Below, one piece after another: positions 1 to 64,000 of a stretch of DNA of 64,000 nt (positions are counted from its first letter, which is position 1; every line of letters starts with the position of its first letter). The DNA lies in contig JAKSIU010000004.1 of the NCBI GenBank assembly GCA_024398615.1, positions 40,882 through 104,881 on the forward strand, written 5' to 3'. The stretch is from Bacteroidaceae bacterium. Its GTDB lineage: Bacteria; Bacteroidota; Bacteroidia; Bacteroidales; Bacteroidaceae. The notes under the pieces were generated by a model. It was not told the DNA's origin. It made no database searches and was given only the letters and a program-made list of their open reading frames with translations. The position numbers were made by a program, and so were the translations under genes.

Positions 1-1950
1 ATGCCAAGGCTGTGGAAAGTCATTACACCTACAATAGGCGTCATCTCGAACATAGGTCAGGCGCATCAGGAGAACTTCTCGTCCCTCCAGGAGAAGTGCA
101 TCGAAAAGCTGAAACTGTTCCGTGGCTGTGATGTCATCATATATGACGGAGACAACACCCTGATTCAGGATTGCGTGAACAAGACAGTGGTTACCGCACG
201 TGAAATAGCATGGTCACGGAAGAACCAGGAGAAACCACTGTTCATTTCGAAAATTGAACGTGGACAGAATTCCACTCTTGTGGAGTATCGTTTCATAGGG
301 CTGGTTGGAAGCTATACGATTCCATTCACCGATGATGCTTCGATTGAGAACTCCCTGAACTGTCTTGCCGTGTGCCTGTATCTGATGATGACGCCGGATA
401 CTATCGCCAGACGTATGGCCACTCTGGAGCCTTTGGCCATGAGACTTGAGGTCAAGGATGGAAAGAACGGCTGCATAGTCGTTAATGACAGTTATAGCAA
501 TGACGTCTCATCGCTTGGAATAGCTCTGGATTTCATGGCACGCCGTGCGGAAGGAAAAAAATCCGGACGTACATTGATATTGTCTGACATACTTCAGTCC
601 GGATTGTCGAATTCGGAACTGTACAGACGCGTGGCGCAGCTTATTGAGGGCCGTGGAATAGACAAGCTCATTGCCATAGGCACGGAAATAATGCAGTCCC
701 AGAAACGGTTTGCGGTCCGTGAGAAACATTTCTTTGAGACCACTCAGGAATTTCTGAAGTCCGATATACCCGATTCCCTGCGTGATGAAATGGTGCTGGT
801 CAAGGGAGCCCGGGTGTTCCGTTTCGAACAGATTGTGGAGCGGCTTGAGCTGAAGGTCCATGAAACCATTCTCGAAGTCAATCTTCACGGTATTGCTGAA
901 AATCTGGAACGTTACCGTTCAATGCTGTCGCCTGATACGCGCATGGTGTGCATGGTCAAGGCATCGGCATACGGGGCCGGAGCCATCGAGGTGGCGCGTA
1001 CGCTGCAGGACAGAAAAGTCGATTATCTGGCGGTCGCCGTAGCCGATGAGGGCTGCGAACTGCGGCGTGCCGGAATCAATACGGGAATAATGGTGATGAA
1101 TCCTGAAAGGACATCCTTCAATACCCTTTTTGACTGGAAACTTGAACCGGAGGTATATAGCTTCGGTCTGCTTGAGGCGTTGATTCATGCAGCTGAACGT
1201 CGTGGCATTACCGGCTTCCCGATACATATCAAGATTGATACGGGAATGCATCGTCTGGGCTTCCAGCCATCGGATATGGAGCGGCTTGTGAAACGTCTGG
1301 AAAGTCAGAACTCACTGGTTCCCTATTCTGTCTTCTCACATTTTGTGGGCAGTGATTCCAGTGGTTTTGACGATTTCACACATACTCAGGCCGCCCTTTT
1401 CAAACAGGCTGCCGATGAACTGCAGGCCGGCTTCGAACATCACATTATCCGTCATATCTGCAATTCGGCCGGCATTGAGCGATTCCCGCAGTATCATAAC
1501 GATATGGTAAGACTCGGACTCGGACTGTACGGTATAAGTCCACTTGACAACAGTCCTCTTTCCAATGTGTTCACCCTTAAAACTACCATTCTGCAGATCC
1601 GTACTCTTGAACCTTCCGAGACAGTCGGATACAGCCGTCGTGGCGTGTTGAAGCGTACGTCCAGGATAGCAGCCATACCTATCGGATACGCCGATGGACT
1701 GGACCGTCATCTTGGCAACGGGCATGCGTATTGTCTTGTGGGCGGGCAGAAGGCATGGTATGTCGGGAATATCTGTATGGATGTCTGTATGATTGATGTT
1801 ACCGGAATTGATTGCCAGGAAGGTGACAAGGTTGAGATTTTCGGTCCGAATCTGCCGGTCAGCATGCTGTCTGATGAACTGGGAACAATACCATATGAGA
1901 TCATTTCAACAATCTCCACACGAGTGAAAAGAATCTATTACACTGAATAA
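1..1950 (+). CDS. Bifunctional UDP-MurNAc-tripeptide:D-Ala-D-Ala ligase / alanine racemase (5' part missing)
   Basis: This is the MurF-Alr fusion known from Bacteroidetes, cut by the left window edge, so the first ATG is only the first in-frame Met. Visible residues 1-285 or so are the central and C-terminal MurF domains (LVVNDSYSNDVSS-like ligase segment, LILSDILQSG). They add D-Ala-D-Ala to the muropeptide precursor in the cytoplasm. From about residue 290 a complete alanine racemase follows. The PLP lysine lies in MVKASAYGAG near residue 319, the second catalytic Tyr in VGYSRRG near 543, and GYADGLDRHLGNG behind it. One chain thus makes D-Ala and uses its dipeptide. The stop is TAA at 1948-1950. 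The N-terminal MurF domain and its ATP loop are outside the window. Confidence 0.93.
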   Translation: MPRLWKVITPTIGVISNIGQAHQENFSSLQEKCIEKLKLFRGCDVIIYDGDNTLIQDCVNKTVVTAREIAWSRKNQEKPLFISKIERGQNSTLVEYRFIGLVGSYTIPFTDDASIENSLNCLAVCLYLMMTPDTIARRMATLEPLAMRLEVKDGKNGCIVVNDSYSNDVSSLGIALDFMARRAEGKKSGRTLILSDILQSGLSNSELYRRVAQLIEGRGIDKLIAIGTEIMQSQKRFAVREKHFFETTQEFLKSDIPDSLRDEMVLVKGARVFRFEQIVERLELKVHETILEVNLHGIAENLERYRSMLSPDTRMVCMVKASAYGAGAIEVARTLQDRKVDYLAVAVADEGCELRRAGINTGIMVMNPERTSFNTLFDWKLEPEVYSFGLLEALIHAAERRGITGFPIHIKIDTGMHRLGFQPSDMERLVKRLESQNSLVPYSVFSHFVGSDSSGFDDFTHTQAALFKQAADELQAGFEHHIIRHICNSAGIERFPQYHNDMVRLGLGLYGISPLDNSPLSNVFTLKTTILQIRTLEPSETVGYSRRGVLKRTSRIAAIPIGYADGLDRHLGNGHAYCLVGGQKAWYVGNICMDVCMIDVTGIDCQEGDKVEIFGPNLPVSMLSDELGTIPYEIISTISTRVKRIYYTE

Positions 1951-1969
1951 ATATTTGTACTGGATTTCT

Positions 1970-2047
1970 AAAACGGAAAACTTTTTAATGTAAGAAAAAA
2001 CGCAAACAATTGAATTTTAGGGTTATACATTGTTAAAACGGAAAACT
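1970..2047 (+). repeat. Direct repeat pair upstream of nrdJ
   Basis: The 13-mer AAAACGGAAAACT occurs at 1970-1982 and again at 2035-2047, 65 bp apart, in the AT-rich gap between murF-alr and nrdJ. Two widely spaced identical copies could be protein-binding sites, but nothing else supports an operator. Confidence 0.45.
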
Positions 2048-2107
2048 CTTCAAATTCGGTTGATAACTTTATTTCTAATTTTTCTTTATCGTCTGCAAAT
2101 TTGTTGA

Positions 2108-2115
2108 TACATTTG
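2108..2115 (+). promoter_or_regulatory. Possible -7 element for nrdJ
   Basis: TACATTTG matches the Bacteroidetes -7 consensus TAnnTTTG. No good TTTG lies 19-21 bp upstream, so this is only a weak candidate. If it is used, transcription would start near 2122, inside the 5' arm of the hairpin described next. Confidence 0.3.
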
Positions 2116-2159
2116 CTCCGCTTTCCCGCTACAGGCGGGCAAGATTATTTTTGTGGAGC
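2115..2159 (+). promoter_or_regulatory. Two-tier stem-loop in the nrdJ 5' leader
   Basis: An outer stem GCTCCGC (2115-2121) pairs with GTGGAGC (2153-2159), with one G-U pair. It encloses a perfect inner hairpin CCCGC (2125-2129) / GCGGG (2135-2139) with a five-base loop, plus an asymmetric T-rich internal loop. It ends 27 bp before the nrdJ ATG. It is too small for a cobalamin riboswitch and I see no B12 box. It could be a cis-regulatory RNA or a remnant terminator of murF-alr. Confidence 0.45.
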
Positions 2160-2186
2160 TGACAAACAACAAATAACAAAAAAATA

Positions 2187-4775
2187 ATGGCAGACGGCAA
2201 ACAGACTTATTCGTTTGATGAAGCGTTCAAGGCTTCGGTTGAATACTTTGGCGGCGACGAACTGGCTGCGAAAGTATGGGTTAACAAGTATGCGGTAAAG
2301 GATTCGTTCGGCAACATTTATGAGAAGACTCCCGATGACATGCATTGGAGAATTGCCAACGAGATTTCACGGGTAGAGGCAAAGTACGCCAATCCTCTGG
2401 ATGCTCAGAGAATCCATGACCTGCTTGAAGGTTTCAAGTACATTGTTCCTCAGGGAAGTCCGATGACAGGTATAGGCAACAATTATCAGATTGCCTCCCT
2501 TTCCAACTGTTTCGTGATCGGCAATGAGGGTTCATCGGACTCTTATGGTGCAATCATGAAAACCGACGAGGAGCAGGTCCAGCTCATGAAACGTCGTGGT
2601 GGAGTGGGACATGATCTGTCGCACATCCGTCCGAAAGGTTCTCCCGTCAAGAATTCTGCTCTTACATCAACCGGTCTGGTGCCCTTTATGGAGCGTTTCT
2701 CCAATTCGACCCGTGAAGTCGCTCAGGATGGCCGTCGCGGTGCGCTTATGCTGAGCGTTTCCATCAAGCACCCGGATTCGGAATCGTTCATTGATGCCAA
2801 GATGACCAGTGGCAAGGTTACCGGTGCCAACGTGTCGGTAAAGATCGATGATGCATTCATGCAGGCTGCTGTTGAAGGCAAACCATATATGCAGACCTAT
2901 CCCATAGATTCAGATCAGCCTAAGTATACACGTGAGGTGGATGCCCAGGAACTTTGGAAGAAGATTGTCCACAACGCCTGGAAGAGTGCAGAACCGGGCG
3001 TGTTGTTCTGGGATACCATACTTAGGGAATCAGTGCCTGACTGCTATGCCGATCTTGGCTTCCGTACTGTCAGCACCAACCCCTGTGGTGAAATACCGCT
3101 TTGTCCCTATGACAGTTGCCGTCTTCTGGCCATAAACCTTTATTCTTATGTGAAGAATCCATTCACGCCTGAGGCAAGTTTCGATTTCGACCTGTTCCGC
3201 CAGCATGTGGCAGTAGCCCAGCGTATTATGGATGACATCATTGATCTGGAAATCGAAAAGATTGAAATGATCCAGGCCAAGATAGCAAGCGATCCGGAAA
3301 ACGATGAGACAAAATATACTGAAAAACGTCTGTGGGAGAAGATAATGCGCAAGAGCCTTATGGGCCGTCGTACAGGTGTCGGCATTACCGGCGAAGGCGA
3401 CATGCTGGCTGCTATGGGACTGCGCTATGGTACAGATGAAGCTACTCAGTTTGCAGAAAGTGTCCAGCGTACTCTTGCCCTTGCCGCATACCGTTCTTCA
3501 GTAGACATGGCCCGTGAACGTGGCGCATTTGAGGTCTTTGACTGGAAGCGTGAAAAGGACAATCCCTTCATCATGCGTATCAAGGAGGCCGATGGACAGC
3601 TTTATCAGGACATGAAGAAGTACGGACGTCGTAATATTGCATGTCTGACCATTGCTCCGACCGGTACTGTAAGTCTCATGACCCAGACTACTTCAGGACT
3701 GGAGCCTGTGTTCATGCCGGTTTACAAGCGTCGTCGCAAAGTCAACCGCGATGATGAGAACGCCAACGTCACTTTCACCGATGAAAACGGCGATTCCTTT
3801 GAGGAATTCGTTGTGTTCCACCATAAGTTCGTGGATTGGATGAAGGCTAATGGAATCGATCCCGCCCAGAACTTCACACAGGAACAGATTGACGAGCTTG
3901 TTGCCCGTTCCCCATATTACAAGGCAACAGCCCAGGATGTTGACTGGCTCAATAAGGTGCGCATGCAGGGTCGTCTGCAGAAGTGGGTTGACCATTCAAT
4001 CAGCGTTACCATCAATCTTCCAGCCGATGTGACGGAAGAACTTGTCGGCCAGCTGTATGTAGAGGCATGGAAGAGTGGCTGTAAGGGATGTACTGTATAT
4101 CGTGAAGGTTCACGTGATGGAGTTCTTGTTGACCTGAAGGGAGAGAAGAAGGATGCTTCAAAGGATCCGTCCAAGAAAGATGCCAAGGAACCCCTTATGG
4201 CTCCAGGCGACTGCCATCCCCGTGAAGTCGTTGAAACCCGTCCGCGTATTCTAGAGGCCGATGTTGTCCGCTTCCAGAACAATAAGGAGAAATGGGTGGC
4301 CTTTGTCGGTCTGCTCAATGGCCGTCCATACGAAATCTTTACCGGTTTTCAGGATGATGAGGAAGGTATTGCTCTTCCAAAGACCGTGGAACGTGGTCTT
4401 ATCATCAAAAACATCGATGAAAACGGCAATAAGCGTTATGATTTCCAGTTTGTGAACAAACGTGGATATAAGGTGACAATTGAAGGTCTGAGCGAAAAGT
4501 TCGATAAGGAATATTGGAATTATGCCAAGCTTATTTCAGGCGTGCTCCGTTATCAGATGCCTATTGACCTGTGTATGAAACTTATTGCATCCCTGGATCT
4601 GGGCAGTGAGAACATCAATAACTGGAAGAATGGTGTTGAGCGTGCATTGAAGAAATACGTTCAGGACGGCACTGCTGTTTCAGGTGAAAAGTGTTCCGTA
4701 TGCGGTTCTGAATCCCTTGTCTATCAGGAGGGATGTCTGATATGTAAAAACTGCGGATCTTCACGCTGCGGGTAA
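2187..4775 (+). CDS. nrdJ: Adenosylcobalamin-dependent ribonucleotide reductase (class II)
   Basis: An 862-residue class II ribonucleotide reductase that converts ribonucleotides to deoxyribonucleotides with a B12-generated thiyl radical, independent of oxygen. Visible marks are the redox/substrate Cys segment SLSNCFVIG (about residue 105), the radical-site loop STNPCGEIPL (about 300), LAINLYSYV, and the substrate-binding APTGTVSLM (about 490). A TSCPD-type domain covers roughly 680-810. The C-terminus is Cys-rich (CSVC, CLICKNC, SSRCG) and probably relays electrons or binds zinc. The ATG follows an A-rich leader (aacaaaaaaata) typical of Bacteroidetes starts. folB begins one base after the stop, so the two are likely co-transcribed. 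No cobalamin riboswitch was found upstream. Confidence 0.95.
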   Translation: MADGKQTYSFDEAFKASVEYFGGDELAAKVWVNKYAVKDSFGNIYEKTPDDMHWRIANEISRVEAKYANPLDAQRIHDLLEGFKYIVPQGSPMTGIGNNYQIASLSNCFVIGNEGSSDSYGAIMKTDEEQVQLMKRRGGVGHDLSHIRPKGSPVKNSALTSTGLVPFMERFSNSTREVAQDGRRGALMLSVSIKHPDSESFIDAKMTSGKVTGANVSVKIDDAFMQAAVEGKPYMQTYPIDSDQPKYTREVDAQELWKKIVHNAWKSAEPGVLFWDTILRESVPDCYADLGFRTVSTNPCGEIPLCPYDSCRLLAINLYSYVKNPFTPEASFDFDLFRQHVAVAQRIMDDIIDLEIEKIEMIQAKIASDPENDETKYTEKRLWEKIMRKSLMGRRTGVGITGEGDMLAAMGLRYGTDEATQFAESVQRTLALAAYRSSVDMARERGAFEVFDWKREKDNPFIMRIKEADGQLYQDMKKYGRRNIACLTIAPTGTVSLMTQTTSGLEPVFMPVYKRRRKVNRDDENANVTFTDENGDSFEEFVVFHHKFVDWMKANGIDPAQNFTQEQIDELVARSPYYKATAQDVDWLNKVRMQGRLQKWVDHSISVTINLPADVTEELVGQLYVEAWKSGCKGCTVYREGSRDGVLVDLKGEKKDASKDPSKKDAKEPLMAPGDCHPREVVETRPRILEADVVRFQNNKEKWVAFVGLLNGRPYEIFTGFQDDEEGIALPKTVERGLIIKNIDENGNKRYDFQFVNKRGYKVTIEGLSEKFDKEYWNYAKLISGVLRYQMPIDLCMKLIASLDLGSENINNWKNGVERALKKYVQDGTAVSGEKCSVCGSESLVYQEGCLICKNCGSSRCG

Positions 4776-4776
4776 T

Positions 4777-5148
4777 ATGCGCATCTCTGATCAGAAAATA
4801 TCACTTTGCGGTCTGCGGTTCTACGCCTATCATGGTGTGGAACCGCAGGAGCGCATTGTAGGCGCATGGTATAATGTCGATCTGATTTTGAATGTCAAGG
4901 TTGATGCCTCTCTCGAATCAGACAATCTGTCTCATACCGTGAATTATGCTCAAGCCTCAAGAATAATAGCAAGTGAAATGGAGATACCTCACGCTCTTAT
5001 CGAGTCGTTGACCTGGTCTATTGTCCAAAGACTGATGGATGAACTGGAACTTGTAACCGGTTTGGAAATCAAGGTATCGAAATTGAATCCTCCAGTTTGT
5101 GCACCTTGTGAGAGTGCATCATTCTCTCTTGTTGTCAGCAGAGATTGA
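4777..5148 (+). CDS. folB: Dihydroneopterin aldolase
   Basis: This 123-residue protein has the normal length of FolB, which cleaves dihydroneopterin to hydroxymethyl-dihydropterin and glycolaldehyde in folate synthesis. The N-terminus ISLCGLRFYAYHGVEPQER carries the pterin-site Tyr-His pair typical of the family. LSHTVNYA and ALIESLTW supply the conserved tunnel-fold residues, with a Glu acting in pterin binding. The ATG lies one base after the nrdJ stop. The stop TGA (5146-5148) directly abuts the dnaA stop on the other strand with no spacer, so no separate terminator fits between them. Confidence 0.93.
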   Translation: MRISDQKISLCGLRFYAYHGVEPQERIVGAWYNVDLILNVKVDASLESDNLSHTVNYAQASRIIASEMEIPHALIESLTWSIVQRLMDELELVTGLEIKVSKLNPPVCAPCESASFSLVVSRD

Positions 5149-6549
5149 TCAGCAGCGGAGACTGCTTTCAATGTTTTCTATATCGGCCCTGAAACTCTTG
5201 TCCACCTGAATCTGGTCGCGTACGGCACCGAATGCGTGAAGAACGGTTGCATGATCGCGTTTACCTATGCGTGCTCCAATCTTTGAAGTCGACATGTCCA
5301 GATATTTGTTGGCGAGGAACATGCTAATCTGCCTGGCTTGTACAACCTCATGCTTGCGTGATTTTGATTGAATCAGATCGGGGCTGAGATTGTAGTAATC
5401 GCAGACTTTGCTTATGATGTTGTCAATGGTGACGGGTTTACGTTCATAGCTTTGCGATTTTTCAAGCACGCGTCTTGCCAGATCAAGGTCAATGTCTTTT
5501 CCGTAGATGGTAGAATGGGCCATTATGGCAACAATCACACCTTCCAGATCCCTGACATTATCAGTGACGTTTTCTGCAATGTAATTGATTACCGTTTGAG
5601 GAAAATCCAATCCTTCCCTTCTCGTCTTTTCCTTGAGAATGTCTACTCTCAGCTCAAAGTCAGGTCTTTCCAATTCTGCAACAAGCCCCCATTTGAATCT
5701 GGTCACAAGCCTTTCTTCAAGATCCTTCATGTCTTTTGGCGGACGGTCACTTGTCATTATTATCTGCTTGTGGTTGAGGTGCAGGTGGTTGAATATGTGG
5801 AAGAATGTGTTCTGGGTCTTTGCCTGGCCAGCCATTTCCTGCATGTCATCTATAATCAGGACATCTATGGTCTGATAGAAATGGATGAAGTCGTTGATGG
5901 TGTTGTTCCTGACCGAATCCACATATTGGACCATGAAGAGATGTGCCGATACGTACAGGACTCTAAGTTCCGGATGCAGTTCACGAACCTTCATGCCGAT
6001 GGCATTCACAAGGTGGGTCTTGCCAACTCCCGATGCGCCATAAAGGAACATGGGATTGAATGCTGTGCCAGCCGGATTGAGTGCGATGGTTTCGGCTGCA
6101 GTTCTTGCAAGTCTGTTGCTGCTTCCCTCAACAAAATTATCAAAACGATACTTGTTGTCAAGATTGGGATTCAGGTCCTGAACCAAAGGTGCATTGGATT
6201 GATCCGGTGCTTTATTGTCAGCTGATTCGGTTTTCCTGATATCTGTATTTGTAAGGTTTTGTGAACTCTCATTCCTTGACAGCCCGTTTTCCTTATCTGT
6301 AACAATCCGATATGAAAGCTGGACTCCACGTCCGAATATCTTGGTTAGCGCTGCTTTGATTACACCCAGGCAGTTCTGCTCCAGATATTCATATACGAAA
6401 CCGCTTGGAACCTGGATTGTCAGCTCGCCGTTTTCAAATGAAATGGGTACGATTACAGTGAACCATGCATCGAAAACACTTTCCGATACATTGTCCCGGA
6501 TGAACCCGAGGCACTGCTCCCATTTTGAATTCAGCTCTGCTGTTGACAT
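5149..6549 (-). CDS. dnaA: Chromosomal replication initiator DnaA
   Basis: A 466-residue DnaA of normal length and domain order. Domain I (about 1-85, KWEQCLGFIRDNVSESVFDAWF) binds helicase and other DnaA. A variable domain II follows (about 86-130). Domain III is AAA+, with Walker A GASGVGKTH near residue 170 and Walker B VLIIDDMQ near 235. Domain IV has the DnaA signature DHATVLHAFGAV for box binding. It starts oriC melting in the cytoplasm. dnaN and recF are not next to it: a reductase gene lies downstream and a cell-wall amidase beyond its promoter. A -33/-7 promoter is visible just upstream. Confidence 0.97.
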   Translation of the reverse strand: MSTAELNSKWEQCLGFIRDNVSESVFDAWFTVIVPISFENGELTIQVPSGFVYEYLEQNCLGVIKAALTKIFGRGVQLSYRIVTDKENGLSRNESSQNLTNTDIRKTESADNKAPDQSNAPLVQDLNPNLDNKYRFDNFVEGSSNRLARTAAETIALNPAGTAFNPMFLYGASGVGKTHLVNAIGMKVRELHPELRVLYVSAHLFMVQYVDSVRNNTINDFIHFYQTIDVLIIDDMQEMAGQAKTQNTFFHIFNHLHLNHKQIIMTSDRPPKDMKDLEERLVTRFKWGLVAELERPDFELRVDILKEKTRREGLDFPQTVINYIAENVTDNVRDLEGVIVAIMAHSTIYGKDIDLDLARRVLEKSQSYERKPVTIDNIISKVCDYYNLSPDLIQSKSRKHEVVQARQISMFLANKYLDMSTSKIGARIGKRDHATVLHAFGAVRDQIQVDKSFRADIENIESSLRC

Positions 6550-6909
6550 CTTGAAAGGTGCTGATTATTCTGTCAGCGATGCAAAATTGGGAATCTTATT
6601 TCAAATGGCAAAATGCCAAAAGTCAGGCTATTTTTCAGGCATTTGTAATCAACTGATAATGAAATACTTCCGTTATCTTTACAATTGTGTTGAAAACTGC
6701 ATGTTGCATTTTACTAAATGCTTGCAAATGAGAATGATAGCCTGTTGATAACTTCTTTGGAAATATTATATACAAGGTCCTGAATTGCGTTTTGACAAGT
6801 TCCTAACCGCTTTTTTAAAAGCGATATGTTAATTGTCAATGACCGGTAATAATTAGACGAAATCTAAATTAAGGAGCCTTGGATAATAAGACAGAGCAGA
6901 GAAGTGATA
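6550..6909. other. AT-rich gap upstream of dnaA; possible replication-related site
   Basis: These 360 bp hold no credible gene. They contain the dnaA promoter (6582-6612), a DnaA-box-like 9-mer at 6743-6751 (TTATCAACA on the minus strand, one change from TTATCCACA), an AT-rich run near 6760-6775, and a perfect 7-bp hairpin CGCTTTT/AAAAGCG at 6808-6823. One box is not enough to call an origin; it may serve dnaA autoregulation. Confidence 0.35.
6582..6612 (-). promoter_or_regulatory. Promoter of dnaA
   Basis: On the minus strand TTTG (6609-6612) is followed after 19 bp by CAATTTTG (6582-6589), seven of eight matches to TAnnTTTG. The predicted start near 6575 leaves a leader of about 25 nt before the dnaA ATG. 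Confidence 0.55.
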
Positions 6910-8001
6910 CTATTTCGCAGTTACTCTTTTGCCGTTCTTGAACTGAACCAGAAAGGCATCGGGAAACCGGGACTTTACGCTTTTCAGATATTCCGTAACC
7001 TTCTTCTTGTCTGTATCATCTCCACACGTATATTTGAACAGCCCTCCTTCTTCGTAGCAGGAGCAGTTCTTCAGACCGGCAATACGATTGTCGTTGGTCG
7101 GAAGCTTCTTTTCGGATGTCATGAACTGAATCTTCCATACAATCTCATCGCTGCTTGTAGTGTTGGTATAATTTACTTTATCAGACTGGCTGTCCTTGCT
7201 GGTGCCATATTGCACGGATTTTGATTCAAGTTCCCTGTGATAGGAAAGATAGTCTTCAAAAGCCTTTTCAAGACTTTCTGCCATTTTTGTCACTCCCTGG
7301 CTTGATGTGAGGTACCGGCACTCTTCCTGATTGGAGATGAATCCGAGTTCGACCAGTATGCTTGGCATACTGTTCTTCCAAAGGACAAGATATCCGGCCT
7401 GGTGAACTCCCCGATTGGGACGTGATGCATATGTGGCCATACGCTTCTGCGCGAATTCGGCCATTTTGAGACTTTCCTTCTGATGCTCGTTCTGCATGAA
7501 TTCAAAAATGATCATGCTTTCGGGGCTGTTGGGGTCATAACCTTCGTAATGCGCTTCATAATCAGCCTCAAGCATGATGGCACTGTTTTCGGCCAGTGCC
7601 ACATTCAGATTTGCTGAAGTCCGGTTTTCTTCTACGCCCAGAAGATATGTTTCAGCGCCTCTTGCGCTTTTGTTGTTATTGGCATTGGTGTGGATGGAAA
7701 TGAACATGTCGGCGTCGGCCTCATTCGCAATCTCGGCGCGACGGTAGAGCTCAACGAACACATCGGTCTTTCTGGTATAGATGACCCGGACGTTACTGCA
7801 TTTCTTTTCAATCAGTTCTCCCATTTTCAGGGCTACTGCCAGGTTGATTGTCTTTTCCTGATTCTTGCCGTTGACTGCTCCAGGATCTTTTCCGCCATGT
7901 CCGGCATCTATTACCAGTACAAACTCGTTGCCGTTTCCCGGTGCTGAAAAAACATTCAAGCCAATCAGCAGAGCTAATGTTATGATAGCAAGTTTCTTCA
8001 T
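6910..8001 (-). CDS. N-acetylmuramoyl-L-alanine amidase (Amidase_3)
   Basis: A 363-residue exported zinc amidase that cuts the bond between N-acetylmuramate and L-Ala in peptidoglycan, as in daughter-cell separation. The start MKKLAIITLALLIGLNVFSA is a signal peptide. Zinc and catalytic residues are visible: His in VIDAGHGGKDPG (about 37), Glu in RRAEIANEA, His in FISIHTNAN, and the catalytic Glu in SILVELGFISNQEE (about 218). The last 90 residues resemble a SPOR-like peptidoglycan-binding tail (VWKIQFMTS, AFLVQFKNGKR), which is an inference. It is the third gene of a minus operon, five bases after the TolB-like gene. Confidence 0.9.
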   Translation of the reverse strand: MKKLAIITLALLIGLNVFSAPGNGNEFVLVIDAGHGGKDPGAVNGKNQEKTINLAVALKMGELIEKKCSNVRVIYTRKTDVFVELYRRAEIANEADADMFISIHTNANNNKSARGAETYLLGVEENRTSANLNVALAENSAIMLEADYEAHYEGYDPNSPESMIIFEFMQNEHQKESLKMAEFAQKRMATYASRPNRGVHQAGYLVLWKNSMPSILVELGFISNQEECRYLTSSQGVTKMAESLEKAFEDYLSYHRELESKSVQYGTSKDSQSDKVNYTNTTSSDEIVWKIQFMTSEKKLPTNDNRIAGLKNCSCYEEGGLFKYTCGDDTDKKKVTEYLKSVKSRFPDAFLVQFKNGKRVTAK

Positions 8002-8006
8002 ATGAA

Positions 8007-9602
8007 TCAGTGCAGGTACATTTCTTCATCATCATTGTTACGGATCTCAGATGCCCCTGTGTGTCCGTCTACCCGGTAGTCGGTTGTTATGAGTTCACCC
8101 TGTTCGTTCGTTTCACGTTTGGATTCGAATGCTGCTGGGGCAGCATCGTTTTCCGATATGAAACGGGCAAATTCCTTTGCACTTATCGTGATGGGTTCTG
8201 TCATGAACTCGGGTATGTTGAAAGCGAAAAGATGGCTGCGGTTGAATTCCGGATCCTTCTGCGGAAGCGCAAAAGGCTTGGAAAAATTGCCATTCTCATC
8301 TATATGACTGAAGTAGAGACGGGTGTGTACACCATCTTCGCGACGGGTGCTGAACATGACCCATTTGCTGTTGCTTGACCACACGTGATAGCTTTCTGCA
8401 TACTGGCTGTTGATCTCGTCAATACGGCGTGCTGTGCCCTTTTTGAAATCGAACAGGAACAGGTCCGATGCTATCTGGTCAAGCGGAAAAATGCCGTGAG
8501 TGCTTATGCATGTCATCATGTAGCGGCCGTCGGGTGACAGGCGTGGCCATGTCATGCTGCTGTCGGCTGCAACTGCATCATATACCAGATAGTGCGGTCC
8601 CCATGTGCGTGTGTCCGGGTCAAAAGGTTTGGCGTACAGATTGAAGTGCAGCTGTTCCCGATCCAGAAAGATCTGACTTTTGCGTTGAGGTCCGAACGGG
8701 GCCTCGTAGTGTGCCGAAACATAGTACAGAGTGCGTCCGTCGGCTGACCATCCAGGGAAACATTCAAGTTCGCTCGAATCGGTCTCTATTGGACTGACTG
8801 CGTTTTCGCGTATGTTATAGAGGACAATGTCATTCTCTTCGTCTATTACTTCAAGCTTGTCATGACTCATGGCATGGACCGACTGATGGGTCTTGTTGTT
8901 TGAATATGCAATGTAGTCATGTGTGGGATGCCAGGACGGATATACACCGGCTGACATGGTCGAGTCAGTTTTCATGTTGACTTTGCGCAGTTCATTGTCG
9001 AAATACAGAACCGTTCCACCCTTGAACTGACGTACATGGAACTGCATCTTGGATGCGCTGTAGTTGCCGCAGTGATGGCAGTTTATGCAGGTTCCGTTCT
9101 CGTTGTCCTGAACCATGGTGTTGGAGAAAAATGTCTTTTCCTGGAAGCATGTGATGTCACGCTGGCAAAGGTCCAGTATTTCGTAGGCTTCAACCGCAAC
9201 CGGAATACGACGGTAGGTTATGTATCGGTCTATCGGGTCATCGCTCAATGACATCGTGAATGGAGTCAGTGCGGTCCACTTGTCATTGTTCTTTGTGTAG
9301 ACCTGAACGAAAATTGAATTACCCTGACCGTTTGCAAGCTCTGACCATTCCTTCTTGCCCATAGTGACTTTTTGTCCCTTCTTCTCAACTGATACGCTGC
9401 CGTTCGTGAGAACGGTGAAATAGGCATCGGCTTCATTGTCTATCATGAAGTTGGTTGGGGCAATGTTGCGGGGAATGACCACATCGCTGTAGTCGGGGAA
9501 TATGCGGGGACTTTCATCTGAACTGACAGCATTGTTGCCAGGCTGTCCTGAACATGCAGCGGCAACCAGAGCGGCGATAATATATAAGGTGTTTCTTTTC
9601 AT
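8007..9602 (-). CDS. TolB-like beta-propeller lipoprotein with a CxxCH motif
   Basis: I start it at the ATG at 9602 rather than an upstream in-frame ATG, because only that start gives the lipoprotein signal MKRNTLYIIAALVAAACSG (Cys17) and it leaves an 8-bp gap to the preceding gene. The 531-residue product has PD40/WD-like blades (YPSWHPTHDYIAYSNN, GWSADGRTLYYVS, WPRLSPDGRYMM, VWSSNSKWVMFSTRR), as in TolB. About residue 170 it has CINCHH, a CxxCH signature that can bind c-type heme. The function is unknown. The neighbours, a DUF6057 membrane protein and an amidase, suggest an envelope role. The CxxCH could instead bind a metal or be fortuitous. Confidence 0.75.
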   Translation of the reverse strand: MKRNTLYIIAALVAAACSGQPGNNAVSSDESPRIFPDYSDVVIPRNIAPTNFMIDNEADAYFTVLTNGSVSVEKKGQKVTMGKKEWSELANGQGNSIFVQVYTKNNDKWTALTPFTMSLSDDPIDRYITYRRIPVAVEAYEILDLCQRDITCFQEKTFFSNTMVQDNENGTCINCHHCGNYSASKMQFHVRQFKGGTVLYFDNELRKVNMKTDSTMSAGVYPSWHPTHDYIAYSNNKTHQSVHAMSHDKLEVIDEENDIVLYNIRENAVSPIETDSSELECFPGWSADGRTLYYVSAHYEAPFGPQRKSQIFLDREQLHFNLYAKPFDPDTRTWGPHYLVYDAVAADSSMTWPRLSPDGRYMMTCISTHGIFPLDQIASDLFLFDFKKGTARRIDEINSQYAESYHVWSSNSKWVMFSTRREDGVHTRLYFSHIDENGNFSKPFALPQKDPEFNRSHLFAFNIPEFMTEPITISAKEFARFISENDAAPAAFESKRETNEQGELITTDYRVDGHTGASEIRNNDDEEMYLH

Positions 9603-9610
9603 AACCTGAA

Positions 9611-11560
9611 TCAGAATGTCTTGAGACCGCGGACAAAATAGTAGTAATAGTAGAACGTCTTGCCGAAATTGAGCCACATGGGGAATGAAGCTTCCTTCTC
9701 ACTGCGGAAACTGGAATTCATTGTATATTTCTGAAATGACTCATAACTGTCAGTGACGGATTTGTCAATTGGAATTCCCATGTCATCTTTTTCCAGACTG
9801 CTGTACAGCAGAATGGCTTCCTGTACGTTTTGGGGGAATTGGAGTTCGTCTGCCGTATCAATGTACTGTGAGAGGGCTTTCCAGAACAGTTCTATGTTTT
9901 GGGAACGCATTGCCCAGAATAGTGCAACCTTGTCGAACTGATGGGTTGACTGGACATCCCGATCATTGGCGAAATGGCTCATCAGATATGTTTCAATTTT
10001 TACGCGGTCATTTGACATGCGGTCATTGAAGCACATCAGTGGAAGTATATCCCTGTAAGGTGCTGTGTCTGATATGGCGTCACGATTGCCCGAAAGTATG
10101 CGTTGCTTTTTACTCCAATCGCGGAAGAACAGTGTCTTGTCCAGCTTGTCCAGGTATCTGGTGGCAAATTCGGTTTCATTCATTATGATTGCGTACATTG
10201 CCATGTATTTGAGCGTGCCGAAACACCAGCCATGCTCAACCTGATCCTCAAGACACCAGCGGTATTCCAGATTGGTCAGCCCGTAATTCAGATACAGCTG
10301 CCTGCCGGCCTGAAAGACCATCGGTATTTGAGTCCTTGATTTTTGTGGATGGGCACCATCACGTAAGGCAAAAGCCTGGTCCAATGCCTTGTCCTGCTTT
10401 ATGAATGCCAGGTCACGCAGCATGACCATCAGACGGGTGGGCTCAAAGAAGCTGTCGTCATATTCATCAAGAATGTTTTCATATACATCCTTGTCTTTAA
10501 CACCTGCAAGTTCCTTCTGACGCGTTTCGTAAGCCTTCTTCTCTTTGTCTATGTGTCGTATGGATGCTTTGAAATATATGTCAGATATTTTTTTCCAATC
10601 ATAGTTGTCTGCGGCAATTGACATCTCCAGTTCGGTTCTGAAATTTTCATCTTTAAACCAGAACAGTACCGTAGCTGCAACAGATAATGCAATAACGACC
10701 GCGTTTGCCAAGTTCGGATGTTTTCCATTGCCAACTGTATTCGCAAACAGACTGCACAATGATGCCATTGCGATTGAATAAGTCATGAGAATCCATAAAG
10801 GCAGACGTATCCAGACTGTCCATTCGTCATCGGATATGGATGGCAGTCCCATATACCAGCTGTCTGCCAGACGATATCTTGTGAACAGACCATACAGAAT
10901 AAAAGGTGTGACTATACAGAGGATTACGGAAACGATGGGGACGGTTATTCTCAATGCTCCGGTCGGCGCTTCTGTCCGTCCACTTTTAATGGGCTCCGAC
11001 GCCAGACCAATGCCGGCGGCAACTGTTCCTGCAAGTGCAAAGACTCCTGCAAGAATGTAGCCTGCAAAGGCCGAAATCGCCAGGATTGATATCCGTTGCC
11101 ATAATTTTGGGGCTTTCCAGGTGGCAGCCATAATGGCAAGCATGAGAAGATAGCCTAAAGTTGGTGCAAAGAAATAATCCTGACTTCTCATAATGAAAAT
11201 TCCATAGCCAAGTGACATGTTGGCAATGATCAGCAGAGCGACAGGGATTACGGCCAGTCCGGCAAATTTTTCTGGCAGTCCGAAAATGCGGATGGTCAGG
11301 AATCCGGCCAGGACCAGTAATGATACCCAAAGCAGAGCTCCAAACCAGGGAATATACAGGAACTGAGTGAAGAATGAACCGACCCAGCCCAGGAAACCTC
11401 CTGGAATGGTAAATGCTTCCTTTAAGAATGTCCAGTCAAAAAGAAACAGTGAAAGGTCACATGTCTTGAATAGGAAAGATTTACTTGCAAAGGCAAGGAT
11501 GGCCCATAGAATAATGGCTGCTGATACAATCGGTACGGCTTTCTTCATGTATGTTGACAT
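9611..11560 (-). CDS. DUF6057-like multi-pass membrane protein
   Basis: About 650 residues. The N-terminal 340 residues hold eight or more hydrophobic segments (such as VPIVSAAIILWAILAFA, ALLWVSLLVLAGFLTI, LAVIPVALLIIANMSLGYG). The C-terminal 300 are soluble and helical, rich in paired-helix patterns. It resembles Bacteroides proteins annotated DUF6057, whose function is unknown. I chose the ATG at 11560; 11548 (MKKAVPIVSA) is an alternative. In-frame sequence further upstream overlaps the promoter and is unlikely to be translated. It heads an operon with the TolB-like lipoprotein and the amidase. Confidence 0.7.
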   Translation of the reverse strand: MSTYMKKAVPIVSAAIILWAILAFASKSFLFKTCDLSLFLFDWTFLKEAFTIPGGFLGWVGSFFTQFLYIPWFGALLWVSLLVLAGFLTIRIFGLPEKFAGLAVIPVALLIIANMSLGYGIFIMRSQDYFFAPTLGYLLMLAIMAATWKAPKLWQRISILAISAFAGYILAGVFALAGTVAAGIGLASEPIKSGRTEAPTGALRITVPIVSVILCIVTPFILYGLFTRYRLADSWYMGLPSISDDEWTVWIRLPLWILMTYSIAMASLCSLFANTVGNGKHPNLANAVVIALSVAATVLFWFKDENFRTELEMSIAADNYDWKKISDIYFKASIRHIDKEKKAYETRQKELAGVKDKDVYENILDEYDDSFFEPTRLMVMLRDLAFIKQDKALDQAFALRDGAHPQKSRTQIPMVFQAGRQLYLNYGLTNLEYRWCLEDQVEHGWCFGTLKYMAMYAIIMNETEFATRYLDKLDKTLFFRDWSKKQRILSGNRDAISDTAPYRDILPLMCFNDRMSNDRVKIETYLMSHFANDRDVQSTHQFDKVALFWAMRSQNIELFWKALSQYIDTADELQFPQNVQEAILLYSSLEKDDMGIPIDKSVTDSYESFQKYTMNSSFRSEKEASFPMWLNFGKTFYYYYYFVRGLKTF

Positions 11561-11595
11561 ACCTACTTTTATTTTGTTAAGAAACAAATACTCCG

Positions 11596-11627
11596 TAAAG
11601 GTAGCCATTTCCTTAAAAATGGACAAA
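11596..11627 (-). promoter_or_regulatory. Promoter of the DUF6057/TolB-like/amidase operon
   Basis: Minus strand: TTTG at 11624-11627, a 20-bp spacer, then TACCTTTA at 11596-11603 (seven of eight to TAnnTTTG). It is back to back with the beta-galactosidase promoter, and the two -33 boxes are only 3 bp apart. Confidence 0.65.
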
Positions 11628-11630
11628 TGT

Positions 11631-11662
11631 TTTGCGTATTGCTTGATTTTGAGGTACATTCG
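11631..11662 (+). promoter_or_regulatory. Promoter of the beta-galactosidase gene
   Basis: TTTG at 11631-11634, exactly 20 bp, then TACATTCG at 11655-11662 (seven of eight). The predicted start near 11669 gives a leader of about 37 nt to the ATG at 11706. Confidence 0.6.
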
Positions 11663-11705
11663 CACTCAGGTAACCAATTGCAAAATCATACTAATTCATG
11701 CGGAT

Positions 11706-14700
11706 ATGAAAAAAAGTTCTCTTATGTTGGGGCTGCTGCTCGCAGCATCATCCATGTCTTCTGCTCAGGAATGGCTTGACCCTAATGTCAATCATGTGAA
11801 CAGTCTGGCTCCTGTGGCCGATTTCTTTGCTTATGAAAGTACAGCTCTTGCACAGGGCGGCGACAAGGCGGCATCGGACCGCTACATGTCACTTGAGGGT
11901 CAGTGGCGTTTCAATTTTGTGAGGAACTATTATGACCGTCCTCTTGGCTTCTATGAAAAGGAGTTCGATGACAGCCAGTGGGTGGATTTCCCGGTACCGG
12001 GTCTGTTCGAACTGAACGGATACGGCGACAGAATATACACGAACGTGACATATCCGTGGAACAACGAACATCGTGTCGATCCTCCATATATCGGTGAACG
12101 TGAGAATTATGTCGGCTCATACCGCCGTTCGTTCAGAATCCCTGCTGACTGGAAAGGTCAGAGCGTGATCATGCATGTCGGTTCGGCCACATCCAATCTG
12201 CGTCTGTGGGTTAACGGCCAGTATGTGGGTTACAGCGAGGACAGCAAGATGGAGGCGGAGTTTGACATAACCGATTTCGTCGAATTCGGACGTGACAACC
12301 TGATAGCCATGCAGGTCATGCGCTGGTGCGATGGCAGCTATCTGGAAGATCAGGACTTCTGGCGTTTCACCGGCATAGCCCGTGAGGTCTATCTGTACAG
12401 CCGTCCTGAGCGTCATATCCAGGATTATGGTATCATTACGAAGCTAGATGACAAGTATCGTAATGCCAAACTTGAACTGAATCTGCGTCTTGAAGGCCAG
12501 CAGCCTGGTGGACTTGAACTGCGCCTGCTTGATGCTGAAGGGAATCAGGTCCTTAAATCACAGAACATCTTCCGTGAGGGTGGAACCACAATGAGACTCT
12601 CCTTCGACGTTACCAATCCAAAGAAGTGGACTGCCGAGACTCCATACCTCTATACGCTTGAAATGAATCTCATTGACAACAGCGGAAAGACCATTGAGTG
12701 CGTAGATCAGAAAGTGGGCTTCAGAAGCGTGGAAATCAAAAACCGCCAGCTGCTGGTGAACGGACAGCCGGTCCTCATCAAGGGTGCTGACCGCCATGAA
12801 ATGGATCCTGTCGGAGGATACGTGGTACCTCTGAGCCGCATGATTGAGGACATCAGAATAATGAAGGAAATGAACATCAATGCAGTTCGTACAAGCCATT
12901 ATCCTGATGATCCGCGCTGGTACGATTTATGCGATGAATACGGCATTTATCTGGTCGCAGAGGCCAATGTCGAGGGACATGGAATGATGTACGGCCGCAG
13001 CCAGCTGGCAAAGAATCCGGATTACGCGCTGACTCATATGGAGCGTAATCAGTCAAACGTCATCACATATCGTAACCATCCTTCAATCATTGTCTGGTCC
13101 ATGGGAAATGAGACCGGCGACGGCCAGAATTTCATTGACTGCTACAAATGGATCAAGGATTATGACAAGACACGTCCGGTGCAGTATGAAGGTGCCACCA
13201 ATTCTCCGGATCATTGTGATATAGCCTGTCCCATGTATGCCGACTATGGTGCAATGGAACGTCATGAACGTGGCAATGACCCGCGTCCGTTCATTGAGTG
13301 TGAATACGCTCATGCAATGGGCAACTCCGAGGGCGGATTCAAGGAATATTGGGATGTCATACGTGCGAACCGCAGTGTTCAGGGCGGTTTCATCTGGGAT
13401 TTTGTCGATCAGGCCGTTTATGGCGAGAATGCTGACGGTGAGGTCATTTTCCAGTATGGCGGTGATGAAGGCCGATATCCCACATCGGACCAGAACTTCA
13501 ATTGTAACGGTCTGATAGCTCCTGACCGTCGTTGGAATCCGCATGCATATGAAGTGGCCTACCAGTATCAGAACGTATGGGTCGAACCCGTGGCTCTGGC
13601 AAAGGGAGAGGTTGAAATCTACAACGAGAACTTCTTTGTTGACCTTTCCGATTATGAATTGCGTTGGAGCGTACTGTATGACGGCGTGTCACAGGGAGTC
13701 CAGAGAGAAAAACTTCCGTACATAGGTCCTCAGGAACGCAGGAATGTAACATATCCCAAGCTGGCCAAAGCGCTGAAAAGAGCTCCCAAGGATAAGGAGA
13801 TACTGGTCAATTTCGAGATTTGCCTTATCCAGCCTACAGCTCTGCTCAAGGCCGGTCATGCAGTGGCATACCGCCAGCTGGCATATCGGGACTACAAGTT
13901 CTTTGACATGAAGGATTTTGGAACAGGTCTGGACGGCATGGAACCGGTCAAGATGGATGAGGCTGTTGCATACGTTACACTTGAGGCCGCCGGAATGAAA
14001 TACACTTTCAACAAGAACAGCGGCTGGATAGACTATATTGACATGGACGGACGCCAGATAAGTGAGAACGGTTTCCAGCTCAAGAGCGATTTCTGGCGTG
14101 CTGCTACTGACAATGACTTCGGGGCAAGTCTGCAGCGCAACCTTGCTGCTTGGAAAAATCCGGACATGCGCAGGACTTCGTTCGAATGCGGGCTCCAGGA
14201 CGGAGCCGCAATGGTATTCGTGAAATATGAAATTGCCGCGCTTGAATGCGGTCTGGAAATGACATACGTCCTGACTCCTGACGGCAAGATGAAGGTCACC
14301 CAGTCACTGCTGACACATGCCACTCAGGACAACCGCCGTATGCCGGATATGCTCCGTTTCGGTATGACCATGGTCATGAACCGCAATTTTGAAAAACTTG
14401 AATACTATGCCCGCGGACCTGTCGAAAACTACAGCGACCGTAACAGCTCCCAGTCTTTGGGATTGTTCAGCGAAAAGGTCAGCGACCAGTACTATCCTTA
14501 CATCAGGCCTCAGGAAACAGGTAATAAGACCGATGTCCGCTACTGGAAAGTTCTTGACAATAACGGTTGCGGACTTGAGTTCTACAGTGACATACCTCTC
14601 AGCATGTCCACACTTAATTACCTGACTTCCGATCTGGATGAGACTCCGGCCAAGCGCAACCTTCATGCCGGTGACGTGAAGCCGCGTAATCTTGCAGTGG

Positions 14701-14831
14701 TTCATATTGACCAGGCGCAGTACGGTCTTGCCTGCGTGAACAGCTGGGGCGCAACACCGCTTGACCAGTACAAACTGCATTACGGTGACCGCAGCTATTC
14801 GTTCGTGATCAGTCCTGTCCGTGCAAAGTGA
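11706..14831 (+). CDS. Exported beta-galactosidase, glycoside hydrolase family 2
   Basis: A 1041-residue LacZ-type GH2 enzyme. I start it at 11706, where MKKSSLMLGLLLAASSMSSAQ forms a signal peptide behind a good promoter; the longer upstream frame crosses that promoter. Domains in order are the sugar-binding jelly roll (about 50-220, including RWCDGSYLEDQDFWRFTGI), an Ig-like domain, the TIM barrel (about 340-620), a DUF4981-type domain, and the small chain domain (about 750-1030). The acid/base Glu is in VWSMGNETGDG and the nucleophile Glu in FIECEYAHAMGNSEG. It removes terminal beta-galactose from oligosaccharides or host glycans in the periplasm. No SusCD pair is nearby, so it is not an obvious polysaccharide utilization locus. 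Confidence 0.93.
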   Translation: MKKSSLMLGLLLAASSMSSAQEWLDPNVNHVNSLAPVADFFAYESTALAQGGDKAASDRYMSLEGQWRFNFVRNYYDRPLGFYEKEFDDSQWVDFPVPGLFELNGYGDRIYTNVTYPWNNEHRVDPPYIGERENYVGSYRRSFRIPADWKGQSVIMHVGSATSNLRLWVNGQYVGYSEDSKMEAEFDITDFVEFGRDNLIAMQVMRWCDGSYLEDQDFWRFTGIAREVYLYSRPERHIQDYGIITKLDDKYRNAKLELNLRLEGQQPGGLELRLLDAEGNQVLKSQNIFREGGTTMRLSFDVTNPKKWTAETPYLYTLEMNLIDNSGKTIECVDQKVGFRSVEIKNRQLLVNGQPVLIKGADRHEMDPVGGYVVPLSRMIEDIRIMKEMNINAVRTSHYPDDPRWYDLCDEYGIYLVAEANVEGHGMMYGRSQLAKNPDYALTHMERNQSNVITYRNHPSIIVWSMGNETGDGQNFIDCYKWIKDYDKTRPVQYEGATNSPDHCDIACPMYADYGAMERHERGNDPRPFIECEYAHAMGNSEGGFKEYWDVIRANRSVQGGFIWDFVDQAVYGENADGEVIFQYGGDEGRYPTSDQNFNCNGLIAPDRRWNPHAYEVAYQYQNVWVEPVALAKGEVEIYNENFFVDLSDYELRWSVLYDGVSQGVQREKLPYIGPQERRNVTYPKLAKALKRAPKDKEILVNFEICLIQPTALLKAGHAVAYRQLAYRDYKFFDMKDFGTGLDGMEPVKMDEAVAYVTLEAAGMKYTFNKNSGWIDYIDMDGRQISENGFQLKSDFWRAATDNDFGASLQRNLAAWKNPDMRRTSFECGLQDGAAMVFVKYEIAALECGLEMTYVLTPDGKMKVTQSLLTHATQDNRRMPDMLRFGMTMVMNRNFEKLEYYARGPVENYSDRNSSQSLGLFSEKVSDQYYPYIRPQETGNKTDVRYWKVLDNNGCGLEFYSDIPLSMSTLNYLTSDLDETPAKRNLHAGDVKPRNLAVVHIDQAQYGLACVNSWGATPLDQYKLHYGDRSYSFVISPVRAK

Positions 14832-14836
14832 CCGGA

Positions 14837-15406
14837 ATGACTGAAATGATCGGCCCGGAGCAGGCCGGAAACATATGGGAACCCGTCATCGGGCGGTATT
14901 ACAGTGATAACCGCCCGCTGATGGAACTGCTCATTACCCATAGCACGCTGGTGGCACGGAAGGCGACTGCAATTGCCCTTTCGCATCCGGAACTGGAGGC
15001 CGATGCCCTTTTCACATACCAGGCGGCCATGCTCCATGACATAGGGATATTCAAGACCGATGCCGCGCCGATACACTGTTTCGGCCCGCATCCGTATATC
15101 TGTCACGGCTATCTTGGAGCTGATATTCTCAGAAATGAGGGACTTCCAAGGCATGCTCTTGTTGCCGAACGTCATACCGGAACCGGGCTCACACTGGAAC
15201 AGATAATCGGCAGGAACATGCCAATCCCGCACAGGGAAATGGTACCGGTCAGCATAGAGGAACAGCTGGTTTGCTTTGCCGACAAGTTCTTCTCCAAAAC
15301 CCGTCCCACCCAGGAAAAAACGGTGGAGCAGGCAATTGCCAGCCTGGAGAAGTTCGGCCAGGAAGGTGTGGCGAAGTTCCGAGTCTGGTGCGATCGTTTT
15401 CTTTAA
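14837..15406 (+). CDS. HD-domain phosphohydrolase-like protein
   Basis: About 189 residues with an HD metal-binding domain: His in LLITHSTLVARKA, the HD pair in QAAMLHDIGIFKT, a further His-rich stretch (HPYICHGYLGA, AERHTG), and a distal Asp in LVCFADKFFSK. Such domains hydrolyse phosphate esters, often of nucleotides; the substrate here is unknown. A GTG at 14828 overlaps the beta-galactosidase stop, but I prefer the ATG at 14837 (14846 is also possible). It is probably translated from the lacZ message. Similar short HD proteins are common and unlinked to a pathway in Bacteroidales. Confidence 0.8.
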   Translation: MTEMIGPEQAGNIWEPVIGRYYSDNRPLMELLITHSTLVARKATAIALSHPELEADALFTYQAAMLHDIGIFKTDAAPIHCFGPHPYICHGYLGADILRNEGLPRHALVAERHTGTGLTLEQIIGRNMPIPHREMVPVSIEEQLVCFADKFFSKTRPTQEKTVEQAIASLEKFGQEGVAKFRVWCDRFL

Positions 15407-15453
15407 TTGGGCATTTTCACTGTGCTCATGGAGGTATTTTGCCATTTATTGTA

Positions 15454-15461
15454 TAATTTTG
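15454..15461 (+). promoter_or_regulatory. -7 element upstream of lptD
   Basis: TAATTTTG is a full match to TAnnTTTG but lacks a clear TTTG 19-21 bp upstream. The predicted start, near 15468, is only a few bases before the ATG at 15472, so the mRNA may be nearly leaderless, or translation may begin at the second ATG (15478). Confidence 0.4.
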
Positions 15462-15471
15462 CGCGCGAATT

Positions 15472-18400
15472 ATGAAAATGGCAAATTGGCTCAAACGGAT
15501 TCAGCCGGCAATCAATATGCCGGTCCTGTTGGCGCTGACTCTTTTTCTCTCAAACTGTTCTGTAGGAAGAAGAGTGGAGGGCAGTGGCACTGCAGGCCTG
15601 CCATCCGACAGTGTCATAGAGTCCGACAGTGTCATAGAGTCCGACGTCATTCCTTTGGAGCCCGTTATACCCGATTCCCTGGTGACAGGTGAAGCGCAGC
15701 CTGTCCAGCCTGAAGCTCCTGTTCTTCCGGATAGCACCGAATCAGTTTTACAGGACAGTACTCTGCTTGAAATTCAGACACCCGACAGTCTGGCATTTGA
15801 CAGTCTGGCACTTGACAGCCTGGCATCGGACAGTCTGGTGCTTGACAGCATTGCTTCTGACAGTCTGGTTCCTGACAGCCTGCTTCAGTCCGGCATTCGA
15901 GTGAAGGATGCTCTTGATGACCCTGTAATCTACGAGTCCAAGGATTCCATGACCTGGATAAGAGGAGGGTATGCATCGCTTTTCGGTGAAGGTAAAGTCA
16001 ATTATCAGAATATTGAACTGACAGCTGCGGTCATCAGAATGCAGGTCGACAGCAGCCTGGTCTATGCAGACGGAGTGCAGGACAGCACGGGCGAGTGGAT
16101 TGGCGCTCCGGTCTTCAATGATGGCAATACCCCATACAATTCCAACCATCTGAGCTACAATTTCAAGTCGGAAAAGGGCTATATCAATGAAATCATTACC
16201 CAACAGGGTGAGGGCTACATGACCAGCAGTCAGGCAAAGAAAGGCCCTGATGGCGAGTATTTCATTGAAGACGGCATCTACACCACCTGTGAAAATCAGG
16301 ATGATCCGCATTTCAACATCCGCATTACCCGTGCCAAGGTCAGACCGGGTCGTGACGTGGTTTTCGGCCCTTCGTATTTAGAGGTCATGGGCGTTCCGCT
16401 TCCGCTGTTCCTGCCTTTCGGATTCTTCCCGTTTACGGAAAGCGATTATGCTTCGGGCATTATCATGCCAAGCTACGGTGATGAAATGGAACGTGGCTTC
16501 TATCTCAAGGATGGCGGTTATTACTTCGCTTTTTCCGATTTCTTTGACCTGAAGGTCCTGGGTGAGGTCTTCACCAAAGGTTCGTGGGGCGTATCGGCCG
16601 AAACACGCTATAAGAAACGCTACAAGTTTACCGGTAATGTCTACGTGAGTTCGCTTACGACAAAACTGGGTGACAAAGGTCTTCCTGACTTTTCCGTATC
16701 CAAGGATTTCAAGGTGCGGTGGACGCATAGCCAGGATTCAAAGGCCAATCCGTTGCAGAACTTCTCCGCCAGCGTCAACTATGCCACCCAGAGTTACGAA
16801 ACGTCGAATCTGACAAGCCTTTACAACCCCTCACTGAGGTCCCAGAGCACCAGAACTTCAAGTGTCAGCTATTCACGCAATTTCCCTGACATCGGCCTTT
16901 CGCTTTCCTCATCCATGAACCTTTCGCAGAACATGCGTGATTCCACCTTGTCGGTGTCACTTCCTTCGCTGAACCTTTCACTGCAGCGCGTTTATCCCTT
17001 CAAGAAAAAGAAGGCCGCCGGTTCCGAGAAGTGGTACGAAAAGATATCATTCACATATTCAGGCTCCCTCTCGAACAGCATTACCTGCAAGGAGGACGAA
17101 CTCTTGCACAAGAATCTTCTCACAGACTGGAAAAACGGCATGAAGCACTCCATTCCTGTCAGCGCGACATTCCAGATACTGAATAACATCAACGTGACTC
17201 CCTCATTCAACTATTCGTCACGCTGGTATTCGTATAAGGTCAACCAACGTTGGGATGATATGCTCGGCATGGCGGTGCGTGATACGGTCTATGGCTTCAA
17301 CCGCGTGTATGACTACAACATGAGCGTCAGTGCCAATACGAAACTGTATGGAATGTATCTGCCTACAGATCTTTGGAAAAGGTTGTTCTCTGACAGGCTT
17401 GTCGCGGTGCGCCATGTGTTCACTCCGACAGTCAGCTACAGCATGACCCCTGATTTCGGTGCGGCACGCTTCGGATACTACGACACCTATGTCTATACCG
17501 ACAAGAACGGTGAAGTCCGTACCGTAGAGTATTCGCCCTACCAGAGCGGAATGTATGGCGTTCCTGGGAAGGGCAGATCGGGAAGCGTTTCGCTCAGTGT
17601 GGACAACAATCTTGAAATGAAGGTACATCCGTCAGGCGATTCCATACAGACCAAGGTCGTCTCGCTGATTGACCAGCTGGGCGCTTCGATTTCGTATAAT
17701 ATGGCGGCGAAGACAAAGCCGTGGAGCAACCTGAGCACCAGGATCCGTCTCAAATTCGGAAAGAGCTATACCTTTAATCTGAATGCGGTCTTTGCCACAT
17801 ACGCCTATGAGTTCAATGACCAGGGAAAGGTCGTTGTGGGTGACCGTACCGAATGGTCCTACGGAAGGTTCGGACGTTTCCAGGGAATGAGCCAGAATTT
17901 CTCCTACACATTCAACAACAATACTCTCAATGATCTGAGCGAGAGATGGCATAAACTGACATCCATGTTCTCCGGTTCGGAGTCCGATGACGGGGAATCA
18001 GACGAAGATTCCGGTTTGGCCGAAAGCCAGGACCGCCGTCCGGCATCATCTTCCAGATCGCGTTCCGGTGCTTCATCGTCAGGCAAGACTCAGGCAAAGA
18101 CCGATGAGGACGGATACGTGGAATATTCTCTTCCATGGTCGTTGTCGCTTTCATACGGCATCAGCATGAAGGAAGATACCAAGGCCGAAATCAATCCAAA
18201 GCGGATGCGCTATCCATGGGGATTCACCCACAGCCTGAATATGTCCGGCAATCTGAAACTTACCAATAAGTGGAACTTCAATTTCTCGTCCGGATGGGAT
18301 TTCGTCTATCATGACTTTACAATGACAACAATGAACTTCTCCCGTGACCTGCATTGCTTCAACATGTCGTGCAGTATGGTTCTGAAGCCGTATGTTTCAT

Positions 18401-18501
18401 ATAACTTCACCGTTCGTGCCACATCCAGCATGCTTTCCGACCTGCTCAAGGTCAAAAAACGCAGCAGCCAGAACAGCTATGTGAACTGGTATGACAATTG
18501 A
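15472..18501 (+). CDS. lptD: LPS-assembly outer-membrane protein LptD
   Basis: A 1009-residue Bacteroidetes-type LptD, the outer-membrane beta-barrel that inserts lipopolysaccharide into the outer leaflet. A signal region (MPVLLALTLFLSNCS, about 16-30) is followed by a Pro/Ser/Asp-rich linker with short tandem repeats. The OstA-like periplasmic jelly roll begins at about 150 (YASLFGEGKVNYQNIELTAAVI). A long barrel of alternating aromatic strands runs to a final segment near 1000. A low-complexity Ser/Arg/Gly stretch around 840-880 (SSSRSRSGASSSGK) lies in a predicted extracellular loop. The N-terminal Cys lacks a classic lipobox, so lipidation is doubtful. Its partner lptC lies at 50867. Confidence 0.9.
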   Translation: MKMANWLKRIQPAINMPVLLALTLFLSNCSVGRRVEGSGTAGLPSDSVIESDSVIESDVIPLEPVIPDSLVTGEAQPVQPEAPVLPDSTESVLQDSTLLEIQTPDSLAFDSLALDSLASDSLVLDSIASDSLVPDSLLQSGIRVKDALDDPVIYESKDSMTWIRGGYASLFGEGKVNYQNIELTAAVIRMQVDSSLVYADGVQDSTGEWIGAPVFNDGNTPYNSNHLSYNFKSEKGYINEIITQQGEGYMTSSQAKKGPDGEYFIEDGIYTTCENQDDPHFNIRITRAKVRPGRDVVFGPSYLEVMGVPLPLFLPFGFFPFTESDYASGIIMPSYGDEMERGFYLKDGGYYFAFSDFFDLKVLGEVFTKGSWGVSAETRYKKRYKFTGNVYVSSLTTKLGDKGLPDFSVSKDFKVRWTHSQDSKANPLQNFSASVNYATQSYETSNLTSLYNPSLRSQSTRTSSVSYSRNFPDIGLSLSSSMNLSQNMRDSTLSVSLPSLNLSLQRVYPFKKKKAAGSEKWYEKISFTYSGSLSNSITCKEDELLHKNLLTDWKNGMKHSIPVSATFQILNNINVTPSFNYSSRWYSYKVNQRWDDMLGMAVRDTVYGFNRVYDYNMSVSANTKLYGMYLPTDLWKRLFSDRLVAVRHVFTPTVSYSMTPDFGAARFGYYDTYVYTDKNGEVRTVEYSPYQSGMYGVPGKGRSGSVSLSVDNNLEMKVHPSGDSIQTKVVSLIDQLGASISYNMAAKTKPWSNLSTRIRLKFGKSYTFNLNAVFATYAYEFNDQGKVVVGDRTEWSYGRFGRFQGMSQNFSYTFNNNTLNDLSERWHKLTSMFSGSESDDGESDEDSGLAESQDRRPASSSRSRSGASSSGKTQAKTDEDGYVEYSLPWSLSLSYGISMKEDTKAEINPKRMRYPWGFTHSLNMSGNLKLTNKWNFNFSSGWDFVYHDFTMTTMNFSRDLHCFNMSCSMVLKPYVSYNFTVRATSSMLSDLLKVKKRSSQNSYVNWYDN
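15604..15882 (+). repeat. In-frame tandem repeats in the lptD linker
   Basis: An 18-bp unit TCCGACAGTGTCATAGAG is perfectly duplicated at 15604-15639 with a partial third copy. From 15784 a 15-bp unit (GACAGTCTGGCA plus three bases) repeats about six times, encoding DSLAx and related pentapeptides. Both are in frame and could expand or contract without a frameshift. Confidence 0.75.
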
Positions 18502-18524
18502 CCGATGATTAATGCCACAATACT

Positions 18525-19562
18525 ATGAGCTATCTTATCATTCCTGAACACTACAGCCCGAAACTGTCAATGAGACAGACTGAACAGGGAATCAAACTGA
18601 TCAAGGATTTTTTCCAGCAGAACCTGTCAACCGGACTGCAGCTCCGCCGTGTCACGGCACCATTGTTCGTGCTGCAGGGAATGGGAATCAATGATGATCT
18701 GAGCGGTGTCGAACGCGCAGTCACTTTTCCAATCAAGGACCTTGGCGATGCAAAAGCCGAAGTTGTCCATTCGCTGGCCAAATGGAAGCGTCTTACACTC
18801 GCGGAATACGAAATCCCGGCTGGATATGGAATCTATACCGACATGAATGCCATAAGGGCCGATGAGAGCCTGGGCAATCTGCATTCACTGTATGTTGACC
18901 AGTGGGATTGGGAACGTACCATTACAGATGATGACAGGAATGTGACCTTCCTGAAACGTATTGTCCGTAAAATATATTCGGCAATGCTCAGGACTGAATA
19001 TCTCATATGGGAGACATATCCGCAGCTCGAGCCTTTCCTGGCGCGTGAAGTCCATTTCATCCATTCTGAGGAACTGTTGCGTGAATATCCGGGACTTTCC
19101 GCCAAACAGCGTGAGGATGAGGTGACCAGAAAATATGGCGCGGTTTTCATAATGGGAATAGGAGCCAGGCTTTCCGATGGCCAGCCTCATGATCTCCGAG
19201 CTCCCGACTATGACGACTGGAGCACCCCGAATGAAGACGGTTTCATTGGACTTAACGGTGATCTTCTTGTCTGGAACCCCATTTTGAACCGCTCCATGGA
19301 ACTGTCATCAATGGGTATCCGTGTCAATGCCGGGTCCATGCTGCGCCAGTTGGACATCTGCGGGCAGCAGCAACGGAAGGATCTGTATTTCCACAGAAAG
19401 CTTCTGGCTGGTGAATTGCCTCTTTCAATTGGAGGAGGAATAGGTCAGTCGCGTCTCTGCATGCTATTCCTGCAGAAGGCGCATATAGGCGAAATCCAGG
19501 CCAGCATCTGGCCGGAGGACCAGCGTGCAAGATGCAGCGAGGCCGGCATCCAAATCATCTGA
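18525..19562 (+). CDS. asnA: Aspartate--ammonia ligase
   Basis: A 345-residue AsnA, the ATP-dependent enzyme that makes asparagine from aspartate and ammonia, related in fold to class II tRNA synthetases. Family marks are RVTAPLFVLQGMGINDDLSGVER near the start, WDWERTI, the motif-2-like KIYSAMLRTE, and the glycine-rich motif-3 region LSIGGGIGQSRLCM near the end. Length is slightly above the E. coli enzyme (330). It begins 23 bp after lptD and is followed 15 bp later by ung. Confidence 0.95.
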   Translation: MSYLIIPEHYSPKLSMRQTEQGIKLIKDFFQQNLSTGLQLRRVTAPLFVLQGMGINDDLSGVERAVTFPIKDLGDAKAEVVHSLAKWKRLTLAEYEIPAGYGIYTDMNAIRADESLGNLHSLYVDQWDWERTITDDDRNVTFLKRIVRKIYSAMLRTEYLIWETYPQLEPFLAREVHFIHSEELLREYPGLSAKQREDEVTRKYGAVFIMGIGARLSDGQPHDLRAPDYDDWSTPNEDGFIGLNGDLLVWNPILNRSMELSSMGIRVNAGSMLRQLDICGQQQRKDLYFHRKLLAGELPLSIGGGIGQSRLCMLFLQKAHIGEIQASIWPEDQRARCSEAGIQII

Positions 19563-19577
19563 TTCTTGTGGCAGCAT

Positions 19578-20240
19578 ATGGAAGTCAGAATCGAACCGGG
19601 TTGGAAAAGACTGCTGCAGAGCGAATTCGACAAGCCATACTTCTCTGATCTGGCGGCGTTTGTACGCTCTGAATATTCAAACCGGACAATTTATCCACCG
19701 GCAGGCAAGATATTCAATGCCTTCGACCTTTGTCCGTTCGAACGTGTCAAGGTGGTCATTCTGGGTCAGGACCCGTATCACGAGCCCGGCCAGGCCCATG
19801 GCCTCTGCTTTTCTGTCCAACCCGGAGTCCTGTTCCCGCCTTCGCTCAGAAACATTTTCAAGGAGATAAGTCAGGATATTGGAACACCTTGCCCCCAAAG
19901 CGGAGATCTGACGCGTTGGGCCAGTCAGGGGGTCCTTCTGCTTAATGCGGTTCTTACCGTAAGGGCCGGTCAGGCAGCATCGCATCAGGGCCGAGGTTGG
20001 GAAACCTTTACCGATGCCGTAATCCGTTGCGTCAGTCAGAACCGTGATCATGTGGTCTTCATTCTTTGGGGCGGATATGCCCGTAAGAAAGTTCCTTTGA
20101 TAGATTCATCCCGCCATCTGATTCTTGAATCCGCCCATCCGTCACCGCTGTCGGCTTACAACGGGTTCTTCGGAAACCGTCATTTCTCGAGGACAAACGA
20201 ATGGTTGGTGTCCAAAGGTTTGACTCCGATTGAATGGTAA
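19578..20240 (+). CDS. ung: Uracil-DNA glycosylase, family 1
   Basis: A 220-residue Ung that removes uracil from DNA in base-excision repair. The water-activating loop GQDPYHEPGQAHGLCFSV (Asp near residue 63) and the DNA-intercalating loop HPSPLSAYNGFFG (His near 185) are both intact, as are VLLLNAVLTV and the uracil-binding residues. I start at the ATG at 19578; an in-frame TTG four codons earlier is less likely. It lies 15 bp after asnA and is probably co-transcribed. Confidence 0.95.
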   Translation: MEVRIEPGWKRLLQSEFDKPYFSDLAAFVRSEYSNRTIYPPAGKIFNAFDLCPFERVKVVILGQDPYHEPGQAHGLCFSVQPGVLFPPSLRNIFKEISQDIGTPCPQSGDLTRWASQGVLLLNAVLTVRAGQAASHQGRGWETFTDAVIRCVSQNRDHVVFILWGGYARKKVPLIDSSRHLILESAHPSPLSAYNGFFGNRHFSRTNEWLVSKGLTPIEW

Positions 20241-20261
20241 TTATATTATTATGGTGTTTTG

Positions 20262-20293
20262 TTTGTATCAATCGGAAATTATACATATTTTTG
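20262..20293 (+). promoter_or_regulatory. Promoter of the OmpA-family gene
   Basis: TTTG at 20262-20265, exactly 20 bp, then TATTTTTG at 20286-20293, a full consensus match. The predicted start near 20300 gives a leader of about 35 nt before the ATG at 20334. Confidence 0.75.
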
Positions 20294-20333
20294 TACCCAA
20301 AATAAGTTAGGAATACTTTAATTACATCAAATT

Positions 20334-21476
20334 ATGAAAAAGATTTTTGCAGCTCTGTCATTGGTTATGATGACATCAGGCATGTTCGCTCAGGACAAGT
20401 TCTACACTGACTGGTACATGCAGCTTCAGGGTGGCGTAGGTCACACTGTAGGTGAAACGGAATGGACAAATCTCCTTTCACCGGCAGCATCCCTCTCATT
20501 GGGTTATCAGGCAACTCCGACCTTCGGTCTTCGTCTCAATGCCAACGGTTGGGAAGGTATGGGCTATTCGAACATCAAGTTTGACAGCTACAAGTACAAC
20601 TTCGGCCAGCTTGCTCTGGATGCAACATTTGACCTTTGCAACCTCATTGGCGGTTACAAGTCACGTGCCATCAATCCTTACCTCTTTGCAGGTATCGGTG
20701 GTAACTACCGGTTCAACAACGGTGCTTCTCTTGACATGCTTCCCGCTGAGAACTATTATTGGGAAGATCCTACCATCAGCCTTGCAGGTCGTGCAGGTGC
20801 CGGTATCGATTTCCGCGTAGCACCTTATGTTACAATCGGTCTCGAAGTTCTGGACAACATGCTTTCTGACCACTTCAATTCAAAGGTTGGAGATAACCTG
20901 GATAATCATTGGAATGCTCTTCTCGGCCTCAAGTTCTCACTTGGTTCAGCCAAGAAGCAGGCTGCTGCCGATGCTGCTGCCGCTGCTGCCGCTGCTGCCG
21001 CTGCGAAGGAAGCTGCACGTCTGGAAGCTGAAAAGAAGGCTCAGGAAGAGGCTGCCCGCCAGAAGGCTGAGCAGGAACGCGCTCAGGCTGCACGTGAGGC
21101 CCAGGCTGCACGTGAGGCTCAGGAAAAGGCTGCTGCCGAACAGCGTGCCAAGGACCGTGCTGTTACAGAAAACGTCCTCTTCAAGCTTGACCGCTGGAAC
21201 ATCCGCAAGACCGAGGATGAGAAGATTGACCACGTTCTTGAGGTTCTCAACAAGTATCCTGAGGCAGTTGTCGGAATTACCGGCTATGCTGATCATTGGA
21301 CTGGTACTCCGAAGTGGAATATGACACTTTCAGAGAGACGTGCCAACGCTGTTGCCAAGAGACTCATTGAGGCTGGCATTGATGAATCACGTATTACAAA
21401 GGATTGGAAGGGCAGTGAGGAGAATCCGTTCGAGACTCCGGAACTGAACCGTGTTTCAGTAATCGTTACCAAGTAA
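20334..21476 (+). CDS. OmpA-family outer-membrane protein
   Basis: A 380-residue OmpA-like protein. It has a signal peptide (MKKIFAALSLVMMTSGMFA), an eight-strand-type barrel (about 21-205), and an Ala/Glu/Lys/Arg-rich linker predicted to be a long helix or coiled coil (about 207-275, beginning with an alanine run). The C-terminal OmpA domain (about 280-380) has TGYADHWTGTPKWN and LSERRANAVAKRL for diaminopimelate binding in peptidoglycan. It tethers the outer membrane to the wall. The linker alanines are coded by a GCT/GCC-rich microsatellite-like stretch (20961-21003). It has its own strong promoter and terminator, as expected for an abundant protein. Confidence 0.92.
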   Translation: MKKIFAALSLVMMTSGMFAQDKFYTDWYMQLQGGVGHTVGETEWTNLLSPAASLSLGYQATPTFGLRLNANGWEGMGYSNIKFDSYKYNFGQLALDATFDLCNLIGGYKSRAINPYLFAGIGGNYRFNNGASLDMLPAENYYWEDPTISLAGRAGAGIDFRVAPYVTIGLEVLDNMLSDHFNSKVGDNLDNHWNALLGLKFSLGSAKKQAAADAAAAAAAAAAAKEAARLEAEKKAQEEAARQKAEQERAQAAREAQAAREAQEKAAAEQRAKDRAVTENVLFKLDRWNIRKTEDEKIDHVLEVLNKYPEAVVGITGYADHWTGTPKWNMTLSERRANAVAKRLIEAGIDESRITKDWKGSEENPFETPELNRVSVIVTK

Positions 21477-21501
21477 GGACATAGTCCGTTACGGTATATT
21501 T

Positions 21502-21539
21502 TGGAGCTGGCCATTTATTTGACTGGCTCCATTTTTTTT
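21502..21539 (+). terminator. Intrinsic terminator after the OmpA gene
   Basis: TGGAGCTGG (21502-21510) pairs with CTGGCTCCA (21523-21531), with two wobble pairs, followed by eight T residues. Confidence 0.85.
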
Positions 21540-21907
21540 ATGTCTATATCTATGAAATATGCCTCTTGATTTTTGCTTTAAATTTGACGGTTTATCCTAT
21601 CATAATTGCAATTTAGCAAAAAATAACAATTGTTTAATTAGTTTTTATTGCTATTTTGAGACAAGGAAAATGCTTGGTGATTGGGGTGCTGCAGTGAAAT
21701 AAAATACGTTAGAACTATATTCAGACTGAAAAAAATGCATTTTTAGCGTTGCAGGAATGAAAATTATGTATACCTTTGTGGCAAATTGATTGCTTTACTA
21801 TGCTATGTTTAATCCTAAAAACGAAAAAAAGTAAGAAAAAAGGAAAAGAATAAATAAAAAAAATCTGTGTTAAATTATTAATCTTCAATCATTTCATTAA
21901 TTTATTT
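21540..21907. other. AT-rich intergenic region with promoter and long leader
   Basis: No gene is visible. It contains the promoter at 21748-21778 and then a 120-nt, very A-rich untranslated leader up to the ATG at 21908. Nothing structured was seen in the leader. Confidence 0.5.
21748..21778 (+). promoter_or_regulatory. Promoter of the collagen-like lipoprotein gene
   Basis: GTTG (21748-21751), 19 bp, then TACCTTTG (21771-21778), the most common full form of the Bacteroidetes -7 box. Confidence 0.65.
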
Positions 21908-24900
21908 ATGAAAAAAAATTTCAAAGTAGCATTTGTAGGCGCCATTGGCGCAATGCTGATGCTTGCAGGATGTGCGAAGGATTATTCTTCAGACATCTCA
22001 ACTCTGGACGACAGAGTAGCTGCTATTGAAGGTTCAGTAGCAGGCCTCAAGGCCCAGATTGATGCAGGCGCTGTGATCACCAACGTGGAAAAGACCGCGA
22101 AGGGTGTTGTTGTTACTCTGTCAGACAAGAGTACATTCGAAATCACCAACGGCATTAACGGTGCCAACGGTAAGGACGGTTCAGTTATCGCAATCAACGA
22201 TGAAGGTTACTGGACAATTGACGGTGAGTCAACAGGTCTGAAGGCTCAGGGTCCTAAGGGCGACAAGGGCGACCAGGGTATCCAGGGCGAAAAGGGTGAC
22301 AAGGGCGACCAGGGCATCCAGGGTGAAAAGGGCGACAAGGGCGACCAGGGCATCCAGGGTCCTAAGGGCGACAAGGGTGACAAGGGCGACAAGGGCGACC
22401 AGGGTCCTAAGGGCGACAAGGGCGACAAGGGTGACAAGGGCGACCAGGGCGACCAGGGCATCCAGGGTCCTAAGGGCGACAAGGGCGACCAGGGTCCTCA
22501 GGGCAAGCAGGGCCTTCAGGGCAAGCAGGGTCCTCAGGGCGAACAGGGTCCTAAGGGCGACAAGGGCGACAAGGGTGACAAGGGCGCTAAGGGCGAAACC
22601 GGCGCAACTGGTAACTATTGGAAGCCAGATGTTGAGAAGAACCAGTGGATTGAATTCACTTGCGACGGCGTAGCTACTGGCAAGACCATCGACAAGCTTC
22701 TCCCGGCCAACACCATTACTGCAGTCGTTGAAGACGGAATCGTTACTTTCTACAATGTAGGTGGCGCACCTGACGGCAAGATTTCATTCAGCACATATAA
22801 GGATATGGAAAGCCTTGAATTCGTTGCTGACTATCTCTTCGACGGTAAGGCACTGGTAGCTATCGACTACCTTTTCATGGCTCCTTCAAATCCTCAGATG
22901 AAAGCTGCTCTTACTCCTGCTGCACCAAAGGTAATTGCTTCTACCGGAACAGAGGTTAATTTCCTCATCAATCCTGCTGAAGTTAAGCCTGCAACTGATC
23001 TGTATGCTTCAGTTCTGAATGATTCAGTTTATACATTCGATTGGAAGACCAAAGCTGACAACAGCATTCTCGGTAAGCTCAACTCGCCAATCTACGTTAA
23101 GGATCAGCCAGTACAGAACGGCAACATCATCACTGCCAAGCTGTTTGCAAACGGTATGCTTGGTCTGCCGTATTATTCAGACATCGAAGATTTCTTCTAT
23201 TATAATGATGAGGAACTTGCTGAAGAACTTAAGGCTGGTACTGTCACCAAGAATCAGATGATTGCTCTCCAGCTCCAGTATGACGATGAGACTTTCGTAT
23301 CAGACTATGCTTATGTAATTGCTAAGGATGTCATTAGTAAGTATGACATCATACATCTGGATGGTGATCCTGAAGAATTCTGCTTCTACCGCACTGATAA
23401 GTTGGCCGATGGAGCAGAGGGTGTAGATGTACCTGTTGATACTGCTTTGAACCCAATGCTGTCTCCGTCTCTCTATTGGAACGGTTCTCTTGACCTTCTT
23501 GAGTATGTTGACCTTCTTGCTACACCGAACAACCGTGAGGAACTTGCTGATAGAATCGGTAACTTTGACATTGATGCAGATGTTACTTACAGCTTCTCTC
23601 TTGAAAAGTATATGGGTGCCGATGGTTACACTAATCAGGCTGAATTCGTTAACCTGAAGGGAAGTGTCATGACTGTTAAGGACAATTATAAAGGTGTCAA
23701 CCAGTCATCAGCTATCAACCGTACTCCTGTTGTCAAGGTTATTGCAAAGCTTGATGATATTGAAGTTGCTTCAGCTTACATCAAGGTTGTCATCACCGAT
23801 AAGGAAATTGAGGTTGCTGATTCAAGGAAGTATCACTGGAACTACATGAATGAGTTCGACGATATGGATTCAGTTCTCTGCGTTGATCCTATCAATCCGG
23901 CTTCTGCAACCAAGACCGCAACCTTCACATATGAGTGGCTCCAGGATCAAAAGGCTGCTTCTTCAGAGGGCAATGTTGACAAGGGTAAACTTGAAATCAC
24001 TTGGAAGGAAATCAACGAAGAAGTTCTCGCTGCTGGTCTTGATATGTCATTTGAAACATTCAAGAAGGTATACAACCTGAACGATCTTTATACTCTGACC
24101 GCTAAAGAACCGGCTGCAAAGAGTCCTATTTGGGAATATGAAGAGCTTGTATTGCCGGAAGGCATTTCATACACTCGTGAAAGTCCGGAAGATTGGGCTA
24201 CTTCAACCAATGTTCTGAGTCTCAAGGTCGACAAGAATGTCAAGGCTCCTCTGGATACCATTATTCCAGTTGTTTACAAGCTCAACGAAGGCTACAGCAA
24301 CTACCAGTATCCGTATGTTGCATTCTTCTTCCACATCATCGTTTCAGAGCCTGTTCCACACAAGCATCCGTTCGCACTGCTTGAAATGGAACTCAACCAC
24401 GACTACCTGCTTGGTAACGTTGATACCAGAATGAAAACTCCTGCTACTCCGGAACCTGCCAAGAACTATGCACCTGCAACTGACGACTTCACAAAGTATG
24501 CAGAGGTAGTTATCAAGGGTAATAGCGCTGACTCCACTGCTTCTTCACTGCTTGAGCACTTCGAGAAGTATAACTTCCAGCTTGACGATGATTGCGAAGA
24601 GTCAACTCTGAGCTTCCTGATCAAGAACTATGTTAAGTCTGAGTTCCAGTTCCAGGATCCTAATGAGGAAGGTTATAAGATTGAAACTATCACTGAAAAG
24701 GATGGTAAGGAGTATTCAAAGATTACTTTGACATTCGCTGAACTGCAGGATATTACAGATGGTGTGCTTGTATCACCTGTCATCAAGTATGTTGGTGAAA
24801 CAACTTACTTCACTGAATCAGTCGATGTTCTCCTTGAACTTGAAGAGACTTGCGCTGACAAGTTTGTCACCAAACCTGCTTCAATGAAGGCATACTACTA

Positions 24901-25399
24901 TGTACGTTACGGTTCAGTTCCTTTCACTGTTAACATCAAGCCTATCAAGCTCGGTACATTCGAATTCGAACCGGATTCAGTTCTGATTGATACTCTTGTT
25001 GAAGTTCTCGATGTAAACAAGAAGCAGTTGTTCCAGTATAATGAAGCCGCTGGCAAACTTGTTCCGACTACCTATGCTCAGGAGAACTATGGTATCGGTG
25101 CAGACGAATACTTCACAATTGCAATCGATGAGACTCTGAAGACCAAGGGTGCTCCGTTCATCTTCCCGTACGAGGGTAATGAAATGGAAACATTCTTCGA
25201 CAACCTGAATCCTGGCGTTGATGAAGAAGATGAGTATAATAATCTGGTTATCTGGGAGAACGATGGTACTGACCTTAAGAATGACAAGTTCTGTCAGCTC
25301 GGTTTGGTTTACACCATTGGTAACTCAGCTCCTGCACAGATTAAGGCTGAGGTGATTGTATACTCAACAGAGCACACAAAAGTGTGGATCAAGAAGTAA
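21908..25399 (+). CDS. Surface lipoprotein with collagen-like Gly-X-Y stalk
   Basis: 1163 residues. The lipoprotein signal ends at LAGC (Cys22). Residues 25-110 resemble the DUF4988/PL29 N-terminal module: a short coiled coil (ISTLDDRVAAIEGSVAGLKAQ) and a small beta unit (GVVVTLSDKSTFEITNG). About 40 Gly-X-Y triplets follow (roughly 115-235), rich in GDKGDQG, GPKGDKG and GIQGEKG, the pattern of bacterial collagen-like triple helices. The remaining 925 residues are acidic, beta-rich and unrecognised. I infer a trimeric stalk with a C-terminal head. No lyase catalytic domain was recognised. The gene is AT-richer than the housekeeping genes around it and has its own promoter and terminator. Confidence 0.85.
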   Translation: MKKNFKVAFVGAIGAMLMLAGCAKDYSSDISTLDDRVAAIEGSVAGLKAQIDAGAVITNVEKTAKGVVVTLSDKSTFEITNGINGANGKDGSVIAINDEGYWTIDGESTGLKAQGPKGDKGDQGIQGEKGDKGDQGIQGEKGDKGDQGIQGPKGDKGDKGDKGDQGPKGDKGDKGDKGDQGDQGIQGPKGDKGDQGPQGKQGLQGKQGPQGEQGPKGDKGDKGDKGAKGETGATGNYWKPDVEKNQWIEFTCDGVATGKTIDKLLPANTITAVVEDGIVTFYNVGGAPDGKISFSTYKDMESLEFVADYLFDGKALVAIDYLFMAPSNPQMKAALTPAAPKVIASTGTEVNFLINPAEVKPATDLYASVLNDSVYTFDWKTKADNSILGKLNSPIYVKDQPVQNGNIITAKLFANGMLGLPYYSDIEDFFYYNDEELAEELKAGTVTKNQMIALQLQYDDETFVSDYAYVIAKDVISKYDIIHLDGDPEEFCFYRTDKLADGAEGVDVPVDTALNPMLSPSLYWNGSLDLLEYVDLLATPNNREELADRIGNFDIDADVTYSFSLEKYMGADGYTNQAEFVNLKGSVMTVKDNYKGVNQSSAINRTPVVKVIAKLDDIEVASAYIKVVITDKEIEVADSRKYHWNYMNEFDDMDSVLCVDPINPASATKTATFTYEWLQDQKAASSEGNVDKGKLEITWKEINEEVLAAGLDMSFETFKKVYNLNDLYTLTAKEPAAKSPIWEYEELVLPEGISYTRESPEDWATSTNVLSLKVDKNVKAPLDTIIPVVYKLNEGYSNYQYPYVAFFFHIIVSEPVPHKHPFALLEMELNHDYLLGNVDTRMKTPATPEPAKNYAPATDDFTKYAEVVIKGNSADSTASSLLEHFEKYNFQLDDDCEESTLSFLIKNYVKSEFQFQDPNEEGYKIETITEKDGKEYSKITLTFAELQDITDGVLVSPVIKYVGETTYFTESVDVLLELEETCADKFVTKPASMKAYYYVRYGSVPFTVNIKPIKLGTFEFEPDSVLIDTLVEVLDVNKKQLFQYNEAAGKLVPTTYAQENYGIGADEYFTIAIDETLKTKGAPFIFPYEGNEMETFFDNLNPGVDEEDEYNNLVIWENDGTDLKNDKFCQLGLVYTIGNSAPAQIKAEVIVYSTEHTKVWIKK
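22249..22612 (+). repeat. Tandem 9-bp/18-bp repeats coding the collagen-like segment
   Basis: Units such as GGCGACAAGGGCGACCAG and GGTCCTAAGGGCGACAAG recur some 40 times as Gly-X-Y codons with very uniform codon choice. Such a stretch is prone to in-frame length change and to assembly error. Confidence 0.85.
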
Positions 25400-25437
25400 T
25401 TCTAAAAAATCAATTCAATTGATTAACTATTAATAAA

Positions 25438-25473
25438 ATGGAGAGAGATGGTCTTCTGTCTCTCTCCATTTTT
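25438..25473 (+). terminator. Intrinsic terminator after the collagen-like gene
   Basis: A perfect 11-bp stem ATGGAGAGAGA (25438-25448) / TCTCTCTCCAT (25459-25469) with a ten-base loop, followed by TTTTT. It lies between the first and second lipoprotein genes. An in-frame ATG inside it is not the start of the next gene. Confidence 0.85.
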
Positions 25474-25491
25474 AAATTTAAATCATCAATT

Positions 25492-27399
25492 ATGAAGCAG
25501 ACATTTCCCTCTATTTTTTTATTGGCAAGTGTTTTATTCGCATGTTCCGATAACATTGAATTCAATTCTGTAGATTCAAGTTCCAACGATTCAGTGATTA
25601 CCAGTTTTTCTGCTATCTATGATCTGCATGATTCCAGAGCTCTAATTGATGATGCAAGCGGTCACCTTACATGGCAGAATGGTGATTCCATTTCTATTTT
25701 CAGTGCTGAAAACTCAAATCCGAGTCGTTTTATTACTGAAAGCAATATGGATACCGCTACTTTTAAAGGCAGCATTGCTGAGTCTTCAAAATATGTTGGA
25801 TTGTATCCGCATAATCCCAATTCATCATTTAACGCAAAATCTTCAACTGTAAGGACATTATTGAAAGTCCAGCAAAATGCAGTTGAAAAATCATTTGATC
25901 CATCATCCTTTCTGACTGTAGGTGTTGCAAAGCAACAGCAGATTTCATTCAGGAATGTATGTGGTGGTATTCGCTTTACTGTATCAAAAGAAGGAATTAC
26001 CCGCGTTGTATTCTCAACTCTTGACACAAAGCAATATTTGTCAGGAACCGTTGACATTACCGTTTCAGAATTAAACGTTCCAGTTGCAACAGTAGTTGAG
26101 AAACAAAGTAATTCAGTTGAACTTCTTTGCCCGGACGGATTCAAAACAAATACACATTATTATATTACTACCCTTCCAGTTGTTTTGAACCAGGGTTTCA
26201 AGTTCACTTTCTATAAGGATGACAATACCTCATGGTCAACCGAATGCAATCAACCGGTAGAAATCAAGCGTTCAGTCTTTTCTACTGTAAACAATGCAGA
26301 TGACCAGCAATATATAAGCAAGATAAAAGTCCCCGTTGACCTTTCAGTTGATGAAACTGCAAACTGTTACATTATCAGCGAAGCAGGATATTATAAATTC
26401 AGGCCAACCAAAGGTAATACAATTTCCTTGATATCCGGAATACAGTCGGTTGGAATAGTATGGGAAACGGCCAATACAACTGATCGTATTTCTGAAAAGT
26501 CCATTATCAAGTCCGTCAGTTACAGGCCTGATGGTTATATTTATTTTGAGACTCCTGATGAGTTGAAGGACGGAAACGCCCTGATTGCAGCATACAATGG
26601 TGACATTGTCCAGTGGAGTTGGCATATATGGTGCTGCAAGGACTATGATCCCGATGCAACTTCACAAAGATATAAGGATTTTGGCCGTTCCGCATACCTT
26701 CAGGCAAGGGTTATGATGGACCGCAATCTAGGTGCTCTTTCAAATTCTGTTACTGATGCTCTCTCCAATGGACTCATGTATCAGTGGGGTAGAAAGGACC
26801 CGTTCATGGGAGGAGCCTTAAGAGCCAAGACAAGTAGGGAGAAGATGTATTCGACACATCCTTCAAAAACTGTCAACAATTGGGAAACAACAATCGACAG
26901 GAATTATCCTACGCATAATCCCAATACATATATCTGTGCGCATGTAGGTGATGCCTATTCCGGTGATTGGTTGAGTGGAAGCAAATACGATAATCTTTGG
27001 ACCGTGTATTCAAGCAAGAAATCACAGAATGACCCTTGTCCTCCTGGTTGGAGAATCCCTACGGGAGGTCGTACTGAATACAATCCGTGGACCATTACCA
27101 AATTAAGAGACGGTCTTGAGGATTTTGAAATAGACAAGACAAATCTTGGCACATATATAGAATTGAATGATGGAGATAAGGCGTGGTATCCTTGTAACGG
27201 GTATTTGTCCGCCGAAAATTCTGAACTGAAAATGATGGGTCAGGCTGCTTATTACTGGTCAGCTACACCATGGTCGGATAATGTCTTCACTTTCAGAATT
27301 TTTATTGATTCCACTAATGGGGTCTACAGAGCAAAATCGTATGAGGATGGCAAGGTCCGTTCTGAAGGCCACTCGGTAAGGTGTATTAAAGACATTTAA
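25492..27399 (+). CDS. Fimbrillin-like lipoprotein with FISUMP-like C-terminus
   Basis: 635 residues, starting at the ATG at 25492 because only this gives a lipoprotein signal (MKQTFPSIFLLASVLFAC, Cys18); an earlier in-frame ATG lies inside the terminator stem. SDNIE after the Cys resembles an acidic surface-export signal. Residues 30-280 look like the N-terminal domain of Bacteroidetes fimbrillin-like proteins (SFSAIYD, WQNGDSISIFSA, VGLYPHNP). A segment near 300 (DETANCYIISEAGYYKFRP) is shared with such proteins. The last 220 residues (ARVMMDRNLGA, GLMYQWGRKDPF, DPCPPGWRIPT, YYWSATPW, HSVRCIKD) match the FISUMP paralogous domain. The role is probably surface adhesion or an appendage, but is not proven. 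Confidence 0.8.
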   Translation: MKQTFPSIFLLASVLFACSDNIEFNSVDSSSNDSVITSFSAIYDLHDSRALIDDASGHLTWQNGDSISIFSAENSNPSRFITESNMDTATFKGSIAESSKYVGLYPHNPNSSFNAKSSTVRTLLKVQQNAVEKSFDPSSFLTVGVAKQQQISFRNVCGGIRFTVSKEGITRVVFSTLDTKQYLSGTVDITVSELNVPVATVVEKQSNSVELLCPDGFKTNTHYYITTLPVVLNQGFKFTFYKDDNTSWSTECNQPVEIKRSVFSTVNNADDQQYISKIKVPVDLSVDETANCYIISEAGYYKFRPTKGNTISLISGIQSVGIVWETANTTDRISEKSIIKSVSYRPDGYIYFETPDELKDGNALIAAYNGDIVQWSWHIWCCKDYDPDATSQRYKDFGRSAYLQARVMMDRNLGALSNSVTDALSNGLMYQWGRKDPFMGGALRAKTSREKMYSTHPSKTVNNWETTIDRNYPTHNPNTYICAHVGDAYSGDWLSGSKYDNLWTVYSSKKSQNDPCPPGWRIPTGGRTEYNPWTITKLRDGLEDFEIDKTNLGTYIELNDGDKAWYPCNGYLSAENSELKMMGQAAYYWSATPWSDNVFTFRIFIDSTNGVYRAKSYEDGKVRSEGHSVRCIKDI

Positions 27400-27411
27400 T
27401 TGACAGTCAAT

Positions 27412-30400
27412 ATGAAGAACAAGATATTTCTTTCAGTTTTGGGCTTGGCTCTTCTGCTGGGTTCCTGTATTGTTGATGAAGAATCTATACGTGTAGAATC
27501 TGTAACTGTTACTCCAACCAGTCTGAATATGGCTATTGGTGAAAAGGCTACCATTGCTGCAACCGTTTTGCCGGTCGATGCGGACAACAAGTCGATTTTA
27601 TGGTCAAGTTCTCATGAGGATGTTGCCACAGTTTCGTCAACAGGTCAGATATCGGCTCTTGGAGTCGGTCATACGGTAATAATGGCTAGGGCTGCAGACA
27701 ATGGTTGTTCCGCAATTTGCGAGGTTGAGGTCTATCCTCATTCCATTCCGTTGGAAAGTATCAGCATCAAGGAAAAACTGTTGTCAATGTATGTAATGGA
27801 TATAGATACCATAGAATACTTTCTCTATCCTAAAATATCCACTGTAAACGATTTGTCATGGAGTAGTTCCGACAATTCTGTTGTCATGGTTATGGACAGT
27901 GTGTTGATGGCGCGCAGTGAAGGCGAGGCAACAATATATCTGTCAGCGGCAGCAGGCAGCATTATTGACAGCTGTAAGGTTACCGTAAATCCGTTGTTGT
28001 TCCCTTTGCAGTCCATCAGTCTATCAAGAGATACATTGAATCTGATTGTCAAACAGTCTGATACTTTGTGCTGTATCCTTGCCCCTGAGTATACCACCGA
28101 AAAGGTCAATTGGACAAGCAGTAACAATGACGTTGCAATAGTTGGAAATGGCGTTGTAACTGGTCTCAATCCGGGCAGTACAACCATATATGCCATGGGC
28201 GCATTGGAAACTGTCATTGACAGTTGTATTGTCATTGTATCGGATAAGGTAATCAAGCTTGAATCATTAACCCTGAATGCTGAAAGCATAAGCATTCATC
28301 CCCATGAATCCGATACTCTGATTTGCAACCTGTTCCCTAAGAATACGACTGAATACAAGTTGAAATGGATCAGTTCAAATCCTGAAGTGGCTGTGGTGAA
28401 CCATGGCGTTGTTACTGCTCTTGTTGAAGGCTTGACTACTATCTATGCCAGTAGTGTCGATGGCAATATTGTTGACAGTTGTTCCGTAACAGTAGCCCCC
28501 CATACTACTCCACTTGTCAAATTGGATCTTTCCAAACACGAACTGACATTGTCTGAAAAGGAGTCAGCTACTTTGGCATGCATTCTTATGCCTTCTAATA
28601 CCACTGACACCCAAGTTGAATGGACTAGTGAAGACAGTACTGTTGCCATTGTCAGTGGAGGTGTCGTGACCGCATTGAGTGAAGGTAGCACCAGAATTTA
28701 TGCCCGTGGTGCAGGGGGCAGCATTGAAGACTATTGTTCCGTTACCGTAATATGCAAGGTTACCGGTGTCGCACTGTTCAATCATGAGCAGACATGCGAA
28801 TCCGGAAGTACTCTGAAACTGAGCGCGAAAGTCTACCCATCCAGAGCTTCGAACCAGAAAGTCAAGTGGACATCCTGCAATCCGGATGTTGCAACTGTTG
28901 ACAATCTGGGCAAAGTAACTGCTCTGAAGGCCGATACCGTTACAATTACTGTGACAACCGATGATGGAGGGTTCCAGGACAAGTGCGTTCTTACCATAGT
29001 GAACCCTGTATCCGGTTTGAACTTGAAGGATCACAGCATAACCATGTTCATGAATAGGGAAGAGGACCTGACGCCTTTAATAGCGGAAGCAGGCATTTCC
29101 GGCGTAAAGATTAACTGGGTCAGCGACAATCCTTCAGTTGCCGATGTAAAGGATGGCAAGGTTAAAGCTTTCAATGTAGGAACTGCCAGAATAGTAGCAG
29201 TAACTAGTGACGGCAGTAATGTGATTATATGCAATGTCAGCGTGTTCGAGCCTGTTTTCGGCGTATACTTGAATCTTCCGGATACGGTGTCCCTCTACAT
29301 CGGAAACCAGCAGACAACGGAACCGACAGTGCTTCCTCAGGAGGCACCCAACAAGAAACTTGTATGGAATAGTTCTGATCCAACCGTAGCTAAAGTCAAT
29401 GATGATGGAACCATTACGGCAGTAGGCAAGGGTTATGCAGTTGTCTATGCATCAGCATTTGTTGATGACAATGTCAGAGACAGTGTTGTGGTACATGTGA
29501 TGCAGCACGTTGAAGGAGTGAAGTTGGAACCGATTGTTGCATCGGTATATGAAGGTGAGACCATTGCCTTGAAATCAACGGTCTTGCCAGTCGATGCTGA
29601 TGACCGTCAACTTTCTTATGAATCGGACAAGAAGGAAGTTGCCGATGTAGATCAAGACGGTACGGTTCATGGTATCAGTGCAGGATCAGCTACAATTACT
29701 GTAAAAACGCACGAAGGAGAAAAAACTGCACAGTGCCAGGTTACAGTGCTTTGCCATCTGGATAGCATTTCGTTTGCTGAGCCTGAAATTGCAGGCTTTG
29801 TCAATGAAAGGATAATGGTATCGGATATTCAACCTCTCTTCCATCCGGAAAGGGCAACCGATAACCCAGGCTTGGAGTGGAAATCATCCAAGCAATTCAT
29901 TGCAATGCTTGTTCCAGATCCTGAGGGATTGTACATAAAGTTGCTCGCAAAGGGTGAAGCCACTATAACAGCTACTTCTGTCGACGATCCGGATATACAC
30001 GCATCATTTACATTGACTGTTTTGGAGCGTTCCGAGTCTTTGACCTTGACTCCTACGAGTACTGAACTTTATGAAGATGAAACTGTCAAACTGAAGGCTA
30101 CGGTAAAACCGTATGACAGTCCCAGTCTTGTAAAATGGAGTTCAGACAATGAGTCTGTGGCAACGGTTTCCGACGATGGTACTGTTACGGCCGTTTCAGG
30201 TGGTACGGCTGTCATTAGAGCGGAGGCAACTGACAACCAGGATCATTATGCAGAATGCACAATCACTGTGATGAGCCATGCGACGGGTGTCAAAATAACA
30301 AAACAGTCCAATATCAGTCTTGGTGGTACTTTCCAGTTTGAAGCGGAGGTGACGCCTGCGGATGCCGGAAACAAGAACGTAACCTGGAGCAGTTCCGATC

Positions 30401-32214
30401 CGAGTGTTGTCAGCATCAATGCAAAGACAGGATTGGCAAAGGCGGAAAAGTACAGCGAAGAGCCTGTTACAATAACAGCAACTACCGAAGATGGTAATCA
30501 TCCAGCATCGTGTCAGGTATTGGTCATACCGTATATTGACGGCATGGACCTGTATTTCAATGGTGAACGAGTCTCCACAGGTGCAACTCTGGTATGGTAT
30601 ACTGGAGATGGCCCTCTTCCACTTGAAGCCAAAGTCTTCCCTGAAGGCATGAATGACAATGTCACATGGACCTCGAGCAAGAAAGTAATAGAACCGGTCA
30701 ACGGAAAGTTGTCAGTATTGTCCTCTGGAACCAATATCGAACTTACTGCCGTCAGTGAGGGTATGAAGAGTGACGGCAGTCATGCCACTGCATCAGTCAT
30801 TGTGAATGTGTACAATCACATCAAGACCGTCAGTCTTGACAAGACTGAATTGAAATTGTATCCGGGTGGTACTCAGGTTCTGAAACTGGAATTTGATCCA
30901 ACCTTTGTGAACAAGAATGTGATATGGGAATCAGATAACGAGTCTGTAGCAACCGTCAATGCCGATGGTACCGTTACGGCAATAAGCACTGGAAGTGCCG
31001 TTGTTACCTTGACAACAGAAGACGGAAAGAAAACCGCTACCTGCAACGTAAAAGTGTTGGATCCGGTAACACAGATTACAGGCATCTCATTCTCAAAAGA
31101 GTCATTGGATTTGGAAGAAGGAATTGATGCATTCCTGTTCCCAGACAAGCAGTTTTTCATAACTCCATTAGATGCTACAATCAAGGAACTTCATTGGGAA
31201 GTTCCTGCAGACCAGTCTGTTGCTCGAATACTGCTTGACGATAATACCTTAACCACTTCATTGGACACTGACGGACGGGTGAATATCAAAGCTATTGGAC
31301 CAGGATCTACAGCTCTGACGGTTACAGCCATCAAAGATGGGTCAAATATATCCGCTACATTGCTCATAAATGTCAAGGCTCCGCAAAAGGTTGAGTCGAT
31401 TTCTATATCTCCTGCTTCATTGACAGTGATTAAAGGCAAATCGGAAACGATATCCGTCACGGTATCTCCCAGTGATGCTAAGAATAAGGGTATAGACTGG
31501 TCTTGGGATTCCAATGTTGTTTCAGTATCAGGAACAGACAACTCGGCCACAATCACAGGCTTGAAGGCAGGGAAGACAACCATTACGGCTACTGCCAAGG
31601 ATGGCAGCAATAAGCAAGCTACTTGTTCTGTCGAGGTTATCGAGGAAGTGTTGGTTGAATCACTCCGTTTTATCAAAGAAGATGGTTCAACGGCTAGGCA
31701 GATGACCATATACAGTGGCGATATTGTGCCTATCTGTGATGTTGAAATTTTGCCCAAGAATGCAACCAATAAGGTGCTTGACTATAGTGCGGTATCTGGA
31801 ATCATAACGTTCAGCAGCAGCGAAAGATTGATTACCGCTATAAGAGCCGGTACAACTAAAATCACTGTCGGAACAACTGATGGAAGTGAAGTGTATACTT
31901 CCATACAGATACAGGTTAAAGACCGTCCGGTTGAAAGCATTACAATGCCGGCTACAGCCTTTGTGCAGCCGGGTGCGATATTTACCTTGACTCCGACCAT
32001 TGAACCGTTCAATGCTACAAAAAAGACTGTTACATGGTCGACATCTGACAAGTCAGTCGCTACTGTTTCCAATGGTGTCGTCACCGGAGTAGCCAATGGT
32101 ACCGCAACAATCACTTGTACGGCAACTGACGGAAGTGGCAAAAAGGCCGAATGTGTAGTGACCGTTGCAAATGTCAGCACCAATGAGGATGTCGGGTTTG
32201 ACGACTGGAACTGA
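27412..32214 (+). CDS. Giant surface lipoprotein of about 18 Ig-like (BIG2) domains
   Basis: 1600 residues, starting at the ATG at 27412 (an in-frame TTG precedes it). The signal MKNKIFLSVLGLALLLGSC places the lipid Cys at 19, followed by acidic IVDEES. The rest is a chain of about 18 bacterial Ig-like group 2 units of 80-90 residues. Each has an opening strand such as VTVTPTSLNM or LDLSKHELTL, a central W-S-S-x-x-x-x-VA-x-V block, and a G-x-A/T-x-I closing part. It has no enzymatic domain and ends in VGFDDWN without an anchor motif. Such rods usually act as adhesins or spacers. It begins 12 bp after the FISUMP-type gene, so the pair is probably co-transcribed. Confidence 0.85.
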   Translation: MKNKIFLSVLGLALLLGSCIVDEESIRVESVTVTPTSLNMAIGEKATIAATVLPVDADNKSILWSSSHEDVATVSSTGQISALGVGHTVIMARAADNGCSAICEVEVYPHSIPLESISIKEKLLSMYVMDIDTIEYFLYPKISTVNDLSWSSSDNSVVMVMDSVLMARSEGEATIYLSAAAGSIIDSCKVTVNPLLFPLQSISLSRDTLNLIVKQSDTLCCILAPEYTTEKVNWTSSNNDVAIVGNGVVTGLNPGSTTIYAMGALETVIDSCIVIVSDKVIKLESLTLNAESISIHPHESDTLICNLFPKNTTEYKLKWISSNPEVAVVNHGVVTALVEGLTTIYASSVDGNIVDSCSVTVAPHTTPLVKLDLSKHELTLSEKESATLACILMPSNTTDTQVEWTSEDSTVAIVSGGVVTALSEGSTRIYARGAGGSIEDYCSVTVICKVTGVALFNHEQTCESGSTLKLSAKVYPSRASNQKVKWTSCNPDVATVDNLGKVTALKADTVTITVTTDDGGFQDKCVLTIVNPVSGLNLKDHSITMFMNREEDLTPLIAEAGISGVKINWVSDNPSVADVKDGKVKAFNVGTARIVAVTSDGSNVIICNVSVFEPVFGVYLNLPDTVSLYIGNQQTTEPTVLPQEAPNKKLVWNSSDPTVAKVNDDGTITAVGKGYAVVYASAFVDDNVRDSVVVHVMQHVEGVKLEPIVASVYEGETIALKSTVLPVDADDRQLSYESDKKEVADVDQDGTVHGISAGSATITVKTHEGEKTAQCQVTVLCHLDSISFAEPEIAGFVNERIMVSDIQPLFHPERATDNPGLEWKSSKQFIAMLVPDPEGLYIKLLAKGEATITATSVDDPDIHASFTLTVLERSESLTLTPTSTELYEDETVKLKATVKPYDSPSLVKWSSDNESVATVSDDGTVTAVSGGTAVIRAEATDNQDHYAECTITVMSHATGVKITKQSNISLGGTFQFEAEVTPADAGNKNVTWSSSDPSVVSINAKTGLAKAEKYSEEPVTITATTEDGNHPASCQVLVIPYIDGMDLYFNGERVSTGATLVWYTGDGPLPLEAKVFPEGMNDNVTWTSSKKVIEPVNGKLSVLSSGTNIELTAVSEGMKSDGSHATASVIVNVYNHIKTVSLDKTELKLYPGGTQVLKLEFDPTFVNKNVIWESDNESVATVNADGTVTAISTGSAVVTLTTEDGKKTATCNVKVLDPVTQITGISFSKESLDLEEGIDAFLFPDKQFFITPLDATIKELHWEVPADQSVARILLDDNTLTTSLDTDGRVNIKAIGPGSTALTVTAIKDGSNISATLLINVKAPQKVESISISPASLTVIKGKSETISVTVSPSDAKNKGIDWSWDSNVVSVSGTDNSATITGLKAGKTTITATAKDGSNKQATCSVEVIEEVLVESLRFIKEDGSTARQMTIYSGDIVPICDVEILPKNATNKVLDYSAVSGIITFSSSERLITAIRAGTTKITVGTTDGSEVYTSIQIQVKDRPVESITMPATAFVQPGAIFTLTPTIEPFNATKKTVTWSTSDKSVATVSNGVVTGVANGTATITCTATDGSGKKAECVVTVANVSTNEDVGFDDWN

Positions 32215-32234
32215 TTGATTTAATGTGATTGCCT

Positions 32235-33002
32235 ATGGCAAAAAAGATACAGACACGCTTGCGTGTCGAGAAATGTGAACATATTGCTGGAAACGCCATA
32301 TTGCTTGGCGTTTCCAGTGATGTTTCTCTACCTGAGATAAAGGCGGGGCAGTTCGCCCAACTTTCGGCTCCGGGAGTATTTCTGAAACATCCGTTCTCCA
32401 TACATGATGTTGACCTTTCACAGGGTCGGCTGGATTTCCTTATTCAGGTGGTAGGTCCGGCAACCAGAGCGCTGGAGTCACTTGTTGAAGGCGATGAGAT
32501 TGATGCTCTTCTTCCACTTGGCAACGGTTTCCGGACGGATGGCAGTTTCTGCAATGCGCTGCTTGTGGGTGGTGGCGTTGGAACAGCACCTCTGTTTCTG
32601 CTGGGCAGACAGTTGAAGGAACAGGGCAGGAACTTCTCTTTTCTTCTTGGCGCGCGTTCTGACCGCCAACTGCTCCGTATGGAACAGTTTGAAGGCCTCG
32701 GGACTGTACATGTGGCAACTCAGGATGGGTCTATGGGAGAAAAGGGACTGGTAACCGAGCACAGCATTCTTGAAGGCGGCCGGTTTGACCGCATTTTCTG
32801 CTGCGGGCCTACACCTATGATGAAGGCTGTTGCCGCTTATGCCGCCAGTCATGACATCCCTTGCCAGGTGTCATTGGAACACAGCATGGCCTGCGGCATT
32901 GGAGCATGTCTCTGCTGCGTTGAGGATACTGTTGACGGAAATGTTTGCGTTTGCCGGGAAGGTCCGGTTTTTGACACAAGGAAACTGAAATGGCAGATCT
33001 GA
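32235..33002 (+). CDS. pyrK: Dihydroorotate dehydrogenase electron-transfer subunit
   Basis: A 255-residue PyrK-type flavoprotein of the ferredoxin reductase family that passes electrons from PyrD to NAD+. HPFSIHDVD fits FAD binding, [14 protein letters not shown] the nucleotide-binding glycines, and [11 protein letters not shown] the NAD site. The C-terminal cysteines in [15 protein letters not shown] and CVC bind a [2Fe-2S] cluster. ATG 32235 is preferred over an in-frame TTG at 32229. It overlaps pyrD by 13 bases, the usual pyrK-pyrD order. Confidence 0.93.
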
Positions 33003-33901
33003 CTACACATATAGGCCGTCTGGAACTGAAGAATCCGGTCATGACGGCATCGGGGACTTTCGGCTATGGACTGGAGTACTCTGATTTCATGGACATTTCG
33101 TCAATTGGCGGAATCATTGTAAAAGGAACTACACTGAATCCCCGTCAGGGCAATCCCTATCCCCGTATGGCTGTGACTCCTATGGGCATGCTGAATGCAG
33201 TGGGGCTGCAGAACAAGGGCGTGGATTATTTTGTCAGTGACATCTATCCCAAAATCAAGGATATTGACACGAACATGATTGTCAACGTGTCAGGTGCATC
33301 GGTGCAGGATTATGTCGAAACGGCTTCAAGAATCAATGAGCTGGAGCGTATTCCGGCCATTGAACTGAATATTTCCTGTCCGAATGTCAAGCAGGGCGGA
33401 ATGGCTTTCGGCGTTGATCCCAAGAGCGCGGCCCAGGTTGTAGAGGCCGTCCGTAAGGCTTATTCCAAGACTCTCATTGTCAAGCTGTCACCTAATGTCA
33501 CCAGCATTACTGACATTGCTCTTGCTGTGGAAGCTGCCGGAGCTGACAGTGTTTCATTGATAAACACCATGCTTGGCATGGCCATTAATGCAGAGACACG
33601 CCGTCCGGTCCTTTCAACGGTGACAGGCGGCTTGAGCGGTCCGGCAGTCAAGCCGGTAGCTCTGCGAATGGTGTGGCAGGTGGCGAATGCGGTCAGAATT
33701 CCGGTCATCGGACTTGGCGGCATAAGCAGTGCGACCGATGCTGTGGAGTTCCTTCTTGCAGGTGCAAGTGCCATTCAGATTGGTACCGCCAATTTTGCCG
33801 ATCCATCACTGGCTGTCAAGGTCGCAGCTGGAATAGACGAATATCTGGAACGTCATTCCATGTCATCGGTCAGGGAACTGATCGGTACTCTCATAATCTG
33901 A
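32990..33901 (+). CDS. pyrD: Dihydroorotate dehydrogenase B, catalytic subunit
   Basis: A 303-residue class 1B enzyme that oxidises dihydroorotate to orotate in pyrimidine synthesis. [13 protein letters not shown] and [15 protein letters not shown] fit the FMN and substrate pocket. The catalytic Cys is in [13 protein letters not shown], typical of class 1; VKLSPNV and [21 protein letters not shown] bind the FMN phosphate. Its start lies inside pyrK, so translation is coupled. Confidence 0.95.
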
Positions 33902-33910
33902 ATACGGTTA

Positions 33911-34963
33911 ATGGGAAAATACAGTCCTGACATACTCGTGTTCCGTCCCAACTTGAAGAAAGTGGTCTGGGGTGGCGGCCGTATCACTGACTGGAAGGGA
34001 CTTCCACATCAGGATTCGATAGGCGAGAGCTGGGAGGTCAGTGCTGTACCCGGCAACGAAAGCGTGGTGGATGGAGGTCCTTTTGACGGAATGCCTCTTT
34101 CCAGGGTAGTTGAACTGATGCCCGATGAAATCCTGGGGCGTGCTGTGGCAAGGAAGTATGCCAACCGGATGCCTTTGCTGGTGAAGTTCATTGATGCAGA
34201 CAAGGATCTGAGCATTCAGGTCCATCCATCGGACCAGATGGCAAGACGTGTGCATGGCGAGAACGGAAACGGCAAGACCGAGATGTGGTATGTGATTGAT
34301 GCTGGGCCCGGAGCTCATCTGTATGCCGGATTCAAGCGGGAACTTACTCCTCAGGATTATGCCCGTATGGTGGCCGATGGTACAATCTGTGAGGCGCTGG
34401 CAAGACACGAAGTCCATAAGGGAGACGTTTTCTATATTCCCGCAGGTCGTGTGCATGCGATATGCGGAGGAGTGCTGCTGGCCGAAGTGCAGCAGTCATC
34501 GGACTATACGTACAGGATATACGACTATGGCAGGCCTGGTCTGGACGGCAGACCCCGCGAACTGCATACGGAACTGGCCGCTCAGGCACTTGACTTTAAG
34601 GTGCTGGACGAATACAGAACCATCTACAGCCAGAATCCCGGCAGTGCCAACCGTGTTGTCGAGAGCCCCTATTTCAGTGTGAGGGTTACGCAGTTCAACG
34701 GCACTTTCCACCGAAACCTTAAGAAGTATGACAGTTTCATAATCTGCATGTGCATTCAGGGAGACTGCACCTTGAGGCTCAGGGATACGGGTTCGCAGAT
34801 TCTGCTGAAGGAGGGTTCAACCTGTCTGGTGCCGGCTTCAGTTGCCGATTATGACATTACGGCATGTGGCAGTGAAAGCAGGGTGCTGGATGCTTTTATA
34901 GATAATATGGACCGCAGTCTGACGGGTATGGTGACCCGTTTCCTGCATATTTCCAATGCTTGA
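33911..34963 (+). CDS. manA: Mannose-6-phosphate isomerase, class I
   Basis: A 350-residue cupin enzyme that interconverts fructose-6-phosphate and mannose-6-phosphate. Zinc ligands are visible: Gln and His in LSIQVHPSDQMA, Glu in KTEMWYVIDA, and His in PAGRVHAICGG. LKKVVWGGGRI is the usual start. It is nine bases after pyrD, and its stop overlaps a TTG just before manC; the two genes together lead to GDP-mannose for glycan synthesis. Confidence 0.93.
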   Translation: MGKYSPDILVFRPNLKKVVWGGGRITDWKGLPHQDSIGESWEVSAVPGNESVVDGGPFDGMPLSRVVELMPDEILGRAVARKYANRMPLLVKFIDADKDLSIQVHPSDQMARRVHGENGNGKTEMWYVIDAGPGAHLYAGFKRELTPQDYARMVADGTICEALARHEVHKGDVFYIPAGRVHAICGGVLLAEVQQSSDYTYRIYDYGRPGLDGRPRELHTELAAQALDFKVLDEYRTIYSQNPGSANRVVESPYFSVRVTQFNGTFHRNLKKYDSFIICMCIQGDCTLRLRDTGSQILLKEGSTCLVPASVADYDITACGSESRVLDAFIDNMDRSLTGMVTRFLHISNA

Positions 34964-34968
34964 CTTTT

Positions 34969-36003
34969 ATGAATAATCATGTTGTGATAATGGCTGGCGG
35001 CATAGGAAGCCGTTTCTGGCCGCTCAGTGTCCCCCAGTATCCGAAGCAGTTCATAGATATTCTGGGCTGTGGCAAGACACTTATCCAGATGACAGTCGAC
35101 CGTTTCCAGGGTATCTGTCCAATGGAGAATTTCTGGGTCGTGACAAATGAGAAATATGTCGATATTGTCCGTGCCCAGCTGCCTGAGATACCTGTAGGGC
35201 ATATCCTGGCTGAACCGTCGGCCCGCAATACCGCGCCCTGCATTGCCTGGGCCTGCCGGATGATTCATGAGTCCGATGCCAGTGCCAATGTGGTGGTGAC
35301 ACCGTCCGATGCCATTGTGATGGATGTTCCCGAATTCCGCCGCGTGATATCCGGTGCGTTGGATTTCACTGCCGACAGCGATGCCATTGTCACAATAGGC
35401 ATAAGACCTTCCCGTCCGGAAACCGGATATGGATATGTGGAATGCGCCCAGTCGGCATGTCCTGGAAGTGAAATACGCAAAGTGTTGGCTTTCAAAGAGA
35501 AACCATGCGCACAAGTGGCCGCCGAATATGTCAGCAAGGGCAATTACCTTTGGAATGCCGGCATTTTTGTCTGGAATGTGAAGACCATTTCGGAAAGCAT
35601 ACGCAGATACGAGCCGCAGATTGCCGGAATAATGGACCTTATTGCCCAGGGCGGGAATGTGCAGGAACTTTTCCCGCAATGCAATAAGATATCGATTGAC
35701 TATGCAGTGATGGAACCGGCTTCATTGGCCGGAAATGTCTATACTTTCCCTGCCGATTTCGGCTGGAGTGACCTCGGCAACTGGGCTTCGCTTTATGACC
35801 GCCTGGATCATGATGCCCATGGCAATGCTGCTGTTGGAAATGTGCATCTTTATGAATGCAGTGACTGCGTGGTGCATACCGCATCGGCCACCAAGGTGGT
35901 TCTCCAGGGCCTTGACGGTTATATTGTATCGGAAAAGGACGGCCAGATTCTGGTATGCCGCCGCAGCGAGGAACAGCGTATCAGGGATTTTTCACAGAAC
36001 TGA
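34969..36003 (+). CDS. manC: Mannose-1-phosphate guanylyltransferase
   Basis: A 344-residue single-domain GDP-mannose pyrophosphorylase. The start VVIMAGGIGSRFWPLSVPQYPKQF has the nucleotidyltransferase signature and its catalytic Lys. SARNTAPCIAW, PSDAIV and the sugar-binding YGYVECA follow. FKEKP and LWNAGIFVW are family motifs, and DFGWSDLGNW lies near the end. It lacks the C-terminal cupin isomerase domain of bifunctional ManC, consistent with a separate manA directly upstream. I prefer ATG 34969; a TTG nine bases earlier is in frame. Confidence 0.95.
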   Translation: MNNHVVIMAGGIGSRFWPLSVPQYPKQFIDILGCGKTLIQMTVDRFQGICPMENFWVVTNEKYVDIVRAQLPEIPVGHILAEPSARNTAPCIAWACRMIHESDASANVVVTPSDAIVMDVPEFRRVISGALDFTADSDAIVTIGIRPSRPETGYGYVECAQSACPGSEIRKVLAFKEKPCAQVAAEYVSKGNYLWNAGIFVWNVKTISESIRRYEPQIAGIMDLIAQGGNVQELFPQCNKISIDYAVMEPASLAGNVYTFPADFGWSDLGNWASLYDRLDHDAHGNAAVGNVHLYECSDCVVHTASATKVVLQGLDGYIVSEKDGQILVCRRSEEQRIRDFSQN

Positions 36004-36033
36004 GAAAAAACTTTCCGGGAATCTGTAACATCC

Positions 36034-36063
36034 TGCCTTTTTCCATGATTATGAATAAAGGCA
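36034..36063 (+). promoter_or_regulatory. Stem-loop just before the phosphoesterase gene
   Basis: TGCCTTT (36034-36040) pairs perfectly with AAAGGCA (36057-36063) around a 16-base loop, ending eight bases before the ATG at 36071. No T-run follows. It could hinder ribosome access or be a weak terminator for manC. Confidence 0.35.
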
Positions 36064-36070
36064 CAATGTT

Positions 36071-36754
36071 ATGGATAGAATATTCTTTACCGCCGATCTC
36101 CATTTCGGAGACAGGGAAGCGCTGAGGTTCCTCGTTGACAGACCATTTTCGCGGACCCGCAATATTGTGGAACATGACCGATGGCTTGCTGACCTTTGGT
36201 GCAGTACGGTACGTTCCAATGATACGGTCTATATACTGGGAGATATCTGTTCCTATTCTGAACATGAAGCCGGAAGGCTTCTGAACAGTCTTCCCGGGCA
36301 TAAGATTCTGATTTGGGGCAATCATGATTCGGTCATGCAGAACATGAGAGACCGTTTCGTTACCTGCGGGCAACTGTTTGACAAGAAGTTCAGCCGTACA
36401 TGCTGTCCGGATCTGGAGTTCCCGTTAAGACTGGCCATGTGCCATTATCCGCTGCTCACATGGAAGGCCAAGCCGCAGGGCGCAGTCATGATTCACGGAC
36501 ACTGCCACGGACGGCTTGACGGGATAAATGGAATGAGTCCTGATCTCAGATGGGATATCGGCATTGATTCGTCTCTTTCAAGGAAGATAGGCCGGGAGAA
36601 CGGTTACGGATTCGCTCTGGTTGATATGGCTTCTCTCTATAGGGCTGTAGTTGAAAAGATTGGAGGCGGGGATTTGAGAAGGTATGTATGTGAGAGCTAT
36701 CGGCAGGATTGTCCTCCGGAACTGTTCTCGGCTCTCATGAGTACTGATTGCTGA
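36071..36754 (+). CDS. Calcineurin-like metallophosphoesterase
   Basis: A 227-residue phosphoesterase. The di-metal motifs are all present: DLHFGD (Asp, His), ILGDIC (Asp), GNHDS (Asn, His), CHYPLL (His), and HGHCHG (two His). The substrate cannot be told; small proteins of this type act on nucleotides, phosphodiesters or as phosphatases. Its last 58 bases overlap the end of the minus-strand gene at 36697. Confidence 0.88.
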   Translation: MDRIFFTADLHFGDREALRFLVDRPFSRTRNIVEHDRWLADLWCSTVRSNDTVYILGDICSYSEHEAGRLLNSLPGHKILIWGNHDSVMQNMRDRFVTCGQLFDKKFSRTCCPDLEFPLRLAMCHYPLLTWKAKPQGAVMIHGHCHGRLDGINGMSPDLRWDIGIDSSLSRKIGRENGYGFALVDMASLYRAVVEKIGGGDLRRYVCESYRQDCPPELFSALMSTDC

Positions 36755-37590
36755 ACAGATGACTCGGGGTGTTCCGGATCGTGGAGCATGTGACCTGCAT
36801 CCTGGCTGAGACGGTTTCTGAGCTGTTCTATTTCTGCCGATTGTGGCAATTCCGCAATGCACCGGTCATAATACCTGGTCAGACAGTCATACATACGGTT
36901 GGAATTGCGGATAAGATTATTTCTTATGGCGATTGTTGCGGCATCAGTGGGCGGCATTGATTTGGAATGCTGCGTTTCCATGGTATGGCGTAGACGGTCT
37001 TTCTGGCGTTTGGTGCTGACACGATAGTTGGAGTGGGTGATACCGATAGCCTTCGCCATGGGTGCCTGAGGTATGGCCTTGTCAGGTTCGAGTACGGTGA
37101 GCAGCCATCTCAAGATGATAAAACGTCCCAGCGGGTCGCTTTGGCTGATACAGATGGCAATGGCGTCGCATAGTTCGTGCCGTTTTCCTTCATTTTCATT
37201 ATCCAGCATGTTGTCCGGAAGCAGTCCGGCGCTTTGAATCTGGAAGTCAGTGTCGTCAAGCGATAATGTGGAACTCCCTGTTCCCATGGTCTGACGCAGA
37301 CGTATTCTGTAGGCCGATGTCACCCACTTGTACAGCGATGAACTGTGTTCTACGCGCAGTAACAGAGAGAAGGGCGGCAGCCCCGCATCACTCATGTGCT
37401 TCGGACCATGGTACAGAAATAGCAGGAAGTCATCAATCGTGTCTTCAAAGCTCTGCATGCCCGACTTGAGCGTCCGGTTGTAAATGTTACGCAAAGGTTC
37501 TGCCAGTGTTACTGACAGCATGTGATGAATTGCTTCGACATCGGCTTCCTGAGCCGCAATGAGGTATGTGGCCTGATTCATGTCTTTCAT
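36697..37590 (-). CDS. Sigma-70-like putative regulator
   Basis: 297 residues, not firmly recognised. Residues 15-100 resemble sigma region 2 (paired helices, FEDTIDDFLLFLYHG, then LYKWVTSAYRIRLRQ). About 170-205 looks like a region 4 helix-turn-helix (MAKAIGITHSNYRVSTKRQKDRLR). The remainder, including a 90-residue C-terminal helical tail, has no clear match. It could be a divergent sigma factor or a DNA-binding relative without polymerase function. Start is the ATG at 37590; 37581 is also possible. It follows the cation efflux gene by 28 bp on the same strand and overlaps the phosphoesterase gene tail to tail by 58 bases. No anti-sigma gene is adjacent. Confidence 0.5.
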   Translation of the reverse strand: MKDMNQATYLIAAQEADVEAIHHMLSVTLAEPLRNIYNRTLKSGMQSFEDTIDDFLLFLYHGPKHMSDAGLPPFSLLLRVEHSSSLYKWVTSAYRIRLRQTMGTGSSTLSLDDTDFQIQSAGLLPDNMLDNENEGKRHELCDAIAICISQSDPLGRFIILRWLLTVLEPDKAIPQAPMAKAIGITHSNYRVSTKRQKDRLRHTMETQHSKSMPPTDAATIAIRNNLIRNSNRMYDCLTRYYDRCIAELPQSAEIEQLRNRLSQDAGHMLHDPEHPESSVQQSVLMRAENSSGGQSCR

Positions 37591-37618
37591 GGTGTCTTGC
37601 GGTGTGTCTTTCTATGTG

Positions 37619-38758
37619 TCAGTCTGAAAAGTCGGTATCGAAATTGATTTCAGCCCTGTATCCGGGCAGGATGGCGGAGACATCGGTCTCCATTGCCTGC
37701 CGCAGTGCCGTCCGGTCCCCGCTGCTGAAGTCCAGCAGTACGTCAAAGGAAACGTAGCGTTCCTTCTCGTTGATGAGAAGTCCGTGGAAACCTATTGCAC
37801 CCTGATGTGAAAGCATGGCCTCACGGATGCGGCTGCCAAGCTGGAACAGTTCGTCATTGTCATTATGGACTGCGTATATGCCGACTGTCAGCATGACGCT
37901 GAATCTGTTGTAGACAGTATGCTGGATGGTGCTGGTCAGGAGGTGGATGTCACGGGCCGATAGGGTGTCGGGAATCTCAACGTGGATTGAACCTATGGCC
38001 TTGTCGGGGCCGTAGTCGTGCAGAATCAGGTCGTATGCCCCAAGCACTCCGGGAATTTCGCGTACGGTCTGTTTGATGGATTTTGTGATTTCGCTGTCAG
38101 GACGGCGGCCAATGACTTGGCTTACAGGCGAAGACAGCATTTCAATGCCGGCCTTGATGATCATTATGGCAATGCCTGTGCCAAGCCAGCCGTCAAGATT
38201 GATGCCCCAGACCATCATGACAATGGCGCCGAGAAGGGTGGCACATGAAATGATGGAGTCGAACATGGCATCGGTTCCCGAGGCGACAAGTGCGTCACTA
38301 TTGAACTTGAGTCCCTGAGCCTTGACATAGCGTCCGAGTATCAGTTTCGTCACGATGGCGGCCGAAATGACGATGAGTGCCGCTGTTCCGAATTCAGGAT
38401 CCGAAGGTTTGATGATTTTGCCTACGGATTCAATGAGCGATGTCACGCCTGTCACGAGAATCAGCAGGCTGATGATGATGGCGCTGAAATATTCCACGCG
38501 TCCCATGCCGAAAGGATGCCGGGCATTTGGCTTGCGGTGTGCCAGCTTTACACCGGCTATGGTGATGACCGATGAAAGTGCGTCTGTCAGGTTGTTTACG
38601 GCATCGAGGACAATGGCAATGGAGCCCGATATGAATCCGACTGCAGCCTTGAATCCTGAAAGGAGTACGTTCGTGATTATTCCTATTACACTGGTGCGGG
38701 CTATCTGCTTTGAACGCTGCGCCTTGTCTTCCTGTGTGATGTGATTGTCATGTTCCAT
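37619..38758 (-). CDS. Cation diffusion facilitator transporter
   Basis: 379 residues with a six-helix membrane domain (about 25-215) and a C-terminal cytoplasmic dimer domain (about 220-300), followed by an extra 75 residues. It exports divalent metal from the cytoplasm using the proton gradient. In helix 2 the metal site reads LDAVNNLTDALS, Asn where zinc pumps usually have His. In helix 5 it reads GTDAMFDSI, so the site is N-D/D-D rather than H-D/H-D. Zinc specificity should therefore not be assumed; Mn, Fe or Co are open. Start ATG 38758 is 16 bp from the tRNA gene on the same strand. Confidence 0.9.
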   Translation of the reverse strand: MEHDNHITQEDKAQRSKQIARTSVIGIITNVLLSGFKAAVGFISGSIAIVLDAVNNLTDALSSVITIAGVKLAHRKPNARHPFGMGRVEYFSAIIISLLILVTGVTSLIESVGKIIKPSDPEFGTAALIVISAAIVTKLILGRYVKAQGLKFNSDALVASGTDAMFDSIISCATLLGAIVMMVWGINLDGWLGTGIAIMIIKAGIEMLSSPVSQVIGRRPDSEITKSIKQTVREIPGVLGAYDLILHDYGPDKAIGSIHVEIPDTLSARDIHLLTSTIQHTVYNRFSVMLTVGIYAVHNDNDELFQLGSRIREAMLSHQGAIGFHGLLINEKERYVSFDVLLDFSSGDRTALRQAMETDVSAILPGYRAEINFDTDFSD

Positions 38759-38773
38759 ATGGTAATGATTGTG

Positions 38774-38847
38774 TGACCCCGGTGGGACTCAAACCCACGA
38801 CCTGCAGAACCGGAATCTGACGCTCTATTCAACTGAGCTACGGGGCC
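38774..38847 (-). tRNA. tRNA-Arg (anticodon CCG)
   Basis: A 74-nt cloverleaf on the minus strand. The acceptor stem is GGCCCCG/CGGGGTC with one G-U pair. The D arm is GCTC/GAGC; the anticodon loop TTCCGGT gives anticodon CCG, which reads CGG. The T arm is GTGGG/CCCAC with loop TTTGAGT. The discriminator base is A and CCA is not encoded. The first anticodon-stem pair is a T-C mismatch, which is unusual. Confidence 0.93.
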
Positions 38848-38865
38848 ATTCTTTCCGTTGGGTTG

Positions 38866-38873
38866 CAAAGGTA
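38866..38873 (-). promoter_or_regulatory. -7 element of the tRNA-Arg promoter
   Basis: TACCTTTG on the minus strand is a full consensus match, ending 19 bp before the tRNA 5' end. The -33 box is not clear. Confidence 0.5.
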
Positions 38874-38917
38874 AGTGATTTTTGGATTATGGGACACGAA
38901 ATTCGTCAACTTTACAC

Positions 38918-38925
38918 TAACTTTG
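38918..38925 (+). promoter_or_regulatory. -7 element of the small lipoprotein/lysS operon
   Basis: TAACTTTG fully matches TAnnTTTG, 45 bp before the ATG at 38970. No TTTG lies at the right distance upstream. Confidence 0.45.
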
Positions 38926-38969
38926 CAAAGGAATATTTTCTAACGATTAATTTATAATACAATAGCAAT

Positions 38970-39515
38970 ATGAAACTCAAATCAATCGCAGCAGTTCTGG
39001 CACTCTCATTCCTGACAGTGTCTTGTGGCATTCTCGGTACAGGAAACTCAGCATCAGGTTCCGTTAACGGTCAGTCATCGGGCGCAGCTCTCAAAACCCT
39101 GTACGGACAGTATAAGACAGACGGCAAGGTGGATCTTAACAATATCAACAATATTATAGCTCTCGCACAGCTGGCCAACGGCATTCAGGGCCTTAACGGA
39201 GTTGACGACAAGAGCCAGTTCTATACCGATTTTGCCGAGGGCCTGATTCTGGGCTCAGGCAATCTGGTTACCGAAAAGACCTCATCGCCTGTCACAGGTG
39301 CTCTGAAGTCACTTGTCGGTGGAACGGACCTCAGCTCGATCATGTCGGCCGGTGTCGCTGCTGCCGCCCAGTCAAAGAAGGCACAGAAGGCAAAGGCTCA
39401 GACTCAGGAGACTGTAGGAAATGTTGCCGGTGCAATCAGCGAACTGTCAGAAAAGACTGCAGGCGTGGCCAGCACCCTTTCATCACTTAACAGTATTTTC
39501 GGTCTGGTAAAGTAA
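38970..39515 (+). CDS. Small predicted lipoprotein of unknown function
   Basis: 181 residues with a lipoprotein signal (MKLKSIAAVLALSFLTVSC, Cys19). The mature part is Gly/Ser/Ala/Lys-rich, with a helical centre (VDLNNINNIIALAQLANGIQGL) and a C-terminal helix ending in LNSIFGLVK. A lysine-rich stretch (QSKKAQKAKAQTQE) lies at about 135-150. It resembles small Bacteroidales lipoproteins annotated with DUFs, but I cannot name one with confidence. It precedes lysS by only six bases. Confidence 0.75.
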   Translation: MKLKSIAAVLALSFLTVSCGILGTGNSASGSVNGQSSGAALKTLYGQYKTDGKVDLNNINNIIALAQLANGIQGLNGVDDKSQFYTDFAEGLILGSGNLVTEKTSSPVTGALKSLVGGTDLSSIMSAGVAAAAQSKKAQKAKAQTQETVGNVAGAISELSEKTAGVASTLSSLNSIFGLVK

Positions 39516-39521
39516 GGAACT

Positions 39522-41036
39522 ATGGAATTAAGCGATCAGGAACAGTTCCGCAGGGAGAGTCTTAAGGAGCTGCGTGCAATGGGCATTGACCCGTATCCCG
39601 CAGCGATGTTCCCTACCGATGCACTGGCTGCCGAGGTTAAGGAGAATTTCAAGGATGATGAGGAGCAGCTTCGTCAGGTCCGTATGGCCGGCCGTCTCAT
39701 GAGCCGCCGTGTCATGGGCAAGGCGTCGTTCATGGAACTGATGGATTCAAGCGGCAGGATCCAGGTCTATGTGACCCGTGATGATATCTGCCCCGAGGAC
39801 GATGCTGAAAAGGTCATGTATAACAAGGTGTTCAAGAAACTGCTTGATATAGGCGATTTTGTCGGCATTGAGGGTTTTGTGTTCCGCACCCAGATGGGCG
39901 AAATTACTGTTCATGCAAAGAAACTGACACTCCTTTCCAAGTCTCTGCGCCCGCTTCCGATAGTCAAGTATAAGGATGGTGTGGCCTATGACAAGTTTGA
40001 GGATCCGGACCTCAGATACCGTCAGCGCTACGTTGACCTGGTAGTCAATGAGGGTGTGAAGGAGACTTTCCTGAAGCGTACAAAGGTTATCAGAACGCTT
40101 CGCTCGGTTCTTGATGAGAACGGATATACCGAGGTCGAGACTCCAATACTGCAGTCAATTCCCGGTGGCGCAAGCGCACGTCCGTTCATCACACATCATA
40201 ACACCCTTGACATAGATCTGTATTGCCGCATAGCAACGGAACTTTATCTGAAGCGTCTCATCGTGGGCGGTTTCGAGGGTGTCTATGAGATTGGCAAGAA
40301 CTTCCGTAACGAGGGTATGGACCGCAACCACAATCCGGAATTCACCTGTATGGAACTTTACGTTGCCTACAAGGATTACAACTGGATGATGGATTTCACC
40401 GAGAAGCTTCTTGAAAAGATCGCAATAGCAACCAACGGTACTACAAAGGTACAGATTGGAGACCATGAGGTTGATTTCAAGGCCCCGTACCGTCGTCTGC
40501 CTATCCTTGATGCCATTAAGGAAAAGACCGGATATGATCTGGACGGCATGAGTGAGGACGAGATGCGTGAAGTGGCAAAGAAGTGTGGAGTCGAGGTGAC
40601 TCCTGCCATGGGCAAGGGCAAACTCATTGATGAGATATTCGGCGAGACCTGCGAGGGTACTTTCATACAGCCTACCTTCATTACCGATTATCCGGTCGAG
40701 ATGTCTCCACTCACCAAGATGCACCGTTCAAAGCCGGGCCTGACAGAACGTTTTGAACTGATGGTAAACGGTAAGGAACTGGCCAACGCATACAGCGAGC
40801 TCAACGACCCGATTGATCAGTACGAGCGTTTCCAGGATCAGCTGCGTCTCAGCCAGAAGGGTGATGACGAGGCAATGTTCATTGACCAGGATTTTGTCCG
40901 TGCTCTGGAATACGGTATGCCTCCAACCAGTGGTATCGGTATAGGAATTGACCGTCTTGTCATGCTCATGACCGGTCAGACTACCATTCAGGAGGTGCTG
41001 TTCTTCCCGCAGATGAAACCTGAAAGCAAGGATTGA
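39522..41036 (+). CDS. lysS: Lysine--tRNA ligase, class II
   Basis: A 504-residue LysRS. The N-terminal OB-fold anticodon-binding domain (about 50-150, [23 protein letters not shown]) is followed by the class II core. Motif 2 is [16 protein letters not shown] (about 270) and motif 3 is [15 protein letters not shown] (about 475). It charges tRNA-Lys in the cytoplasm. The length matches the bacterial norm and it lacks the C-terminal extension found in some Bacteroidetes LysRS. It is followed by gpsA 19 bp downstream. Confidence 0.96.
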
Positions 41037-41055
41037 ATACCTGCATTTAACGGCG

Positions 41056-42057
41056 ATGGCTATACCTAAGGGAAAAGTGGCAGTGATGGGCGGAGGCAGT
41101 TGGGCGACTGCCATTGCCAAGATACTGCTGTCCACAGAAGATTCGATCAACTGGTTCATCCGCCGTGATGACAGGATTGCCGATTTCCAGCGCCTGGGAC
41201 ATAATCCGGCGTATCTGTCAAGCGTGCAGTTTGACATGAAGCAGATTAATCTTTCAAGTGACATAAACAAGGTGGTTGAGGAATCGGATATTCTGGTGTT
41301 CGTGACTCCGTCACCTTATTTCAAGTCACACATGAAGAAACTCAAGGTCAAACTCCGGGACAAGTTCATTGTGTCGGCCATCAAGGGTATAGTGCCGGAA
41401 GACAATCTGCTCATGTCAGACTACTTCCACCGTTTCTATGGCGTTCCGGTTGAGAACATTGCGGTTGTCGCAGGTCCATGTCATGCCGAGGAAGTTGCCA
41501 TGGAGCGGCTTTCATACCTGACGATTGGCTGCCATGACATTGACAATGCCCAGGAAATTGCCCGCAAGTTCACCAATTCCTACGTCAAGACCTCGGTTTC
41601 AACTGATGTGGCCGGAATCGAGTTCTCATCGGTCCTTAAGAACGTATATGCCATTGCAGCGGGAATCTGTCATGGTTTGAAATACGGTGACAATTTCCAG
41701 GCGGTACTCATGTCGAATGCCATCCATGAGATGAACAGTTTTCTGGCAACGGCAAGGCCAATGCCACAGCGCGCCGTGAATGATTCCGCCTATCTTGGCG
41801 ATCTTCTGGTTACCGGATATTCGAATTTCAGCCGTAACCGCGTGTTCGGTACCATGATAGGAAAGGGCTATTCGGTGAAATCGGCCCAGATGGAAATGGA
41901 AATGACAGCCGAGGGCTACTATGGTACCCGATGCATGAAGGAGATAAATGAGCATTATAGAGTCAACATGCCTATACTGGATGCCATGTACAATATCCTG
42001 TATGAACATATTTCGCCTGTTATCGAGATAAAACTGCTTACTGATTCGTTTAAATGA
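41056..42057 (+). CDS. gpsA: Glycerol-3-phosphate dehydrogenase [NAD(P)+]
   Basis: A 333-residue GpsA that reduces dihydroxyacetone phosphate to glycerol-3-phosphate for phospholipid synthesis. [15 protein letters not shown] is the dinucleotide-binding loop. The catalytic Lys is in [16 protein letters not shown], followed by the substrate-binding segment [18 protein letters not shown]. The family signature [11 protein letters not shown] is intact. pgi begins seven bases after the stop. Confidence 0.94.
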
Positions 42058-42064
42058 TACGTCT

Positions 42065-43402
42065 ATGATTAAAGTTGACATTTCACAGATTCTGGGCTTT
42101 GTGCCTGAAAATGAGGTTATGGCTTTTGAGCCTCAGGTCAAGGATGCCATAAGCAAACTTGAAAATGGGACAGGAGCCGGAAATGACTATATCGGCTGGA
42201 TGGATCTGGCTTCAAAGACTCCCGCCGGTCTGATTGACGAAATCATGGCCGAGGCAGCTGTACTCAGAGAAAACTGCGATACTGTGGTCGTTGCCGGAAT
42301 AGGTGGAAGCTACCTTGGTGCAAGAGCGGTTATCGAGGCTTTCCAGAACAGTTTCTCGCAGCTTCGGAATGACGGACAGAATCCGACAATCCTGTTTGCC
42401 GGACATAACATTTCAGAGGATTATCTCTATGAACTGACCGAATATCTGACCGGTCGCCGTTACGGCGTGATCAACATCTCAAAGTCAGGAACCACAACTG
42501 AAACGGCTTTGGCATTCCGTCTTCTCAAGAAGAAATGTGAAGATGAGCGGGGACTTGACATGGCCCGCAAGGTCATTGTTGCGATTACCGATGCAAAGAA
42601 GGGTGCCGCACGTCGTCTGGCCGATGAACAGGGATACCGTTCATTTGTGATTCCGGATAATGTGGGAGGACGTTATTCGGTCCTGACTCCTGTCGGACTG
42701 CTTCCCATTGCAGTGGCCGGATATGACATTGCCGCTCTTGTCCGTGGTGCCGCCGATATGGAAAGCCTGACTGCCGGGTCAGTACCTTTTGCCCAGAATC
42801 CGTCAGCCCTGTATGCAAGCGCCCGCAATGCGTTGTACCGTAACGGCAAGAAGATAGAGATTCTGGTCAACTTCCAGCCCAAGCTGCATTTCTTCAGCGA
42901 GTGGTGGAAACAGCTGTACGGAGAATCTGAAGGTAAGGACGGCAAGGGCATATATCCGTCATCGGTTGATTTCTCGACCGATCTGCATTCCATGGGACAG
43001 TGGATCCAGCAGGGTGAACGCAGCATCTTTGAAACGGTCATTTCAGTTGACAGTGTAAGTCATTCGCTGCTGGTTCCTGAGGATGGTGACAATCTTGACG
43101 GCCTGAACTATCTTGCCGGCAAACATGTGGACCAGGTTAACAAGATGGCAGAACTGGGTACTCGTCTGGCTCATGTCGATGGCGGTGTCCCGAACATCAG
43201 AATAACAGTTCCCAAACTTGATGAGTACTGGCTTGGACAGTTGATTTACTTCTTTGAGAAGGCTTGCGGCATAAGCGGATATCTGCTTGGCGTCAACCCG
43301 TTCAACCAGCCGGGTGTCGAGGCATATAAGAAGAATATGTTCGCCCTGCTTGGGAAACCGGGTTTTGAAGAGGAATCAAAAGCTATCCTGGCGCGCATCT
43401 GA
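42065..43402 (+). CDS. pgi: Glucose-6-phosphate isomerase
   Basis: A 445-residue Pgi of the short bacterial type that interconverts glucose-6-phosphate and fructose-6-phosphate. [14 protein letters not shown] and [17 protein letters not shown] bind the phosphate. [15 protein letters not shown] is the SIS-type core signature. The catalytic Glu is in the [13 protein letters not shown] segment and the ring-opening His is in GGVPNIRI-flanking sequence. Its TGA overlaps the next ATG by two bases (TGATG), so translation is coupled to the HAD gene. Confidence 0.95.
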
Positions 43403-44091
43403 TGGGTTCTGACAAATTCAGTCTGAAGGGAAAAAGCGCCGTCCTGTTTGACATGGACGGCGTTTTGTATGACTCCATGCCTCATCACGCAAAGGCCTGG
43501 AGCAAGACATTCAGTGATTTCGGAATGCATATGGATCTGACTCAGGTCTATATGAATGAGGGGTGTACCGGTAGCTATACCATTTCCCGTGTCAGTCTGG
43601 CGCAGCGAGGATATGATGCTACTCCCGAAGAGGTGGAACGTATCTATGCCCATAAGGCTGAACTGTTCCGCTCAATGCCGGAGGTTGAAATCATGCCTGG
43701 CGCTCTTGACCTGATGCATAGAGTGCGCGATTGCGGAATGAAGATCCTGATTGTCACAGGCTCGGGTCAGAAAGCGCTTATTGACAGAGTGCTGCGGGAT
43801 TTTGACGAGTTCATGGTACGTGAGCGCATGGTCACATCGTTTGATGTAAGCCGTGGGAAACCATTTCCAGACCCTTATCTGAAAGGACTTGAGATTGCCG
43901 GAGTTGATGCCTCACAGGCCGTTGTTGTGGAAAATGCCCCGTTAGGCATTCAGGCAGGCGTAGCTGCCGGGATAGATACCATAGCAGTAAACACAGGGCC
44001 TCTTCCTGACAGTGTCCTGCTGGAAGAAAAGCCCTGCGCACTTTTCCATTCAATCCGTGAACTTGCTGACTGCTGGGACAGCTTACTTTGA
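43402..44091 (+). CDS. HAD-superfamily hydrolase, beta-phosphoglucomutase-like
   Basis: A 229-residue HAD protein with all four motifs: I LFDMDGVLYDSM (nucleophile and acid Asp), II ILIVTGSGQ, III the Lys in SRGKPFPDPYLKG, and IV VVVENAPLGIQAGVAAG. The helical cap follows motif I (subclass I). Motif IV has VEN in place of the common FED, which is tolerated in this clade. It may dephosphorylate a sugar phosphate, as suggested by coupling to pgi. It overlaps slyD, transcribed toward it, by nine bases. Confidence 0.85.
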   Translation: MGSDKFSLKGKSAVLFDMDGVLYDSMPHHAKAWSKTFSDFGMHMDLTQVYMNEGCTGSYTISRVSLAQRGYDATPEEVERIYAHKAELFRSMPEVEIMPGALDLMHRVRDCGMKILIVTGSGQKALIDRVLRDFDEFMVRERMVTSFDVSRGKPFPDPYLKGLEIAGVDASQAVVVENAPLGIQAGVAAGIDTIAVNTGPLPDSVLLEEKPCALFHSIRELADCWDSLL

Positions 44092-44637
44092 GCAGCTGCC
44101 GCAGTCTCCCTGACAACTGCAGTCTCCTTGACCGCAATGTCCTCCGCATCCGCTACATTTCGGGTGCAGAATGGCGTCAATTTCCTCCTGTGTGGCAGGA
44201 CGTGATTCCAGAACAGTACCGCGGAACGTGAGGTCTTCGCCTGCGAGCGGATGGTTCAGGTCAACGGTAACCTTATCATCACTTATTGCGGTTACTGTGG
44301 CATTGAAAGTCTGACTGCCATCGCTCAGAGGAATGACAGCTCCAAGTTTGACATGCTGGCTGTCGAACTTTCCGTCAACAAGGAAAATGCCCTTGTCAAG
44401 TTCAATCACATTCTCCTTTTCATATTGTCCGTATGCCTGATCCGATGGTATGCTGAATTCGAATTTCTCTCCCGGGACCAATCCTATGACATTGCTTTCA
44501 AAGAGGTCAAGGGCATAACCTATGCCGGTGATGAACTGGAAAGGCCTTTCCTTGGGGGCGCTTTCATACTTGTACAGTTTGCCGTTCTCGTCTTTCAGCA
44601 TGAGGTCGTAACTCAAGCTGATGAATTTGTTGTCCAT
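44083..44637 (-). CDS. slyD: FKBP-type prolyl isomerase, SlyD-like
   Basis: A 184-residue SlyD-type isomerase and chaperone. The FKBP core (about 1-70 and 120-150) has FQFITGIGYALDLFESNVIGLVPGEK and the insert-in-flap chaperone domain SIPSDQAYGQYEKENVIEL. The C-terminal 27 residues are a metal-binding tail with nine Cys and two His (CSGCGGHCGQGDCSC, then GDCGSCSK). In enterobacteria this tail is His-rich, whereas here it is mainly Cys, suggesting a different metal preference such as Ni, Zn or Cu. It has no signal peptide. Confidence 0.9.
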   Translation of the reverse strand: MDNKFISLSYDLMLKDENGKLYKYESAPKERPFQFITGIGYALDLFESNVIGLVPGEKFEFSIPSDQAYGQYEKENVIELDKGIFLVDGKFDSQHVKLGAVIPLSDGSQTFNATVTAISDDKVTVDLNHPLAGEDLTFRGTVLESRPATQEEIDAILHPKCSGCGGHCGQGDCSCQGDCGSCSK

Positions 44638-44660
44638 ATATTGTCAATTTGTTTTGATTG

Positions 44661-47420
44661 TTATTCGAAAATGTCATCAAGCGGCCTTTCACTGCAGGCG
44701 TTCGGCATTTCACTTCCTGTAATCAGAGAAATGGTGGGGGCCAGTCTGAGGGCCGATACCGGTTCGTTGCTGTGGTATTTCCGTATGCCGTATCCATATA
44801 GAATGATGGGGAAGGTATCCGGCATGTTTCTGGATGATAACGTGTGGTCTTGAATTTCATCCACAATGTTCCATCCGGGAAGTGCTTTGAGAATAATGTC
44901 TCCGCTGAAAGACGGATTCATGGAATTACGCAGCTGTGCGGTTTCGCTGTCAGGCAGTACGGACATCAGGTCACGCAATAGTATGACATTGCTTACTCCG
45001 CTGGCCTGCGTCAGGAGGTCAATGCTGCTGTCAAGGATGTCGCCAATATCAAGACCCTTGTCTTCAATGGCTTTCCGGTCAAGGAAAATCTGGTTGTGAT
45101 AATATGCTTTGGCTAGAGTTGGACAGTCATACTTTGCAGTGAGGTACAGATTCAGAAGGGCCGTCAGACGTTCCATGCTGACCGTCCCGTTAGGAATCCT
45201 TGTGCCCTGCAGACTTGCAGCGTATTGCTTCCTGTTGCCGGCCGATGTCAGGAAGAACAGCACATTCTCGCTGCCGGCCTTTAAAGTGGCATCGCTTATG
45301 AGACGGGCAATCTCCTGGTCTAGACGCAGATAGATATCCTGCTGTTCGTGGGACCAGAAGTCCGTTGACTGCTGTCTGAAATTGCCTGCATACATGGAAA
45401 GGAGCAGGAGGTCAGGATTCTGGTCAAGCCCCAGCCCCATGGCATCAATGGCCTTCAGCGCCATGTCGGAAACGCGCGTGTTTGCAATGGGTGATGTCCG
45501 GTAATCAGCTCCGTTGTCACTCCTGATGCTGTATGAAAAGGCCTTGGGAATGTCAAGGACAGACTTATGGCTGAATGCTTCAACGGGAACCAAGGGCTCC
45601 CAAGTGTTATTCTTGCGGTCCGATGCCACCTGCTGCACCCAGGCAGGAAGTCCTCCGTAATAGTCCGATGTGCACCATGAGCAGTCCTGAGGGTTCATCC
45701 AAAGAGCCACATCGGCTTCATGTCCTCCGGCAAACACCGCAGCCTCACGTTCAATTGCGATGGAACAGATTTTTGATTTGCCGCCCGAAGACAGTTTGAT
45801 GCAGTCTGCCAGATTGCTGGACATGAGTCTTGCGGGCGATGTGAACTGGTCCGTCCCGGATCCCATGTAGTTGGAGTCATCGGCCAGAAATGCCGGCATC
45901 ATGTTCTTGCGGATCATCCAGCGGGATGCAACGATTCCGTTCATGTACGGAACAGTCCCGGACAGAATGGCTGCTGTGCCGGAAGCCAGATCCGGATCCT
46001 GAAAGTCAAGTCCAGCATTGTCCAGACAGTATCCCTGGTCCATGAGTTTAAGGAATCCGTCACTTCTGAGAATTGGCTTGAGCCGGTTCAGACATTCCAT
46101 GTCAAACTGATCCAGGACAATTCCAACAACCAGTTTCGGAGCATGCTGGATGGTCTGGGCACTGGCTGGCAGACATGCCGGTAATGCAAGACAGAGTGCT
46201 GCAATGGCTTTGCCTTTCCTGTTCTTTCTTCTTGGAACGTGCGGCGTTACGGACAGATTGAACAGGGTAGTGCTCAATGCTCTGATGGCGAAAGTTGCGG
46301 AAAGAACGGTTACGGCCGGTTCAATGTACTGAGGAATGATATGCGAACATGCGGCAAATGTGGCTGTTACAATGAATTCGGCAGGGAAGAACCATGAGAA
46401 ATGTCCTTTCCTTATTCTGTGGACAGCAAAGGGCAACAGGAGAAGCGGCAGGGGATTCAGAATGATGATCAGCCAGTTCGTGTCGACAGCCGGGTGCTCC
46501 GAAAGGAAAAACAGAAAGGCAATGATGAGACCGGCCAGTCCCTGAATGCTGAAAAGGATAATGTCATAAAGCAGGAAACGGCGGTTGCGGTACCATCCCA
46601 ACAGTGAAATGAAGACCGTGATCAGCAAAGCGAGCCACATGGTCTGCAGGGGAGTCAGGAGGCATCGGCCAAAATCCACGGAATGGTCCGGACTGACTAT
46701 TCTCACCGGTTCCGATACCAGGGTTCTGACCGTGTCGGTTGAATCGGTGACGACCCTTATCTGTGCCTTTGAAGCCAGATCCTTGAGCAGGAGCGGGGCA
46801 AACGCTTCCTGACGGTACTTGAGCTGACGGTCAGCCTCGGCTCCGACTACCAGATCCACTGCAAACTGGCTCCATGGCTTCACTGCGGTATGCCGGGTAA
46901 GTATGCTCCTGAAAGACTGGCCGTCAGTTGGAGCGGGGTATGTGACTTTGCCGTTTATGCTCTGCTCGATCTTGTCAATGGCCATGGTGGCACAGTTGCC
47001 GTACAGGAAATTATAGCGATAGACGCGGTTCTCGGGGAGACTGTTCTCTATGAGCAGATTGTAAAGACGGGAGTTCTCATCCGGTGACAGATTGAGCTCC
47101 TGCTCCCAGATTGCCGATCCGCGTTCGTCGTATTCCTCCATGAAACCGCTCATACGCTGGGCTCCCAGAAGGTAATCGGTCTTGCCCAGACAGAAACGCC
47201 AGATGAAATGAGGTGTGTTGAAGTCGAACAGACCATAGTTGAAAACAACGTCCTGTCCTTTTGTGAAATCCTGTACTCTGATGGCCGTATGGCCGTAAAG
47301 CTCATATATTGCAGCACCCGGTTCACATGTGATGAGGCTGATGCGCAGGCTGTCGCGCTGGGCACGTGCAGGGCAAGCCATGATGAGGGCGGCCAGCAGG
47401 GACAGTAATATCTTCTTCAT
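44661..47420 (-). CDS. DUF4105 (Lnb N-terminal) domain fused to an alkaline-phosphatase-like domain
   Basis: About 919 residues with a signal peptide (MKKILLSLLAALIMACPARA). Residues 22-235 are a DUF4105/Lnb-type periplasmic domain (GAAIYELYGHTAIRVQD, YRYNFLYGNCATMAID with the Cys/His-type active-site pattern). About 260-405 has four or five membrane helices. From about 430 an alkaline-phosphatase-superfamily fold starts (LVVGIVLDQFDMECL, GTVPYMNGIVASRWM). Compared with active homologues that read YTGPGHAS, DYVGH and TADHG, this copy reads DLASGTAA, YAGNF and TSAGN. The nucleophile and several metal ligands are therefore missing and the domain is probably inactive. ATG 47426 is an alternative start. 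The first half may be a thiol-type hydrolase, but this is unproven. Confidence 0.8.
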   Translation of the reverse strand: MKKILLSLLAALIMACPARAQRDSLRISLITCEPGAAIYELYGHTAIRVQDFTKGQDVVFNYGLFDFNTPHFIWRFCLGKTDYLLGAQRMSGFMEEYDERGSAIWEQELNLSPDENSRLYNLLIENSLPENRVYRYNFLYGNCATMAIDKIEQSINGKVTYPAPTDGQSFRSILTRHTAVKPWSQFAVDLVVGAEADRQLKYRQEAFAPLLLKDLASKAQIRVVTDSTDTVRTLVSEPVRIVSPDHSVDFGRCLLTPLQTMWLALLITVFISLLGWYRNRRFLLYDIILFSIQGLAGLIIAFLFFLSEHPAVDTNWLIIILNPLPLLLLPFAVHRIRKGHFSWFFPAEFIVTATFAACSHIIPQYIEPAVTVLSATFAIRALSTTLFNLSVTPHVPRRKNRKGKAIAALCLALPACLPASAQTIQHAPKLVVGIVLDQFDMECLNRLKPILRSDGFLKLMDQGYCLDNAGLDFQDPDLASGTAAILSGTVPYMNGIVASRWMIRKNMMPAFLADDSNYMGSGTDQFTSPARLMSSNLADCIKLSSGGKSKICSIAIEREAAVFAGGHEADVALWMNPQDCSWCTSDYYGGLPAWVQQVASDRKNNTWEPLVPVEAFSHKSVLDIPKAFSYSIRSDNGADYRTSPIANTRVSDMALKAIDAMGLGLDQNPDLLLLSMYAGNFRQQSTDFWSHEQQDIYLRLDQEIARLISDATLKAGSENVLFFLTSAGNRKQYAASLQGTRIPNGTVSMERLTALLNLYLTAKYDCPTLAKAYYHNQIFLDRKAIEDKGLDIGDILDSSIDLLTQASGVSNVILLRDLMSVLPDSETAQLRNSMNPSFSGDIILKALPGWNIVDEIQDHTLSSRNMPDTFPIILYGYGIRKYHSNEPVSALRLAPTISLITGSEMPNACSERPLDDIFE

Positions 47421-47428
47421 AGTCATTC

Positions 47429-47460
47429 TTTGTTGGATTGTGCAAAGTTAATTATTTTTG
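47429..47460 (+). promoter_or_regulatory. Promoter of coaX
   Basis: TTTG at 47429-47432, exactly 20 bp, then TATTTTTG at 47453-47460. The predicted start near 47467 is within a few bases of the coaX ATG (47470), so the message may be almost leaderless. Confidence 0.7.
47443..47450 (-). promoter_or_regulatory. -7 element of the DUF4105-phosphatase gene
   Basis: TAACTTTG on the minus strand, full consensus. TTTC lies 21 bp upstream at 47472-47475. It sits inside the spacer of the divergent coaX promoter, so both cannot be occupied at once. Confidence 0.5.
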
Positions 47461-47469
47461 CGACGGTCT

Positions 47470-48198
47470 ATGAAACTGCTGCTTGATTTTGGAAATACAA
47501 GGATGAAAGCCGCATGCCGCAGGAACGGTATGCTGGAGCAGCTTTACTCCGGTCCCGTTTCAAGGGAACAACTGGAGCGGTCGCTATACGGATTGGACAT
47601 AGAGGGCGGTATGTACTGCACTGTGCGTGACATTCCGGACGATATGGCCCAATGGCTTGAAGCGCACCGGATTGTCCGTCTTGAATATGGTATTCCGGTT
47701 CCTTTGTCCATGAAGTACCGCTCACCGCAGACTTTGGGGATGGACCGTCTGGCGGCAGCAGTCGGCGCGTGGGCTGCAAGTCCGGGACGGAACCTGCTGG
47801 TCATTGATGCCGGTACCGCAATTACCTGTGATTTCGTGAGTGCTGACGGGGCGTATGTGGGCGGTAACATTGCACCTGGCGTGAAACTCCGTCTGGAGAG
47901 CCTTCATGAACACACCGGCAGACTTCCACTGGTCGATGCCGGCTCCGGCGATTGCCCGATGTTCGGATACGATACGGAAACGGCAATCCGCAGCGGGGTA
48001 GTGAATGGCATCCGGCTTGAAATTGAAGGAATCATTCGGAAAACCCGCGAGTCATATTCGTCTGTTTTGGTTTTTTTAACCGGAGGCGATGCCTATTTTT
48101 TTGAAATGACGGGTAAATGTGATATTTTTGCAGACGCTGACCTGGTAATGAAAGGTTTGGACAGCATATTGGAATTCAATGAAAACAAGACCGAATAA
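47470..48198 (+). CDS. coaX: Type III pantothenate kinase
   Basis: A 242-residue CoaX, the first step of coenzyme A synthesis from pantothenate. ASKHA-fold motifs are present: LLLDFGNTRMKAA (phosphate 1), TLGMDRLAAAVGAW, and VIDAGTAITCDFVS (phosphate 2, Asp and Thr), then GGNIAPGVKLRLESLHEHTGRLP. The start is the ATG at 47470, directly after its promoter. Its last 20 bases overlap the start of the next gene. Confidence 0.93.
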   Translation: MKLLLDFGNTRMKAACRRNGMLEQLYSGPVSREQLERSLYGLDIEGGMYCTVRDIPDDMAQWLEAHRIVRLEYGIPVPLSMKYRSPQTLGMDRLAAAVGAWAASPGRNLLVIDAGTAITCDFVSADGAYVGGNIAPGVKLRLESLHEHTGRLPLVDAGSGDCPMFGYDTETAIRSGVVNGIRLEIEGIIRKTRESYSSVLVFLTGGDAYFFEMTGKCDIFADADLVMKGLDSILEFNENKTE

Positions 48199-49438
48199 GC
48201 TGCGTTTTACGGTAATGGTTGTGGCTCTGCTGCTGCAGACGGCCTTTTCATATGCCCAGACCGGCATAAATTCGCCTTATTCCATGTATGGCATCGGAAC
48301 TCTTTCCGACAGATCCAACGGAATGATGCGTTCCATGGGAGGCATAGGAACCGGATTCAGACAGAGAAACATAATCAATCTCAAGAATCCTGCCTCATAT
48401 TCCACAGTCGATACCCTGACCTTTCTGGCCGATGCCGGTTTTTCTTTACTGAACGGCAATTTTGAAGAGAACGGTGCACGTGTGAACGCCCGCAATGCTG
48501 CTGTGGACTATCTGGCAATGCAGTTCCGTGTACAGCCTAAAATAGGCATGACACTTGCTTTCCTGCCGTTCTCGAAAGTAGGATACAGCTTCTCGTCGGA
48601 AAGTCTGGTCCGCCGTGATTCCGATGGCGAAATCATGTCAACGGGTGTCACATACGGAGAAGGCGGTCTGAGACAGTTCATGGCCGGACTTGGATGGAGA
48701 CCTGCCGAATGGCTGTCTGTAGGAGCCGATGTCTCATACATCAAGGGTGATCTGACACGACAGTTCTCTACATCGTTCTCGTCAGGGAGCGTCACTTCAA
48801 GAACCAGAACCTATACAGCCGATTTCTCTTCGGCAATGTATGATTTCGGTATTCAGGGAACCATCAAATCAGGCAAGGACCGTCTGGTTATAGGCGCCAC
48901 ATATTCACCGGCAACTGATTTCAATTCGGACTGTACCATTGCCGATGTACATACTGTTGCCGATACGGCATCAATCGAGGATGCATTCCATCTGCCTGAC
49001 AGGCTTTCCGTAGGATTGAGCTATTCAAGCAGGAACTGGACGGCCGGAGCCGATGTGTCTTTGGAAAAGTGGTCCGATGCACGTTTCTTCGGCGAATCTT
49101 ATGGTCGTGACCGTTTTGCTGTACAGGCCGGCCTCAGTCTGATACCGGAACCGGACAGCAAGAAACTGTTCAGACGTACATCGTATCAGGCCGGTCTCAA
49201 GTTCTCACAACCCTACTATAATATAGGTGACAATCCGGGACCTCTGGAGTTCGGGGCTACAGCCGGTTTCAGCCTGCCGGTCACATCGGCCTACAACAGT
49301 ATGGCTTACATTCATGTCTCCGGCCAGTATTCAAGGGTGCAGCCGCAGTTTGACGGTTCGGTATGTGAAAACTACATAGGATTGAGCATCGGTGTCACTT
49401 TCATGGAACGCTGGTTCATGAAGTGGATGGTCGAATGA
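48179..49438 (+). CDS. Outer-membrane beta-barrel protein, FadL/OmpP1-like
   Basis: 419 residues. The signal peptide MKTRPNKLRFTVMVVALLLQTAFSYAQ is followed by NSPYSMYGIGTLSDRSNGMMRSMGGIG, the start typical of a Bacteroidetes barrel family. Alternating-residue strands continue to the end. NPASYSTVDTLTF resembles the FadL/OmpP1 N-terminal plug region, but the substrate is unknown. The ATG lies inside the end of coaX. The following TPR, lptC and PpiD genes make this a cluster of envelope functions. Confidence 0.8.
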   Translation: MKTRPNKLRFTVMVVALLLQTAFSYAQTGINSPYSMYGIGTLSDRSNGMMRSMGGIGTGFRQRNIINLKNPASYSTVDTLTFLADAGFSLLNGNFEENGARVNARNAAVDYLAMQFRVQPKIGMTLAFLPFSKVGYSFSSESLVRRDSDGEIMSTGVTYGEGGLRQFMAGLGWRPAEWLSVGADVSYIKGDLTRQFSTSFSSGSVTSRTRTYTADFSSAMYDFGIQGTIKSGKDRLVIGATYSPATDFNSDCTIADVHTVADTASIEDAFHLPDRLSVGLSYSSRNWTAGADVSLEKWSDARFFGESYGRDRFAVQAGLSLIPEPDSKKLFRRTSYQAGLKFSQPYYNIGDNPGPLEFGATAGFSLPVTSAYNSMAYIHVSGQYSRVQPQFDGSVCENYIGLSIGVTFMERWFMKWMVE

Positions 49439-49502
49439 TTTAACAATTGACGTTTTTTTCTATCATAACAGTGAATCAGGTTTTGAAATAATACATATAA
49501 TT

Positions 49503-50870
49503 ATGAAAAAGATAGCTTTAGTTGCTCTTGCAGTTCTTTCGGCAAGCGGCGTTTATGCACAGAAGGGAGTCGAGGACGGCTCACGTTATGGACAGGGTGA
49601 AGACAGCATCAATACCTTGAGGTATATGAGCATCTACACCGAGTATGTGAAGACTGAAAACTACAAGGACGCCTATGAACAGGGGTGGAAGGAAGTCTTC
49701 AGGGATGCTCCTCTGGCATCAGTCTCCACTTACACCAATGGTGTCAAGATCCTTCATGCTCTTTACAAGGCAGAAACCGATGCTGAACTCAAGGCCAAGT
49801 ATTCACAGGAACTGATGGATGTCTATGAGCAGAGAATCAAGTATCTGGACAAACTGAATCTCCAGCAGAAGACTCCGACCAGTGAAGGTGAAATCATGGG
49901 TTCTTATGCTCACGATTATCTTTCCTACAATCCGAAACCGACTGTAGCAAAGGCATACGAACTGCTCCGCAAGGCTGTGGATCTGTCAAAGGGCGCAACG
50001 CAGTACTATGTTCTTGATGACCTTATGAGAATCTCTGCCCAGCGTTTCAAGGCAAAGAAAGATAATGAGGAATACCGTGAGGCTCTCATGCAGGACTATC
50101 TTGACTGCTCACAGTATATTGACGAGTTCATCCTGACCCAGACCAACGAGAAGGTTCTGGAGCAGAGCGCCAAGACAAAGGATAACATTGATGCCAACTT
50201 CGTCAACAGCGGTGCTGCAGACTGCGAGACTCTTCAGGATATCTATGGTCCGAAGATTGAGGCCAACAAGAGCGATGTCGAATACCTGAACAAGGTTGTA
50301 AGACTTATGTCAATATTTGACTGCCGGTCATCAGACGCATATTTCCAGGCTGCCGAGTATGCTCACCAGCTGTCTCCTTCAGTTCAGACTGCAAAGAGCC
50401 TGGGAGCTCTGTATCTCCAGCAGCGTGATGATGCCACAAAGGCAATCGAATATTATGAGCAGGCTGTTGAACTTGAGGAGAACAAGCTCGCCAAGGCTGA
50501 CATTTACCAGACTATGGCATCGATATGGCTGTCAAAGGAAAATTATGACAAGAGTCGCTCATGCGCAAACAAGGCCATTGCCAACAACCCGAACAAGGGT
50601 GCTGCATACATTCTGCTGGCACAGCTATATGCCATCAAGCATCATTGGAATAATGAACCCGCTCTGGACCAGTGCGCATACTTCGCTGTTCTGGATAAGC
50701 TGGAGCAGGCCAGAAGAGTTGATTCAAGCGTAGCCGATAAGGCCAACGAACTGATCCGTGAATATTCAAAGCAGTGCCCGAAACCTGAAGACCTGTTCAT
50801 GTTCTCACTCAAGGAAGGTCAGAAGCTGGAAATCAAGGGCTGGATCAACGAGACAACTACGATAAGATGA
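49503..50870 (+). CDS. Exported tetratricopeptide-repeat protein
   Basis: 455 residues with a signal peptide (MKKIALVALAVLSASGVYA). The rest is helical. TPR units are clear from about 290: AAEYAHQLSPSVQTAKSLGALYLQQRD, KAIEYYEQAVELEENKLAKADIYQTMASIWL, and YDKSRSCANKAIANNPNKGAAYILLAQLYA. It is probably a periplasmic scaffold; no catalytic domain is seen. Its stop overlaps the lptC start by four bases (ATGA), so it is translationally coupled to an LPS-export gene. Confidence 0.85.
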   Translation: MKKIALVALAVLSASGVYAQKGVEDGSRYGQGEDSINTLRYMSIYTEYVKTENYKDAYEQGWKEVFRDAPLASVSTYTNGVKILHALYKAETDAELKAKYSQELMDVYEQRIKYLDKLNLQQKTPTSEGEIMGSYAHDYLSYNPKPTVAKAYELLRKAVDLSKGATQYYVLDDLMRISAQRFKAKKDNEEYREALMQDYLDCSQYIDEFILTQTNEKVLEQSAKTKDNIDANFVNSGAADCETLQDIYGPKIEANKSDVEYLNKVVRLMSIFDCRSSDAYFQAAEYAHQLSPSVQTAKSLGALYLQQRDDATKAIEYYEQAVELEENKLAKADIYQTMASIWLSKENYDKSRSCANKAIANNPNKGAAYILLAQLYAIKHHWNNEPALDQCAYFAVLDKLEQARRVDSSVADKANELIREYSKQCPKPEDLFMFSLKEGQKLEIKGWINETTTIR

Positions 50871-51520
50871 TTTCGGATACAGGTTTGAGACCCGTGTCAG
50901 AGTTCAAACGCATGGCAACCGTCCTGATGGCGGTTGTCTTGCCGTTTCTATGCCATTCCTGCTCCGGCCATGGCAAACAGTTCGGTGCGGCAATAACGAA
51001 CCGCGATTCGGCCAGTGTCATGACAACTGTAGGCGTGGATATGCTTATATCGGAAGATGGTCGCTTGAAGTACCATGTGACAGCCCCGGAATGGATGGTG
51101 TTCGATCAGATGAAACCTCCTTATTACAGTTTGGAAAAAGGCATTCATCTTGAGATCTATAATGAGAATATGGAAGTGGAGGCGACACTTGTTGCTGATA
51201 CGGCATACTATTTGAATAACTCGAAACTATGGGAATTGAAGGGGCATGTCCACTCCCAGAATATGAATGGAGACGAGTTTGATACACCCCACATGTACGT
51301 TAACAACAGGTCCGACAAGGTATATTCCGATGATTCCATAACCATCCGTCAGCCCAACAGGATGCTGAAGGGAGTGGGGTTCGAATCAAACGGCAACATG
51401 ACCGAATATTTTATCCGGCACAGTCAGGGAGTCTTCCCGATTGAGGATGTCCAGCCGGATTCCATACCGTCGGCGGAGGAGGAGCCGACCGAAGAATCGG
51501 ATACGGAGTCGGAAGAGTGA
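50867..51520 (+). CDS. lptC: LPS-export periplasmic protein LptC
   Basis: A 217-residue LptC, a bitopic or lipid-anchored subunit that hands LPS from LptBFG to LptA. A short N-terminal hydrophobic segment (MAVVLPFLCHSC, ending in a possible lipid Cys) is followed by the OstA-like beta fold: SEDGRLKYHVTAPEWM, YSLEKGIHLEIYNEN, and LWELKGHVHSQNMNGDEFDTPHMYVNN. The acidic tail EEEPTEESDTESEE is variable. A terminator follows at once. Confidence 0.9.
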   Translation: MISDTGLRPVSEFKRMATVLMAVVLPFLCHSCSGHGKQFGAAITNRDSASVMTTVGVDMLISEDGRLKYHVTAPEWMVFDQMKPPYYSLEKGIHLEIYNENMEVEATLVADTAYYLNNSKLWELKGHVHSQNMNGDEFDTPHMYVNNRSDKVYSDDSITIRQPNRMLKGVGFESNGNMTEYFIRHSQGVFPIEDVQPDSIPSAEEEPTEESDTESEE

Positions 51521-51522
51521 TA

Positions 51523-51554
51523 AAGGGGATTCAAATTATCCCCTTCTTTTTTTT
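51523..51554 (+). terminator. Intrinsic terminator after lptC
   Basis: A perfect 8-bp stem AAGGGGAT (51523-51530) / ATCCCCTT (51538-51545), a seven-base loop and a run of eight T. It closes the coaX to lptC operon. Confidence 0.9.
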
Positions 51555-51573
51555 ATAATATAACAAAATTAAG

Positions 51574-51581
51574 TACTTTTG
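51574..51581 (+). promoter_or_regulatory. -7 element of the PpiD-like gene
   Basis: TACTTTTG, full consensus, 65 bp before the ATG at 51646. The upstream region is T-rich from the terminator and has no clear -33 box. Confidence 0.45.
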
Positions 51582-51645
51582 TGCGCTAAAAATCCGATTG
51601 GGGATTTTTTATTTGGATAGAAAACAAATAAACAACACAATAGAA

Positions 51646-53784
51646 ATGGCAACATTACAGAAAATCAGAAGCAAAGGACCACTGCTCCTTATCGTTATCG
51701 GCCTTGCTATGCTGGCCTTCATTCTTGGCGATGCATGGAAGATTATCCGTCCGAATCAGGGCGTTCAGTACGTAGGATCAATAGCCGGTCAGAAAATTTC
51801 CGCTATGGATTTCCAGGACGAGCTTGAAAACTACACTGAGGTGGTGAAGTTCGGTATGGGAACCAATGATCTCACTGAGGAAATGAACAATTCCCTCAAG
51901 GATGAGGTCTGGAGTTCCATGGTACGCAATACCATCATCAACAACGAGGCAGAGAAACTGGGCCTGACTGTTACTGATGCTGAAGTCCGCGCCGTCATAG
52001 AGGAGGGTACAGATCCAAATCTTCAGAATACTCCGTTCTCAGATGCACAGGGTAATTTCGATGCTGACAATCTCAAGAGTTTCATAGCAGGTTATGAGTC
52101 TCTCGACCGCGAGTCTGTTCCTGCAGAGCAGATGCGTTATTATGACAGCATGTACAAGTTCTGGCTTTTCATTGAGAAGGAAATCAAGAGCTCGTTGCTT
52201 TACCAGAAGTATTCTGCACTTGTCGGTTCAGCAGCCGTTGCCAATCCCGTTTCCATCAAGGATTCATACGAAAGCCGTATCAAGCGTGCCGATGTTCTGA
52301 TGGCTTCACTGTCCTTCTCATCACTGGCCGATGCAGACGTTACGGTTTCTGCCCAGGATCTCAAGAATGTGTATGCGGAGAACAAGGAAAGCCTTTATAA
52401 TTATGCTGAGACCCGTGACATTTACTACATTGACACGGAGATCCTGCCAAGTCAGGCCGATCGTGACGCCCTTCTTCAGGAGATGGTCGAGCTTACTGAA
52501 CAGCTTCAGGAAACCGATGAGGACTATGCTTCATTCCTGCGCCGTGCACAGTCACGCCAGACCTACAGCGAGGTAGCACGTTCACTGGGATACCTTCCAT
52601 TGGCTGTTGCCGAGAATCTTGATTCAGTCAACGAGGCAGGCATTTTCGGTCCTGTTTATGACGAATATACTGACAGCTATACCTCATTCAAGCTTATCGG
52701 TAAGGAACAGGGCTATGATTCAATCCAGTACAGCATCATTCAGGTTGTTGCTGAAAATGAGCAGGAGTCAGACCGCCTGGCAGACAGCATCTATACTGCA
52801 GTCAAGGGTGGAGCCGATTTCGCTGAAATAGCTCAGGTCTATGGCCAGAGCGGTATTGAACAGTGGATTACTTCAGCTCAGTATGAGCCGGCAGCAATCA
52901 ATGGTGACAATGCCAAGTATCTGAATGCCATCAACGGCATGAAGAAGGGCGAGGTTGCAAATGTCAAGATTTCACAGGGCAATCTCATTATCAAGGTTAC
53001 AGATGTACGCAACATTGTTGACAAGTATAACGTTGCCGCAATCCAGCGTCCGGTTGAATTCAGCGAGGAAACCAGCAACAAGGCATACACTGATCTGAGC
53101 CTCTTTGTAGCACAGAACGCCACACTTGACTCACTCAAGGCCAATGCTGAAGATTCCAACTACCGTCTTCTCTTCTATCCTGCTTTCTCAAGCAGCAGCA
53201 ACAATGTAGCCGGTGTGGCAAAGTCACATGAGGCACTGCGTTGGGCTTTCGATGCAAAGGAAGGCGAAGTGTCACGTATATATGAAGTAGGTGCAGCCAA
53301 TGATCATCTGCTTGTTGTTGCTGTAAGCAAGATCAATCCTGCAGGATACACTTCAATTGAGAATGCTCAGACGGCTCTTGCATCAAAGGTCATCAACAGC
53401 AAGAAGGCTCAGCTTCTTCTTGACAAGCTTGCAGGCGTAAAGAGCATTGACGAGGCAAAGTCAATCGAGGGCATCAGAATTGATACAGTCCAGTTCTGCA
53501 ACTTCACGAACGATGCATACATTGCTTCAACAATGACCAATGAACCAAGTCTTGGACCAAGTGTAATCAATCTTGCCCAGAACGTACTCTCAGCTCCTGT
53601 CGTAGGTGAGAATTGCGTATTCGTCGCTGAAAAGATTACCGATGATTCATATTCTGCAGCAATTGATGAGACAGCTGAAAAGGAACGTCTTGAAACAATT
53701 GCCGGCGGCCGTCTCGCACAGTCTATCCTGCAGGAACTTTACATGCAGGCTAAGGTTGAAGATACACGTTACAGAATTTTCTGA
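51646..53784 (+). CDS. PpiD/SurA-type periplasmic prolyl isomerase
   Basis: 712 residues. I start at ATG 51646 because the N-terminal anchor (GPLLLIVIGLAMLAFILGDAW, about 11-31) follows directly; the frame upstream is in the leader. A SurA_N-like helical chaperone domain (about 45-230) precedes a parvulin domain (about 340-450, QYSIIQVVAENEQESDRLADSI, GGADFAEIAQVYGQSG, IKVTDVR). A second, degenerate rotamase-like domain (about 500-620) follows. It folds outer-membrane proteins on the periplasmic face of the inner membrane. Its own promoter and terminator make it monocistronic. Confidence 0.88.
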   Translation: MATLQKIRSKGPLLLIVIGLAMLAFILGDAWKIIRPNQGVQYVGSIAGQKISAMDFQDELENYTEVVKFGMGTNDLTEEMNNSLKDEVWSSMVRNTIINNEAEKLGLTVTDAEVRAVIEEGTDPNLQNTPFSDAQGNFDADNLKSFIAGYESLDRESVPAEQMRYYDSMYKFWLFIEKEIKSSLLYQKYSALVGSAAVANPVSIKDSYESRIKRADVLMASLSFSSLADADVTVSAQDLKNVYAENKESLYNYAETRDIYYIDTEILPSQADRDALLQEMVELTEQLQETDEDYASFLRRAQSRQTYSEVARSLGYLPLAVAENLDSVNEAGIFGPVYDEYTDSYTSFKLIGKEQGYDSIQYSIIQVVAENEQESDRLADSIYTAVKGGADFAEIAQVYGQSGIEQWITSAQYEPAAINGDNAKYLNAINGMKKGEVANVKISQGNLIIKVTDVRNIVDKYNVAAIQRPVEFSEETSNKAYTDLSLFVAQNATLDSLKANAEDSNYRLLFYPAFSSSSNNVAGVAKSHEALRWAFDAKEGEVSRIYEVGAANDHLLVVAVSKINPAGYTSIENAQTALASKVINSKKAQLLLDKLAGVKSIDEAKSIEGIRIDTVQFCNFTNDAYIASTMTNEPSLGPSVINLAQNVLSAPVVGENCVFVAEKITDDSYSAAIDETAEKERLETIAGGRLAQSILQELYMQAKVEDTRYRIF

Positions 53785-53804
53785 TAACAGGTTACAGTAC
53801 GATA

Positions 53805-53840
53805 ATGAAAAGCGGCTCCGTTTTCGGGGCCGCTTTTCAT
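53805..53840 (+). terminator. Terminator after the PpiD-like gene
   Basis: A perfect 12-bp stem ATGAAAAGCGGC (53805-53816) / GCCGCTTTTCAT (53829-53840), with a further small inner pairing around TTTT. The T-run after it is short, but the stem itself is U-rich at its 3' side. Confidence 0.8.
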
Positions 53841-53846
53841 TTATGG

Positions 53847-54204
53847 TGGCTCAGTCGAAATTTAGTGGGGAGTGCAGATGTCATTTTTGAATGCAGGTTT
53901 TGGATGCTGGAAGGGTGGCTGTGCGGACTGCCGCTCCATGGCCTGCTCCTGCGGCTTTTCAGGCTGAAGCGCGGAACTCGCGGCTTTGCCGCTCAGACAG
54001 CCGCGTTTCTTCACGCCTGAAAGGCCTTGTAGCTTATCGGCCATTCCACGGAAAGTCCGCATAGCCACCCTTCCAGCATCCAAAAATGTCGCGGGTACAA
54101 TTGTATACACAGCCATAGCGGTATTCAGATGGCTAGCCATCCTGGTAGCAAACTTGGCAATAGTAATATCGGGAGCTTTGCCCCACTGTTTTTCGACTGA
54201 GCCA
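53847..54204. repeat. Nested palindromic element of 358 bp
   Basis: Three pairs of inverted arms lie one inside another. Outer: TGGCTCAGTCGAAA (53847-53860) / TTTCGACTGAGCCA (54191-54204), perfect, and extended by AGTGGGG. Middle: 53898-53929 against 54054-54085, 32 bp with one mismatch (starts TTTTGGATGCTGG). Inner: CTTTTCAGGC (53955-53964) / GCCTGAAAG (54015-54023). No known transposase or gene was recognised inside; a 122-codon open frame on the minus strand (53862-54230) crosses the arms and is probably chance. It could be a non-autonomous mobile element or a folded RNA. Confidence 0.7.
53970..54005 (-). repeat. Core repeat, copy 1
   Basis: Read on the minus strand: CGCGGCTGTCTGAGCG, ten bases, then GAGTTCCGCG. 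The same two blocks occur at 61289-61318 on the plus strand with a four-base spacer. It sits at the tip of the palindrome at 53847-54204. Confidence 0.75.
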
Positions 54205-54620
54205 AAGTGTGGGGACTGACGCTGACACACAAGATAGGCACTCCACCTATGATAGGGAGAGAATCCGCAATGAGGGGCTATCCATAGGCCATCTGTTCCC
54301 TATCGTGTATGAAAAATACGTTTCTTTGTGGGCATATTGCCAAACTTGCAGTCAGAAAGTTCCTGAGGCCGATTTCTTGCAGGTTTGGCATCAATACAGC
54401 CCCAAAAGCCGCTTTTCGTTGCCAAACTTGCAGAAAAACTGTGCTACAAGCTTTCTGGTTGCAGGATTGGCAAGTAGGGACTTCCAGCTGTAATGTTGGC
54501 AGAGTACCTGCATGTGTCTCCCGCCACGTCTGCATCCAACATCCAAAACCTTGAAAGCTCAGGCGTGCAATAATTCTTGGAACGTCCTTATACTTTTTCG
54601 GGTGAGCCTTTATGGTTCGT
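54205..54620. other. Non-coding stretch with tandem hairpins
   Basis: No credible gene. It contains a GATAGGGA/TCCCTATC hairpin (54251-54258 / 54297-54304) and the two related hairpins listed next. Short open frames on both strands have no recognisable domain. Confidence 0.5.
54338..54473. repeat. Two related hairpins with TGCCAAACTTGCA arms
   Basis: Hairpin 1: TGCCAAACTTGCA (54338-54350) against TGCAGGTTTGGCA (54378-54390), one G-U pair. Hairpin 2: TTGCCAAACTTGCAGAAA (54419-54436) against 54452-54473 (starts TTTCTGG, ends GGATTGGCAA), with two mismatches and a four-base bulge. The left arms of the two share TTGCCAAACTTGCAG, so they are a duplicated unit about 81 bp apart. Confidence 0.65.
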
Positions 54621-54671
54621 CCAAAAACAATAATCCCCCGAAGGCAGATTATGATATGCCGACGGGGGATT
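54621..54671 (-). terminator. Terminator of the ilv operon
   Basis: Minus strand: AATCCCCCG (54663-54671) pairs with CGGGGGATT (54632-54640), with an inner GGCA/TGCC stem, followed by TTGTTTTTGG. It ends ten bases after the ilvC stop. Confidence 0.85.
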
Positions 54672-54680
54672 GTCCTGTTA

Positions 54681-55721
54681 TCAGTTGTTCTCAGGACGGA
54701 GCTTGCGTACAACAGCTCCGGTCTGCCACATCTCGCTTTCGCGCAGTGCCTTGAGCTCCTGCTCAAGTCCTTCACGGTAATCGGGCTTTGAGTTGGCATC
54801 AATGGAAATCTGAGCTTCGTTGCCGCAGCGTACACTTGCGTACAGCTTCTCGACAACCGGCTTGATGGCATCGTGGAACGGAACCATCCAGTCAAGGGCA
54901 CCGCGCTGTGCAGTGGTTGAGCAGTTGGCGTACATCCAGTCCATGCCCTTTGCTGCAAACAGCGGCATAAGAGACTGTGTCAGTTCTTCTACGGTTTCAT
55001 TGAAGGCTTCTGAAGGAGTGTGTCCGTTCTCACGAAGCACTTCGTACTGGGCAAGCAGAAGACCCTGGATAGCTCCCATCAGAGAACCGCGCTCGCCGGT
55101 AAGGTCCGATGTGGCCTCGCGGATGAATGTGGTTTCGAACAGGTAACCGGATCCGATACCGATACCGAATGCCAGAACCTTTTCAAGGGCCTTGCCTGAA
55201 GCGTCCTGATAGATGGCGTATGAACTGTTCAGACCGCGTCCTTCAAGGAACATGGTACGCAGTGATGTTCCTGAACCCTTTGGAGCAACCATGATGACAT
55301 CGATGTCCTTTGGTGGAACCACGCCTGTGCGGTCATTCCATGTGATTGCGAATCCGTGTGAGAAATACAGAGTCTTGCCTGCTGTCAGATAAGGCTTGAT
55401 TACAGGCCACTGCTGCATCTGGGCCGCATCGGACAGAAGCATGCAGATGATTGTACCCTTCTGGGCTGCTTCTTCAATTGAGAACAGGGTCTTTCCGGGA
55501 ACCCATCCGTCGGCGATGGCCTTTTCAAAGGTCTTGCCCTGACGCTGGCCGACAATGACGTTGAAACCGTTGTCGCGCAGGTTGCATGCCTGTCCCGGTC
55601 CCTGAACACCGTAGCCGATGACAGCGATTGTCTCGTTCTTCAACACTTCCCTTGCCTTTTCAAGCGGGAACTCTTCACGTGTCATGACTTCCTCAATGAC
55701 ACCGCCGAAATTCATTTTCAT
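54681..55721 (-). CDS. ilvC: Ketol-acid reductoisomerase
   Basis: A 346-residue class I KARI that isomerises and reduces acetolactate (or acetohydroxybutyrate) to the dihydroxy acid with NADPH. The nucleotide loop is IAVIGYGVQGPGQACNLRDNG. MVAPKGSGTSLR and the Mg/substrate residues in REATSDLTGERGSLMGAIQGL are intact, as is the C-terminal knotted domain. It is the last gene of ilvD-B-N-C, followed by a strong terminator. Confidence 0.96.
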   Translation of the reverse strand: MKMNFGGVIEEVMTREEFPLEKAREVLKNETIAVIGYGVQGPGQACNLRDNGFNVIVGQRQGKTFEKAIADGWVPGKTLFSIEEAAQKGTIICMLLSDAAQMQQWPVIKPYLTAGKTLYFSHGFAITWNDRTGVVPPKDIDVIMVAPKGSGTSLRTMFLEGRGLNSSYAIYQDASGKALEKVLAFGIGIGSGYLFETTFIREATSDLTGERGSLMGAIQGLLLAQYEVLRENGHTPSEAFNETVEELTQSLMPLFAAKGMDWMYANCSTTAQRGALDWMVPFHDAIKPVVEKLYASVRCGNEAQISIDANSKPDYREGLEQELKALRESEMWQTGAVVRKLRPENN

Positions 55722-55740
55722 AATGTTTTGTGTTATTTGG

Positions 55741-56301
55741 TTACAAGTTCTTTATTCCATATTGGCTGGAAATCTTTTCCAGATACTCGTTTACATGTTC
55801 TATTCTTGCTCTTGTTATGGCAATACGTCCCGAACTGACAAACTGCAGCATGCCGCCCTGGGCTGTCAGTTCTTCGTTAAGTGCCATGATGTCGTGTGTG
55901 CTGCCGGTCTTCTCGATTACGGAGAAGGTCTGATTGACTTCAATCAGTTTGGCTCCGTATTTGCGGATTATGTCGTTCATGGCGGGGCTGTCAATCAGGA
56001 CCGATGTAACGACCTTGTACAGGGCAACTTCCTGCATGAATATCTCATCGTCAGTGAAATAGCGGCACTGAAGCACATCGACTTTCTTCTCGATCTGGCT
56101 TACAATCTTTTCAATTGTGTCCTTGTCACTCCATGCGGTTATGGTGTAACGGTGTATACCTTGAATTGACGATGCTGAAACGTTGAGGCTCTCGATGTTG
56201 ACCTGACGTCGGGTAAATACTGCCGTGACCTGATTCAGAACACCGGCAATGTTCTCAGAGTGTACTATCAGCGTGTATAATGTCTTTTCCATCATCTCCA
56301 T
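55741..56301 (-). CDS. ilvN: Acetolactate synthase small (regulatory) subunit
   Basis: 186 residues. The ACT domain at the N-terminus (YTLIVHSENIAGVLNQVTAVFTRRQVNIESLNVS) binds valine for feedback inhibition in homologues, and a C-terminal ACT-like half follows. It activates the large subunit. It overlaps ilvB by ten bases, so the two subunits are translationally coupled, and lies 19 bp before ilvC. The symbol ilvH would be equally valid. Confidence 0.93.
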   Translation of the reverse strand: MEMMEKTLYTLIVHSENIAGVLNQVTAVFTRRQVNIESLNVSASSIQGIHRYTITAWSDKDTIEKIVSQIEKKVDVLQCRYFTDDEIFMQEVALYKVVTSVLIDSPAMNDIIRKYGAKLIEVNQTFSVIEKTGSTHDIMALNEELTAQGGMLQFVSSGRIAITRARIEHVNEYLEKISSQYGIKNL

Positions 56302-58001
56302 TTCTCATCAATGGTAAATATCATATGGTCAACCGGTTCATGACCGGGAATCATGGGCATTACATTCTCCTCATCAAGGACTATCGTCTCAAGTATGAAT
56401 GCTCCGGGAGCCGCTATCATGTCCGATATGGCCTGTGCAAGTTCACGGCGGTCCATTACGCGGCGGAACGGGATTCCGTATGCACCGGCAATCATACTGA
56501 TGTCAGGACTTGTCATGTGAGTGCATGAATACCGGCTTTCGAACATCATCTGCTGCCACTGGCGTACGTTGCCCAGATAACTGTTGTTCATTACGATTAT
56601 CTTGACCGGAGCTCCGGTTTCCATGATAGTGCCCAGCTCCTGCATGTTCATCTGGAATCCTCCGTCTCCCTGGAACGAGAATACCATGCGCTCCTGATCG
56701 CCGAAGGTGGCGCCTATTGCGGCCGGCAGCGAGAATCCCATGGTTCCAAGTCCGCCCGAAGTGATTATGCTGCGTGGAACCGAGTACTTGAAATAACGGG
56801 CTGCGAACATCTGGTTCAGTCCGACATCGGTTACAAGCGCGGCATCGGACGGAGCCTGCATGGCTATGGCATTTACGACCTCACCCATGAGAAGGGGACC
56901 TTCGCCCGGATTGATGGCATGGTCAATGACCTTTTCATGTTCTTTCTGTGCCAATGGCTTGAATTCTTTAATCCACTCCTTGTGACAGGTCCTGGATATG
57001 CGTTCCGTTATGAGCGCGAGAGTGCGGCGGCAGTCTCCAAGGACTGTAACATCGGGCTTTACGTTCTTTCCGAATTCCGACTTGTCTATGTCCAGATGTA
57101 TGATCTTTGCCTGACGGGCATAACTGTCGACTGCGCTGGTTACCCTGTCGTCAAAACGCATGCCCACAGCAATGAGAAGGTCACAGCGGTTGGTCATGAC
57201 GTTCGGGGCAAGATTACCGTGCATGCCCAGCATACCCATGTTCAACGGATGGCCGGACGGCAGTGCCGACAGTCCCAACAGGGTGCGTGCGGCAGGTGCA
57301 TCGGCTTTTTCTATGAATGCCTTGAGTTCATTTTCGGCATTACCCAGTTCAACTCCGTGCCCGACAAGAACCAGAGGCCTTGTGCTGCAGTCAATCAGTC
57401 TGGCTGCTGCTTCAATTTCACTCATGTCCGGTTCGGGTGACGGTATGTAGCTGCGTACGAAATCGATCTTTTCAGGGCTGTAATCAACGGTCTCGTTCTG
57501 GGCGGTCTTTGTGAAGTCAAGCACAACCGGACCGGGACGGCCGGACTGGGCAATGTAGAAGGCTCTTGCAACAGCCCAGGAAATGTCTTGGGCGCGTCTT
57601 ATCTGGTAACTCCATTTGGTTATAGGCTGGGTTACACCTACAAGGTCAATTTCCTGGAATGCGTCCGTTCCAAGCGCATCGGTTCCGACCTGTCCTGCAA
57701 TGACTACTATTGGGGTGCTGTCCAGCATGGCATCGCTGATTCCAGTCAATGTGTTGGTGGCTCCGGGACCGCTGGTGACAATTGCTACACCCGGTTTGCC
57801 GGAAATGCGTGCGTAACCCTGGGCTGCGTGTGTGGCGCCCTGCTCGTGGCGCACCAGAATCTGTTTCAGATCAGATTGGTGGGAGAACAGTGAGTCGAAT
57901 ACCCTGATTATGTTTCCTCCGGGATATACGAACGCTGTGTCAACGCCCTGGTTGAGCAATGATTGGATAAGTGCCTCTGCGCCTGTAATTATGTTCGCCA
58001 T
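56292..58001 (-). CDS. ilvB: Acetolactate synthase large subunit
   Basis: A 569-residue ThDP enzyme that condenses two pyruvates, or pyruvate with 2-oxobutyrate. GADTAF-type start (GVDTAFVYPGGNIIRVFD), catalytic Glu in LVRHEQGATHAAQGYAR (about 52), FAD-binding region about 190-350, and the ThDP-Mg motif GDGGFQMNMQELGTIMETG with MNNSYLG (about 450-485) are all present. It follows ilvD by four bases. Confidence 0.95.
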   Translation of the reverse strand: MANIITGAEALIQSLLNQGVDTAFVYPGGNIIRVFDSLFSHQSDLKQILVRHEQGATHAAQGYARISGKPGVAIVTSGPGATNTLTGISDAMLDSTPIVVIAGQVGTDALGTDAFQEIDLVGVTQPITKWSYQIRRAQDISWAVARAFYIAQSGRPGPVVLDFTKTAQNETVDYSPEKIDFVRSYIPSPEPDMSEIEAAARLIDCSTRPLVLVGHGVELGNAENELKAFIEKADAPAARTLLGLSALPSGHPLNMGMLGMHGNLAPNVMTNRCDLLIAVGMRFDDRVTSAVDSYARQAKIIHLDIDKSEFGKNVKPDVTVLGDCRRTLALITERISRTCHKEWIKEFKPLAQKEHEKVIDHAINPGEGPLLMGEVVNAIAMQAPSDAALVTDVGLNQMFAARYFKYSVPRSIITSGGLGTMGFSLPAAIGATFGDQERMVFSFQGDGGFQMNMQELGTIMETGAPVKIIVMNNSYLGNVRQWQQMMFESRYSCTHMTSPDISMIAGAYGIPFRRVMDRRELAQAISDMIAAPGAFILETIVLDEENVMPMIPGHEPVDHMIFTIDEKWR

Positions 58002-58005
58002 GTAA

Positions 58006-59808
58006 TTATTCTATTATTCTGATTCCACCCTTGTCGGCCGAACTGACCATGTTGGCATACGCCTTGAGACTCTTGGGTACCACGCGCTTGCGGGTAAGCG
58101 GACGCATGGGTCTTGCCTCCAGTTCACTGTCGCTCAGACGGACATTGATGCTGCGTGCTGGAATGTCAATGTCTATGATATCTCCGTCAACGACCTTGCC
58201 TATGGCTCCACCGCTGGCTGCCTCCGGTGATATGTGACCTATGCTGAGGCCCGATGTCCCACCGCTGAAACGTCCGTCGGTGATGAGCGCGCACTGCTTG
58301 CCGAGATGGCGTGATTTGATGTATGAGGTGGGGTAGAGCATTTCCTGCATGCCAGGGCCACCCTTGGGCCCTTCGTGGGTGATGACCACTACATCGCCTG
58401 CCACGACCTTGCCGCCAAGTATGCCATCCACGGCATCCTCCTGAGAATCAAATACCTTTGCCGGTCCTGAGAACTTCCATATGCCTTCATCAACTCCTGC
58501 GGTCTTGATTACGCAGCCGTCAACGGCAATGTTGCCTTTCAGGATGGCCAGACCGCCATCTTTGGAATATGCGTGCTGAAGGTCGCGTATGCAACCCTCG
58601 CTGCGGTCAGTGTCAAGGCTGTCATACTTGCAGCCCTGTGCGCCGAGCGTGTTGCAGAAACGGTTTGCCGGGGCCGATGAATATATGCGCAGGGCTTCAT
58701 CGGCCGGTGCGGACTTTTCAATGCTGTATTCGTCAGTCAGCTTTGCGTAATCCATTCCGGTAACGTTCATGGCCTTGTCACAGATGAGTCCGCCTTTCCT
58801 CAACTGCTCCATGATTCCAAGCACGCCTCCGGCACGGCCTACATCCTGAACATGATATTTCTGGGTGTTCGGGGCGACTTTGCAGAGACAGGGTACCTTT
58901 CTGGAAAGACGGTCAATGTCGTCCATTGTGAAATCCACTCCCGCTTCATTCGCTACGGCCAGCAGATGCAGTACGGTATTTGTGGAACCGCCCATTGCAA
59001 TGTCCAGCGCCATGGCATTCTCAAAAGCATGTTTCCTTGCTATGTTCAGAGGAAGCAGACTGTCATCGCCCTGCTCATAATAGGCAAGGGCATTCCTGAC
59101 AATCAGTCTGGCTGCATCGCGCATAAGCTGGACCCTGTTCTCATGTGTGGCAAGGATGGTTCCGTTGCCGGGAAGAGAGAATCCCAGCGCTTCAGTCAGG
59201 CAGTTCATGGAATTGGCCGTGAACATGCCGGAACAGCATCCGCATCCGGGACAGGCATTGTCTTCGAGGCTGGCCATATCGGCATCGCTGACACTGTCAT
59301 CGGCTCCTTTCACCATTGCATCGATAAGGTCAACATGCTGTCCCTTCCACTCGCCTGCTTCCATGGGACCTCCGCTCACGAAAACGGTGGGTATGTTCAG
59401 ACGCATGGTGGCCATGAGCATTCCCGGGGTAATCTTGTCGCAGTTGCTTATGCAGACCAGAGCATCGGCCTTATGTGCATTGACCATGTATTCCACGCTG
59501 TCGGCAATGATGTCACGTGATGGCAGTGAGTACAGCATGCCGTCATGTCCCATGGCAATGCCGTCATCAATGGCAATTGTGTTGAATTCGGCGGCATAGC
59601 AGCCAAGACGCTCGATCTCGGCCTTGACAATCTGTCCTGCTTCGTGCAGATGGGTATGTCCTGGTACGAACTGGGTGAACGAATTGGCTATTGCAATGAT
59701 CGGCTTGCCGAACTGTTCCTTCTTCATGCCGTTGGCGACCCAAAGGGCGCGGGCTGCTGCCATACGCCTGCCTTCAGTACACTGGCTGCTTCTGAGTGGA
59801 ATTTTCAT
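58006..59808 (-). CDS. ilvD: Dihydroxy-acid dehydratase
   Basis: A 600-residue IlvD that dehydrates dihydroxy acids to the 2-oxo acids of valine and isoleucine. Iron-sulfur ligands are in [11 protein letters not shown] (about 122) and [16 protein letters not shown] (about 195). [23 protein letters not shown] is the substrate-loop signature near 510. It is the first structural gene of the operon. Its mRNA begins with the Val leader and attenuator, so its synthesis should rise when charged tRNA-Val is scarce. Confidence 0.96.
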
Positions 59809-59828
59809 AATTGTCTTATATTTATTAG

Positions 59829-59862
59829 CAAAAAAGCCCTTCTCTTTGTGGAGAAAGGCCTT
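59829..59862 (-). terminator. Attenuator terminator in the ilv leader
   Basis: Minus strand: AAGGCCTTTCTC (59862-59851) pairs with GAGAAGGGCTT (59844-59834) with one bulged G and a six-base loop, followed by a run of T. It lies between the leader stop codon and ilvD, where it can only act as a regulated terminator. Confidence 0.85.
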
Positions 59863-59893
59863 ATCTTGTTTTGTCTGAAGTGTACCTTACTCC
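59850..59893 (-). promoter_or_regulatory. Antiterminator pairing of the ilv attenuator
   Basis: Minus strand: GGAGTAAGG (59893-59885), which contains the leader stop codon, can pair with CCTTTCTCC (59858-59850) in the 5' arm of the terminator: eight of nine bases match. A ribosome stalled on the Val codons leaves it free; one that reaches the stop codon covers it. Confidence 0.65.
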
Positions 59894-59958
59894 TGGAATG
59901 ACGGTTTGACGACCACCACACCTACGCTGTATACTGATACCACTGCTGACGGATTCAT
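59887..59958 (-). CDS. Valine-rich leader peptide of the ilv operon
   Basis: A 23-codon reading frame, ATG to TAA, too short for ordinary gene finding. Eight of its residues are Val, at 6, 7, 9, 12, 14, 15, 16 and 17, including four in a row (GVVVV). It has no Ile or Leu. It starts about 17 bases after the predicted transcription start and stops 25 bp before the attenuator hairpin. Like IlvL or IvbL of enteric bacteria, its translation should sense Val-tRNA supply. The peptide itself probably has no further job. Confidence 0.82.
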   Translation of the reverse strand: MNPSAVVSVYSVGVVVVKPSFQE

Positions 59959-59982
59959 TCCAATACTATTATTAATTGACTG

Positions 59983-60013
59983 CAAAAATACTAATTTCTT
60001 TGAGCTTGTCAAA
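59983..60013 (-). promoter_or_regulatory. Promoter of the ilvD-B-N-C operon
   Basis: Minus strand: TTTG (60010-60013), 19 bp, TATTTTTG (59983-59990), full consensus. The predicted start near 59975 puts the leader ATG about 17 nt downstream. Confidence 0.75.
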
Positions 60014-60045
60014 CTTATTGGCATTATTATTGATAAGGTGCTGAA

Positions 60046-60124
60046 GCCGCCACTCTTTCAGCGGTGGAACGGAAGCCACCATGGCCTTTGGCGGTTTCCG
60101 CTCCACCGCTAAAGGCGTGGCGGC
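60046..60124. repeat. Long hairpin repeat upstream of the Rpn gene
   Basis: Two 35-bp arms (60046-60080 and 60090-60124) match in 29 positions and close a nine-base loop. The arm contains GCCGCCAC and AGCGGTGGAACGGAAGCC. Related arms occur at 61187-61206 and 61388-61407 on the other side of the Rpn gene. Confidence 0.75.
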
Positions 60125-60192
60125 AGTGACTTCTGCCTGCCGCTGAAATCATTATTTGTGGTTTCGATATAATGACGTTCAAATCCGCCAGC

Positions 60193-60200
60193 TATCTTTG
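60193..60200 (+). promoter_or_regulatory. -7 element of the Rpn-like gene
   Basis: TATCTTTG, a full match to TAnnTTTG, 42 bp before the ATG at 60243. No TTTG lies at the expected distance. Confidence 0.45.
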
Positions 60201-60242
60201 TGCCAAAGAGAAATCAGTCTCTCTTTGTTCAAATCAGTACCT

Positions 60243-61163
60243 ATGAAAAGAAAATCTGAACATGACACACTGACATACGGCAAGTACGTGAACCTGATGA
60301 ACGATGTCGCGTTCCAGTGGGTGTTCTGCCGCGAGGACAACAAGGACCTGCTCATAGCCCTGCTCAACGAGCTGATACCGGAACTTCGCATCGAGGATCT
60401 GGAGTTCTACCGGAACCGCCAGCAGTCATACGCCAAAAACCTGAAAGACAGCGTGTTCGATGTGTCGTGCATATTGTCCGACGGCACCCGAATCAATGTC
60501 GAGGTGCAGGTTCGTGCCCAGGACTGGTTCGCCGACCGCTGTCTGTACTATTCGACTTACTGCATCCAGGACCAGGTCAAGAAGGGCCAGGAGGACTACA
60601 GCCTGAAACCGGTGTACATAGTGTCGATAATTGCCTTCACCCGCCAGCATGCCCCGGATTGGGACGGCAGCATCCTGTCCAGCTACTCGTTGCGTGAAGA
60701 CCGCACGCACGAGCTGATGACTGACAACCTGCATTTCGTGTTCGTTGAGCTGGCGCATTTCGACAAAAAGTGGGAAGATATTGACAATGACAAGGAAAGA
60801 TTCTACTTTTGCATTCGCAGGCTGCACGAGTTGGACGTCCTTCCGGATGGTTTTGCCGAAGGCATATGGGCCAAGCTGGCCCGTCAGAGCGAGCTTGCGG
60901 CAATGGAATCAAGTGTAAAGATAAAATACATAAATGCTATGACAACCGATATAGACAGACGCGCCCAGATGAAATACGCCAAGCGCGTAGCCCGCGAAGA
61001 AGGCCTGGCAGAAGGTCGTGCAGAAGGCCTGGCAGAAGGTCGTGCAGAAGGCGCGCTTGACAAGGCGTATGAGACCGCACGTAACTTGAAGGCCGAAAAC
61101 ATTCCTGCCGATGTCATAGCCAAATGTACGGGTCTGACCCTTGAGCAGGTAGAGAACCTGTAA
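60243..61163 (+). CDS. Rpn-family PD-(D/E)XK nuclease / putative transposase
   Basis: 307 residues of the PDDEXK_2 type, related to recombination-promoting nucleases (Rpn). NDVAFQWVFCREDNKDLLIALLNELI is the family start. The nuclease core has Asp in SVFDVSCILSDG and an ExQ motif in INVEVQVRAQDWF (about 87), as usual for this family. The C-terminal tail has an in-frame tandem repeat LAEGRAEG, twice perfectly at DNA level (24-bp units at 60999-61046), then a helical DNA-binding-like end (VIAKCTGLTLEQVENL). The true start is ATG 60243; the frame upstream crosses the promoter. It sits between palindromic repeats in an otherwise housekeeping region, which suggests acquisition. Confidence 0.88.
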   Translation: MKRKSEHDTLTYGKYVNLMNDVAFQWVFCREDNKDLLIALLNELIPELRIEDLEFYRNRQQSYAKNLKDSVFDVSCILSDGTRINVEVQVRAQDWFADRCLYYSTYCIQDQVKKGQEDYSLKPVYIVSIIAFTRQHAPDWDGSILSSYSLREDRTHELMTDNLHFVFVELAHFDKKWEDIDNDKERFYFCIRRLHELDVLPDGFAEGIWAKLARQSELAAMESSVKIKYINAMTTDIDRRAQMKYAKRVAREEGLAEGRAEGLAEGRAEGALDKAYETARNLKAENIPADVIAKCTGLTLEQVENL

Positions 61164-61186
61164 GAACCCCACTTTTTTCAGCATTC

Positions 61187-61407
61187 GGTGGAACGGAAAC
61201 CGCCACCCAAAGGACGGTGTGGCGGGGAATGTGCCGGGCCATCGTGGGGTGACCGGAAAAGCGTGAAGGAACGGAGGCCGGAAAGGGCCGCGGCTGTCTG
61301 AGCGAAGCGAGTTCCGCGGACCCGGCCGCAGTGACGCGCACGCCGGTCACGGAACGTCAGGCCCGTCACATCCCCACCATACCGGCCGTGGCGGCTTCCG
61401 TCCCACC
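61187..61407. repeat. Palindromic element of about 221 bp downstream of the Rpn gene
   Basis: Arms GGTGGAACGGAAACCGCCAC (61187-61206) and 61388-61407 (its inverse, two mismatches). Inside them, blocks around GGGGAATGTGCCGGGCC and TGACCGG have inverted partners, and GGCCGG/CCGGCC flank the centre. Outside the right arm, CCAAAGGTGTGGCG matches the right arm of the hairpin at 60046-60124. Confidence 0.65.
61289..61318 (+). repeat. Core repeat, copy 2
   Basis: CGCGGCTGTCTGAGCG, four bases, GAGTTCCGCG. Both blocks are identical to copy 1 at 53970-54005 (minus strand). Upstream of both, GCGTGAAG followed by an A-rich pair of bases is also shared. Confidence 0.75.
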
Positions 61408-61458
61408 GCCAAAGGTGTGGCGATGGAAACAGTTTTTGTGCCGTCTTTTTCGCAATGC

Positions 61459-61491
61459 CTTGTCAAAACGACGGAAAAATTACTACTTTTG
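61459..61491 (+). promoter_or_regulatory. Promoter of secA
   Basis: CTTG (61459-61462), 21 bp, TACTTTTG (61484-61491), full -7 consensus. It predicts a 95-nt leader, with no clear structure or SecM-like leader peptide. Confidence 0.6.
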
Positions 61492-61592
61492 CAAAATTGG
61501 CACGGAAGTGGTGCTGCTGGCAGGCTTTTTGCAGCGTGTCCTGCGGCATTCAGTTGTGCCACAAGTGTAATTTGCAAAATAAATATCGACAT

Positions 61593-64000
61593 ATGGGTTT
61601 TAACGAGTTTATTGGGAAGCTGTTCGGCAACAAGGCCACACGTGATTACAAGGAAATCCAGCCTTGGGTCGAAAAGGTAAAGGCGGCTTACCCTAAGTAT
61701 GAGAAAATGAGCACCGATGAGCTGCGTGCCGCATCGGCTGCCATAAGACAGAAGGTTCAGGATTTCGTGATTCCTGAAAAGAAGGAGATTGCTGAAATCA
61801 AGGCAAAGGTCGAGCAGACCGAGCTGGAGGACCGCGAGGCACTGTTCAATCAGATAGACAAGAAGGAAAAGGAGGTGCTGGACCGCTATGAGGTGGTTCT
61901 TGATGAAGTGCTTCCCGATGTTTTCTCAATAGTCAAGGAGACGGCACGCCGTTTCACTGAAAATGAGGTCGTAGAGGTTACGGCAAATGACTTTGACCGC
62001 AATCTGGCCGCACGTCATGATTTCGTGACCATTGACGGGGACAAGGCCTTGTGGCATAACCATTGGGTCGCCGGAGGCAATGACACCATATGGAACATGA
62101 TCCATTATGATGTACAGTTGTTCGGCGGCACTGTCCTGCACAAGGGCAAGATCGCTGAAATGGCAACCGGTGAGGGTAAGACCCTTGTGGCAACACTTCC
62201 GGTGTTCCTGAACGCTCTTACCGGCAACGGTGTCCATGTGGTTACGGTCAATGACTATCTGGCCAAGCGTGACTCGGAATGGATGGGTCCGCTCTACATG
62301 TTCCATGGTCTGTCAGTTGACTGCATTGACAAGCATCAGCCTAATTCTGAAGCCCGTAGAAACGCATATCGTGCCGATATCACTTTCGGTACGAACAATG
62401 AATTCGGTTTTGACTATCTGCGTGACAATATGGCCGGCCGTCCGGACGAACTGGTACAGCGCGGACACAATTACGCAATCGTGGATGAGGTTGACTCGGT
62501 TCTCATTGATGATGCCCGTACACCTCTTATTATATCCGGTCCTGTCCCGAAGGGCGATGACCAGCTCTTTGAAGAACTCCGCCCACAGGTGGAGCAGCTG
62601 TATGATGCCCAGAAGAAACTGGCTACCCAGTTCCTTGCCGAGGCACGCAAACTGGTCCAGTCCGATAATCAGGATGAGGTTGCCCAGGGCTTCCTTTCAC
62701 TGTTCCGCAGTTTCAAGGCACTTCCAAAGAACAAGGCCCTGATCAAGCTGCTCAGCGAACCGGGAATGAAGGTCGGCATGCAGAAGACCGAGGAAATCTA
62801 CATGGAGCAGCAGAACAAGCGCATGCCTGAAGCTGTCGAGCCTCTGTATTTTGTCATTGATGAGAAGCTGAACAGTGTGGACCTTACCGACAAGGGCGTT
62901 GAACTTATCAGCGGCACGAACAAGGATCCCGAATTCTTTGTGCTTCCCGATATCGCTTCACAGCTTTCAGAACTTGAGACCCATACGGAACTGACTCCTG
63001 AAGAACGTCTTGAAAAGAAAGATGCCCTGTTGACTGACTATGCTGTCAAGAGCGAGCGTATCCATACCATCAACCAGCTGCTCAAGGCATACTGCATGTT
63101 CGAGAAGGATGTCGACTACATTGTTACCGAAGACGGCAAGGTCAAGATCGTGGACGAGCAGACAGGCCGTATCATGGAAGGGCGCCGTTGGTCAGATGGT
63201 CTGCATCAGGCTGTTGAGGCAAAGGAACGTGTTACCATTGAAGCGGCTACCCAGACATTTGCAACCATCACTCTTCAGAACTATTTCCGTATGTACCACA
63301 AGCTGGCCGGTATGACCGGTACGGCTGAAACGGAGGCAGGCGAATTCTGGGATATCTATAAACTGGATGTCGTGGTTATCCCTACGAACCGTCCCATTGC
63401 ACGAATTGACCAGAATGACCGTATTTACAAGACCAAGCGTGAGAAGTATAAGGCTGTCATTCAGGAGATTGAAAATCTGGTGAAAGCCGGTCGCCCGGTT
63501 CTGGTAGGTACTACATCGGTCGAAATCAGTGAACAGTTGAGCCGCATGCTCACCATGCGCAAGATCGAGCACAACGTGCTGAATGCCAAGCTGCACCAGA
63601 AGGAAGCCGATATCGTTGCCCAGGCAGGACAGAGGAGTATCGTTACCATTGCCACCAACATGGCAGGCCGTGGTACCGATATCAAGCTTTCTCCCGAAGT
63701 AAAGGCTGCAGGCGGTCTTGCCATTATCGGTACTGAACGTCATGAGAGCCGCCGTGTTGACCGTCAGCTGAGAGGCCGTTCAGGACGTCAGGGTGACCCG
63801 GGCTCAAGTGTCTTCTTCATTTCGCTTGAAGATAATCTGATGCGTCTGTTCGGTTCGGAAAAGATTGCTCCGCTTATGGACAAGCTGGGTCTGCAGGAAG
63901 ACGAGATGATTGAGAACAGCTTCATAACCAAACGTATCGAACAGGCACAGAAGAAGGTTGAGGAAAACCACTTCGGTACACGTAAGCGTCTGCTTGAGTA
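61593..64000 (+). CDS. secA: Protein translocase ATPase SecA (3' part missing)
   Basis: The frame opens at ATG 61593 ([14 protein letters not shown]) and is still open at the right edge after about 802 codons; Bacteroidetes SecA is about 1100 residues. It drives preproteins through SecYEG. NBD1 has Walker [13 protein letters not shown] (about 195) and the DEAD-type [21 protein letters not shown] (about 300). A preprotein-binding insert follows (about 325-470), with an acidic, helical addition ([18 protein letters not shown]) typical of the long Bacteroidetes form. NBD2 contains [30 protein letters not shown] and [13 protein letters not shown]. The C-terminal scaffold and linker lie outside the window. 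Confidence 0.95.

Follow-up and report, generated by a model that had tools for sequence, protein, structure and literature searches.

Leader-peptide attenuation is a textbook mode of control in enteric bacteria, and the closest relative in kind of the locus described here is the ivbL leader of the Escherichia coli ilvBN operon. In both, a leader peptide with a run of Val codons, alternative hairpins, and an intrinsic terminator stand before a branched-chain operon. The ivbL leader, however, also contains Leu codons and precedes ilvBN, whereas the present leader precedes ilvDBNC, and the two are likened by their layout. The leaders of ilvGMEDA and leu and the trp and his attenuators of E. coli share with the locus the predicted 1:2, 2:3, and 3:4 pairings and a stop codon near segment 2. 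Unlike in these systems, segment 2 of the Bacteroidales leaders nearly repeats segment 4 and extends across the stop codon (it lies inside the frame in 10 of the 40 leaders aligned here). The T-box riboswitches of Firmicutes are alike in physiological role, but they work by binding tRNA themselves, with no leader frame required. The abstract of Vitreschak 2004 is said to place Bacteroidetes/Chlorobi among the groups with candidate attenuators, which limits any claim to novelty. PMC1262725 concerns actinobacterial attenuators, in which leader peptides likewise precede amino-acid operons outside Proteobacteria; they belong to another phylum and are likened by description. In Bacteroides thetaiotaomicron, the relevant part of Ryan et al. 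2020 (PMC7366714) reports long 5' UTRs with short frames reminiscent of attenuating leader peptides, and the main text of that paper does not contain "ilv". The passages concerned of PMC4833913 report a peak in the leader–gene distance in Bacteroidetes and name no ilvD attenuator. Among the titles and abstract openings listed by searches of an open-access library, a comparison that lies apart from two earlier comparative papers (Vitreschak 2004, Lopatovskaya 2010), none dealt with an ilvD, leuA, or hisG attenuator in Bacteroidota. An earlier note on this DNA had called such attenuation sparsely documented in the phylum, and these titles and abstract openings agree with it. The kind of mechanism is already known, and the ilvD leader is a well-supported addition in a phylum for which little was found.

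The window analyzed here is the whole stretch of 64,000 nucleotides from a Bacteroidaceae bacterium, and the device and the operon behind it lie on its minus strand. The operon consists of ilvD (dihydroxy-acid dehydratase, 58006–59808), ilvB (acetolactate synthase large subunit, 56292–58001), ilvN (acetolactate synthase small subunit, 55741–56301), and ilvC (ketol-acid reductoisomerase, 54681–55721), all of which passed the NCBIfam cut-offs. Upstream of them, a −33-like element, TTTG (60010–60013), is separated by 19 nt from a −7-like element, TATTTTTG (59983–59990), which matches TAnnTTTG and was also identified by a survey of boxes in relatives. These boxes fit TTTG/TAnnTTTG, which we take to be the promoter consensus of the Bacteroides sigma factor. 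The leader frame (59887–59958), found in the sequence and in the frame scan, begins about 25 nt after the −7-like box with an ATG at 59958, and its TAA ends at 59887. The predicted peptide, MNPSAVVSVYSVGVVVVKPSFQE, has 23 codons, of which eight are Val and none is Ile or Leu, and four consecutive Val codons, GTG GTG GTC GTC (59908–59919), form the putative regulatory run. A chance origin of this frame was ruled out. In 2000 dinucleotide shuffles of 60130–59809, no ATG frame of 10–40 codons with VVVV or at least eight Val arose, and VVVV occurs in 1 of the 825 ATG frames of that length in the window, the ilvD leader alone.

Between the leader and ilvD stands an intrinsic terminator (segments 3:4, 59833–59862, −15.9 kcal/mol), predicted from its structure and conservation. 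The GC-rich hairpin, AAGGCCTTTCTC-CACAAA-GAGAAGGGCTTT, has 12 pairs and runs directly into TTTTTT (59830–59835), about 25 nt upstream of ilvD. A pattern scan for terminators returned no site on either strand; we infer that extension of the stem swallowed the T-run. The 181-nt leader RNA folds modestly better than its shuffles (z = −1.91; 8 of 200 shuffles were as good). Promoter, 23-codon leader with its eight Val codons, and terminator with T-run were thus all found as the earlier note had listed them. Control of ilvD at translation or by Rho, in place of intrinsic termination, is very unlikely given a GC-rich hairpin and T-run at this position that are conserved with changes on both sides of the stem. 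None of the Rfam leader families (his, trp, thr, leu, and others) scored at or above its gathering threshold here, and the T-box riboswitch model had no match at the locus. A match to S15-Flavobacteria at 59956–59990 (30.7 bits against a gathering score of 46.5, E = 0.05) was taken as chance. Upstream of the leader promoter, at 60040–60130, the window contains a long inverted repeat with imperfect arms, which may be a small repetitive element. It has nine more partial matches (82–94% identity) on four contigs of the same genome, some of which overlap on opposite strands, and the miRNA-like Rfam matches over 60040–60132 were discarded as sitting on this repeat. A gene of the Rpn-family nuclease/putative transposase (TIGR01784, 60156–61163) is encoded on the plus strand and points away from the attenuator.

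Two further pairings, neither of which the earlier note had named, were found by comparison with relatives. The alignment comprised 40 leaders, 12 from the genus and 28 from outside it, with 38 distinct rows. Strand A, GGAGTAAGG (59885–59893), spans the leader stop codon and can pair with strand B, CCTTTCTCC (59850–59858), which is segment 3 and lies in the 5' arm of the terminator; both strands were identified from pairing and alignment. Strand A and the 3' arm of the terminator (C) therefore compete for B. In P. vulgatus (L039), the corresponding strands are GUGAGAAAGG with UGA inside (A), CCUUUCUCAC (B), and GUGAGGAAGG (C). The A:B pairing of the window is imperfect, with 8 of 10 aligned positions paired, and the 2:3 region has −11.2 kcal/mol. 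The second pairing is a predicted 1:2 hairpin (59895–59922, −9.7 kcal/mol), in which the Val-codon segment pairs with the stretch just upstream of A, and its helix is conserved in relatives. In folds of single sequences, some bases of A pair with the leader in 38 of the 40; none do so in the window or in L041. The 1:2 hairpin of the window does not take in A, and its 1:2 and 2:3 pairings are adjacent with no overlap. The pairings 1:2, 2:3, and 3:4 would correspond to those of the classical attenuator, with 1:2 and 2:3 merely adjacent in the window. An initial reading as a three-segment device lacking the 1:2 hairpin was dropped after consensus folding and pair counts.

Covariation was assessed against slid controls, in which the same helix was kept and one side was moved by 1–3 columns. 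For A:B, 93.7% of the cells were paired (slid controls, 47–66%) with 24 both-side changes; pair 2-72, for instance, is UA in 24 and GC in 12 of the 38 distinct rows. The terminator had 89.8% of its cells paired (slid, 41–71%) with 21 both-side changes, and the 1:2 hairpin 81.4% (slid, 38–50%) with 20, the five pairs that reach A failing in 2–16 of the 40 rows. None of 500 shuffles reached the values of any of the three helices for cells paired, both-side-changed cells, or covariation score, with the caveat that related sequences can beat shuffles even when they hold no structure. The signal is weaker on a coarser count: 6 (terminator), 46 (A:B), and 69 (1:2) of the 500 shuffles had at least as many pairs changed on both sides. 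At least as many further pair types were seen in 3, 4, and 113 shuffles, respectively. Strand A was chosen for its fit to B, and the statistic for A:B is favored by that choice. Against shuffles of each sequence, at most 4% reached the A:B score in the 28 leaders from outside the genus and none of 300 each did so in the window, L002, and L003, whereas A:B was weak in the nine other leaders of the genus (3–19% of shuffles). The antiterminator strand thus shares the terminator 5' arm and sits at the leader stop codon, and it is weaker in the window itself. The three helices, all above their slid controls, and the operon-matched leader residues described below strongly support the ilv/trp-type layout that had been proposed for this locus. 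Alignment of ilvD upstream regions across Bacteroidales, as suggested in that proposal, largely upheld it. The frame, the Val codons, the position of the stop, and the terminator recur and both-side changes are present, although the leader is often missing in close relatives. The Val codons of the 28 leaders from outside the genus are 67 GTC, 59 GTG, 7 GTA, and 6 GTT, unlike those of the window's ilvDBNC genes (39 GTC, 16 GTG, 34 GTA, and 28 GTT); this bias may come from tRNA choice or from the 1:2 pairing.

Leaders were also selected by structure with the amino acids ignored. To qualify, a locus had to show a terminator, a strand upstream that could pair with the 5' arm of this terminator, and an ATG frame whose stop codon lies close to that strand. 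Under these criteria, which were written after leaders of these operons had been viewed, 37 of 108 ilvD, 21 of 30 leuA, 19 of 30 hisG, and 2 of 30 cysK loci were selected, together with 1 of 756 dinucleotide shuffles overall. The sets other than ilvD were the best matches, up to 30 each, from 43 family genomes (leuA, hisG, thrA, and trpE) or 61 phylum genomes (cysK). In the window's family, none of 29 thrA loci (one of the 30 was too short) and none of 25 full-length trpE loci were selected. Over the last residues of the selected frames, up to 18 each, the ilvD picks contained 25.5% Val, 10.1% Ile, and 10.7% Leu, and the hisG picks 25.5% His. The leuA picks were moderately enriched, with 15.2% Leu and 13.6% Ile. 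Two of the 37 ilvD picks are spurious (L006 and L019, with an unrelated hairpin), and the criteria overlooked five leaders that had been accepted by eye (L003, L037, L080, L088, and L109). This match between amino acid and operon is the strongest evidence that ribosomes read the leaders. For thrA in the window's family, Thr- and Met-rich frames were seen by eye, but none of the 29 loci was selected by structure and no claim is made. Attenuator-like leaders before leuA were recorded in the genus (L146–L150) and in the family (L166–L195). The five genus leaders are Ile-rich, not Leu-rich, with MRLQGFIIISIIIPDCRCEEA or close to it, and in the window's own genome no leader was seen before leuA (L256). 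One of its two hisG copies (L258, G000:C49:1-2400) is preceded by the His leader MRYVFHHIHHHHSTCRP and by a hairpin resembling a terminator; contig C49 is 5.3 kb long, and contamination is possible for this copy. The other copy (L257, C16) has no His-rich frame within 260 nt upstream.

Here, we propose a mechanism that builds on what was observed: the parts themselves, how they are conserved and covary, and the agreement between leader amino acid and operon type. From these, we consider with high confidence that ilvD is preceded by a classical ribosome-mediated transcription attenuator. In this model, RNA polymerase would start about 20 nt upstream of the leader ATG, as placed by the promoter box, and a ribosome would translate the leader. 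When charged Val-tRNA is ample, the ribosome would reach the stop codon and cover strand A, leaving B to pair with C, and the transcript would end at the T-run after about 150 nt. Under a shortage of Val-tRNA, the ribosome would stall in the Val run and open the 1:2 hairpin, and the freed strand A would take B, block the terminator, and allow ilvDBNC to be transcribed. Counted from where the last codon of the run begins, strand A lies 12–15 nt away in 27 of the 40 leaders (range, 8–23) and 17 nt away in the window, where that codon is the last one for Val. A ribosome reaches about 12–15 nt beyond its A site. Such spacing would suit a stalled ribosome that leaves A free and a ribosome at the stop codon that covers it. 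In 10 of the 40 leaders (L037, L038, L040, L044, L046, L050, L055, L057, L061, and L071), A lies inside the frame, and the stop follows 20–26 nt after the start of A. Through the leader and the switchable terminator, the bacterium would very probably detect a shortage of valine and respond by expressing its genes for Val, Ile, and Leu.

Within the genus, IlvD was found in all 37 genomes, and the start of ilvD was readable in 35 (L001–L030 and L111–L115). The leader is kept in 12 of these and absent in 23. Every leaderless member (23 of 23) but no leader-bearing one (0 of 12) carries a TAnnTTTG box at 26–85 nt upstream of ilvD; conversely, a box at 179–193 nt is found in 11 of the 12 leader-bearing and in none of the 23 leaderless members. 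In shuffles, such boxes occur at rates of 3–5% (26–85 nt) and about 1% (179–193 nt). As drawn, with an outgroup of six loci picked for having leaders, the IlvD tree intersperses leader-bearing and leaderless members, and several of its forks are weak. Since the promoter box of leaderless members adjoins ilvD, the simplest reading of the absences is repeated secondary loss of the leader. A hairpin-like 3' arm, recognized by pattern match, remains behind the promoter box in 6 of the 23 leaderless members, so the hairpin can outlast the leader. This would accord with an incidental frame beside a hairpin that serves simply as a terminator or as a stabilizer at the 5' end of the mRNA. That explanation is highly improbable, because the leader residues fit the operon (ilvD, leuA, and hisG) under selection blind to amino acids and because A and B covary. 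Absence of the leader from close relatives, which had been named as evidence against it, is found in part within the genus, in 23 of 35 members; yet the leader recurs across the order.

Outside the genus, a second collection of 80 named loci was reduced to 73 distinct ones, since comparison of the last 120 nt showed that six duplicate genomes of the genus and one duplicates another locus; the leader was accepted by eye in 28 of the 73. A covariance model of the ilvD leader, searched across the order, had matches at E ≤ 1e-4 in 43 of 149 genomes. Of the 20 loci listed, 19 were read, the window among them, and all 19 have leaders rich in Val, Ile, or Leu before an ilvD-like gene, as judged from the gene start. 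These order-wide leaders bear on the possibility of an arrest peptide, which would stall the ribosome on a ligand in the manner of TnaC and not sense codon supply. The motif HIIRVVV, common to many Bacteroides-type leaders, could be read in that way. Across the order, however, the leaders vary in sequence yet keep their V/I/L runs (for example, MKLLNTVLVVVVVVVLKNIE and MFALVVSVLVIILVVVASGSGKVC), and the same architecture carries His runs before hisG, which makes an arrest peptide extremely unlikely. Codon-sensing attenuation remains the preferred reading. Family-wide, matches in 173 of 251 genomes at E ≤ 0.01 were not taken as a count of ilvD leaders, because the model was built from the same family and some places match on both strands, like bare hairpins. 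Among 20 further places in the family chosen from below the 30 listed, 16 precede leuA-like and 4 precede ilvD-like genes. Phylum-wide, the model found matches at E ≤ 1e-4 in 28 of 247 genomes. The window's family accounts for three of these, the window's own genome included, and the matches in the others are weak. Of 17 new loci in the phylum, seven are plain-terminator-like or ambiguous, and ten are leader-like before other amino-acid genes, which were checked with NCBIfam: trpE in six (with runs such as WAWWW), aspartokinase in one (Thr/Ile), cysteine synthase in one (MANCCCCCKTCQSEREACI), and ilvE in two (Ile runs). Trp-rich frames (for example, GWWWG and WAWWW) precede trpE outside the window's class in L282, L284, L285, L286, L288, and L289. 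Frames with Cys runs and terminator-like hairpins stand before cysteine synthase of distant Bacteroidota in L290, L359, and L360 (MANCCCCCKTCQSEREACI and two more with CCC).

The signal itself was described in the earlier note as valine. This fits the leaders of the window (L001), L002, and L003, the only ones of the 40 that lack both Ile and Leu. The other 37 carry Ile and/or Leu, which rules out sensing of Val alone as the general state, and the wider device is therefore probably a joint sensor of the branched-chain amino acids. A possible though less favored extension, compatible with the attenuator proposed above, is that the signal consists of branched-chain amino acids generally and that the Val-only leader reflects drift in this lineage. 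The rarity of such leaders among the 40 speaks for it; against it, the window leader, with eight Val and no Ile or Leu, would by its codons stall on Val alone of the three. For the window, sensing of valine is retained as the reading.

Bacteroidota are dominant bacteria of the gut. We lean toward the view that leader-peptide attenuation is a main, phylum-wide control of how they make amino acids (the branched-chain ones and His, with hints for Trp, Thr, and Cys) and that it is ancestral before ilvD in Bacteroidales. If so, transcription and translation would be closely coupled in Bacteroidota, at least on leaders; to our knowledge, such close coupling is not established for this phylum. A conserved attenuator that senses codons would make the control of ilv, leu, and his predictable from sequence, and it would offer a handle on whether ribosomes closely trail RNA polymerase in these bacteria. 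The genus of the window, in which the leader is repeatedly absent and the promoter box then adjoins ilvD, would provide a natural experiment.
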